Of a DNA stretch of 64,000 nt, positions 1 to 64,000 are shown piece by piece. Origin of the DNA: Salminus brasiliensis (Eukaryota; Chordata; Actinopteri; Characiformes; Bryconidae); contig NC_132888.1 of the NCBI RefSeq assembly GCF_030463535.1, positions 1,997,470 to 2,061,469 of the forward strand, read 5' to 3'. The stretch's first letter is position 1. Each line of letters opens with the position of its first letter. Both the position numbers and the translations under genes were made by a program. The notes below the pieces were generated by a model that saw only the letters and a program-made list of their open reading frames with translations, made no database searches and was not told the DNA's origin.

Positions 1-440
1 TCAAAACTATTTACACCCTCAGTACTGTCTAGAACCCCTTTTCAGTACTATGTAATTCCATATTCATCACTTTATGGGCGCTTATTAGTTCTAACACTTT
101 TCAGTTTTGTATAGAACCCTTTTTAGTACATTAGTAGATGTTCAGTAATGTATAGAACCTTTTCAGCACTTTCAGTACTCACTCTTAAGTCTGTTTGAGT
201 TCTGTATTTGTTTAATACTGTATAGAACCCGTTTAGTGCTATTTAAAATCCCTTTACTTTATAAAAAATACTAGAACCCTGTTTTCAGTACAGTATCATA
301 TCATTATAAGTACTGTGTAGAGTCCATTTACAGTGCTCTTTAGAACCCCTTTCAATACTACGTAGAACCTTTTACTGTACTGCAGTATATTTGGGGTACT
401 TGGGAGATCTTTGCAGTGCACTCAGAACCTGTTTGTGTAC
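1..440. repeat. Degenerate tandem repeat (TAGAACCC/TTCAGTACT motif)
   Basis: The motif 'tagaacccctttt' followed by 'cagtact' recurs roughly every 40-60 bases with many substitutions and small indels. No open frame or splice-bounded exon is visible. The stretch probably lies in the first intron or 5' region of septin 2. The period is too eroded to give a copy number by eye. Confidence 0.6.
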
Positions 441-589
441 CACAGTGGACTCGGGGAAAGATCTCAGATTCTGATAGAAGAAGCAGAAGTTCAGTTTGAG
501 GACACAAATATTTAAACAATGGAAGAGGTGTTTATTGAGGAACAGCAGTGCAGTATCAGATATAACAAGAACTCCATATTGACTTATTT

Positions 590-597
590 GTTATTAC

Positions 598-636
<39 letters not shown>
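590..636. repeat. (ATT)n microsatellite
   Basis: An uninterrupted run of ATT/TTA trinucleotides lies in non-coding sequence upstream of the first visible septin 2 exon. Confidence 0.9.
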
Positions 637-637
<1 letters not shown>

Positions 638-878
638 TCACACAAAAACTAAGTAGCAGTCCTGGTGTTCACTCACCACAAACAGCAGTAATATATATAT
701 ATAAAAGAGTTAAAGTAAGCTAAATTAGAGAACGTATAGACTGAGTATAAGCTAAGTGAAATATGAACATATGGATATAAACTAAAATATAGAAATTGCA
801 CATTTTCAGAATTAACAGGTAGTAAATTCACACCACACAAAAGTGTATGTATATTGCAGCTGAGATGTGTATAGAGGT

Positions 879-1329
879 AGGGGTGGGCAATATGATGATA
901 TAGTATTGTGATATTTTTTGTCATGGTGCACATTCTGAGCATATCGTGAATATTGTCAGTGCTTGAAGAACACGGATCCTCTACCCACGTTTCATTATAG
1001 ACTAATTAGTTCCATTTAATTGTTATTTAAATCGTTATATCTGTATATAATAGTTTGTATATAGATGTCTACTCAGGCTACATATGGATTTTAACAGCTT
1101 TATTGCTTTTATTACTTTTTTTTAATACTTATTCTGTCATATTTGTGTTGCTCACACCAAGTAAAATTCGTTGTATGTGTAACAAACTTGATGAGAAAGT
1201 ATTTGGACAGAATTTTTTTTTTTTGAAAATCTGAAGCTATTGGTGCATTTTTCTCTACACAATAAAATAAATAATGTTTAAAATTCTGTAAATATCGTGA
1301 TTTAACATTTTACCATATCACCCAGCCCT
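879..1329. mobile_element. MITE-like element with GGGCTGGGYRATAT ends
   Basis: The left end reads 'ggggtgggcaatatgatgat' and the right end 'atcacccagcccta', which are imperfect inverted repeats. Related pieces with the same ends and the internal 'atcgtgatata' motif occur at 15597-15765, 21119-21445 and 57935-58165. No transposase is visible, so this is best read as a non-autonomous DNA element of unassigned superfamily. Confidence 0.55.
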
Positions 1330-1956
1330 ATATATATATATATATACTATAACATTTACTTTAATACTGACACTTACTTTAATTAATTACTGCACATGTT
1401 TATTCAGTGTTGTCAGTTATCTGCTGATTCCCACTTCACCTGCACATTATTCATTCTCTATTCTTTATTACTGCGCTCCGGTTAGGTTTAAATGCATTAT
1501 TTAATTTTTTTACATTTTTTTATTGTATTACTGGCTGTTAAATTTTTTTGGGGATCAGTAAAGTATCCATCTGTATGTTAGCCTACACGTTTCCGTCTGA
1601 GAGTACTTGGTGAAGAGTAGAGTCTAAGATTAGAGGATCTGAATTTTTAGTCTGATTAAACCAGCTGAGGTTCTTCTTCAGTAAACAGTGAGGCTCTTCT
1701 GTAAGTCAGCTCCGTGCTCTCTGTGGTTTCTCAGGCCGTGCGAGTGTGTGAGAGATGGCGGGACTCTCAGACTGAATGTTTGAGGTTGTTTGGCCTTCAG
1801 TAAACACTCCTGCAATCGGTCAGTGCAGCGTCCGCTGAAGCGTGAATACTTAGCTCTGCTCTGAGCTGAGGATCGATGGCTTAGTTAGTTGATTAATGGG
1901 TCCTATAAGTAATCGTTAGCTCCGCCCTGCGTGGCAGGTTGTGAACTGATGATGAT

Positions 1957-1960
<4 letters not shown>

Positions 1961-2005
<45 letters not shown>

Positions 2006-2011
2006 TGTGTG
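1961..2011 (+). repeat. (GT)n microsatellite at a splice acceptor
   Basis: A GT run interrupted once by GC ends about 11 bases before the AG acceptor (2021-2022) of the first visible septin 2 exon. It occupies the place where a polypyrimidine tract is expected. Confidence 0.9.
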
Positions 2012-2022
2012 TTCATTATCAG

Positions 2023-5000
2023 GGCCAGTTCACCAACCCAGAGACTCCTGGGTATGTCGGCTTCGCCAACCTGCCGAACCAGGTTCACCGCAAATCCGTG
2101 AAAAAGGGCTTCGAGTTCACTCTCATGGTTGTTGGTGAGTACAGATTCATACTGGATATTAATGTTATTAGAACTTCATACTGGATATTAATGTTATTAG
2201 AGCTTCATACTGGATATTAATGTATTAGAACTTCATACTGGATATTAATGTTATTAGAACTTCATACTGGATATTAATGCTATTAGAGCTTCATACTGGA
2301 TATTAATGTTATTAGAGCTTCATACTGGATATTAATGTTATCAGAACTTCATACTGGATATTAATGTTATTAGAACTTCATACTGGATATTAATGCTATT
2401 AGAGCTTCATACTGGATATTAATGCTATTAGAGCTTCATACTGGATATTAATGTTATTAAAGCGTCATACTGGATATTAATGTTATTAGAGCTTCATACT
2501 GGATATTAATGTTATTAAAGCTTCATACTGGATATTAATGTTATTAGAGCTTCATACTGGATATTAATGTTTTTAGAGCTTCATTCTGGATATTAATGAT
2601 ATTAGAACTTCATACTGGATATTAATGATATTAGAACTTCATACTGGATATTAATGATATTAGAGCTTCATACTGGATATTAATGTTTTTAGAACTTCAT
2701 ACTGGATATTAATGTTTTTAGAACTTCATACTGGATATTAATGTTTTTAGAACTTCATACTGGATATTAATGTTATTAAAACTTCATACTGGATATTAAT
2801 GTTTTTAGAGCTTTATTCTGGATATTAATGTTTTTAGAGCTTCATACTGGATATTAATGATATTGGAACTTCATACTGAATATTAATTCTATTAGAACTT
2901 CATACTGGATATTAATGCTATTAGAGATTCATTCTGGATATTAATGCTATTAGAGATTCATTCTGGATATTAATGCTATTAGAGATTCATTCTGGATATT
3001 AATGTTTTTAGAGATTCATACTGGATATTAATGTTTTTAGAACTTCATACTGGATATTAATGTTATTAAAACTTCATACTGGATATTAATGTTATTAGAG
3101 ATTCATTCTGGATATTAATGTTTTTAGAGATTCATACTGGCTATTAATGTTATTAAAACTTCATACTGGATATTAATGCTATTAGAGATTCATTCTGGAT
3201 ATTAATGTTTTTAGAACTTCATACTGGATATTAATGTTATTAAAACTTCATACTGGATATTAATGCTATTAGAGATTCATTCTGGATATTAATGCTATTA
3301 GAGATTCATTCTGGATATTAATGTTTTTAGAGATTCATACTGGATATTAATGTTATTAGAGATTCATTCTGGATATTAATGATTTTAGAGATTCATACTG
3401 GATATTAATGCTATTAGAGATTCATACTGGATATTAATGCTATTAGAGCTTCATTCTGGATATTAATGTTTTTAGAGATTCATACTGGATATTAATGCTA
3501 TTAGAGATTCATTCTGGATATTAATGCTATTAGAGATTCATTCTGGATATTAATGTTTTTAGAGATTCATACTGGATATTAATGTTATTAGAGATTCATT
3601 CTGGATATTAATGTTATTAGAGATTCATTCTGGATATTAATGCTATTAGAGATTCATTCTGGATATTAATGCTATTAGAGCTTCATACTGGATATTAATG
3701 CTATTAGAGCTTCATACTGGATATTAATGCTATTAGAGATTCATTCTGGATATTAATGTTTTTAGAACTTCATATTGGATATTAATGTTTTTAGAACTTC
3801 ATACTGGATATTAATGTTATTAAAACTTCATACTGGATATTAATGTTATTAGAGATTCATTCTGGATATTAATGTTTTTAGAGATTCATACTGGATATTA
3901 ATGCTATTAGAGCTTCATACTGGATATTAATGCTATTAGAGCTTCATTCTGGATATTAATGTTTTTAGAGATTCATACTGGATATTAATGTTTTTAGAAC
4001 TTCATACTGGATATTAATGTTATTAAAACTTCATACTGGATATTAATGTTATTAAAACTTCATACTGGATATTAATGCTATTAGAGATTCATTCTGGATA
4101 TTAATGCTATTAGAGATTCATTCTGGATATTAATGTTTTTAGAGATTCATTCTGGATATTAATGTTTTTAGAGATTCATACTGGATATTAATGTTTTTAG
4201 AGATTCATACTGGATATTAATGCTATTAGATCTTCATTCTGGATATTAATGTTTTTAGAGATTCATACTGGATATTAATGCTATTAGAGCTTTATATTGG
4301 ATATTAATGATATTAGAGCTTCATTCTGGATATTAGTCAGTTTTGAATCTTCTAGAGTAGGGATGCACCGATGTTGAATTTCTTGCCGATATGATAACCG
4401 ATTATTAGCACATTGTTGTGGCTGATACCGATACTAAAAACTGATAACTTTTTTAGTATTTAAAAAAAGTTCACATTATAATCCATATATGAACTGCTTT
4501 TAAAAACCTGACAAAATCACGCATTAACTAATCTCATGAGATGATTATTCCAAATATAAGTTGTACCAAACAACTGACTAGCTTTTTTCCGACTAGCTTT
4601 CTCCCGATGGACGCACAGTCCGATATGCTTCGTTGGCTTAGGACGCCTTCGTTAACGGCTAGCTGTGAAGTATGTGCCATACAGCCCAAGCTAGCGAGCC
4701 CGCTCTCCTCCATAGCCTTAGCCATATTGCAAGCATTATCTCTGATCACAGCGTGCACCATTTCCACTTGCCAAGCATTTCTTCAAAAGCCGTAGAGATT
4801 GCTGTCGCTGTGTGTGCAGTACAGAACTCCTGTGCGTGCACGTCATCAAGCCACTGTACAATGAAGCTTAGCATACTCATTGGACTAACATCGTGGGTCG
4901 TGTATATGTTAAAACCTACAGTTTACTGACCAGTACACTGCATTTCAGAGGTGCGTGTGAGGGGAATTCTGGTGGGAGGAAGCTTGCGAGTGGTTTCCTT

Positions 5001-6675
5001 ATTATGGGAGTGACTGTGGGAATCCGTCCTACTGCCAGGGTTAGTGTCTCCGTGCCGGAGAGCAGCTGAAGCCTGCAGTTCTGTCTCTCCGGCTGTGTGG
5101 ATCCAGCTGCTGACCGTGACCGGGAGTGCATGGATTGTGCTGGCTGGGGGGAGGGGAGAGGTTCACTGCAGAGTCACTCCTCTGCCTTAAAATAAGTCAC
5201 TCTGGAATGCAGCGCCTGATTGGTCACTTTCAGCTCCACAAACAACGCGGGCCTGTAGGTCAGAACAGAGGGAGAACTGAGAATCGCTGGGAAACCATGT
5301 GAAACCTCGCTCTCGCAACTCAAAACACTCCCAGGACGCATTGTGTTAAGAGAGGAGAGGAGAGGAGAACCTCTCTCCAGAACTGCTGCTGTGTAACGCT
5401 GCAGAACCCATAGAGTCATATTAGTGTAAAATCCTGTAGTGTTACTCTACAGCCTCAGCCCACATGCTGCTCCACCTTCAGATCAAGCTTCTGCAGCTCT
5501 CAGTATGTCCAGAATGAATTTAGTGGAAGCTCAAAGCACGAATTTGCATTTTCAGCAAGAAATGCAAATTTTAATGCTATTATGGGCTCTGGTTTCTCTC
5601 GCACTCTCTCTATCCTCCTCACTCTCGCACTCGGTGTATGTACAATCATGCTTATTTACGGGTAGATGATTGACCACAGCTGGCAGTATTGCAGAGCGAG
5701 TTCCCTTGCGGTTTATATAGCCATTAACGTTCTCCATCGGAGCCGTTTCAGGAATACGAGAACCATCTGGAAGCCCACAACACCTTTGATTACTTTAATT
5801 CACAGATTAGCAGCTTGTATTTATTAAATTCTGTATTTTTTTTTATACTAGTCAGGCTTGTATTATTTACATTTGCATATTATTTACATGCATATATTTC
5901 TATTACCATTATCATTTTGTCCAGCGGTTATTGCTGTTTAGTATCTATGTAATCTAAGTAAGTCTTTTATCCATCTATCTATGCATATGTGCTTATTTAC
6001 AGCATATTTAACTACTTCTGTGTATATTAACCTTCTAAATATTAATGTTGAAGTAGTTTATTCTGTTATATCCAACTTAACAGCCTTAATTGAGGAGCAG
6101 ATATGTAGTCTAGCTACGTCCCAGTAATAGCAGACGCAAGCAGCCTGTTACTGCTGTTAATGTTACCAGTAAAAAACACAACACACTCCCAATCAGAATG
6201 TAATTAGTTGCTTCATGGCAAATAAATGTAAATAATAGACAGTGCTTTCAGGTCCATCAGAGACTCCATTTACATTTATGGCGTTTAGCTGACGCTCTTA
6301 TCCAGAGCGACTTACAAGGTTACTCGTATTACAGAGGAGGGCCAATGTAGTGTTAGGAGTCTTGCCCAAGGACTCTTATTGGTGTAGCGCAGAATAGTCA
6401 CCCAGACTGGGAATCGAACCCCAGTCTCCCACATGGTGTTGTTGTAACGCAATGGTAGGTGGTGGTGTTATCTGTTGCGCCACACCAACCACTCCATGAA
6501 CACAACAGACGTTCTAGCGTTATGTAACGTTTATATTCATGTTGTTTCCAGGTGAATCTGGTTTGGGGAAGTCCACTCTGATCAACAGCTTGTTCCTCAC
6601 TGACCTCTACCCAGAGCGGGTCATCCCCGGAGCCGCAGGTCAGTAAAACCACCCCTGCAGAATTTTCTGAATCCT

Positions 6676-6724
<49 letters not shown>

Positions 6725-9700
6725 TGGTAAGACCTTCACTATATGGGACGCTAGTGAAAATCTTACTGTAGGTCATGGTTATCTTTTAGAAGTAAAACGT
6801 TTAGATTCAAAGGTACATCAAGAAAGAGATTAGACCCCTATTATAAGATATTATAGCAGAATCAGAATTGTATTGCTTCATTTATTAATTCAGTGTGAGA
6901 GCATTTAGCAGTGAGTGGACCAGTACATTTGGCACTAAACTTCAGTGGAAATGTAAAAACTATGAAAGTTACTCTTTATAGATTTTAGGTTTAGGTAGAT
7001 CATCATGGTTTACTCTGAAAGCCTCAAACTCATATAAAACATGACCTCCTGCTGAGTTTGTGATTGGTTGTTATTTTTAGAGAAGATTGAGCGCACTGTG
7101 CAGATTGAAGCCTCGACGGTGGAGATTGAGGAGCGTGGTGTGAAACTCCGTCTGACTGTGGTGGACACACCCGGATATGGAGATGCTATTAACAGCCAAG
7201 ACTGGTAATTACATTTTTAATGAGCTATCTGTCTAGCTTTCTACCTACATATCTATCTACCTACCTATCTAGCTATCCTCATACCTACATGTCTAACTAT
7301 CTACCCACCTATCTGGCTGGCTATGTACCTATCAAGCTGATAACTGTCTACCAACCTACCTATCTATCTAGCTACCAACCTTCCTACCTATTTATCTAGA
7401 TACCAGCCTACCTACCTGTCTAGCTATCTACCAACCTACCTACCTACCTAGCTACCAACCTACCTATCTAGCTAGCTACCTACCTATCTAGCTAGCTACC
7501 AACCTACCTACCTATTTATCTAGATACCAGCCTACCTACCTGTCTAGCTATCTACCAACCTACCTACCTACCTAGCTACCAACCTACCTATCTAGCTAGC
7601 TACCTACCTATCTAGCTAGCTACCAACCTACCTATCTAGCTAGCTACCAACCTACCTATCTAGCTAGCTACCAACCTACATGTCTAGCTAGCTACCAACC
7701 AACCTACATGTCTAGCTAGCTACCAACCAACCTACATGTCTAGCTAGCTGCCAACCCACCTACCTATCTGGCTAGCTGCCAACCCACCTACCTATTTGGC
7801 TAGCTACCTACCTACCTGTCTAGCTAGCTACCTACCTACCTACCTGTCTAGCTAGCTACCAACCTACCTACCTGTCTAGCTAGCTACCTGCCTACCTACA
7901 TGTCTTGCTAGCTACCAACCTACATGTCTTGCTAGCTACCAACCTACATGTCTTGCTAGCTACCAACCTACATGTCTTGCTAGCTACCAACCTACCTACC
8001 TGTCTAGCTAGCTGCCAACCTACATGTCTTGCTAGCTACCAACCTACCTACCTGTCTAGCTAGCTACCTACCTACCTACCTGTCTAGCTAGCTACCTACC
8101 TACCTACCTGTCTAGCTAGCTGCCAACCCACCTACCTATTTGGCTAGCTACCTACCTACCTACCTGTCTAGCTAGCTACCTACCTACCTACCTGTCTAGC
8201 TAGCTACCAACCTACCTACCTGTCTAGCTAGCTACCAACCTACCTACCTGTCTAGCTAGCTACCTGCCTACCTACATGTCTTGCTAGCTACCAACCTACA
8301 TGTCTTGCTAGCTACCAACCTACCTACCTGTCTAGCTAGCTACCTACCTACCTACCTGTCTAGCTAGCTACCAACCTACCTACCTGTCTAGCTAGCTACC
8401 TGCCTACCTACATGTCTTGCTAGCTACCAACCTACATGTCTTGCTAGCTACCAACCTACATGTCTTGCTAGCTACCAACCTACCTACATGTCTAGCTAGC
8501 TACCAACCTACCTATCTAGCTAGCTACCAACCTACCTATCTAGCTAGCTGCCAACCCACCTACCTATCTAGCTAGCTACCTATCTACCTATCTATCTAGC
8601 TAGCTACCAACCTACCTATCTATCTAGCTAGCTACCAACCTACCTATCTATCTAGCTAGCTGCCAACCCACCTACCTATCTAGCTAGCTACCTATCTACC
8701 TATCTATCTAGCTAGCTACCCACCTACCTACCTATCTAGCTAGCTACCCACCTACCTACCTATCTAGCTAGCTACCAACCTACCTATCTAGCTAGCTGCC
8801 AACCCACCTACCTATCTAGCTAGCTACCTATCTACCTATCTATCTAGCTAGCTACCTACCTACCTACCTGTCTAGCTAGCTACCTACCTACCTACCTGTC
8901 TAGCTAGCTGCCAACCCACCTACCTATTTGGCTAGCTACCTACCTACCTACCTGTCTAGCTAGCTACCTACCTACCTACCTGTCTAGCTAGCTACCAACC
9001 TACCTACCTGTCTAGCTAGCTACCTGCCTACCTACATGTCTTGCTAGCTACCAACCTACATGTCTTGCTAGCTACCAACCTACCTACCTGTCTAGCTAGC
9101 TACCTACCTACCTACCTGTCTAGCTAGCTACCTACCTACCTACCTGTCTAGCTAGCTACCAACCTACCTACCTGTCTAGCTAGCTACCTGCCTACCTACA
9201 TGTCTTGCTAGCTACCAACCTACATGTCTAGCTAGCTACCAACCTACCTACCTATCTAGCTAGCTACCAACCTACCTATCTAGCTAGCTGCCAACCCACC
9301 TACCTATCTAGCTAGCTACCTATCTATCTAGCTAGCTACCAACCTACCTATCTATCTAGCTAGCTACCAACCCACCTATCTATCTAGCTAGCTGCCAACC
9401 CACCTACCTATCTAGCTAGCTACCTATCTACCTATCTATCTAGCTAGCTACCCACCTACCTACCTATCTAGCTAGCTACCAACCTACCTATCTAGCTAGC
9501 TGCCAACCCACCTACCTATCTAGCTAGCTACCTATCTATCTAGCTAGCTACCCACCTACCTACCTATCTAGCTAGCTACCAACCTACCTATCTAGCTAGC
9601 TGCCAACCCACCTACCTATCTAGCTAGCTACCTATCTACCTATCTATCTAGCTAGCTACCAACCTACCTACCTATCTAGCTAGCTACCAACCTACCTACC

Positions 9701-12700
9701 TATCTAGCTAGCTGCCAACCCACCTACCTATCTAGCTAGCTACCTATCTACCTATCTATCTAGCTAGCTACCAACCTACCTATCTATCTAGCTAGCTACC
9801 AACCTACCTATCTATCTAGCTAGCTGCCAACCCACCTACCTATCTAGCTAGCTACCTATCTACCTATCTATCTAGCTAGCTACCCACCTACCTATCTAGC
9901 TAGCTACCTATCTACCTATCTATCTAGCTAGCTACCTATCTACCTATCTATCTAGCTAGCTACCTATCTACCTATCTATCTAGCTAGCTACCAACCTACC
10001 TATCTATCTAGCTAGCTACCAACCTACCTATCTATCTAGATAGCTGCCAACCCACCTACCTATCTAGCTAGCTACCTATCTACCTATCTATCTAGCTAGC
10101 TACCAACCTACCTACCTGTCTAGCTAGCTACCAACCTACCTACCTGTCTAGCTAGCTACCAACCTACCTACCTGTCTAGCTAGCTACCAACCTACATGTC
10201 TTGCTAGCTACCAACCTACCTACCTGTCTAGCTAGCTACCTACCTACCTACCTGTCTAGCTAGCTACCAACCTACCTACCTGTCTAGCTAGCTACCTGCC
10301 TACCTACATGTCTTGCTAGCTACCAACCTACCTACCTGTCTAGCTAGCTACCTACCTACCTACCTGTCTAGCTAGCTACCAACCTACCTACCTGTCTAGC
10401 TAGCTACCTGCCTACCTACATGTCTTGCTAGCTACCAACCTACATGTCTTGCTAGCTACCAACCTACATGTCTTGCTAGCTACCAACCTACCTACATGTC
10501 TAGCTAGCTACCAACCTACCTACCTATCTAGCTAGCTACCAACCTACCTATCTAGCTAGCTGCCAACCCACCTACCTATCTAGATAGCTACCTATCTACC
10601 TATCTATCTAGCTAGCTACCAACCTACCTATCTATCTAGCTAGCTACCAACCTACCTATCTATCTAGCTAGCTGCCAACCCACCTACCTATCTAGCTAGC
10701 TACCTATCTACCTATCTATCTAGCTAGCTACCCACCTACCTACCTATCTAGCTAGCTACCAACCTACCTATCTAGCTAGCTGCCAACCCACCTACCTATC
10801 TAGCTAGCTACCTATCTACCTATCTATCTAGCTAGCTACCTACCTACCTACCTGTCTAGCTAGCTACCTACCTACCTACCTGTCTAGCTAGCTGCCAACC
10901 CACCTACCTATTTGGCTAGCTACCTACCTACCTACCTGTCTAGCTAGCTACCTACCTACCTACCTGTCTAGCTAGCTACCAACCTACCTACCTGTCTAGC
11001 TAGCTACCTGCCTACCTACATGTCTTGCTAGCTACCAACCTACATGTCTTGCTAGCTACCAACCTACCTACCTGTCTAGCTAGCTACCTACCTACCTACC
11101 TGTCTAGCTAGCTACCAACCTACCTACCTGTCTAGCTAGCTACCTGCCTACCTACATGTCTTGCTAGCTACCAACCTACATGTCTTGCTAGCTACCAACC
11201 TACATGTCTTGCTAGCTACCAACCTACCTACATGTCTAGCTAGCTACCAACCTACCTACCTATCTAGCTAGCTACCAACCTACCTATCTAGCTAGCTGCC
11301 AACCCACCTACCTATCTAGCTAGCTACCTATCTATCTAGCTAGCTACCAACCTACCTATCTATCTAGCTAGCTACCAACCTACCTATCTATCTAGCTAGC
11401 TGCCAACCCACCTACCTATCTAGCTAGCTACCTATCTACCTATCTATCTAGCTAGCTACCAACCTACCTACCTATCTAGCTAGCTGCCAACCCTACCTAT
11501 CTATCTAGCTAGCTGCCAACCCACCTACCTATCTAGCTAGCTACCTATCTACCTATCTATCTAGCTAGCTACCAACCTACCTACCTATCTAGCTAGCTGC
11601 CAACCCACCTACCTATCTAGCTAGCTACCTATCTACCTATCTATCTAGCTAGCTACCCACCTACCTATCTAGCTAGCTACCTATCTACCTATCTATCTAG
11701 CTAGCTACCTATCTACCTATCTATCTAGCTAGCTACCAACCTACCTATCTATCTAGCTAGCTACCAACCTACCTATCTATCTAGCTAGCTACCAACCCAC
11801 CTACCTATCTAGCTAGCTACCTATCTACCTATCTATCTAGCTAGCTACCCACCTACCTACCTATCTAGCTAGCTACCAACCTACCTATCTAGCTAGCTGC
11901 CAACCCACCTACCTATCTAGCTAGCTACCTATCTACCTATCTATCTAGCTAGCTACCTACCTACCTACCTGTCTAGCTAGCTACCTACCTACCTACCTGT
12001 CTAGCTAGCTGCCAACCCACCTACCTATTTGGCTAGCTACCTACCTACCTACCTGTCTAGCTAGCTACCTACCTACCTATCTATCTAGCTAGCTACCAAC
12101 CTACCTACCTGTCTAGCTAGCTACCTGCCTACCTACATGTCTTGCTAGCTACCAACCTACATGTCTTGCTAGCTACCAACCTACCTACCTGTCTAGCTAG
12201 CTACCTACCTACCTACCTGTCTAGCTAGCTACCAACCTACCTACCTGTCTAGCTAGCTACCTGCCTACCTACATGTCTTGCTAGCTACCAACCTACATGT
12301 CTTGCTAGCTACCAACCTACATGTCTTGCTAGCTACCAACCTACCTACATGTCTTGCTAGCTACCAACCTACCTACATGTCTAGCTAGCTACCAACCTAC
12401 CTACCTATCTAGCTAGCTACCAACCTACCTATCTAGCTAGCTGCCAACCCACCTACCTATCTAGCTAGCTACCTATCTACCTATCTATCTAGCTAGCTAC
12501 CAACCTACCTATCTATCTAGCTAGCTACCAACCTACCTATCTATCTAGCTAGCTGCCAACCCACCTACCTATCTAGCTAGCTACCTATCTACCTATCTAT
12601 CTAGCTAGCTACCAACCTACCTACCTATCTAGCTAGCTACCAACCCACCTACCTATCTAGCTAGCTACCAACCCACCTATCTATCTAGCTAGCTGCCAAC

Positions 12701-14437
12701 CCACCTACCTATCTAGCTAGCTACCTATCTACCTATCTATCTAGCTAGCTACCCACCTACCTATCTAGCTAGCTACCTATCTACCTATCTATCTAGCTAG
12801 CTACCAACCTACCTATCTATCTAGCTAGCTACCAACCTACCTATCTATCTAGCTAGCTACCAACCTACCTATCTATCTAGCTAGCTACCAACCCACCTAC
12901 CTATCTAGCTACCAACCTACCTACCTATCTAGCTAGCTACCTATCTACCTATCTATCTAGCTAGCTACCCACCTACCTATCTAGCTAGCTACCTATCTAC
13001 CTATCTATCTAGCTAGCTACCTATCTACCTATCTATCTAGCTACCAACCTACCTATCTATCTAGCTAGCTACCAACCTACCTACCTATCTAGCTAGCTAC
13101 CAACCTACCTACCAATCTAGCTAGCTACCAATGTACCTACACATCTAGCTAGCTATACCTACCTATCTATATATCTGTCTACTTATCTAGCTACATATAT
13201 ACTTACCTCCGTATTTATATCTGTCTATCTCTCTATCTATCTCTCTATCACTGAGCTTCTTTAGTATACTTCAGTTCAGTGTGTGGGGCAGCCGTGGTCT
13301 AATGAAGTTATGTCACCAATCAGTGAAAGTGCTGCCCTTGATCAGCAGCCGGATTCCTTCGTTAAAAGCTTTGGCCTTAAGAAGGGGAACCTTTTAATTA
13401 GCCTGATGCATCTCCTAGTGTCATAAGCAGCAATGCTATCCCAAAGGTCTTGTGGGTGACATGCTTCGCCGCTAAAACTACAGGGAGGGGATATGGGGGT
13501 GGGGGGGGGGGTGCTGAATTGTCACAGCCCAACTTTCCCTTGCAAAACAGTTCATGTGAAAGTGATTCTGCTTTTCTTTCTTATGGAGGGCGTCTGCAGT
13601 GCTGTTTCTAGTCACTTCAGCTCACTATTCAAATAAGTGTCATTTTTAGGCAGAGCGAAGGGGAAGTGGTGAGTTGGTGAGGATAAATGAGTGAGTTATC
13701 TGGGAAGTTGAAGCAGCTGCCGTCTGCGGGAGAGCAGAGACAGGAAATGTCCCAGTTTACGATCAGGGAGAGACAGACGGAGAGCTGGAATTCTCTGAAA
13801 GGAAACGTTTCCTGTTGCATTTGTCTTGTTAGGGCTGTAACCAAGTATTCATTGCTGTAGTTTTGTGAGGCATTTGAGTGATCACAGATAATCACAGATA
13901 TTCATCCAATCAAGTTGTGTCCATGTCCGTGTTTGTGGACACCCCTTCTAATGAATGCATTCAGCTACTTTTAAGTTAAACCTATTGCTATTCCAGTACT
14001 TTTGAATGGGATGAGGTTGCATGGTGATCCTCCAACATCCTGACCTCACTAACAATGCGCTTGTCGCTAAATGCAATCAAATCCTTACAGCAATGCTCCT
14101 TCAAAATCTGCAAAATCTATCTTCTCTGAACAGTAGAGACAGTTGCTCAAACAAAAGCAGGATCAACTCTTTTAATATGCTTTTTTTGCAGACGAAACAA
14201 TGAATGAGCAGGTGTCCCAATACTTTTGTCCATATAGTGTTTGCAGTCATGCACTGTACAGCTAACAATAGAATGCTTTGATAACTGTCCTGTCACAAGA
14301 ACATTAATATGAGGATCAAAAACTTGAATAATATGATAAAAACATAATAATTATTAAAATACATTATTTATTATGCAGCTTTTTAGTTTGGTGTGTAAAG
14401 TTGGGAATGTGATGTATTACTATGTTCCTATGATATA

Positions 14438-14494
<57 letters not shown>

Positions 14495-17127
14495 TATTAT
14501 TATTATTTATTTATTTTTTACAGATGTTTTTCCTATGATGTTCCTATGATACAGATGTTTTTCCAGGCCACTAGTTCTAGTTGCCTTGTATTTGCGTCAG
14601 TGTCCCAGAAAAGCTGCACTGGCGGTGCGGGCGGTCATTTACAGTGGGGGTAAATAGTACGAGTACTACAACATAGATACAGCCCATAATTTATTTCCTA
14701 TCCAAACCCACCAGTGCAGCTACAACACGAGTCTTCTGAGTTTTATATGGAATGATGATGATGATGATGATGGTGGTAAAATAGTCCACTTTTGGACATC
14801 AGAGGAACCCCTCTGGCGAGTCCCCCGTCTCACACCGCTGTTTTCTCTTTCCAGCTTCAGCACGATCATTGCGTACATTGATGACCAGTTTGAGCGCTAC
14901 CTGCACGACGAGAGTGGGCTGAACCGCAGGCACATCGTGGACAACCGCGTTCACTGCTGTTTCTACTTCATTTCCCCACTCGGACACGGGTGAGTCTCCA
15001 GATTCTCACCAGAGTAATAATGTTCACTTAAAATTCCAATAATCACTTCATCATTACTACCTCGGGTTACTTGGGGTAGATGGTCATCTGCCATTAAACA
15101 CAACAGGTTGACTGGTTGGTTTATTTATTTATTATTATTATTATTTTTATTTTTTGCACAGTTCTGGTTTCTGTTGGGACTGAGGGGTATAACAGTAATG
15201 AGGTGTGCATAGTGTGGTATTTCAGACATTATGTCATTATTTAAATATTATGACCATATTACAAAAGAATGGTAAATTATGTCATGTTTCTGTTCCAAAT
15301 CCCCATAGTAAATGCCACCTGTTTATATTTTCTGGGTGTGATGTCACTGATTGGATGCTGGGGGTTCACTGATTGATGAAAGATCTGTGATAAATGTTGT
15401 GATCATGAGCACATTGTGAATATTCTCTGTGCTTAAAGAACACTGACCTTCATGATGATTCATTGTGTAGAGTGTAATTAGTCCTGTGTGTTTAGATGTA
15501 ATGTCTTAATATGGCGATGTCTTATTAGCCTTACTGTAAACCCAGGTCATTTGAAGATGGTTGGATGGTATGAGCAAAGCAGCATCCAGCCAACTAGAGC
15601 TGGGCAATATGATGATATATTATCGTATCGTGATACATTTTGTTATGGTGATACACAGTAAGCTTCTGTAAGCATAGTAGTTAATAAGAATCTGTCGATA
15701 CTGACGTTACATGTATTGTGATAAATATCGTGATATAGTATTTTTAAAATATCGCCTAGCCCTATATCCATCCATCGGTGTCTCCATCCATGTGTACATT
15801 CATGTCCCCACTCATCTATTAGTATCTCCATCTATCTTTCTGTATCTCAATCCATCCATTCATTGTTATCTTCATACAATTTGTACATTGTCTCCATCAA
15901 GACCATCTCCATCGTATCTCTGTCCATACATTCTTGTCTCCATCCATTCACCCATCCATTTATATCTCCATCCATCCATCCATTCATCTGTATCTCCATC
16001 CATTCTTCCCTCCGTTTATCTGTATCTCCATCCATCCATTACTATCTCCAATCTTGTATTTCTGACCATATGTTCTTGTCTCCATCTGTTCACCCATCTA
16101 TCTATTCCCCCATGCATTTGTATCTCCATCTGTCTCTCTATCCATCCATTTGTATCTCCATTTATCCATCCACCCATCCATAAGTACATCCATCCATCCA
16201 TCCATTTGTATATCTTTCCATTTGTACATTCTTGCCTCTCTCCGTACATTCTTGTCTCCATCCATCCGTCCGCCCATTCATTCATCTATGCATTTGTTTT
16301 TCCATTTATCCATCCATCAATTTTTATCTCTGCATATCCGTCCATTCATACATCTTTTTGTGATGTTTGAGTGATTGAGCTCATCACAGTAACAGCCCAG
16401 TTAAATCGCTGTAGCTGTAGCCGTGCGGTGTGGTGCGGTGTGGTGCTCTGTGTTTAAACCACATATCCATAACAAAGTCAGATCAGAGGAACATTGTCTG
16501 CATCCTTATTTTAGGGTCTGTATTCACTCGTCTCTTTAATGTAAAGCTGATGTCCCTCTGTCTCTCTGTTCTGCAGTCTGAAGCCTCTGGATGTTCAGTT
16601 TATGAAGGCCATTCACAACAAGGTCAACGTGGTGCCCGTTATCGCCAAGGCTGATACACTCACTCTGAGGGAGAGGGAGAGGCTCAAGCGCCGGGTACTG
16701 ACCTTAAATCTTTCTTTACCCAACACAGATCTCCTTTCCACAGGTGTTAGGTGGATGGACCCCTCATATTTCAGAATGAACAATTATTTGAGTAAATATG
16801 AAACTCGCTGTGTGCTGTGTGTTACAATCATATATTTTTATTAAAATGATAAAACTTTCAAATGCTGATATATAACTTGATATTACAACATATTTTCTTT
16901 TTAAATCACATCTGTAATAAAACATTATTTTCCCCATTTACCTACAAGACGTTCACGGTTTCATGTTTTTTAACCATCATAAATGTGCTTTAGATTTTAG
17001 ATGAGATTGATGAGCATGGGATTAAGATTTACCACCTGCCTGACGCGGAGTCAGATGAGGATGAGGACTTCAAGGAGCAAACAAGGATTCTGAAGGTTTG
17101 TCATGTTCCCCTAACTAACGTCTGTTA

Positions 17128-17162
<35 letters not shown>

Positions 17163-20100
17163 GATTATTTAGTTGTTATTGTTATTTATGCAATGCAGTC
17201 AGTTTAAGCAGTTACTAACGTTATTATTACTAATGTTTTTTCTAGACCAGTATACCGTTTGCAGTGGTGGGCTCCAACCAGCAGATTGAGGCGAAGGGGA
17301 AGAAGGTGCGAGGACGTTTGTACCCCTGGGGCGTGGTGGAGGTAGAAAACCCCGAACACAATGACTTCCTGAAGCTCCGCACAATGCTCATGTGAGTCTC
17401 GCAGCACTCAGCATTCAGAGTCCACAGGGTCCAAACATCTACATAGTGGTTCTGTAAGCAGAAATCAGTACAATGAACAATATAATAGTATTGAAGTCCC
17501 ACAGCTTATTTTATTTGGTCCTAAAAAGATATCAATGCATAATTAACTACATAATTAATCACATCTACATTCAATTTGCATTTGAGCTGATTTAGCTAAT
17601 TGTAAATAGATAGCTTTGAGTCTGCATTATTTCCACTGTGTTTCATACATTCATAGGCATATAAGTTTGTAATCACCAAACTCTGATACGGTAGCACTGT
17701 TTTATTAAAGTGGTCATTCTGCTGTATCACCGTGGGCAGGATCGTTCCCTGTATGAAAGACTCTATTTATTATATGACACAAATCAATGCTAATGTTTAT
17801 CATTTATACCATAATTCACCCTGATCATCAAGTTCAGAATTCTGAATATGAGCCCTTTGGGTTTGACTGTCTTTGACTGCCTGGTGTTTGTGCAGCACCC
17901 ACATGCAGGATCTACAGGAGGTGACCCAGGACCTGCACTACGAGAACTTCCGCTCTGAGCGCCTCAAACGTGGCGGCAGGTTGTCCTCCCATGGTTACAT
18001 TCTGCCTCTGTCGCCTGCGTACGTACTGCACTGCCTGTCTTTCTACACCTCCCCCACCCTACCAGTACTCAAAACCCAGAAATTAGCCCAATTAATAATT
18101 ATATACAAAAGTCCCAAAACTGTCAGACAGCTCCACAATGGACAGATTAGTCTGTCTAGAAAGGATCTTGTATATACATAATTAAATTCACCAGATTTAT
18201 ACTTAATAATAATAATAATAATAATAAATACATAATAAATAAGCAAATGCACAGTTCTCCTGGAAAAATGAACTGTATAAGCTACACCTTAACAACCCTA
18301 TATTGTACCTTGGAGGGTACATATAGTACAGTGCCTTTCTGTCTGACAGCTGTTGTCTCAAGTTGCCAACCAATGTACATAATATAAATTATGTGATTAG
18401 GGCATAAAACAAAGTATTATATTTTAAGAGCATATATTTGGAGGAAAACAGATGCAGGAGAACATAAATCCAGTAAAAACAAGAGCTTCTCATTCTGAAG
18501 AAAGAAAGTAGTGAGATCTTGTTGGTGAGCTAGTCTGAAGAACAGAGCTCGGTTCCTCCAGGGTTCTCCTGGACGCCCCCCAGTCCAGCCAGCACAGTGT
18601 GGAGGATGTGTTCAACTCCATCAGCAGCAGCAGCAGCAGCAGCTCACCTGATTTACCATCATTAAGCCCTGATTTACCACCAAACCAGGTGTTGATCTGA
18701 GGAGAACTCTAAATAACACTAGACTCCATGAGAGAGGAGAACTTTGGAGATGTTCTAATGAACACAGTGATGGAGAACCTCCACCACCTTCTGTAGGAGT
18801 GTTATTATTAGTGTTTATTATAATATTTAATGATTTACTGAGCAGATTAGGAGTCCTGTAGTATCTAAACACAGCAAATCTCTGCATCATAAATCTGTGT
18901 GTTACAGATCTCATCTATAGACAGTGGATCTGTGAGCTGTAGCTCTGCACACACCAAATCTGTATACTTCAAAGGATAGGAGGGGGAGGTACTGCTGGGA
19001 GCTCAGTCAAAGCTCTGTCTGTCTATCACCCTGATGCTTATACTGATTCAACACACACACACACACACTCTTACACCCAAGCAAACCCCACACTGGCTCG
19101 CTTGCTAACACGCACGCCTCTCTGCCTCATGCACTGTGCTTCAACACACTCTACTCTGCTCTACCCACCTTCCACACCGCTCTGCACACACACTCGCTGC
19201 TCCGCTCTGTGTGTGCCGCTTCTGCCCTGAGCCCTTTTCACCAGGGTCCTGATCACCAGGCCTCATCTCACACTCACCTCTCTGGGTACTCGCTTCAGCT
19301 TCACGTCAACATGCTGAGTATATATGATTTAGCTGATCTGCAATTAAGATTTTATGCAAGTAAGATTTTCACTGTTGGATTTTAGATTTAACCCTTTAAA
19401 GCCTGAACCATCAAATAATTGCTGGGTATTTCTTTAAAACCATAGTGTTGATTTGACCTGCTGACCAAGTAATAAATAAATAATAATAATGATAATATTG
19501 ATGATAACCAACAATCATATGTATTATTAATATTATTAATAAATACATTTTATTTATTATTAATTATTACTTTGAATACAAAGTTAGGTAACACTTTGCA
19601 TACAGGACCTTTATTTTGTAACGTGCATCTTATTGCTCTGAGCATTTTAAAAAAAAAAAAAACTAAATATTATTCAGAATTCTTTACCCCCTTATACTTT
19701 ATGCTACTTTTTTCAAATATTCCATTTTAAAAAATTAATTAATAATTAAAATTTATTTCAATCTTTTTTTTTTTTATCTGGAGCATGCAGCACATGGATA
19801 ATCCACCAGGGGGCAGAAAACATGCCTTAGATTTTTTTATTATTATTTAATTCTTATTTCTATAATGTTAATTTATTTAATTAGTATTATTATTGCTAGG
19901 TACACTGAACAGCCATAACATTAGTACCACCGACAGGTAAAGTAAACAGCTGAATAGTTGATGATCTGGTTACAGTGGCTCCTGTAGGGCATATAAGGCA
20001 GTAAATGAACAGTCAGTTGTTGAAGCAGGAAAAATAGACAAGCGTAAGAATCTGAGACACTTTGACAAGAACCAAACTGTGATGTTCTAGATAAACGACT

Positions 20101-21993
20101 GGGTCAGAACATCTCCACCAGAACATCAGGCAGGTCTTGTAGGCTGTTCACAGTATGCAGTGATCAGCACCTACCAAAACTGGTCCAAGAAAGGACAACC
20201 AGTGAACCAGTGACGAGCGACAAGGTCATGGCCACCCAAGGCTCTTACTGATGCTTATGGAGGTCCCACCTCCCAACTTCCAGGACTTAAAGGATCTGCT
20301 GCTGATATATTGGTGGTCTTGGGGAGGTCATGCCTTCAATGTGTGTTGTGGTGGCACAAGGGGGACCTACTCAATATTAGGCAGGTGGTGCTAATGTTCT
20401 GGCTGATGGTGTTATTTGATATATATGAAATATGATACACGTGGCTTTAAAGGGTTAAAGCGATAGTTCAGCCAAAAACCAAACTGGTTCCAAATGCAGT
20501 CGATCAGCCAGGAGCTCGGAGGCTAAAGTAGTTAGCTGGTAATGGGAGCTTATATCCCATCATATAGCTTATCTTACCCAGCACACACTCTCCTCAGACC
20601 TCTGACCCCTATGGGGGTCTTCAGTGGTTTCTAATGGAGTTGATTATGAGGTTTCTCACGCTGTATGACCCACAGTACCCATAAGTACATCCTCTGCAGA
20701 AACACACTCAGTACACACTGTTTATTTACTGGATTTAATATGTTGGGAAAAACATACAGAAATATAATGTGTAGAGAAAGTATGGGACATTTTATATTTT
20801 ATTTTATCATATTTTGTATTTATTCTTTTAAAAGATTAAAGGATCTTTTAAAGCTTATTTACACTCGTACACATCTGTATTACAAAAATGGCTCTTTATA
20901 GATACATATGGCATCGCTCAAAAAACTCTTTCTAGCATCCTTATGATTAAAAGCATATAATTGATTTTCTAAATTCTGAATCTTCTACAGACACACATCA
21001 CATTTTAATGCATAATTGCTGATTATTGACTGTATTTAACTAAAAAAAACAAACAGGAAAACGCAAACAATAAGATGTGCACAGAGATTTTGGTACTTTT
21101 TTGTGTATCGTGTGTTAGAGCCGGCCGATATGACAATATTATATTGTATCATGATAAATTTGGTTATGGTGATAACAGTAATCTTTTCTAATCATATGGA
21201 GGAGACTGTTATTACTGCTTAATAAACATCCACTGATCAGCTGCAGGTTTCATTACTAACAGTGTAATTAGACTGAAGGGTTCGTTAGATGAAGAGCAGC
21301 AGATGTTATAGAGTATAAATCACTGTATTCAGTACAGGAGAGGATCTGAACATTAGTTTATAATAGTAGTCTGTGATTACATGTGATGTATCATGATAAA
21401 TATTATGTATCGCATAGTTTTACCTGTATATCGCCCAGCCCTATTGTGTATTCTTTATGTTAAATTCTGTAAATTAATAGAAATTGTCTAAATTTGCTCA
21501 GTACTTTCCAACAGTATCATAAACAGTAAGCAGTAGTATATTTTACAGTATTTGAGACGAGCTTCACACAGTAATAATTGGTGGGAAAACAGCCAGACCG
21601 CCATAATAAAGCCTCAGTTATGTGACTTTGTGATTGCAGTGGGTCATACAGTGTCAGAAACCACATAATCAATCTATTAGAGATTAACGAGCACCTCCAC
21701 ATGGCTTGCGGTGAGTGTGTGCTGACCTTAGGAATACCGTTAGCGCTGTGCTAATTGGTGGGATTAGATTCCATTACTTGTTAGCTGTATTAGCCTCAAA
21801 CACCAAACATGACTTGGCTGACTGTCGTTAAAGTAGTAAACCTAAGTGTGTGTTGAGCATTAGGCTCCTCACACAGTGTGTACTTGTCTGTTCGTGTGTG
21901 TAATTCTGTGGGTCCTGTAGGAAGGGTCCAGAGCCGGAGGAAATGGACAAGGACATGATCCTGCAGGAGAAGGAGGCTGAGGTTCGCTACACT

Positions 21994-22055
<62 letters not shown>

Positions 22056-22209
22056 TACACTCTTCATTGTCATGTCTGAGTGAACGCTGCTGTCTAACGC
22101 AGCTGGTGTTTAATGTTTACAGCTGAGACGGATGCAGGAGATGATTGCTAAGATGCAGGCACAGATGCAGAAGCATGGAGACGGGGAAGGAGACGGACCC
22201 CACGTGTGA
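2023..22209 (+). CDS. sept2: Septin 2 (first coding exon off-window)
   Basis: A GTP-binding cytoskeletal septin that builds heteromeric filaments at the cleavage furrow, cilium base and cell cortex. Exons are 2023-2134, 6552-6638, 7081-7204, 14855-14989, 16577-16694, 16994-17095, 17246-17391, 17896-17979, 21921-21981 and 22123-22209. All have AG/GT borders, and they sum to 1056 nt (351 codons plus stop). Visible motifs are the polybasic KSVKKGFEF, the P-loop GESGLGKST (residue 38 onward of the visible part), G3 DTPGYGDA (about 95), G4 AKAD (about 176), the septin unique element around [15 protein letters not shown], and a C-terminal heptad-rich coiled coil. Human SEPT2 is 361 aa, so only about 8-10 N-terminal residues are missing, in an exon left of 2023 or outside the window. 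Introns hold very large tandem arrays. Assignment to SEPT2 over other SEPT2-group septins rests on near-identity to the remembered human protein and on the stk25-bok neighbourhood. Confidence 0.96.
2141..4337. repeat. 29-bp minisatellite, about 75 copies, septin 2 intron
   Basis: The unit is 29 bases, built around 'catactggatattaatg' followed by 'ttattagaact', 'ctattagagatt' or 'tttttagagctt' variants. The first copy starts within ten bases of the exon donor at 2135. Variant types (gaact/gagct/gagatt; catact/cattct) are clustered, as expected from local duplication or gene conversion. There are no spacers, so it is not CRISPR-like, and there is no long open frame. Confidence 0.95.
4357..4930 (-). 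pseudogene. hAT (ZBED-like) transposase fragment, frameshifted
   Basis: On the minus strand, 4767-4534 translates to a block containing [30 protein letters not shown] and ISDC, characteristic of hAT-superfamily (ZBED-type) transposases. Upstream on the same strand (about 4919-4780) another frame reads [22 protein letters not shown] and [13 protein letters not shown], also from that family. A frameshift therefore separates the two halves. At 4357-4450 the sequence 'tagggatgcaccgat' and repeated 'ccgata' motifs resemble hAT element termini. Only a central piece remains, with no catalytic C-terminal part, so it is dead. Confidence 0.8.
4931..6260. other. Septin 2 intron, no recognisable gene
   Basis: Unique-looking intronic sequence, GC-richer at 4960-5500 and AT-rich from 5800 on. 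No exon with both splice sites and no clear transposon end was found. Short open frames here lack recognisable homology. Confidence 0.5.
6269..6495 (-). mobile_element. tRNA-derived SINE (family 1), reverse orientation
   Basis: Read on the minus strand, it begins 'tggttggtgtggcgcaacag', has a B-box-like 'ggggttcgattcccag' and ends in the conserved tail 'agagcgtcagctaaacgcca'. A forward copy of the same element lies at 61011-61243 and a solo 3' tail at 49868-49922. It sits in the septin 2 intron just before the P-loop exon. Confidence 0.8.
6679..6722. repeat. (GT)n microsatellite
   Basis: A pure GT run beginning 40 bases after the donor of the septin 2 P-loop exon. Confidence 0.92.
7220..13250. 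repeat. 6-kb CTAC/CTAT/CTAG satellite, septin 2 intron
   Basis: About 6 kb built almost entirely from tetranucleotides CTAC, CTAT, CTAG, CAAC and TGTC, arranged as 'ctagctagctacc' plus 'aacctacctacctgt' type units of roughly 24-40 bases. The palindrome GCTAGC recurs in nearly every unit. Longer blocks recur as higher-order units: the rare variant 'tatttggctagctacc' appears near 7793, 8140, 8931, 10911 and 12027, and 'acatgtcttgctagctacc' clusters follow it each time. Edges decay into plain CTAT/CTAC at about 7220 and 13200. No coding capacity. Confidence 0.95.
13251..13925. other. Septin 2 intron, no recognisable gene
   Basis: Non-repetitive intronic sequence with a G-run at 13495-13512. No exon signals or homology were recognised. 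Confidence 0.45.
13930..14240 (+). mobile_element. Non-autonomous Tc1/mariner-like element (MITE A)
   Basis: The left end contains 'tgtggacaccccttctaatg' and the right end 'caggtgtcccaatacttttg' then 'tccatatagtg', the two terminal motifs of a repeat present many times in this window. The interior shares 'caacatcctgacctcacta' with the other copies. The left half is shortened relative to 52548-52953. Confidence 0.75.
14432..14492. repeat. (AT)n microsatellite
   Basis: An AT dinucleotide run continuing into TATT repeats, in the septin 2 intron about 360 bases before the exon at 14855. Confidence 0.92.
14673..14786 (+). repeat. Fragment of dispersed repeat R2
   Basis: The text 'ctatccaaacccaccagtgc' followed by a (GATGAT)n tract and 'ggtaaaatagt' is shared with longer copies at 40970-41500 and 51500-51925. 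Only the 5' part is present here. Confidence 0.7.
15597..15765. mobile_element. MITE with GGGCTGGGYRATAT ends, short copy
   Basis: Begins 'agagctgggcaatatgatga' and ends 'aaaatatcgcctagccctat', an imperfect terminal inverted repeat shared with 879-1329, 21119-21445 and 57935-58165. It is a compact copy of about 170 bases. Confidence 0.65.
15766..16372. repeat. Degenerate (CATC)n tract
   Basis: Runs of TCCATCCATCC are interspersed with TGTATCTCCAT and TTGTCTCCAT. The repeat removes stop codons from several frames and yields spurious open frames on both strands (one of 219 codons). The reading frame is low-complexity Ile/His/Pro/Ser with no domain. Confidence 0.9.
17127..17162. repeat. (ATT)n microsatellite
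   Basis: A trinucleotide run in the short intron between septin 2 exons 16994-17095 and 17246-17391. Confidence 0.9.
18475..18880 (+). repeat. Dispersed repeat R1 with (CAG)n core
   Basis: Contains 'gggttctcctggacgccccc', a CAG trinucleotide run near 18623 and 'ccaaaccaggtgttgatctg'. Near-identical copies lie at 31255-31600 (+) and 36750-37150 (-). The element is about 400 bases. Its family is not recognised. The CAG run differs in length between copies. Confidence 0.75.
19803..19816 (+). promoter_or_regulatory. CTCF-like motif
   Basis: Reads CCACCAGGGGGCAG, a close match to the vertebrate CTCF core. The flanking 'agggggcagaaaac' is shared with 28686, so the motif may be carried on a repeat. 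Confidence 0.5.
19901..20412 (+). mobile_element. Deleted Tc1-like transposon (type B)
   Basis: The left end 'tacactgaacagccataaca' and right end 'ctaatgttctggctgatggt' are imperfect inverted repeats. The interior near 20030-20220 is a decayed version of the N-terminal helix-turn-helix region of Tc1-like transposase: a frame reads like 'DKRK..RHFDKN...DWVR', then '[13 protein letters not shown]'-like text. The catalytic domain is missing. A second copy at 55044-55805 carries a bok insert. Confidence 0.75.
20413..21118. other. Septin 2 intron, no recognisable gene
   Basis: Contains a dispersed-repeat-like start ('aaagcgatagttcagccaaa', compare 'aaaggaatagtttgccaaaa' at 24890). Otherwise AT-rich sequence with no exon signals. 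Confidence 0.4.
21119..21445. mobile_element. MITE with GGGCTGGGYRATAT ends
   Basis: Begins 'agccggccgatatgacaata' and ends 'tatatcgcccagcccta'. The interior 'ttatggtgataacagtaatc' matches the copy at 15597. It lies in the last large septin 2 intron. Confidence 0.65.
21995..22053. repeat. (CA)n microsatellite
   Basis: A pure CA run beginning 14 bases after the donor of the septin 2 exon ending at 21981. It takes up much of the 141-base final coding intron. Confidence 0.95.
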
Positions 22210-24200
22210 ACCCCACGGTAGGACCATCCAAATGGTTATCGGCTCTAAAAGCTAGTTGGTTATGAACTTTGCTAAGAATGTAGTGCATCAGTATAGAGGC
22301 TACAGTATATTTTCTAATTTCCAAAAGTTTGTGGACACCCTTTCTAATGAATGCGTTCAGCTACATTTAGCTGCATCCATTGCTGACACAATGCACACAC
22401 ACACACAGAGCTTGTCTGTTCCCTGCAGAGAGGTACTGCCAATAGAATAGGACCATCTGGAGCAGATAAACACTATTGGCACCATGCTGCCTAATGCCAG
22501 GCTAGCATGGGCTAGAGGGGTGTAAAGCCCCCCAGCATTGAGGAGCTGTGGGGCAGTGGAAGAACTGTGCTCTCTGGAATGATGGTCCAGTACTTCTGGG
22601 ATGATTTGGAGATGAGATGCGGTCCAGTATCTAGTATAAAGCCTTTCCTGGACATTTACAGGCAGTTACAGGATCTCCTTTTAATGCCTTTGATTGCAGA
22701 AGAAACTATGAATGAGCAGGTGTCCCAATACTTTTGTCCGTATTTGTCCGTAAATGCTGAGATGTCATTTTTCAAGCTTATTTACCATCTGTTTACCATC
22801 TGCACTGCCGATCACTCACAGAACCCACGTTACAGCATAGTGCAGTTTTAACACTTCAGCAAAACCACAGCTCTAAGAATAACGTAGTGTTATTATAATA
22901 TAAATATAACACCTGATATTATAATAATAACTCAATAAATAGTGTGTTAATATAATATCCGCTGTGTTATTGTGTGTAAACCTGACTAATACAGCTGGGT
23001 TTGCTTCTCTCAGGCGTGGAGCTGTTGTTTGAGCATGACCAGAGAAGAATGGACGGAATGAGGAGCAGGAGAGGAGCAAACCGAGAGGACGGGAGGAGAG
23101 GAAGGCTGGTCCATGGTCTTATTTTGCTTGCCACTTTCTTAGTTTCTTCTACTCTTACTTGGGATAATGGTTTTGTTATTTCTTTTTGTAAGCAGTATTA
23201 TTATTATTATTATTTTTGTTCATTTTTGTATTTACCCAAATGCTGTTTCTAATACTTTTTTTCATTTGTACCAAACGTTTGAACTATGCCTATATCCAAA
23301 TTGAAGTACACGAACCCGTAAGTAGTTCATTTCCTGTTGTTGTTGATTACAGAGACATTTATGTGATTACAGAGCGTTTTATAGATTTAGTTTTTAATCT
23401 GCTAAGAAGGCCACTTGCTGCTGATCTTCAGTAAGAACCCAAGAACCCACTGCTGGGAAGATATCGGCTCACAGTGCTAACGTGCTCCAGTAGGACGTGA
23501 AAAGCCTGCAGCCAGCGTTGCTATTGTTAGCTACATTAGCATTTTTGGCAGTGTCACTCCCTTAATATTCAATGGTGGCTCCTCTACCACTGAAAGAACC
23601 CTGGCAGCGGGCTATAAAAATCTATAAATAAATAAATAAAAAAGGAAACACTGTGAAAAGACTGCAGTAGCACCGGATTTGGGCAGGATTGTTACTGTGG
23701 TGGTCTCCGGATTCGTGTTTGGAAGGTTAATAGGATTTGTAACGGTGGTGAGGAGTCCTGCTCTATTTGGCTTTAAATATATATATATATATATATTCCA
23801 CAGCCGTCTCTTTGCTGCAGGAGTGAGTGTTAAAGTGACCCTCCACTGCTTGGTAATATACTGTGACAAGTCTTGGGAGGGTTTCACATTGTAGGATTTC
23901 TCAGCTAGCCAGATAACATAAGCCTAAAGTCTAGCCCCTCCAGTATTAAAAACACGCCTATTGGATGTTCCCCACTTTTGGCTTAAATTATCCATCTTTG
24001 TGAAATGCTCTCTGGTGACTTGCCAGCGTTCACTCATTTAACACACCTGACCCACCTCACGAAGGCCTCAATAAAGTACCTGCTAAGCAGGCTGTAGACC
24101 CGATACTAGACACCGTGGAATTGAGCGACCTGAGTTAACTGTGGTAAATACTTGTACTGTTTAAAAAACATATATGCAAAAAATAAATAAATAAAGTTAT
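22210..24200 (+). other. sept2: Probable septin 2 3'UTR with a UTR intron
   Basis: Eight bases after the stop codon 'ccacg|gtaggacc' looks like a donor, and 'ttgcttctctcag|gcgtgg' at 23014 like an acceptor. This suggests that the 3'UTR continues in an exon from 23014. AATAAA signals occur near 24181-24195. This is inferred from signals only. The intervening intron contains a MITE (22316-22743). Confidence 0.4.
22316..22743 (+). mobile_element. Non-autonomous Tc1/mariner-like element (MITE A)
   Basis: Starts near 'ttccaaaagtttgtggacac' and ends 'caggtgtcccaatacttttg'. The interior includes 'taaagccccccagcattgag', typical of the family. Confidence 0.8.
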
Positions 24201-24349
24201 TCAGCCTATAGCAGTTTAGCCCCGCCCATTCTCAAACTTTAGTTAAAAGGAGTGGACTACTTTTGTGAATGAGGCATGTTACAAGGCAGCCAATTGGAAG
24301 TGAGATCTTTTACATATCACTGCTGTCCGACAAAAACCTTTTATCTCAA

Positions 24350-24625
24350 TTCTGACCGTTTTTCACGTTTCTCCATAATGTGAATCTGGCAGTTGTTCTT
24401 TATACTGTATGAGAGTTTGATGATGAATGGACCAATAGAAATGCTCCACAATGACTCTGAATAAAATCTTTTTACATTGACGTCCGTTGAAAGTTAAGAC
24501 GTTGTTTTGCTTCTCCTGTGCAGTTGCTGTTTTGGAGATACAAGGTTTTTGCATGACAGCAACAGGAAGTCTTGAAGGATTCATTACAAAGCTGTTCTGT
24601 TTATTGGAGGTTGGAATAGAACCAC
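24350..24625 (-). repeat. Dispersed repeat R3
   Basis: Shares 'caatagaaatgctccacaat' and 'gctgttttggagatacaagg' (reverse orientation) with 56820-57065 and 59215-59470. About 250 bases, family not recognised. Confidence 0.65.
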
Positions 24626-25016
24626 ACAAATATCATAAATATATATATAAGTGGGCATACGGTGCTAAAATATTGTGGGATACCCTCTTAAACCAGCCAG
24701 CAATCTCAATAATCCAATTCCCTTTTGTTGTATTGATTGTATTGATTGATCAAACCACAGAATCTCATCTGATTGGTTGGGATTCTCAAAGTACATGTAA
24801 AGAAGGCAGCGATTGGTTAGAAGGCTTATTTGTCAATCATATTGTAGACTGATATCAGTGTATCAAAGGCCAAAGTCAGGATGATCATTAAAGGAATAGT
24901 TTGCCAAAAATCAAATGACCATGATTGATCTCTGACCCCAGATTCGATTGATCGACCGAGACATGTTTGGTATCTGTTGTGCTAAGCTAACAAACACTGG
25001 ACTTGTACGGTCACCA

Positions 25017-25260
25017 ATATGAATCTGAAATCAAGGGGATTAAAAGCTGATCCTGCTTCTGTTGGAGTAACTGTTTCTTCTGTCCAGAGAAGAAGACTTT
25101 CTACTAGATTCTGGAGCAGCATTGCTGTGAGGATTTGATTGCATTCAGTGACGAGCGATAGTGAGGTCATGACCAATTCATCCCATCCAAAAGTTCTGGA
25201 TGGAGCTCCTCCACCATCATTCCAGAGAACATAGTTCTTCCACTGCTCCACAGCTCAAAC
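25017..25260 (-). mobile_element. MITE A, truncated reverse copy
   Basis: In reverse orientation it carries 'gatcctgcttctgttggagt' and 'tggatggagctcctccacca'. It lacks the 'taaagcccccc' half. It abuts a fuller copy at 25287. Confidence 0.7.
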
Positions 25261-25286
25261 CTAGATCACACACTTATTATTTGTAC

Positions 25287-25693
25287 ACTATTTGGACAAA
25301 AGTATTGGGACACCTGCTCATTTATAGTTTCTTCTGAAATCAGAGGTATTAAAAGGAGATCCTGTAACTGTCGCTAATGTCCAGGAAAGGCTTTATACTA
25401 GATACTGGACCACATCTCCTCTCCAACTCATTCCAAAAGTGCTGGATGGAGCTCCACCACCATCATTCCAGAGAACACAGTTCTTCCACTGCTCCACAGC
25501 TCCTCAATGCTGGGGGGCTTTATACCCCTCTAGTCCACGCCTGGCATTAGGCAGCATGGAGCCAATAGGGTCATGATGTTAATCTGCTCTAGAGAGTCCT
25601 ATTCTATTGGCAGTACTTCTTCTCTACAGGGACTAGACAAGCTGGATGCATTCAGCAGAAGGGGTGTCCACAAATTGAGTTTTGAGAGGCGAG
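25287..25693 (-). mobile_element. MITE A, reverse copy
   Basis: The left end 'tacactatttggacaaaagt' followed by 'attgggacacctgctcat' and the right end 'agaaggggtgtccacaaatt' give near-complete termini in reverse orientation. Confidence 0.8.
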
Positions 25694-26314
25694 GTGAGCT
25701 AAAAGAGCACACGTCTGATACCAAACCTGTCCCGGCTGATTGGCTGGATCTGGGCTCAGTCAGAGATCAGTCACATTGGTCTGACCTCCTTTAACAGACG
25801 ATCCTGTGCACAGCCCTGCTGTGGAGCTGTGGCAGGTGAGCTAGAACGGAGAACCCGTTCAGGTCGGGGTTCTACTGTTGTGAAAGAGGAAAGGCTGTTC
25901 TTTTAGGTGGTCGTCGTCATGGTGATTCGGTATACTGTATGTGCCTCTGTGGATTCTGTCCCACAGCTGTGAGGAACAGCTGTATCGTGTGAAGTTGACT
26001 GGTGCAGTGAAGTGTTGGGCCGGTTCCAGTTCCGTGTTTGTGGGTCCTGATGCATGCCAAATAACTCCTCCCACTCTGGCCCTTCGTTAATATTGATGAG
26101 CCCTTGCCAGATGATGATTAATGTGTGTGTGTGTGTGAGATTCTCATCTGTTCTCCTCAGCTCAAACCTGCAGGTCTCTCTATCAGGTGACCCTTTGTCT
26201 GTAGTTTCTCTAACTCTAACATTCCAGTTTCAGAACTGATCAATCAGCTCATTTACTGTTCTCTTATTGTAATAAAGGTTTTTATGAAAGCTGAAGCCGT
26301 ATAGCAGTGTTTAT
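25694..26314. other. Intergenic, no recognisable gene
   Basis: Unique-looking sequence between septin 2 and the large CT-rich minisatellite, with a short GT run at 26122-26138 and AATAAA near 26270. Nothing else was recognised. Confidence 0.4.
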
Positions 26315-28590
26315 ACCCGTCCTATACACTACACCTCTACACTCCCCCTATACACTACACCTCTACACTCCCCCTATACACTACACCTCTACACTCCCCC
26401 TATACACTACACCTCTACACTCCCCTATACACTACTTCTCTATGCTCCCCCTCTACACCCCCTATACACTACCTCGCTATGCTCCCCCTATACACTACCT
26501 CTCTGCTCCCCCTCTACATCCCCCCTATACACTACCTCTCTATGCTCCACCTCTACACTCCCCCTATACACTACACCTCTACACTCCCCCTATACACTAC
26601 ACCTCTACACTCCCCTATACACTACTTCTCTATGCTCCCCCTCTACACCCCCTATACACTACCTCGCTATGCTCCCCCTATACACTACCTCTCTATGCTC
26701 CCCCTATACACTACCTCTCTATGCTCCACCTCTACACCCCCCTATACACTACCTCTCTATGCTCCCCCTATACACTACCTCTCTATGCTCCCCCTCTACG
26801 CTCTTCCCTCTACAGTCCCCCTCTACACCTCCCCTCTACACTACCTCTCTATGCTCCCCCTATACACTACCTCTCTATGCTCCCCCTCTACGCTCTTCCC
26901 TCTACAGTCCCCCTCTACACCTCCCCTCTACACTACCTCTCTATGCTCCCCCTATACACCCCCCCATACACTACCTCTCTATGCTCCCCTATACACCCCC
27001 CTATACACTACCTCTCTATGCTCCCCCTCTATACCCCCCTATACACTATCTCTATGCTCCACCTCTACACCCCCCTATACACTACCTCTCTATGCTCCCC
27101 TCTACGCTCTTCCCTCTACTGTCCCCCTCTACACCTCCCCTATTCACTACCTCTCTATGCTCCCCCTCTATACCCCCCTATACACTATCTCTATGCTCCA
27201 CCTCTACACCCCCCTATACACTACCTCTCTATGCTCCCCTCTACGCTCTTCCCTCTACTGTCCCCCTCTACACCTCCCCTATTCACTACCTCTCTATGCT
27301 CCGCTTCTACATCCCCCCTCTACACCCCCCTATTCACTACCTCTCTATGCTCCCCCCCTACATCCCCCTCTACACTACCTCTCTATGCTCCCCCTATACA
27401 CCCCCCCATACACTACCTCTCTATGCTCCCCTATACACCCCCCTATACACTACCTCTCTATGCTCCCCCTCTATACCCCCCCTATACACTATCTCTCTAT
27501 GCTCCACCTCTACACCCCCTTATACACTACCTCTCTATGCTCCCCCAATACACTACCTCTCTATGCTCCCCTCTATGCTCTTCCCTCTACAGTCCCCCTC
27601 TACACCTCCCCTATTCACTACCTCTCTATGCTCCCCTCTACACCCCCCTATTCACTACCTCTCTATGCTCCCCCTATACACCCCCCCCATACACTACCTC
27701 TCTACACCCCCCTATACACTACCTCTCTATGCTCCCCCTATACACTACCTCTCTATGCTCCCCCTCTACGCTCTTCCCTCTACAGTCCCCCTCTACACTC
27801 CCCTATACACTACCTCTCTATGCTCCCCCCTACATCCCCCCTCTACACTACCTCTCTATGCTCCCCCTATACACCCCCCCCATACACTACCTCTCTATGC
27901 TCCCCTATACACTACCTCTCTATGCTCCCCCTCTACATCCCCCCTCTACACCTCCCCTATACACTACCTCTCTATGCTCCCCTATACACCCCCCCATACA
28001 CTACCTCTCTATGCTCCCCTATACACTACCTCTCTATGCTCCCCCTCTACATCCCCCTATTCACTACCTCTCTATGCTCCCCCCCTACATCCCCCCTCTA
28101 CACTACCTCTCTATGCTCCCCCTATACACCCCCCCCATACACTACCTCTCTATGCTCCCCTATACACCCCCCTATACACTACCTCTCTATGCTCCCCCTA
28201 TACACTATCTCTCTATGCTCCACCTCTACACCCCCCTATACACTACCTCTCTATGCTCCCCTCTACGCTCTTCCCTCTACAGTCCCCCTCTACACCTCCC
28301 CTATACACTACCTCTCTATGCTCCCCTCTACACCCCCCTATTCACTACCTCTCTATGCTCCCCCTCTACATCCCCCCTCTACACCTCCCCTATACACTAC
28401 CTCTCTATGCTCCCCCTCTACATCCCCCCTCTACACCTCCCCTATTCACTACCTCTCTATGCTCCCCCTCTACATCCCCCCTCTACACCTCCCCTATACA
28501 CTTCCTCTCTACGCTCTCCCTCTGCACCCCCCTCTATGCTTCCCCTTTACCCTCCCCTTCCACACTACCCCTCTACCCTCCTGCTTCTGC
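26315..28590. repeat. CT-rich compound minisatellite, 2.3 kb
   Basis: Built from short modules such as 'tatacactacctctctatg', 'ctccccctctacaccccc', 'ctacgctcttccctctacag' and 'ttcactacctctctatgctc' in variable order. The forward strand almost lacks TAA, TAG and TGA, so all three forward frames are open for about 660-760 codons. The hypothetical products are low-complexity Tyr/Thr/Leu/Pro/Ser repeats in every frame with no start context, splice sites or promoter. It is therefore a repeat and not a gene. Confidence 0.93.
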
Positions 28591-28685
28591 TTCCTGCCTA
28601 ATGACTGTTAAAAATGACATGAACTCTAAACCATTCTGCCCCAAGTTTCCCCTTAAATGAGTCACAATAGTCATTCCATTGCAGA

Positions 28686-28699
28686 CCACAAGGGGGCAG
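28686..28699 (+). promoter_or_regulatory. CTCF-like motif
   Basis: CCACAAGGGGGCAG matches the CTCF core. It is followed by 'aaaacacctcat', like the repeat-borne copy at 19803. Confidence 0.45.
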
Positions 28700-29480
28700 A
28701 AAACACCTCATCTAACCCGGATTACTGCATCTTTTACAGCAGTGGGGATAGATATTATATTAAATATAGATATATATTAATACCACTATTATTATTATTA
28801 CTCTCATTACTCTGACTCTCTCTACTGTGATTATATTAGTTATACATTATTAGCATTACTGTGATTATTATATTATGATTATGAATATGCTGCACACCTT
28901 CTCACACCTGAGAACTTTTATCAATAATTAATAAATAGTTCTGATCAGAGGAGGACGGGTCGGGTCCCCCTTGTGAGTCTTGGTTCCTCCCCAGGTTTCT
29001 TCCTCCAGCTCTGAGGGAGGTTCTCCTGCACGGTGGTCTCTGGCTGCTCGCTGGGGGTCTCAGCTTTGTGACGGCAGCAGCAGTGAAAAGCGCTACATTA
29101 TTAAATTTGATCTGATCGGATTTGCTATTGATCACTATCATAGGGAACAGTTCGCCTCGTTACTCGTGAGCTCACTGTTCCTCAGAGAAGCTGGGCACAC
29201 ATCTGCAAACCCAACAACGCAGTGAATTATGGGTATTCTACGTTCGCTTGGGTACATAGTTTGTATACAATAAATTGTGGTGCATTGTGGGATTGCTACA
29301 GTACACTGCCAATTGTGCACTTCCTTTTTGGACAGCACTACAAAAGATGACAGAACCCCAAACGTAGTGCCCTAGATTGAGTAAGGCACAGTTTCAGACA
29401 CAGCTAATGCATTGCTGATGCTTCTCTGGCAGATTTTTGATATTCAGTTCAATATTGGATATCGACGCTGTTCCGACTGT
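28700..29480. other. Intergenic, no recognisable gene
   Basis: AT-rich sequence with ATT runs near 28785, then ordinary sequence. No farp2-like exon or other coding evidence was seen. Confidence 0.4.
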
Positions 29481-30220
29481 GACGGACTGTCACTGTCAAC
29501 TGTCACAATGATACTAATACACTTGTAACACTTAGCAATACCATAGCAACCACCAGACTACCACATTTGCATATGGACACCCTTCCAGGTTTTGGCACCC
29601 TTCAACTGTCACAATGATACTAATACACTTGTAACACCCAACCATTATCAGGTACCACAGCAACCACTTGGAATACCATAGCAACTGCCTAGCAAACGCC
29701 TAGAAACACTCATAGCAGTCATGTAACGCCCATCTAGCATCCTCTTCGCGACACCATAGAGACCACCTGGGATACTTTAGCAACAACCTAGCAATACAAC
29801 AGTAAGCACTTGGGGAAACCCTAGCAATTATTTAGCAATACCATAGCAACCACTAGACTACCACATTTGCATATCGACACCCTTCCGACACCCTTCTAAC
29901 ACAGGCTGAAATGGGAAATGGGGTGCAAAGGTTTTGGCACCCTTCAACTGTGACAATGATACTACTACACTTGTAACACCCAACCATTATCAACAACCAC
30001 TTGCCACCCCCAAGCAGTCCCCTGGGATACCATAGCTACTACCCAGCAAATGCCTAGAAACACTCTAGCAACCACTAAGCAACATCATGGCAACCACCAA
30101 CTTCCCATGTTGTAGCACCCATCTAGCATCCTCTTCACAACACCACGAAGACCACCTGGGATACTTCACACTATATACCATAGCAACCACCAGACTACCA
30201 CATTTGCACCAACTGCAACA
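29480..30220. repeat. Diverged 'CATAGCAACCAC' repeat cluster
   Basis: Repeated phrases such as 'ccatagcaaccac', 'cacctgggatact', 'agactaccacatttgcat' and 'caactgtcacaatgatacta' recur at spacings of about 100-340 bases. They indicate an old tandem or segmental repeat. No coding evidence. Confidence 0.6.
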
Positions 30221-30469
30221 CACTTGCAGTTTCTGCAGGAAAATTTCATCAATTAATTTGCCAAGAGCTCTTAACTTCCTGTTAGTGATCATGATGGACT
30301 ACAGCTGGCAGCTCATTGGACTGACTATCACACGCTATGTTGGGAAAGTCCAGGGAGCTCAGAGCCGATTTAAACACCTGCAGATTCCAAGACCACCCAT
30401 TTCAGCTACTGTAGGTAAGTACAGGCTACTGGAAGGTGTAGACACGTCACCAAGGTCTGGAGGAACACC

Positions 30470-30830
30470 TACCCAATGTCCCTCAGTGAGTACACACACA
30501 CACCCAGAGCGGTGGGCAGCCAACTCCAGCGCCCGGGGAGCAGAGAGGGTAAAGGGCCTTGCTCAAGGGCCCAACAGTGGCAGCTAGCCTCACTGATCCA
30601 CAGCCTCCTAGGCAAGCTGCCACTGTTGGGCCCTTGAGCAAGGCCCTTTACCCTCACTGCTCCCCGGGCGCTGAAGTTGGCTGCCCACCGCTCTGGGTGT
30701 GTGTGTGTACTCACTGCCCCTAACACATGTGTGTGTGAGTGTGTGTTCACTACCAGATGGGTTAAATGCGGAGGACACATTTCGCTGTACAGTGTACGTG
30801 TGCACCTTTACCTTTAAAAATATGTGGCCT
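30470..30830. mobile_element. Two SINE (family 2) copies in inverted orientation
   Basis: 30485-30585 and 30615-30715 are near-perfect reverse complements of about 101 bases ('gctgccactgttgggccctt' and its complement, 'gctgcccaccgctctgggtg' and its complement) separated by 29 bases. The right copy continues with the SINE tail 'gggttaaatgcggaggacac' to about 30825. The same element occurs at 50427-50690 and, with its tRNA-like head, at 58563-58760. Confidence 0.8.
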
Positions 30831-31118
30831 GTGATTGAAAGTCGGGTCAGTGGCTGAACTCAACAAATTCTGCCAAAAAGAGTCAAATGTCCCAGGATTC
30901 TGCCAGAAGCTTGAAGATGCTCCCAAAAGCCTCTGGTCAAAGTGCAACTTGCTGAAGGGCATTTAACTGAATATAAGGTGTGTGTGTGGAGAATTCTGAC
31001 CCTTATTATATTTTTATTTAATTTTGTCACTAAATCACTAAAAGCCCAATACTGCCCTGGCCCTGCTAAGCAAACGTCCACTACAACCGTATTAATGCAT
31101 TAATATGGAATCATATGG

Positions 31119-31132
31119 CCACAAGGGGGCAG
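31119..31132 (+). promoter_or_regulatory. CTCF-like motif
   Basis: CCACAAGGGGGCAG, identical to the core at 28686 and with related flanks ('aatacctcatacctc'). Confidence 0.45.
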
Positions 31133-31254
31133 ACAATACCTCATACCTCAATACCTCACAATTTACAACAGTGTGGATAATTTATATATATATTCAGCAC
31201 TGTTTAGAGGTTTTAGTCCCCTAACCCCATCACTCTACCCCCTGTCTCTCAGCA

Positions 31255-31610
31255 GTGAGAGAGTTTTACAGTAGAAGCTCTAGATCTCATCAGAACAGAT
31301 AAAGCAGCTGAACATAAATCCAGGGTTCTCCTGGACGCCCCCCAGTCCAGCCAGCACAGCGTGGAGGATGTGTTCACCTCCATCAGCAGCAGCAGCAGCA
31401 GCAGCAGCAGCTCACCTGATTTACCATCATTAAGCCCTGATTTACCACCAAACCAGGTGTTGATCTGAGGAGAACTCTAAATAACACTAGACTCCATGAG
31501 GAGAACTTTGGAGATGTTCTAATGATGAACACAGTGATGGAGAACCTCCACCACAACTTTCTGTAGGAGTGATATTATTAGTGTTTATTATAATATCAGT
31601 TTAATGTGAT
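31255..31610 (+). repeat. Dispersed repeat R1 with (CAG)n core
   Basis: Second forward copy of the repeat at 18475, starting near 'cagtagaagctctagatctc'. Its CAG run is longer than the one at 18623. Confidence 0.75.
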
Positions 31611-31859
31611 TATTGTATGTATTAATAATACTGCACTGCAGTGTATTAGGACTCAGGACACGCTGTGACTGCATGGATTACCACAAGCTCTGAGGTCAGT
31701 AGCTACTGTCTGAACACTGCTGCCTCAGCAGACGCCCGTCTAACTGGGGATGTGACCTGAACTGACCACAGAGGAGTTTAGTGACCAGAGGTCATCCATA
31801 CAGGAGCCTAAAGCTGAAGATGGTAGAAGGGGGTAGGGCCCTGCTTTAGAGCTTAGTCC

Positions 31860-32760
31860 AGGGGAGCCAGTCAGAACAGAGCTCATTTACATATACATCA
31901 GTCTTAAAGGCACAGACACGGGTGCGTTTCCAATGAACTGTTTTTGTGATGTCATAAAACCTATTTTACTGTATTTACATATAGCTGCTTATCCAACCTA
32001 CTAGAGTTTAGCCCCACCCCATACATGCTGTGGCCTGCTGTTAGAATGAGCCAATCAGAACAGAGATTATTTACATACATAAATCTTAAAGGCACAGTAA
32101 CAGAAGGAGCCATTTTTGTGATGTCATCAATAACAAATATATTTACATATATTCGGTTATTTGACCTATAGATGTTTAGCCCCGCCCCTGGAAACGCCCT
32201 GAAGTGATAAGGGAGTTCAGTTAAGCGTTTTTTGTGATGTCACAAAAATGAACATACTGAATTTACATATATCCACCTATTCAACATATTGGCTCCACCC
32301 CCAGACACACCCTGATAAGGAATATTTTAGCTTGGACTGCTTTTAGCATGAGCCAATAAGAACAGAGGTAATTTACATATTAGACAGTAACAAAAACAGC
32401 CTGTTTATAATTAAATGTTTTTGTGATTATTTACATATATTCACTACTGAAGTTTAAGCCCCACCTCCAGACGAGCCCTGATGAAGCCATGCCGGCTTCT
32501 AGAATGAGCCAATCAGAACAAAGGTCATTTACATACATGAGTGGAGCCACAATAACAAAAACAGCCTGTTTAAAATTAACTGTATTTACATAAATCTGAA
32601 TGTTTAAACACACTGGATTTTAGCTCCACCCCCAGACACACCCTGAAGTGATAAAAGGAATGTTTAAACCTGACTTCTTTTTCATTTGAGCCAATCAGAA
32701 CATAGAGGTCATTTGCATATATTGTACTTCTTAAAGGGACAGTCACACCAACAGTCTGCT
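31860..32760. repeat. Diverged 'gagccaatcagaacag' repeat cluster
   Basis: 'gagccaatcagaacag', 'catttacatata', 'cttaaaggcacagt' and 'tttagccccgcccc' recur at about 31867, 32048, 32353, 32506 and 32690. Single related pieces appear near 39860 and 44790. The cluster lies in the septin 2-stk25 intergenic space. Confidence 0.6.
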
Positions 32761-33196
32761 TATTATTATTATTATTATTATTATTTTGGCTCATAAACTC
32801 ACGCAAAGCTTAGAAGTGAAGCTCAGGTGGAAAATAGTAATACATAAATAATAATAATAATAATAATTTTCTTTTAATAAAGAAGAAAGATAAAGATATT
32901 TAATATTTTCTTCATGTAGTTCTAAATGCTTTAAATGTAAAAGCCAGCCAGCGAGCACCGATCATCCTCACGCTGGTGTGGTCAGCGGATGGAGCGGCTT
33001 TCTGAAGACCAAACCGAATATCCGTGGCCTATAAAACAGTTTGCGTGCCTCCATGACATCACGGCTGTAAAACCTGCCTACAGGATTATGACTCATAACT
33101 CTAAAACAGCGTCCAGATTAGCCGGCAGGTTGAAAGTCCTTCATGGTGATCTATGCATCCAGTGCTGAGGAGAAATGAACCCTTTCACAGATGAGA

Positions 33197-33198
<2 letters not shown>

Positions 33199-33265
<67 letters not shown>
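33199..33265. repeat. (CA)n microsatellite
   Basis: A pure CA run about 300 bases downstream of the stk25 stop codon, probably in or next to its 3'UTR. Confidence 0.93.
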
Positions 33266-33274
<9 letters not shown>

Positions 33275-33564
33275 GAAAACACACAGCCTTAATAATTTCC
33301 ATAAACTTTTATAATAGGATTTTGATCTAACAGGTAAACACAGCGTTGTCAATGTCATGGCTTTTCTGTCTCTTAAATACTCTCCGTTCTATAAAGAAAC
33401 TGTAACTGTAAAAATATTTAATTATAACTAATTAAAAGATCTGTGGGGTGGAGATGGTAGATAAGGGGAGGAGATGGTCTGAATGGTTGTTAGGGTAACC
33501 CGGCGGGGGTGGGTGGGGGCGTGGTCAGGGGTCTGAAGGGGTCTGGCCAAGTCCAGGTCGGGCT

Positions 33565-42953
<9,389 letters not shown>

Positions 42954-43274
42954 CCCTTCTGCGGCCTGGAGCAGGGCAGATCCAGCCCTTTTACAGCCCA
43001 AAGGGGGAAATGATCTGGATTTCAGGCTCTCAATTCCCAGCTCTGAGCTCCGCCAGCTGTTACGGTCACACACATACAGCCTGCCGTGTTTTCGGCCTCC
43101 GATCTCCCGCAGACAAACCCCGGATCCCGGCGAGAGTCGCGCTCAGGTGTCGTTCAACTCCATGTAGTTAAACGCCGGTGTACAATCAAACCCAGTGTCT
43201 GCGTCCAAAATGAACGTATTCCTGATCAAAACGAGCCTTCATTTATCGCTTTTGCGGGATGGACGAAAATAATA

Positions 43275-43340
43275 GCGTCCGCTGCGCATGCGCGGGGCGT
43301 CGGGTCGTGCCTGGAGGGATTGTGGGAGTTGTAGTTTAAC
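43275..43340 (-). promoter_or_regulatory. stk25: Candidate stk25 promoter (NRF1 and ZNF143/THAP11 sites)
   Basis: About 330 bases upstream of the stk25 start codon lies a CpG-rich patch. It contains the NRF1 palindrome TGCGCATGCGC at 43283-43293, and TGGGAGTTGTAGT at 43323-43335 matching the ZNF143/THAP11 core (TGGGANTTGTAGT). Both are typical of TATA-less housekeeping promoters. No TATA box is seen. Confidence 0.6.
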
Positions 43341-43805
43341 AGAGTTAAACAGAGTTGTAGTTTAACAGAGTTAAACAGAGTTGTAGTTTAACAGAGTTAA
43401 ACAGAGTTGAAGTTTAACAGAGTTAAACAGAGTTGTAGTTTAACAGAGTTAAACAGAGTTGTAGTTTAACAGAGTTAAACAGAGTTGTAGTTTAACAGAG
43501 TTAAACAGAGTTGTAGTTTAACAGAGTTAAACAGAGTTGAAGTTTAACAGGGTTAAACAGAGTTGTAGTTTAACAGAGTTAAACAGAGTTGTAGTTTAAC
43601 AGAGTTAAACAGAGTTGAAGTTTAACAGAGTTAAACAGAGTTGAAGTTTAACAGGGTTAAACAGAGTTGAAGTTTAACAGAGTTAAACAGAGTTGAAGTT
43701 TAACAGAGTTAAACAGAGTTGTAGTTTAACAGAGTTAAACAGAGTTGTAGTTTAACAGAGTTAAACAGAGTTGTAGTTTAACAGAGTTAAACAGAGTTGT
43801 AGTCG
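43326..43805. repeat. 26-bp minisatellite, about 18 copies, growing from a ZNF143 site
   Basis: The unit 'gagttgtagtttaacagagt' plus 'taaaca' is repeated nearly perfectly, with a 'gttgaag' variant in some copies. The first unit overlaps the GAGTTGTAGT half of the promoter motif at 43323-43335, so the array seems to have been seeded there. Confidence 0.95.
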
Positions 43806-44380
43806 TGTTTAGACTTTCTGAGACGTTTTTTTTCTTAGTTTGTCTTTGTGATATTAGACTTTAATTCAAGTTTAATTAGATTAATTAGTTTAATTTAATG
43901 TTTCAGTGTAAATAATATTGCTATTGCTTTTTTATTCTTATTTATATTGTGTATATAGTGTCAATTATTTATCTACATTTTTTTGTAACTGAGTGTCTTG
44001 CTATCCCTTTCTGCTGTGACACTGAGAATGTCCCCACCCTAAAGGATTATCTTATCTTATCTTATCTTTAATGTTTAATTGAAAGTTTAATTAATGTAAT
44101 TAATGTGTTGTATAGATGAACTCCTGCATTATTTTCTCAACAGGTTGAATTTTACATGCTGTGCATTATGTATGTGTAAATGTGTGCTACATAGGGAGTC
44201 TGGAGCTATTCGAGACAAAGGTCAAAGCAAAGGTCATAGTTTGTGATTATGATATTTTGCATATTTAGCATATTCTTCTATTTTCCATTTTAATTAATAT
44301 AATCCAAATCATACTTTAATTTGATAAAGTAAGCATTTCGGCTTTACAGGGATGATTGATTGGTATTAACGGCCAAAGTG
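43806..44380. other. Intergenic AT-rich sequence
   Basis: AT-rich sequence between the divergent stk25 and bok genes, with TTAATT runs and a short 'cttat' repeat near 44050. No gene signals. Confidence 0.4.
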
Positions 44381-44770
44381 TGCCAAAAAAAAAACCTTCC
44401 CCACCAATTACACCACCACCTCCACCAGCCTGGACCACTCACACAAGGCAGGTTGGGTACCAAGTTGGTACCATTGGTACCAAGTTCTGACTCTACCATC
44501 TGTGCTCCTCAAACAATCCAGACTCATCAGGCCAGGCGACGCTTCCCCTCCAGTCTTTAGCTGTCCAGTGTTGAGCTGGTGAGCCACTGCAGCCTCAGCT
44601 TTCTGTTCTTGGCTGAAAGAAGTGGAACCTGCCGTGGTTCTTCTGAAGATTTACCACATGCACTGCTGCTGTGAGATGATCATTAGGCTGATTAGGTCAT
44701 TATATGATGGAGCAGATTCACAGGCCTTCCTAATAAAGTGCTGGGGATGTTTGTTTCAGCCTGGATTGCT
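44380..44770. repeat. Likely dispersed repeat fragment
   Basis: Phrases such as 'gcctcagctttctgttcttg' and 'ctgaaagaagtggaacctgc' resemble a widespread fish interspersed repeat as I remember it. There is no second copy in this window, so the call rests on recollection. Confidence 0.35.
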
Positions 44771-45084
44771 TTTCAAACTAGTCACAATACAGGCCAGCCA
44801 ATCAGGACTCATTTACAAGGCTCATTTACATATACCTTGTCGTAAAGGCACAGAAACTGAACCAGCCTGTTTAATTTAAAGGGATAAAATAGAGAGTGGT
44901 TGAACTGTGTAGTAATGTCTGCTGCATAAACACAAAGAAACACCAAAATGGGACAGATGGGCCCTTTAAGGTGTTCTGTAACAGTGAACCGCTAATAAGG
45001 ATTAATGTCTTCCTAACAGGGCAGGTTAAACATAGACAGGCCAGCGTAATCCCACAGCAAAGCATAGTACAGGGTCGGTAGTGC

Positions 45085-46640
45085 CACCATCACATTTACA
45101 GTACACTCCTGACCCACCATCACATCTACAATACACTCCTGACTGACCCACCATCACATCTACAGCACACTCCTGACTGACCCACCATCACATCTACAGT
45201 ACGCTCCTGACCCACCATCACATCTACAGCACACTCCTGACTGACCCACCATCACATCTACAGTACGCTCCTGACCCACCATCACATCTACAGTACACTC
45301 CTGACCCACCATCACATCTACAGTACACTCCTGACTGACCCACCATCACATCTACAGTACACTCCTGACTGATCCACCATCACATCTACAGCACACTCCT
45401 GACTGACCCACCATCACATCTACAGTACGCTCCTGACCCACCATCACATCTACAGTACACTCCTGACCCACCATCACATCTACAGTACACTCCTGACTGA
45501 CCCACCATCACATCTACAGTACACTCCTGACTGATCCACCATCACATCTACAGCACACTCCTGACTGACCCACCATCACATCTACAGTACGCTCCTGACC
45601 CACCATCACATCTACAGTACACTCCTGACCCACCATCACATCTACAATACACTCCTGACTGACCCACCATCACATCTACAGCACACTCCTGACTGACCCA
45701 CCATCACATCTACAGTACGCTCCTGACCCACCATCACATCTACAGTACACTCCTGACCCACCATCACATCTACAGTACACTCCTGACTGACCCACCATCA
45801 CATCTACAGTACACTCCTGACTGACCCACCATCACATCTACAGTACACTCCTGACCCATCACATCTACAGTACACTCCTGACTGACCCACCATCACATCT
45901 ACAGTACTCTCCTGACCCACCATCACATCTACAGTACACTCCTGACTGACCCACCATCACATCTACAGTACACTCCTGACCCACCATCACATCTACAGTA
46001 CACTCCTGACTGACCCACCATCACATCTACAGTACACTCCTGACTGACCCACCATCACATCTACAGTACACTCCTGACCCACCATCACATCTACAGTACA
46101 CTCCTGACTGACCCACCATCACATCTACAGTACACTCCTGACTGACCCATCATCACATCTACAGTACACTCCTGACTGACCCACCATCACATCTACAGTA
46201 CACTCCTGACTGACCCACCATCACATCTACAGTACACTCCTGACTGATCCACCATCACATCTACAGTACACTCCTGACCCTCCATCACATCTACAGTACA
46301 CTCCTGACTGACCCACCATCACATCTACAGTACACTCCTACTGACCCACCATCACATCTACAGTACACTCCTGACTGACCCACCATCACATCTACAGTAC
46401 ACTCCTGACTGACCCACCATCACATCTACAGTACACTCCTGACTGATCCACCATCACATCTACAGTACACTCCTGACTGATCCACCATCACATCTACAGT
46501 ACACTCCTGACCCTCCATCACATCTACAGTACACTCCTGACTGACCCACCATCACATCTACAGTACACTCCTGACTGACCCACCATCACATCTACAGTAC
46601 ACTCCTGACCCACCATCACATCTACAGTACACTCCTGATC
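45085..46640. repeat. 30/34-bp minisatellite, about 48 copies
   Basis: The unit is 'caccatcacatctacagtac' plus 'actcctgaccc' (30 bases) or the same with an extra 'actg' (34 bases). The two lengths alternate in patterns that themselves repeat, for instance near 45190-45420 and 45420-45590. It lies between stk25 and bok. Confidence 0.95.
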
Positions 46641-47059
46641 CACCTGTGTCTAAAACATCAGCTGCTGGATCTTAGCCACAGCAACAGTGTGCAAAACGTG
46701 AAACTACCTCCACCATGTTTGGAGGCTGTACTTTAGCCTGGCTGGCTCTCACTGGGGGTTGTTGATCTGCTTTAAAACGGTGCTCGATTACGCCACCAAG
46801 AGGTGATTCAAATAAAATAGTGTGAAGAGTGAATTTAGTCAAATCAAAAGATGCTGGTACTGCACATCTAGAGAAATGATGTCCGAACGCTAGCTGCTAT
46901 GGGGACTGGATGAGAGGGACATTGTACGTAACTCCAGGTCACGGTAAGAGCTCGTCACACAGAGCTGGGAGCTCAGCTGCACTCCCTGAAGGGTTTTGAA
47001 GTAGGTTTAGTCTATATTTGGTCTAAATCCCTTTCATTGACGCTGGTAAGTGAATTATA

Positions 47060-47480
47060 TAAGGCTTACGGCCGTGGAGAGGAAGCGCACTTCTCACTTT
47101 GGCCGCCAGGAGGCGACAGACATGCGGGTTTGCGCGCCAAAGCGGAGCTGCATGGAGGCGCGGCGGCTCATTAAGGCGGAGACGCTGGGTGGTGCGGATG
47201 GAGCTCCGCGGTTAGGCTGGAAATGCAGAACCGAGGTCTTTCCAGGCGGGCTGAGGGCGCAGGCTCGGGGGTGTATGCGCGGTAGGCTGAAATGCAGCAG
47301 GTTGGGTAACAGCTGAGAGCCTGAGTGGACCGGGTCGGTTCGCCGGGCGGGTTGGAAAGTGGGCAGATCCTCGGGTTGGCTTTTTAACCAGGAGTCCAGC
47401 GGAGTCCAGCGGCTCTCTGCTCGCTGAGAGGGAGCTCCAGTGGACAGGAGACCGGGGTGAAGGTTTTAGGGGAAAGGTAT
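47060..47480 (+). promoter_or_regulatory. bok: CpG-rich candidate bok promoter / untranslated exon 1
   Basis: The only GC- and CpG-dense stretch between stk25 and bok (GCGCGCC, GGCGCGGCGGC, CGCCGGGCGGG). It ends with a possible donor 'gggaaag|gtattt' near 47476. An untranslated first exon spliced to the coding exon at 49166 would fit. This is inferred from composition and position only. Confidence 0.45.
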
Positions 47481-47519
47481 TTATATTAATCCTCATTAAA
47501 GCTCATATTCGACTTGGAA

Positions 47520-49110
47520 TTCTTCGTTCCACCTTAAATGGCCATATTCGGTCATGCAGGTGCTGCAAGGTGTGTGGAACAGCTGCTGGCCATTTAAGGT
47601 GGAACTGAAAACTCTGTTGTTGCCATTGTATTTTCCAGCTTCCACCTTAAATGCACTTTTTTTTGTATTTATTTAGTTGTTTTTATTTAGTTATTACTAA
47701 TTTAAAGATTCTTATTTGTTATTTTCTTGTACTTAATTTACTTAATCTGTTCTACCTTAAATCCAGTTCAATTCAGGTGCCTAAAAGGTGTATCCAACTT
47801 CTGGCCGGTTAAGGTGGAACTCTGAATGCAACTGTTGTTACCCCTGTATTCTTCTAAATTCACTTAATTTATTTTTGCTAATTTAATTTATTCATTATAA
47901 TAATAGATTTTTTTTTACCAATTGGTAGAATCTAGATTCTTATTATCCTTGTACTTTTACTTTGTTCTACCTTAAAATTAGTTCTATTCAGGTGCAACTT
48001 CTGTCCATTTAAGGTGGAACTGAAAACTCTGTTGTTGCCATTGTATTTTCCAGCTTCCACCTTAAATGCACTTTTTTGTTTTTATTTATCTGTTTTTATT
48101 TATTTATTTATAATTTAGAGATTCTTATTTGTCATTTTCTTGTACTTAATTTTCTGTTCTACCTTAAATCCAGTTCAATTCAGGTGCCTAAAAGGTGTAG
48201 CCAACTGCTGGCCGTTTAAGGTGGAACTGAAAACTCTATGCAACTGTTCTTATGCCTGTATTCTTCAGCTTCCACCTTAAATTCACTAAGTTTATTTGTA
48301 GAATCCAGATTCTTTCTTGTAAGCCTTGTACTTTTATTTTATATTCCACCTTAAAACCAGTTCTATTCAGATGCCTAAAAGATGTAGCCAACTTCTGGCA
48401 ATTTAAGATGGAACTGAAAACTCTGTATGCTGTTGCCATTGTATTTTCCAGCTTCCACCTTAAATGCACTTGTTTTTGTTTGGTTTATTTATTTATTTAA
48501 TCAATTAATTAAATTAATTGATCATTTAGAGATTCTTATTTGTTGTGTTCTTATACTTATAATTTTCTGTTCTACCTTAAAACCAGTTCTATTCAGGTGC
48601 CTAAAGGGTGTAGCCAACTTCTGGTCATTTAAGGTGGAACTGAAAACTCTGTATGCGACTGTTCTTACCATCATACTCTTAAGTTCACTAAATCTATGTA
48701 TTTATTTTTGCTTATTTAATTTATTCATAATATTAGTGGATTTTATTAATGGATAATAATTAATGCATTCTATCAATTTATAGAATCCAGGTTCTTATTT
48801 GCCCTTTTCCTTTTCTTAACTTTCTGTTCTACCTTTAAAACCAGTTTTATTTGAGCCCCTACAAGGTGTATCTGGCTGCTGGCTGTTTAAGGTGGAACTG
48901 AAAACTGTTTGCCTGTTAAGTTACCTTTGTATTCTTCAGCATCTTATGATGATTTTCCATTCCACCTTAAATGCTTTTTCTACCAATTTATAGAATCCAG
49001 GTTCTTATTTTTCATGTTCTTGTACTTCGTTTTTCTTTCTACCATTAAAACCAGATCTATCCAGGCCTCTACAAGGTGTATTCAACTGCTGGCTATTTAA
49101 GGTGGAACGG
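47520..49110. repeat. ~210-bp tandem repeat with foldback half-sites
   Basis: Eight copies are marked by 'ttaaggtggaactg' (GGTGGAAC at 47598, 47813, 48013, 48220, a GATGGAAC variant at 48407, then 48633, 48891 and 49101; spacing 187-258). Each is accompanied by 'ctaccttaaa' or 'ccaccttaaatg', 'ttctattcaggtgcctaaaa' and 'ttctggccatttaagg'. In the first copy 47526-47544 and 47587-47605 are perfect 19-base inverted repeats. The array ends 20 bases before the first ATG of the bok frame. Confidence 0.88.
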
Positions 49111-49197
49111 TAAACGTGATGTGGTGTTATGGTATTTTTGACTGTTATTGTCGACTATCCTGCAGACAACTGTGAGAACCTGAGGAGCCTTAAGAAG

Positions 49198-52100
49198 ATG
49201 GATTTGATGGACCGAGCCCCCAGTGAGAAAGAGTTGGTCTTCCAGTCTAAGATACTTTGTAGAGACTTCATCTACTCCAGGATCATCAGAGAAGGTCTCA
49301 ACTGGTCCAAAGTTGAAGCTGCCCTGCCCGTTCCAGTTCCAGATGGGGCTCTCGGGGATGTCTCAGTGGTGCTTCTCAAGCTGGGTAAGGAATCCACATG
49401 CCCTGGTGGAGCTGTGGTTTGTTTCATACAAAGTGTTTTGCAGTGTAAGATGGGTTTGGACCACAGCTTCACCTGGAATCTGGCCTGACAATACTGATAC
49501 CAGTTTTTAAATAATTATCAACCAAAACAGATCTGATATTTCTTCCCTTTAAACTTCTAAACTTCAAAATGAGCAAAAAGCCCTTCACTTAAAAGGAGTA
49601 TCTAATGGTAGGCTATTAAACTCTCACAGTTAATGTCACCGGAGTGTGTGCTGTTTTAGGATCTGTTACAGGATCAGATTAGATTTATTGATTTTGTATT
49701 CCAATATCCCATTCAGTGTGTTCTGATATATTCCGAGAGGACTTGGATGATTAGAGTACTATGGTCACCTTATTGTCTTGTGTTTAGTAATGTCTAAGCT
49801 TGGAGGTATCCTTTGATTTATTGGTCTATTCTAACTAGCTGAGGTTCTTCTTGGGTAAATAGCAAAGCACTTTGTAAGTCGCTCTGGAGAAGAGCGTCTG
49901 CTAAATGCCATAAATGTAAATATTGGTCCAATACTCATCCATATACTCATTCATCAGTATTTGTCAATACAATCCATATTCATCCATACCCATCTATACC
50001 CCATAGTGCCCATCCATACCCATCTATACCCCACAGTGCCCATCCATATTCACCCATCTATACCCCACAGTGCCCATCCATATTCACCCATCTATACCCC
50101 ACAGTGCCCATCCATATTCACCCATCTATACCCCACAGTGCCCATCCATATTCACCCATCTATACCCCACAGTGCCCATCCATATTCACCCATCTATACC
50201 CCACAGTGCCCATCCATATTCACCCATCTATACCCCACAGTGCCCATCCATATTCACCCATCTATACCCCACAGTGCCCATCCATATTCACCCATCTATA
50301 CCCCACAGTGCCCATCCATATTCACCCATCTATACCCCACAGTGCCCATCCATATTCATCCATACCCCACAGTGCCCATCCATATTCATCCATACCCCAC
50401 AGTGCCCATCCATACCCACCTAAAAGGGGCAGTGGTGGCTCAGTGGTTAGAGAGCCGGGGTATCGAGCTCGGCAAGCTGCCACTGTTGGGCCCTTGAGCA
50501 AGGCCCTTTACCCTCTCTGCTCCCTGGGCGCTGGAGTTGGCTGCCCACCACTCTGGGTGTGTGTGTACTCACTGCTCCTAGTTCACTAGTGTGTGTGTTC
50601 ACTACCACAGATGGGTTAAATGCGGAGGACACATTTCACGGTGTCCTCCGTGTAGAGTGTACACTGTACAGTGACAAATACGTGCACCTTTACCCCACAG
50701 TGCCCAGCCATATTCATCCGTACCCACCTATATCCCACACTGCATGATACTGTAAAAAGCTGACATTGAGAGATAAAAAAAAACATGGATTTTTAGCATG
50801 ATGTTGCCATTAATACATGATGATATAAAAAGATATACAGCATTTTGACACTGCACAACATTGCACATGTGGAAAGTGTGATAGCCCTAATCTGTACCCA
50901 TCAGTATCCATCCATACCAATACACCACCATTTCTATCAATCCATATCCATCCGTACCCATTAATATCTATCCAGATCCATCAGTGCTCATCTATACCTT
51001 TCCATACCCATTAATACCCATTGGTATCAATCCATACCCTCCCATACTCATTAGTACCCATCCTTACCCATCAGTATTTATTAATACTCAAATATTTCAA
51101 ACCCCTGATTTAGGTGCTTTTGGTCAGAGTCATTCTTTGCTGGGCTGCTGATTTCCAACAAAGCAAAAGCAAGTCTGAATTTAACTGAGGGCACAAGAAT
51201 GAAGACCTTCGCCTGTTCCTAAGAGACCTGAATCAGCCTAAATCTTCTAAAGCGTGTCTCAGTGGCCGCCTGCTGTGTTTTACAGGTGATGAACTGGAGT
51301 ACATGCGGCCGTACATCTACCGGAACGTTGCGAGGCAGCTCAGCATATCCGTGTCTGTGGAGAGCGTGGTGTCTGACGCTTTCCTCTCTGTGGCCACAGA
51401 GATCTTATCGCTGGGTGAGTCTCTGAGAACAGTGTTCTCACAAGACCCGTCTGAGTTGGGGGGCCTTCAGGCCTGTTTCAGCATTTCAGACAGAAAGACA
51501 CTTCATTTCCTATCCAAACCCACCAGTGCAGCTCCACCAGTCTTCTGAGGTTTATATGGAATGATGATGATGATGATGATGATGATGAGGGTAAAATAGT
51601 GAATAGAGAATCTCCACTAATCCAGTTCTCTTTAGGGACTACTTTCTGTATCCGCACTACACCCTGCAGCATGTATCCCTCCACCATTTTAATGATCTGG
51701 TTCTAAAAGCAGGTTCTAGAGCCGAACTCTTCTTAGAACTCTGGTAGAACAGTGTCTCAGGCATCAGGCAGCGTCTTCATCACCATTAGGTGAAGAACTC
51801 TCTGTGAGGAGCTTTTATTATTAGAGCTTCAGACGTCTGCTTCCCTTCACCTCTACTGTAGAACTCCAGCTCTGACTGGGGGAGGTTATCTAGAACCCAG
51901 CGTTTCACACCAAACCCAATTATACAGACATTTAGAAATCTTGCTGATCTTTCCCAGTAGAAAAGCCTGAAAGCTGGTGTAATGATGCCAGAACTGGTTT
52001 AATAAAATGATGTTAGAAGGACTGTGAGGTGACCGCCCTGATCACTTCTATGGTCACTGTCAGGACATCCCACCCACATCCACTCCAGCCCACTGTAGTT

Positions 52101-54135
52101 GGGGGAATTGGTGGGTATTCACTGTGCTCTGGTAGTTGCCTTTAGTTATTTGGGTTTAACTGGCAGCTCAGGGAGGCTTCTGCTGTTAAAGTCATCATTG
52201 CTTATGATGGCCCAATGTCCAAGTCACGTTCCACCATATACATCACTTCCCGGACGTATGTACTTCACATTTTTCCAACATGCCTTTAAAAATGCCAAAT
52301 AAGGCCATGCCCAGGCTCCTCTCCTGGCACAGACTGCACTGTAATTCTTTATTTTTTTCTTTATTTTTTTCTTTCTCCTCTTGGCTCCTCGACCAGGACT
52401 AAAAGGTCCTTTCCCTAAGTGATGTACTCTTCTCACAACCCCGTAACCTTTCTATTTCGTCCAGTCGTCCTCCATTCCAGGACACGGCCGGGTGATTCTA
52501 GTGCAAGATTGACTTAATCAAGACACAGGATCAATATCCATACACTGTCTGTCCAAATATTTGTGGACACCCCTTCTAATGAATGCATTCAGCTACTTTA
52601 GGCTGCACCCATTGCTGACACAGATGTGAAAATGCGCGCACACACACACACACAGCTTGTCTAGTCCCTGTAGAGAAGAAGTACTGCAATAGAATAGGGC
52701 TCTCTGGAACAGCATGACCCTATGGGCACCATGTTGCCTAATAATGCCAGGTGTGGGCTATAGAGGGGTATAAAGCCCCCCAGCAGCATTGAGCTGTGCA
52801 GCAGTGGAAGAGTTGTGTTCTCTGGAATGATGAGGAGGGGTGGTGCTTATTGTCATCATCCAACATCCTGATCGTACAGACACTCCTAATTCCCTTGATT
52901 TCAGAAGAAACAATGAATGAGCAGGTGTCCAAATACATTTGTCCATATAGTGTAAAGTCACGAAGTGCTGGGACTGGATGGTATCAGGGCTCTGCTGCCA
53001 GACTCCTCAGGGGAAATTGGCTTGGAGAGCTGGCAGCTGAGAAGCGGCTAATATCTTTAGCCTCCAGGTTACGTCAGATCAGGCTCCTGATTGGTCCGTT
53101 AAATTGGACCTCTGGAAAACGAGGCTGCACCTTTGCATGTAGACGTCCAGTCTGCAGATCGAGCCTCGCAGCAGGATTCCTGAAGGGTTCTTGGCTCATA
53201 GCTCCATAGACAATGAGACATAGCTCATGTCTCATTCTTTCTTCAGGAACATCTTAGGGTGGAATGTTTATGAATGTGTATAATATTTATTTAATAATTA
53301 TAAAGTGACCAAAAGGTTATTTATACACTACATGGACAAAAGTATTGGGACACCTGCTTATTCATGGTTTCTTCTGAAATCAAGGGTATTAAAACGTTTC
53401 TCCTGCTTCTGTTGGAGTGACTGTAATCTCTACTGTCCAGGGAAGAAGACTTTCTACTAGAGCTTGGAGCAGAGCATTGCTGTGAGGATTTGGTTGCATT
53501 CAGCGACCAGAGCATTAGTGAGGTCAGGATGTTAATCACCACCCCAACTCCACTGCTCCACAGCTCCTCAATGCTGGGGGGCTTTATACCCCTCTAGCCC
53601 ACACCTGGCATTATTAGGAAGCATGGAGCCGATAGGGTCATGATCTTTACTATCTGCTCCAGAGAGAAGCTGAAAGCATTCTTTAGAAGGGGTGTCCACA
53701 AACATTGGACACTGGAGCCCAGTGTTTACATTTAATTCTCCTCGCTCCCTCAGGGATCACATGGGGGAAGGTGGTGGCCATCTTTGCAGTCGCTGGGGGT
53801 CTGGCAGTGGACTGTGTCCGACAGGGTTACCCAGCCATGATACACACCATAGTGGACAGCCTGGGGGAATTTGTCCGAAAGAGTCTAGTTCCCTGGCTCA
53901 AGAGGAGAGGAGGATGGGTAAGAAACTGAACTTCTAACACAGCTACTCTCAGTTCTGCAAATCCTCTAATGGCAATAAAACCCACTGACCCGTACTCCTC
54001 CTACTGTTCCTCCAGGGGGACATATCCAAGTGTGTGACGAGCGTGGACAGTACAGTCCAATCCCATTGGCTATCTACGGTTGTATCAACCTGGAGGCACG
54101 TTGTGAAGACGATGTACATCTACCTGATGAAGTAA
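49198..54135 (+). CDS. bok: Bcl-2-related ovarian killer (BOK)
   Basis: A multidomain pro-apoptotic Bcl-2 family protein that can permeabilise the mitochondrial outer membrane and localises largely to ER/Golgi membranes. Coding exons are 49198-49384 (exon border 49166), 51286-51414, 53754-53917 and 54016-54135. The sum is 600 nt, 199 aa; human BOK is 212. The BH3 region is VVLLKLGDELEYMRP (57-71), BH1 is ITWGKVVAIFAVAGGLAVDC (107-126), BH2 is around WLKRRGGWGDISK (153-165), and the C-terminal tail is about 178-199. The family start MEVLRRSS is not seen: the aligned residues ENLRSL lie just upstream without an ATG. I chose the ATG at 49198 because a good acceptor (ctgcag) at 49160-49165 cuts off the alternative ATG at 49129. 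The tail is basic and only weakly hydrophobic. Which fish paralogue this is remains unknown. Confidence 0.95.
49868..49922 (+). mobile_element. Solo 3' tail of SINE family 1
   Basis: 'gtaagtcgctctggagaaga' plus 'gcgtctgctaaatgccataa' matches the 3' end of 61011-61243. The tRNA-like head is missing. Confidence 0.7.
49955..50425. repeat. 34-bp minisatellite, about 12 copies, bok intron
   Basis: The unit 'cccatctataccccacagtg' plus 'cccatccatattca' is near-perfect, with shortened copies at the right end. Stop-free frames across it encode IHPSIPHSAHPYS-type repeats. The array is interrupted by a SINE, after which array-like text resumes at 50689-50745. Confidence 0.95.
50427..50690 (+). mobile_element. 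SINE family 2 inserted in the minisatellite
   Basis: Begins 'ggcagtggtggctcagtggt' (A-box-like), continues 'gctgccactgttgggccctt' and 'gggttaaatgcggaggacac', and ends 'acgtgcacctttacc'. The B-box segment is deleted in this copy. Minisatellite text borders it on both sides. Confidence 0.8.
51500..51925 (+). repeat. Dispersed repeat R2, second long copy
   Basis: Near-identical to 40970-41505 over 'ttagggactactttctgta', 'aaaagcaggttctagagccg' and 'gcatcaggcagcgtcttcat', but with only one 'ccagctctgactggg' unit where the other has three. It lies in the bok intron about 85 bases after the exon ending at 51414. Confidence 0.8.
51926..52547. other. bok intron, nothing recognised
   Basis: Ordinary intronic sequence with a TTTATTTTTTTC tract near 52350. 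No exon signals. Confidence 0.4.
52548..52953 (+). mobile_element. MITE A in bok intron
   Basis: Starts 'ctgtccaaatatttgtggac' and ends 'gtccaaatacatttgtccat' then 'atagtg'. Both termini are present. Confidence 0.8.
53322..53708 (-). mobile_element. MITE A, reverse copy in bok intron
   Basis: The left end is 'tacactacatggacaaaagt' and the right end 'gaaggggtgtccacaaacat'. It ends about 45 bases before the bok exon at 53754. Confidence 0.8.
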
Positions 54136-54799
54136 CTGTGGACGTATTTGGACGGCTTTGACTGCTCATGAAGAAATAGCTCCCCCCAGTGGATCTGAAG
54201 CACACCGGTCTTCACTCTGGACTATAGAGCTGGTCAATGGATTTTGAAACCACTGATGGTTCATTGAACTGTTGATGCAACCGATTTGGCTTAGAGCCAT
54301 TGTGCTCACAGGTTCCAGGACTGGAGATTGCACTCCAGGTTTGGAGGTGAGGACCTCTGCTGGGAGTTGCATAAACACTTTGTAGAAGATAAGCATGTAC
54401 TGCAAGGCTCACAGCGGTCTGGGGGATCTGGGGTGGTGCTGAGCAGGAGGACATGTGCAATATCAGGTTTATGGACTGAAAGACACCCAGATTCATGAAG
54501 CACTTCTAAGCAGAAAGCCTGGATCTACATCAGCTCTGATGTTCTGATCACCAGGTGGAAACATGAACATACAGGTGCTCTCAGACCAAGCCCTGCTTCT
54601 TTAGCTTTTATTTATTTTTATATCTATATTTTAACTCATTTTAATACACGATACTGCTGTTTGATGTGTTGGCCTACTAACATAACTGATTTTATACTGC
54701 ATGCTTTTGAGTGATGTGTTTTAACTAATTAGATTTTTATATTTACTAATTCACTTTTATTTTTTGGCTGAAGTGGCAAATTAAGTCACAATGCACTTT

Positions 54800-54856
<57 letters not shown>

Positions 54857-54920
54857 CAAACTGTTCCCATTTGCTGCTTTATGCATGGCAAAAATAAAGA
54901 TTTTTATCTTTAATGATAAA
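54136..54920 (+). other. bok: bok 3'UTR with AATAAA signal
   Basis: Non-coding sequence after the bok stop. It includes a (GT)n run at 54804-54855 and a poly(A) signal AATAAA at 54893-54898 (a second lies upstream of no other gene). The first 213 bases are duplicated at 55319-55530. Confidence 0.7.
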
Positions 54921-55117
54921 GGTGCATATTCATTGATGCAGAGGAATTCAACGATGGGGAAGAAGAGAATTTCATAGATATTCTGAGGTTTATTAATCCT
55001 AAAATGCATTAGAATTAACATTAAATCACACAGAACACAATTGTACACCAATCAGCCATAACATTAGCACTCCTGACCGGTGCAGTATGGAAAACAAGGG
55101 GCGGATCTTCATATTAG

Positions 55118-55318
55118 GTGGCGAGTGAACGTAAGAGACACTTTGACGAGAACCCCTGTGAGGTTCTAGATAAACGACTGGGTCAGAACATCAGGCAGGT
55201 CTTATGGTCCAAGTGTGTGACAAGCGTGGACAGTACAGTCCAATCCCATTGGCTATCTATGGTTGTATCAACCTGGAGGCACGTTGTGAAGACGATGTAC
55301 ATCTACCTGATGAAGTAA
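55118..55318 (+). CDS. Chimeric transposon-bok open frame (hypothetical)
   Basis: A 66-codon open frame. Residues 1-30 come from the transposon's decayed transposase N-terminus (containing RLGQNIRQVL), and residues 31-66 are in frame with the bok terminal exon from SKCVTS to the final YLMK and its own stop. The product would be a small peptide with the bok tail segment, which in BOK is the membrane-associated C-terminus. There is no visible promoter, and whether it is transcribed is unknown; readthrough past the bok poly(A) site is the simplest possible source. Coding status is unproven. Confidence 0.25.
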   Translation: MASERKRHFDENPCEVLDKRLGQNIRQVLWSKCVTSVDSTVQSHWLSMVVSTWRHVVKTMYIYLMK

Positions 55319-55530
55319 CTGTGGACGTATTTGGACGGCTTTGACTGCTCATGAAGAAATGGCTCCCCCCAGTGGATCTGAAGCACACCGGTCTTCACTT
55401 TGGACTATAGAGCTGGTCAATGGATTTTGAAACCACCGATGGTTCATTGAACTGTTGATGCAACTGATTGGCTCAGAGCCATTGTGATCACAGGTTCCAG
55501 AACTGGAGATTGCACTCCAGGTTTGGAGGT
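55208..55530 (+). pseudogene. Captured duplicate of bok terminal exon and 3'UTR
   Basis: Aligns to 54025-54348 with nine substitutions and one deleted base over 324 positions (about 97% identity). It begins nine bases inside the last coding exon and stops 213 bases into the 3'UTR. Coding differences are one silent and one Thr-to-Met change. It lacks the BH1-BH3 exons and the 5' splice site, so it cannot make BOK. Confidence 0.93.
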
Positions 55531-55805
55531 CTTGTGGGGTGGGGTCTCCCGGTCTGCAGTGGTCAGTTCCTACCAGAAGGACAACCTATGAACCGGACTC
55601 ATGTCTTATTGACTCTCATGGAGGCCCCGTCCACCTCACAACCTACAGAACTGGAAGGATCTGCTGCTGCTAACGTAAGTCTTGGTGCTCCAGACACCAC
55701 AGCAGGACACCTTCAGAGGTCTTGCAAAGTCTGCATGTCTGGACAAGTCAGAGCTGTTTTGGTGGCATAATAGGCAGGTGCTGCTAATGTTATGGCTGAT
55801 AAGTG

Positions 55806-56199
55806 TTATATCCTGAAGTCAACACAGATAATGTTCAGCATCACCACATATACAGTAGTACCAAACACACCACTTAATAAATACACCTGATATACAAACT
55901 AAGCTTCACTTGAGTCTTTCTGAAGGTCAGTTTCTCCTCTCAGCTTTTATTTGGACAGGAGAACCTGAAAGTAACACAGAATTTAAACCAATATTAGTAA
56001 TAGTAGAATAACTCCAGTGTAAACCCCATTCTTTCCAATGACTGAACCCTGGATTCTCATATAAGCTTATTAATGCACTGATATTCAAGCAAGCATCCAG
56101 TGGAAGCAGAGGAGAAGAACATCATTGATTTTGTGGAAAAGTATGCTAGGTTTGAGTATTCTGATTTTAAAACGTCTTATGATTGATTGATTTATTTAT
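55806..56199. other. Intergenic, nothing recognised
   Basis: Sequence between the convergent bok and thap4-like genes. It has a TTTATT (reverse AATAAA) near 55948 but no exon signals. Confidence 0.4.
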
Positions 56200-56204
56200 T
56201 TATT

Positions 56205-56440
56205 GGATGGGCTTTATATCCCTCTATTCCACGCCAGGCATTAGGCAGCATGGTGCTGATAGGTTCATGATGTCGATCTGCTCCAGCGAGTCCTATTCTA
56301 TTGGCAGTACTTCTTCTCTACAGGGACTAGACAAGCTGTGTGTGTGTGTGCATTTGCACAACTGTGTCAGCAATGGGTGCAACTTAAAGTAGCTGATGCA
56401 TTCATTAGAAGGGGTGTCCACAAATATTTGGACATCCTCA
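56205..56440 (-). mobile_element. MITE A, truncated reverse copy
   Basis: Carries 'ggctttatatccctctattc' and 'ttcattagaaggggtgtcca' of the family in reverse orientation. The other half is absent. Confidence 0.7.
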
Positions 56441-56819
56441 GAAACTGGAAGGCTGGCAGATTATCCTTTCCAGGAATCAGCACAAAGGCCTGTAAACAGA
56501 GCAGAGTCTATGGAGAAGAATGAGCTCTTGTGTTTTAGGGGGAAATTCCTGAGACAAATCTTTTTGTTATTGTTTTTGTTATGGCTGCAGAGGAGAAATG
56601 CTTCCCAGAAAATGAGGGTTCAAACCTCCAGCATGACTACAGAGGTTCAGTGTTTCTTCAGAGGTACAGATCTGAGAGGGCTATGCATGAGAACCACCAC
56701 CACCACCCACACTTAGGAGAGTACATTACATTTCTATTTAATTTAATTTTACTATAGATCTAATGTAAATGCACAGGTCAGGAGTTTTTAATGCAGTTTA
56801 ATGTGGTTATCCACCCCGT

Positions 56820-57065
56820 AATCCAACATACCATCACTGTCACACAAAAACCCTATATCTGCAAAACAGCAACTTTACAGGAGAGCAGAGTTGCTTAACC
56901 TTCTATGGGAGTCATTGTGGAGCATTTCTATTGGTCCAATTATCAGGAAAGTCTAGTATCATGTAAAAAACAACTGCCAAACTTACATTATATTAACACC
57001 AAAAATGGAGCTACAAGGTTTTGGTGTGACAGTGACTATGTGATAATGAATCCCTGGAGGAATAA
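56820..57065 (+). repeat. Dispersed repeat R3
   Basis: Shares 'ggagcatttctattggtcca' and 'aaaacagcaactttacagga' with 24350-24625 and 59215-59470. Confidence 0.65.
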
Positions 57066-57126
57066 AGATAAAACTGTCAACTATCATAATGTGTAATTGC
57101 AGTTGTCAGTAAGGTGCCGGTATGTG

Positions 57127-57132
57127 TTTATT
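57127..57132 (-). terminator. thap4: Poly(A) signal for the thap4-like gene
   Basis: TTTATT on the forward strand is AATAAA on the gene's strand, 112 bases past the stop codon at 57244. It is a plausible cleavage signal for a short 3'UTR. Confidence 0.5.
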
Positions 57133-57243
57133 TCTCTGTTATCGTGCCGTAAGTGCAATGAGACGTGCATAGTACATTAATGACCGCTGACTGTAGGACG
57201 GTTAATGCCTTCTGCTCCGGCTCGTTCCCTCGCTCCTCTGTCG

Positions 57244-58736
57244 TCAGGAGGCTCTGCGATAGGTAACGTGTAAATGCTGGGTCAGAGGCTGGTTCTCCAG
57301 GGCCATGGACACCGTCTGCTCCAGTCTGCCGTCGGGCCTCAGCTGGATGAGCCTAGAGATCTGATCAGACATGGCAGATAAGCAGGGCTGTTAATCTCTC
57401 ACCTCAAATATGATTCAATTCAGTTACGATTCTTTAGGAAGCGATTCAGTGAATCATGAAAATTCAGGATTCAGCGTGATTTTTATAAAAACCCTGAACA
57501 GTGGAATATACAGAAAATACAACAATGGAAGCCTAATTTATATTTTGGACAAAATTGAGTGCATAGTTCATTCAGTATTATTCCTCTTTAATCATGTTTA
57601 CAATAAAACTAATAAATATGCTTTTATTGACTTTTTTGATGATCCTTTTTAGTTTTTCTTTAAACCATAACTTGTTCAATTGGTTATTATTTTATTGCCT
57701 AATTATCTATTATTGCTGTTTTAATCTTGTGCATATTATTTTTTAAATTATTTTTAATACAGCTTGTTTATTTGTTGCCTTTTTATTTTTTATTAATTAA
57801 TTATTTGTTTTCTAGTCTGTCTGAACTTTGTGCTGTAAAACACTGAGCTACATGAAAGGTATATAAATAAATAAATGTGTAGAAATAAATAATCTTTATA
57901 AATAAACTGTATTATTATTATTATTATACTGCATTGTAGGGCTAGGTGATATGATTAAAATATTATATCACAATATTTATCACTAATATTTATAATATTT
58001 ATTTATTAATATTCCGACACACAGACAACAAGCACCAGTTTTTAAAAACATGCTATTGAAATTCAGTGATTATTAATCCAATTAAACAGGACTAATTACA
58101 CTCTCCGTAATGAAACATGCAGATGATCAGTGTTTACGCACTGATGATATCCACAGTGCATATTGCCCATCTCTAATCAATCAGAACTGATGCTGTTGCT
58201 GTTGAATCGCCACCTCAGGATTAAGGCATCACGACACATCACTGCATTTTACACCTCAATAAACTCCTGAGCAGGTGGAATACAGGTGTAAAGGTAAAGT
58301 GGCACCTCTGTAGACATAAGCTAGGCCTTTGTTGATAAGGACTAGTCCACACACACACACACACACACACACACTGTGGAATTTTACTGTTTGTGAGTCA
58401 GCAGCTTAATGCACTCATTAAAGTGGGTGTCCGCAAACATCTGGACATGTACAGTAGCACTGAAAGAGTCCATAGGAGCCCAAATGCTGTGTTCCAGATG
58501 ACCAGTAGACACCCTATTCCAGCTAGTGCTAGTGGGCTACACACAGTACCAGCGATATTTATAGGGGCATTGGAGGCTCAGTGGTTAAAGCTTCGGGCTG
58601 TTGATAACAGGGTTGTGGGTTCGATACCCAGACTCAGCCCCATGAGCAAGACCCTTCAGCATCTCTGCTCCCTGGGCGCTGGAGTTGGCTGCCCACCGCT
58701 CTGTGTGTGTGTGTGTGCTCACTGCCCCTAGTTCAC

Positions 58737-58779
<43 letters not shown>

Positions 58780-58876
58780 CACTGCCTCTAGTTCACTTGT
58801 GTGTGTGTGTGTGTGTGCTCACTGCCTCTAGTTCACTTGTGTGTGTGTGTGTGTGTGCTCAATGCCTCTAGTTCAC

Positions 58877-58917
<41 letters not shown>

Positions 58918-59014
58918 CACTGCCTCTAGTTCACTTGTGTGTGTGTGTGTGTGTGCTCACTGCCTCTAGTTCACTTGTGTGTGTGTGTGTGTGTGCTCAA
59001 TGCCTCTAGTTCAC

Positions 59015-59045
<31 letters not shown>

Positions 59046-59584
59046 CACACTGATCAGGCTAACTGTGTAAAAGACTGACCTGCTGAACATACGGCTCCTT
59101 GGCGAAAGATGTTCTGGCCAACGCACGACTCTGCAGGATCAGCTGCTGACCAGTAAGCTCTCCTTCCTCAATCTCTACTAGCCCTGTTAAAATTCACACA
59201 TTCACTCAGTCATTCAATCTCTTTAAAAACCTTGTATCTCCAAAACAGCAGCTTTACAGGAGGAGGAAAAGGCCTCCTGAACTTTTAATGGAAGTCAGTG
59301 TAAAAGATTTCATTCCAGGGAATTATGGAGCATTTCTATTGGTCCGTTCATCATGAAAGTCCAAACAGTACAGTACTGATACAGTATAAAAAACAACTGC
59401 CAGATTCACATTATGGAGAAAAGTTTAAAACAACAAATAGAGATACAATGTTTATGCGCAAAAGTTTACACTAAATACTATATACTCCACTTATTATTGT
59501 ATATAATAATAATAGTTAATACTCATATGGCTACTTTTTGAATCATCATCTGCTTTCTACGTCACCCGGACTTGTACAGAACAG

Positions 59585-59623
<39 letters not shown>

Positions 59624-62600
59624 CACCATGGCATTGCACAGTTATTTACATTGGAAAAATAGCACATCAGCACATTTCAGTGTTTCAGTGTAAAATTCAG
59701 AAAACAAGAAAGTAGAAATTCTGCGTTTGAAGTCTGAAGTTTTGCGTAAAATGGCATGTTTTGTTTTCTGTAGAACGTTATCCAAATTTAAAGCAGCTTT
59801 ATACAGCATTGCTACCTTAAATCAGCCGCTTCAGGATCATGTTGATGCTGAACAGGGAGAACAGTGTCTCCATCATTCCCACTCCGGGCCGGAACGCTGC
59901 TACTGCTGCTACAGGTGGTGGAGCCGGAGGGGGAACCCAGGAGCAAGAAATGCCAATTCTCCATAATGCTGCTTTAATTTTGGAGCGACCCTCATTTATA
60001 ATGTAGCTGAGCGTAATAAATTGAAGGAAATGGAAAAAACTATTCCAAAAAATAAAAATATGAAATGCAAAAATAACAAGATAATAAAATAAATAAAAAT
60101 TCAATAAAACATTAAAATTTGAAAATATATAATAAATTAAGTTAAAGAGGGATAAAATATTATTTAAAAAAAATGTGTGAGCACTTAAAATAAAAATAAA
60201 AAAATATAAAAAAAACTGTATGAACCCACCTGAGTTCTGTGCGATGATGAAGGCCACGTTGTTGGTGCCGGGCTGAATCCTGATAAAACCACATTCTCTG
60301 TGAAGGGGCTTTCTGCTCTCAGCATGAAAAGCATTAAACCTGTAAAGATAAAGTCAATAAAAGTATGTATGTAATGCATGTATATGTAAAATATCAGTAG
60401 GGCCATTACCCTGTCCACTCGTGACACCTCTGATGTTATGACTCAAATGAACTGAACTGATTGAAAACGGCACAGTTGTACGAACTGGGGAGTGAATGGT
60501 GCGGTTTACTGGCGTATGTTTTCTGAGGTAGGTGGTCTTTAATATCAGCGCCAGTTCATTTGAATCCAGTTTGGTTAATGTTTAAAAAATAAAGCACTCA
60601 AATTATTGATCTATGCATTAATTATTTTAATAATTTTGACAGTTAATCTTTATGTCAATACTGGTCTTTGTAAATGAGCCTGTAATAAACTGATAAATCA
60701 AATTACTGTTCCTGAGGAGCTTCTGGGGATTAATCAACATGCCTTGATGCCTGACCCAACAAACGGAAATGTAACAATGTCAGATTAATAGGCCTCCTTC
60801 ATCAATATCTCCCCAAGAATTTTCTTAAATTCATTCCTAACAGAAAGTCTAGGTCAGATTCATCATTTGCTTTTAAAGATCACAATTATTCACAGCCTAG
60901 CTCTCATAACGATGGATCCCACATAGGAAAACACTGGAGACACCCCATTCAGTTCCGTTCTATAGAAATGAAGCCTTAACTCCCCACCACCAGACTCGTC
61001 TACTCATTTAGTGGTTGGTGTGGCGCAACAGATAACACCACTACCTGCCACTGAGCTACCACACCATGTGGGAGACTGGGGTTCGATTCCCAGGCTGGGT
61101 GACTATGCTGCGCTACACCAATAAGAGTCCTTGGGCAAGACTCCTAACACTACACTGACCCACCTCTGTAATACGAGTTACCTTGTAAGTCGCTCTGGAT
61201 AAGAGCGTCAGCTAAATGCCATAAATGTAAATGTAAATGTAAATTTAGTAGCCCCGCCCCCTTCTCCCAGACCAAGCCTCAGTGTCCCAGACCGTCTTCA
61301 CTGAGCTTCCAGCACTGAGGCAGAGTGGATTTCCTCCTGGATTCCCAGTTTGTCAATAAGTGGACGCTCTACAGTTCCGCTCCTCCATGTAACGACCAGA
61401 AAGGGGGGCCATACAGGTCCTGCTGCAGGCGACCGGCCTCCTCCAGCCAAGACGGTCTGTCTGTCAATCACTCCATTCCTAAGTGTAGCCCCGCCTTATT
61501 ACGATAGAGCAGAGTAAGGGTTAAACACTTTATTATCTTTATTATAATTAAAAATGGGCCGATATCAGCACAGGGAGACTGAGACTACCTGCTGCAGTTT
61601 GGAGATGCTGTAGATGGAGAGAGAGAGTTTAGAGGAGGGAAATGAGATGGGGAAAATGGGCGTGGCTGTTTGTCATTGAAACATATGAGGATGGGCGGAG
61701 CTACACATCAGACTGCAACAAGCCAGCAGAGACGCTAGACTTGTAGTTGTAATGTATGAGAGACGTTGAGCCGTCCAGGCTTCCTGCAGTCTCTGGTGTC
61801 ACTGAACTGATATTCTAAGCTATAACAGGACGTTATCACAGAAGTGCTGCATTGCTTACATGAAGTTAATCACAGGCTGTCCCACGTGGGAGAAGTGCAG
61901 AGTCTCTGTGTAGCGGAAAGGTGTGATGGAGGGAAAGGACCCTTCCCCTGGCTCGTCCGACTCCCAGGTACCCAAAAGCCAGTCGAGAGGGAGCACAGCT
62001 GGATTCAGGTCCACAGCTGCCAGGAAAACATCAACAGGGTTATATTGATAATAATGTTTAAATAAATGTGATTTAGACATTTAACATAGAAAATGCTGAT
62101 TATCTGAGACAGCTCGGCACCAAGAGAACTGACATGTCTACCATTTCTGTTATGAGAGTGAATCTGGGATCATCTGGGATCATCTGGGATGAGTTGGGGA
62201 GGATGATCATCCACCATCCTGACCTCACTAATGCTATTATTGCTGAATGCAACCATATCAATGCTCCAGACTTTAACAGAAAGTCTTCTTCTCTGGACAG
62301 TAGAGACAGTCACTCCAACAGAAGCAGGATCAGCTCTTTTAATCCCCTTGATTTCAGAAGAAGCACTGAATGACCAAGTGTCCCAATACTTTTGTCCAGT
62401 GTAATATTTTATTGGCTCGTTTTTTTTTTTTTTATTTAGACATCCTACACACTGTCCTGACCCTTTGTATTTTTGTAAAATAGCCTTTTAGAGAATAAAT
62501 ACTGACAGAAATAATTCCCTCTGTTGTTTTTAAGATTAGCCTGCACTGCACCGGCTAGGTTAAACTGGACATGCTAGCTAGCTAACATGCTAACGCTAAC

Positions 62601-62643
62601 TGCAGTGCCACAGCTTACCGGGCTGACTGACTGGACACGACAT
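57244..62643 (-). CDS. thap4: Nitrobindin-domain protein, THAP4-like without THAP finger
   Basis: A beta-barrel haem protein of the nitrobindin family; in mammals this domain is the C-terminal half of THAP4 and reacts with NO and peroxynitrite. Exons in reading order are 62643-62619, 62016-61860, 60339-60230, 59183-59080 and 57360-57244. They total 513 nt, giving 170 aa. The barrel signature GTWESDEPGEGSFPSI is at 24-39, followed by SHVGQP (51-56), KPLHRECGFIRIQPGTNNVAF, SFAKEPYV and the C-terminal QHLHVTY (160-166), which carries the His expected near the haem. Exon 1 encodes only MSCPVSQP. The start follows a CpG-rich promoter directly, so there is no room for a THAP zinc finger. Position and orientation next to bok match human THAP4. 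The product is probably a free-standing nitrobindin; the symbol is by synteny. Confidence 0.93.
57365..57934. other. thap4 intron, AT-rich, nothing recognised
   Basis: AT-rich sequence with short ATT runs near 57911. No exon signals apart from the flanking coding exons. Confidence 0.4.
57935..58165. mobile_element. MITE with GGGCTGGGYRATAT ends
   Basis: Begins 'gtagggctaggtgatatgat' and ends near 'gcatattgcccatctctaat'. It is diverged from 879, 15597 and 21119, but the interior ('ttaaacaggactaattacac') aligns. Confidence 0.5.
58563..58760 (+). mobile_element. SINE family 2 with tRNA-like head
   Basis: The most complete head of this family in the window: A-box-like 'gaggctcagtggttaaagct' and B-box 'gggttcgatacccag' about 35 bases later, then 'gcgctggagttggctgccca'. 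The 3' part has expanded into a GT/unit array. Confidence 0.8.
58716..59044. repeat. Compound (GT)n / 'GCTCACTGCCTCTAGTTCACTT' array
   Basis: Six tandem repeats of '(gt)n gctcactgcctctagttcac tt' with variable GT length; a pair of copies with a 'gctcaatgcctc' variant recurs 120 bases apart. It arose by amplification of the SINE tail. It ends about 35 bases from the thap4 exon at 59080. Confidence 0.9.
59215..59470 (+). repeat. Dispersed repeat R3
   Basis: Third copy ('cttgtatctccaaaacagca', 'catttctattggtccgttca') in the thap4 intron, next to the exon at 59183. Confidence 0.65.
59587..59620. repeat. (GA)n microsatellite
   Basis: A pure GA run in the thap4 intron. Confidence 0.92.
59621..60229. 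other. thap4 intron, nothing recognised
   Basis: Moderate-GC stretch at 59860-59960 followed by an A-rich tract to the exon at 60230. A 146-codon frame on the minus strand here is mostly low-complexity intron running into the real exon. Confidence 0.4.
60340..61010. other. thap4 intron, nothing recognised
   Basis: Ordinary intronic sequence without recognised repeats or exons. Confidence 0.4.
61011..61243 (+). mobile_element. tRNA-derived SINE (family 1), full-length
   Basis: Starts 'tggttggtgtggcgcaacag', contains a B-box 'ggggttcgattcccag', then the tail 'gataagagcgtcagctaaat' and ends in tandem 'taaatg' repeats typical of a SINE 3' end. A reverse copy is at 6269-6495. Confidence 0.85.
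61244..61859. other. thap4 intron, nothing recognised
   Basis: Moderate-GC intronic sequence before the nitrobindin exon at 61860. A 60-codon open frame here has no recognisable domain. Confidence 0.4.
62150..62402 (+). mobile_element. MITE A, 5'-truncated copy in thap4 intron 1
   Basis: Contains 'ggatgatcatccaccatcct', 'gaagcaggatcagctctttt' and ends 'gtcccaatacttttgtccag'. The left half is missing, and 'gggatcatctgggat' is duplicated near 62166. Confidence 0.75.
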
Positions 62644-62830
62644 TCCGCCCCAGAAACGAGCTTTAACTTCGTCCAGAGATGATCTGAACTTTATCAACTA
62701 AACGCCGAAATGACCGGACGCCGGGGAGATTAGCTTAGCGAGCTAACAGCTTGTCAAAGTTAAACCCGCCTCTGATTCTGAAGCACGGAACTATGGGAAA
62801 TGTAGTCCGTGGCACCTGCACCTGACTACA
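62644..62830 (-). promoter_or_regulatory. thap4: Candidate thap4 promoter with ZNF143-like site
   Basis: CpG-containing sequence directly upstream of the start codon at 62643. CTATGGGAAATGTAGT at 62791-62806 differs by one base from the ZNF143/THAP11 core TGGGANTTGTAGT. No TATA box was noticed. Confidence 0.45.
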
Positions 62831-63099
62831 GTCTGCTGTTTCATATGTCTATTAATTAATTAACTTTACATCTATCTCGAAAGTATTGCTAATGTTTATT
62901 AAAATATGATCTAAAAATAATTCATTATTTTATTTAATAATTACGTACTATTCCACAATTACTTTCTTAAAATGTATTGGCATTATTTATACATAGTTAG
63001 TCATTAATTTGAGGTTAATTAGATTAATGTAATTATTTCTTTTTTATAGTAAGTATTTTTTTTATTTTAATTATTTTTTTAATTGGACCAGCATGAATT

Positions 63100-64000
63100 C
63101 CATGCTGATCTAAGCTGGTTTATGCTGGTCTGGTGCTGGTTGACCAACATACCAGTGTTCAAAACACTTCGTATTATATAGTTTCTTTCATGATTTTTTT
63201 GTTTGCTTGTTTGTTTAGCAGAAAAGTTATATTTTTGTAAAAATAAGACACTATAAAGTCTCAAAAACTGCCAATATAGTCATTATTTCGAGATTTTCTA
63301 AAGAACATAAATAATAATAATAATAGTTATTATTATTATGCATATATACTCACTACATATATATATATTATTTTATTTATTTATTTATGTATTTATGTAT
63401 GTATGTATGTATGTATGTATGTATGTATTTATTTATTTTTTGACCAACATACCAGTGTTCAAAACACTACGTATTATATAGTTTCTTTCATGATTTTTTT
63501 GTTTGCTTGTTTGTTTAGCAGAAAAGTTATATTTTTGTAAAAATAAGCCACTATAAAGTCTCAAAAACTGCCAATATAGTCATTATTTCGAGATTTTTTA
63601 AAGAACATAAATAATAATAATAATAACAATAATAATAATAATAATAATAATAGGTATTATTATTATGCATATATGCTCACTATATATATATATATATATT
63701 TATGTATTTATTTATGTATTTATTTATTTTTTGACCAACATACCAGTGTTCAAAACACTATGTATTATATAGTTTCTGTTATTATATATATAAGAGTTAT
63801 ATATGTAGTTTCTTATAAATTATTTATTTATTTATTTATAAATACAAGAAATAAATTGATTCTTATGAATTATTTATGTATTTATTTATTTATTGACAGC
63901 ATGCCAGTGTTACGTGTACGTATTATATAGTTTTTTAATTGTTTTTCTTGTTTAGCAGAAAAAAAGAAAGCTATATTTTGTGAAGATAAGCCACTATAAA
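63100..64000. repeat. ~300-bp AT-rich tandem repeat, about four copies
   Basis: 'tgaccaacataccagtgttc' starts copies at 63141, 63441 and 63732, with a diverged or shortened one near 63894. Each continues 'gtattatatagtttctttca' and 'gtttagcagaaaagttatat'. Copies end in variable ATT, TATG and TTTA microsatellites (TATG run at 63391-63427). The array continues past the window edge. Confidence 0.9.

What the first reader, a model, noticed from the sequence alone, without database searches (positions are those of the whole stretch)
55044..55805. Tc1-like transposon that has captured the neighbouring bok terminal exon
A deleted Tc1-type element matches the sister copy at 19901-20412 on both sides of an insert. 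The insert is a ~97% identical copy of 54025-54348, the last bok coding exon plus 3'UTR, in the same orientation. A 7-base direct repeat AGGTCTT flanks the insert, and its last four bases coincide with the end of the bok homology, suggesting template switching or microhomology repair. Host-gene capture is well described for plant Pack-MULE elements but uncommon for vertebrate Tc1/mariner elements. If the unit remains mobilisable, it could spread a Bcl-2 family exon.
Basis: partly seen in the sequence, partly recalled or inferred. Interest (0 to 1): 0.85.

Follow-up and report, generated by a model that had tools for sequence, protein, structure and literature searches.

The report
Transposon copy containing bok exon fragment
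A decayed Tc1-type jumping gene just downstream of the fish bok gene contains a pasted-in copy of the end of bok, most likely left by local DNA repair; this is a known kind of event in animals, and no sign was found that the copy spreads.

Summary
A degenerate, short Tc1-like element (55044-55808) is interrupted by a 323-bp insert (55208-55530), 96.9% identical (9 mismatches, 1 gap) to 54025-54348, the last bok exon and part of its 3'UTR, same orientation. Flank alignments to other family copies show one element, not two, and a flanking repeat of 11 nt, AGGTCTT(A/G)TGG, not 7; its AGGT is shared with the right end of the bok tract. A search of the whole 1.07-Gb assembly with the insert found only the insert, the parent and a 40-bp partial match; the element family gave 2,997 loose candidates (40 scored). 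This fits gap-filling repair of a break inside a resident element, templated by bok about 0.86 kb away, rather than a mobile gene-carrying transposon. Tan et al. 2021 (PMC8277862) describe this class as single-copy, cis-proximal 'Pack-TIRs': 370 in 100 animal genomes, 115 in TcMariner elements, including a worm case with a terminal exon plus 3'UTR. The insert starts at nt 10 of the exon, so it lacks the bok splice acceptor. It is a new member of a known kind, of low interest. Outgroup genomes, reads and expression could not be examined.

The parts
53756..53917 (+). bok penultimate coding exon (start approximate), followed by GT at 53918-53919
   Evidence: frame; sequence; Bok by PDB match of the joined exons
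54016..54138 (+). bok terminal coding segment (GDISKCV...YLMK stop), preceded by CCTCCAG
54025..54348 (+). donor tract copied into the element (from nt 10 of the exon into the 3'UTR)
   Evidence: BLASTN
54893..54898 (+). AATAAA, likely bok polyadenylation signal (inferred), upstream of the element
55044..55808 (+). degenerate short Tc1-like element with insert; TA at 55044-55045 and 55807-55808
   Evidence: terminal repeats and TA ends; family hits
55044..55207 (+). left part of the element, ending AGGTCTTATGG
55197..55207 (+). left copy of the 11-nt direct repeat (AGGTCTTATGG)
55208..55530 (+). insert: 96.9% copy of bok 54025-54348
55527..55530 (+). AGGT shared by bok tract end and element (4-nt microhomology)
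55527..55537 (+). right copy of the 11-nt direct repeat (AGGTCTTGTGG)
55527..55806 (+). right part of the element; between 55575 and 55576 it lacks 13 nt relative to copies such as L007 and L030
19901..20412 (+). sister element of the same family, uninterrupted at the site

Best explanation
A resident, short (so probably non-autonomous) Tc1-like element lay about 150 bp past the likely bok polyadenylation signal. A double-strand break or stalled fork inside the element, staggered over AGGTCTTGTGG, was repaired by copying nearby DNA. The most likely course is that the right-hand end paired with bok through AGGT, copied about 320 nt of the terminal exon and 3'UTR from less than 1 kb away, and was then joined to the left-hand end without homology, leaving the 11-nt overhang sequence on both sides. 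Shown: the one-element structure, the copy, the 11-nt repeat, the 4-nt microhomology, the absence of further copies in one assembly search, and the cis location. Inferred: the break, the direction of copying, the order of events (element first, capture later) and the repair pathway. The product is a single-copy Pack-TIR with no demonstrated function.
For: The insert search of the assembly gave 3 first-look candidates, all scored: the insert, the parent and a 40-bp 93% match elsewhere. A search with 53900-54500 gave 2 of 2, parent and insert. Donor and copy are about 860 bp apart on one strand. The element belongs to a repeated family: 2,997 and 2,620 loose first-look candidates, 40 scored in each search. 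The insertion point is internal, and the two flanks meet on the same 11 nt in 7 of 7 informative loci of 29 examined. The right junction shares AGGT; 4 or more shared bases occur at 1.6% of random junctions. Among the 40 scored family places the closest over part of the right flank are 90% (145 nt), 88% (120 nt) and 86% (184 nt) identical, less than the 97% between insert and parent, which fits capture after element insertion but does not prove it. No cis capture was found inside the element of any of the 29 other family loci, so this copy is exceptional within that sample. Published precedent shows the same combination: mostly single copy, 56.9% of 281 within 15 kb of the parent, microhomology at one or more breakpoints in 67.6%, median insert 224 bp, breakpoints skewed to the interior (PMC8277862).
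Against: The left junction has no microhomology in the simplest reading. There is an unexplained coincidence there: the copy begins with TCCAAG, and TCCAAG also ends the stretch that the right flank lacks (TCCAAG is present in 12 of the 20 aligned rows, the full 13-mer AAAGTGCTCCAAG in 8 of 20). This could mean extra template switches; 6 of 380 donor 6-mers occur in the local 81-nt string. With two junctions, a 4-nt match at one of them is about a 3% event, not overwhelming. No outgroup genome was available to show the uninterrupted element at this locus. RNA templating is not excluded, because the insert lies within one exon. The genome search skips very common words, and the right-junction pattern search did not complete.
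Confidence: 0.85

Rival explanations
1. Serial replication-fork template switching: left flank to the element's own TCCAAG further downstream, to bok through a 6-nt TCCAAG microhomology, back to the element through AGGT, then past the 13-nt stretch.
For: TCCAAG is at the start of the bok tract and at the end of the 13 nt missing from the right flank.
Against: Needs several extra jumps. The four bases ATGG at the left junction match the element's next bases GTGG with one transition, so no jump is needed: 15 of 19 readable family strings have GTGG there, and two copies dropped from that count, L017 and L025, show an A at the same place. The neighbourhood is shortened in other copies too (L017, L025, L026, L028, L031).
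Confidence: 0.1
2. A mobile gene-carrying element: bok was captured during transposition and the unit can spread (Pack-MULE-like or FoSTeST).
For: Terminal repeats and TA ends are still recognisable.
Against: No other copy of the captured fragment found in the assembly. The parent is about 860 bp away, whereas multicopy Pack-TIRs lie far from their parents (PMC8277862). The element is only about 445 bp long without the insert, and the closest of 40 scored relatives is 90% identical over 145 nt.
Confidence: 0.02
3. Reverse-transcribed bok mRNA fragment inserted into the element by a LINE-type machinery.
For: An 11-nt direct repeat is in the range of LINE target duplications (recalled); the insert is wholly exonic.
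Against: No A-tail, and the copy ends mid-UTR, about 545 bp before AATAAA. Landing 860 bp from the parent by chance in a 1.07-Gb genome is very unlikely. The AGGT microhomology lies at the junction.
Confidence: 0.03
4. Assembly chimera.
For: No reads could be examined.
Against: 10 differences from the parent, no N in the window, homology ends inside the element on both sides with an 11-nt repeat.
Confidence: 0.01

Closest known systems
Single-copy Pack-TIRs of animals, TcMariner class (Tan et al. 2021, PMC8277862; outline and sections 7, 8, 10, 12, 14 read; supplements not seen)
   Same: Terminal-inverted-repeat element with an internal copy of nearby host DNA; single copy; parent under 5 kb away; microhomology at one breakpoint; internal breakpoint; insert of a few hundred bp.
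   Different: Another locus, and an 11-nt direct duplication of element sequence flanks the insert (not discussed in the sections read).
Worm Pack-TIR from F43E2.6 (same paper, section 10)
   Same: Terminal coding exon and part of the 3'UTR copied to a place near a gene about 4 kb away.
   Different: That one is transcribed as an alternative 5'UTR of rpb-4; no expression data here.
Pack-MULEs of plants (as described in PMC8277862) and Turmoil-1 transduplication in C. elegans (PMC2572040, abstract and outline seen)
   Same: Host gene fragment inside a DNA transposon.
   Different: Many Pack-MULEs are multicopy and Turmoil-1 carries its fragments in the terminal repeats; this one is single copy and internal.

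Membership tests
Pack-TIR (criteria of PMC8277862) | Both flanking parts reach at least 10 bp of the element's terminal repeats, same element | tested here: met
Pack-TIR (criteria of PMC8277862) | Internal non-element sequence 100-5,000 bp | tested here: met
   323 bp
Pack-TIR (criteria of PMC8277862) | Parental copy of at least 90% identity, length ratio 80-120%, unique best hit | tested here: met
   96.9%, 323/324; only the parent besides itself and a 40-bp partial hit; BLASTN-type search instead of their BLAT
Pack-TIR (criteria of PMC8277862) | Parental copy without transposable elements in the flanking 100 bp | tested here: met
   53900-54500 matched only itself and the insert in the genome; the search skips very common words, so this is not absolute
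Pack-TIR (criteria of PMC8277862) | Not a retroduplicate | tested here: inconclusive
   Insert lies in one exon, so no intron could be lost; no A-tail
Single-copy gap-filled Pack-TIR | Microhomology at one or both breakpoints, parent in cis | tested here: met
   AGGT at the right junction, about 860 bp
Single-copy gap-filled Pack-TIR | Element without insert at the same place in an outgroup | not testable with these tools
   The answer says that this genome has no relatives in the collection
Multicopy (mobile) Pack-TIR or Pack-MULE-like | Captured unit present at several sites | tested here: not met
Tc1/mariner element | Terminal inverted repeats with TA target duplication | tested here: met
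   one extra base on the right side
Tc1/mariner element | DDE transposase | not tested
   Not searched for; at about 445 bp without the insert the element is too short for a whole transposase. The Tc1-like label rests on the terminal repeats and TA ends and on recall.

The most novel reading that the evidence does not exclude
The copied bok end is transcribed, for example by read-through past the likely bok polyadenylation signal, and gives a bok transcript with a second 3'UTR or tail segment that shares regulatory sites with the parent. A difference at 55260 (C in the parent, T in the copy) also makes an ATG in frame with the copied membrane-anchor codons.
Probability: 0.04. Interest if true: 0.4.

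Novelty: new member of a known kind. Interest (0 to 1): 0.17.

Why it matters
It is a clean example of DNA repair apparently pasting a host exon into a resident DNA transposon in a vertebrate. The 11-nt duplication and 4-nt microhomology make the likely repair steps readable. It adds one case to a described class and changes no general view.

Tried and rejected
Two independent element insertions flanking a bok tandem duplication: rejected, because the flanks meet on the same 11 nt of the element in 7 of 7 informative loci of 29 and no terminal repeat was found at the insert (14-base motif with up to 3 substitutions).

A 4-nt untemplated filler ATGG at the left junction: set aside in favour of element sequence AGGTCTT(G to A)TGG after aligning family copies.

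TCCAAG microhomology with a serial template switch: kept as a rival only.

Spread of the unit: not seen. The left-junction pattern with up to 2 mismatches had 11 hits, 1 exact at this locus and 10 with 2 mismatches; the control (pattern read backwards) had 12, so the 10 are what chance gives. The right-junction pattern did not complete.

Control for local captures: 8 of 29 family loci (about 3 kb each) had a local direct repeat of 50 bp or more at 80% or more. Only one, in L025, touched the element, and its partner lies in a second element copy there, so 0 of 29 showed a cis capture.

Rows dropped before counts: of the 29 loci, L010 had no left anchor and L003, L004, L013, L017, L018, L025, L028 and L031 had no right anchor, leaving 20 loci plus the sister (21 strings). 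L011 and L027 have no AGGTCTT-like site, leaving the 19 strings. L027 was also left out of the 20-row alignment.

The 40-bp match at C10 (L022): TBLASTN of the Bok protein against the whole 3,040-base locus gave no hit at E up to 1; I read 501 bases of it. Its origin stays unexplained.

Literature: four searches. No listed title among the 10 shown of 53 concerned such a bok copy; the library holds open-licence papers only.

Full report
What is there. The window is part of a 1.07-Gb assembly of 103 contigs. Four coding segments between about 49.2 and 54.1 kb join to a 199-aa protein whose best PDB match is Bcl-2-related ovarian killer protein, Bok (chain 5wdd_A, E = 1e-71). That the organism is a fish is inferred from the repeat and gene content and comes from no call. 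The last coding segment begins at 54016 after CCTCCAG and ends with a stop at 54138; an AATAAA lies at 54893. Some 150 bp further, at 55044-55808, is a degenerate Tc1-like element with TA at both outer ends, one extra base on the right. It is interrupted by 55208-55530, a copy of bok 54025-54348 with 9 mismatches and one 1-base gap in 324 columns. Eight of the 9 substitutions are transitions. Two fall in the coding part (ACG against ACA, silent; ACG against ATG, Thr to Met) and 7 plus the gap in the UTR. The Jukes-Cantor distance is 0.028 (95% interval of the raw proportion 1.3-5.2%). I give no date, since the species and its rate are unknown.

One element, not two. The left and right parts give four collinear local matches to the sister copy at 19901-20412, and joined they align to it end to end with gaps. 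In the genome, searches with the whole structure and with the right flank gave 2,997 and 2,620 loose first-look candidates, of which 40 were scored each time. I examined the 29 family loci fetched by those searches. In 7 of them (L007, L013, L014, L016, L018, L019, L030) both flanks align up to the junction. In 7 of 7 the last 11 nt of the left flank and the first 11 nt of the right flank fall on the same 11 nt. The other 22 loci did not align up to the junction on both sides under the cut-offs used and say nothing either way. So the element is continuous at that point in its relatives, and here AGGTCTT(A/G)TGG has been duplicated around the insert. Among 19 family strings with a readable site (of 21; L011 and L027 not readable), 15 have GTGG after AGGTCTT, 3 GTAG and 1 GTGT. 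Two copies outside that count, L017 and L025, carry an A where this left flank does.

Junctions. On the right, the bok tract ends in GGAGGT and the element resumes with AGGTCTTGTGG, so AGGT is shared. Random pairs of positions from the donor and an 81-nt family-like string share 4 or more bases in 1.6% of 200,000 draws. On the left, the element runs through ATGG and bok begins with TCCAAG, with no shared base. One observation does not fit neatly. Between 55575 and 55576 the right flank lacks 13 nt relative to copies such as L007 and L030. The stretch is AAAGTGCTCCAAG in 8 of 20 aligned rows, and 12 of 20 contain its last six bases TCCAAG, the same six with which the bok tract begins. This may be a trace of more template switches, or chance: 6 of 380 donor 6-mers occur in the local 81 nt, and the neighbourhood is shortened in other copies such as L017, L025, L026, L028 and L031.

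Copy number. A search of the assembly with the insert alone, at E up to 10, gave 3 first-look candidates, all scored: the insert, the parent and a 40-bp 93% match on C10. TBLASTN of Bok against the 3-kb locus around that match found nothing at E up to 1. A search with 53900-54500 found the parent and the insert only. So no multiplication of the captured unit is seen in this assembly, with the caveat that the search skips very common words and that the right-junction pattern search did not complete in 6 tries. Among the 40 scored family places, the closest over part of the right flank are 90%, 88% and 86% identical over 145, 120 and 184 nt, more distant than the 97% between insert and parent. 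That fits an older element and a later capture but does not prove the order. In 0 of the 29 other family loci was a cis-duplicated piece found inside the element.

Mechanism. The simplest account is a break or stalled fork inside the resident element, with staggered ends over AGGTCTTGTGG, filled by synthesis on bok DNA less than 1 kb away after pairing through AGGT, and closed by end joining on the left. The structure, the repeat, the microhomology and the cis location are shown, and single copy as far as reaches; the break, the direction and the enzyme are inferred.

Comparison with the literature. Tan et al. 2021 (PMC8277862; outline and sections 7, 8, 10, 12 and 14 read) describe 370 Pack-TIRs in 100 animal genomes, 115 of them in TcMariner elements, and 8 of any superfamily in zebrafish. 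Only four are multicopy. Of 281 unique ones, 56.9% lie within 15 kb of the parent and 67.6% have microhomology at one or both breakpoints; the median size is 224 bp and 13.4% captured exonic sequence. The authors infer transposition-independent gap filling for most single-copy cases. One worm example carries a terminal coding exon with part of the 3'UTR. The present case meets their filters as far as I could test, except that retroduplication cannot be excluded by intron loss. It is a new member of a known kind.

Consequences. The insert begins at nucleotide 10 of the exon, so it has no bok splice acceptor. The frame that enters it from the element (55118-55318, stop to stop) has no ATG before the copied codons. 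No function is indicated. Expression was not testable here.

Noticed in passing
55118-55318 (+): A 66-aa stop-to-stop frame runs from the element's left part into the copied bok codons without a start codon before them; the T at 55260 (C in the parent) makes an ATG in frame with the last 19 Bok codons.
   Followed up: partly
55575-55576 (+): Here the right flank lacks 13 nt present in copies such as L007 and L030; the missing stretch ends with the same six bases (TCCAAG) with which the bok tract begins.
   Followed up: partly
L022:1501-1540 (C10:36723573-36723612): A 40-bp, 93% match to the bok 3'UTR elsewhere in the genome, with no Bok coding sequence found in the 3-kb locus; origin unexplained.
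   Followed up: partly
45000-46650 and 49900-50430: Repetitive frames on both strands point to long tandem arrays upstream of and within the bok gene (seen, not measured).
   Followed up: no
L004:1-1242 and L005:1-481: Self-matches with a period of about 73 bp, arrays near element copies on C11 and C10.
   Followed up: no
41020-41200 and 51455-51706: A repeat with near-identical frames ([19 protein letters not shown]...) occurs twice in the window.
   Followed up: no
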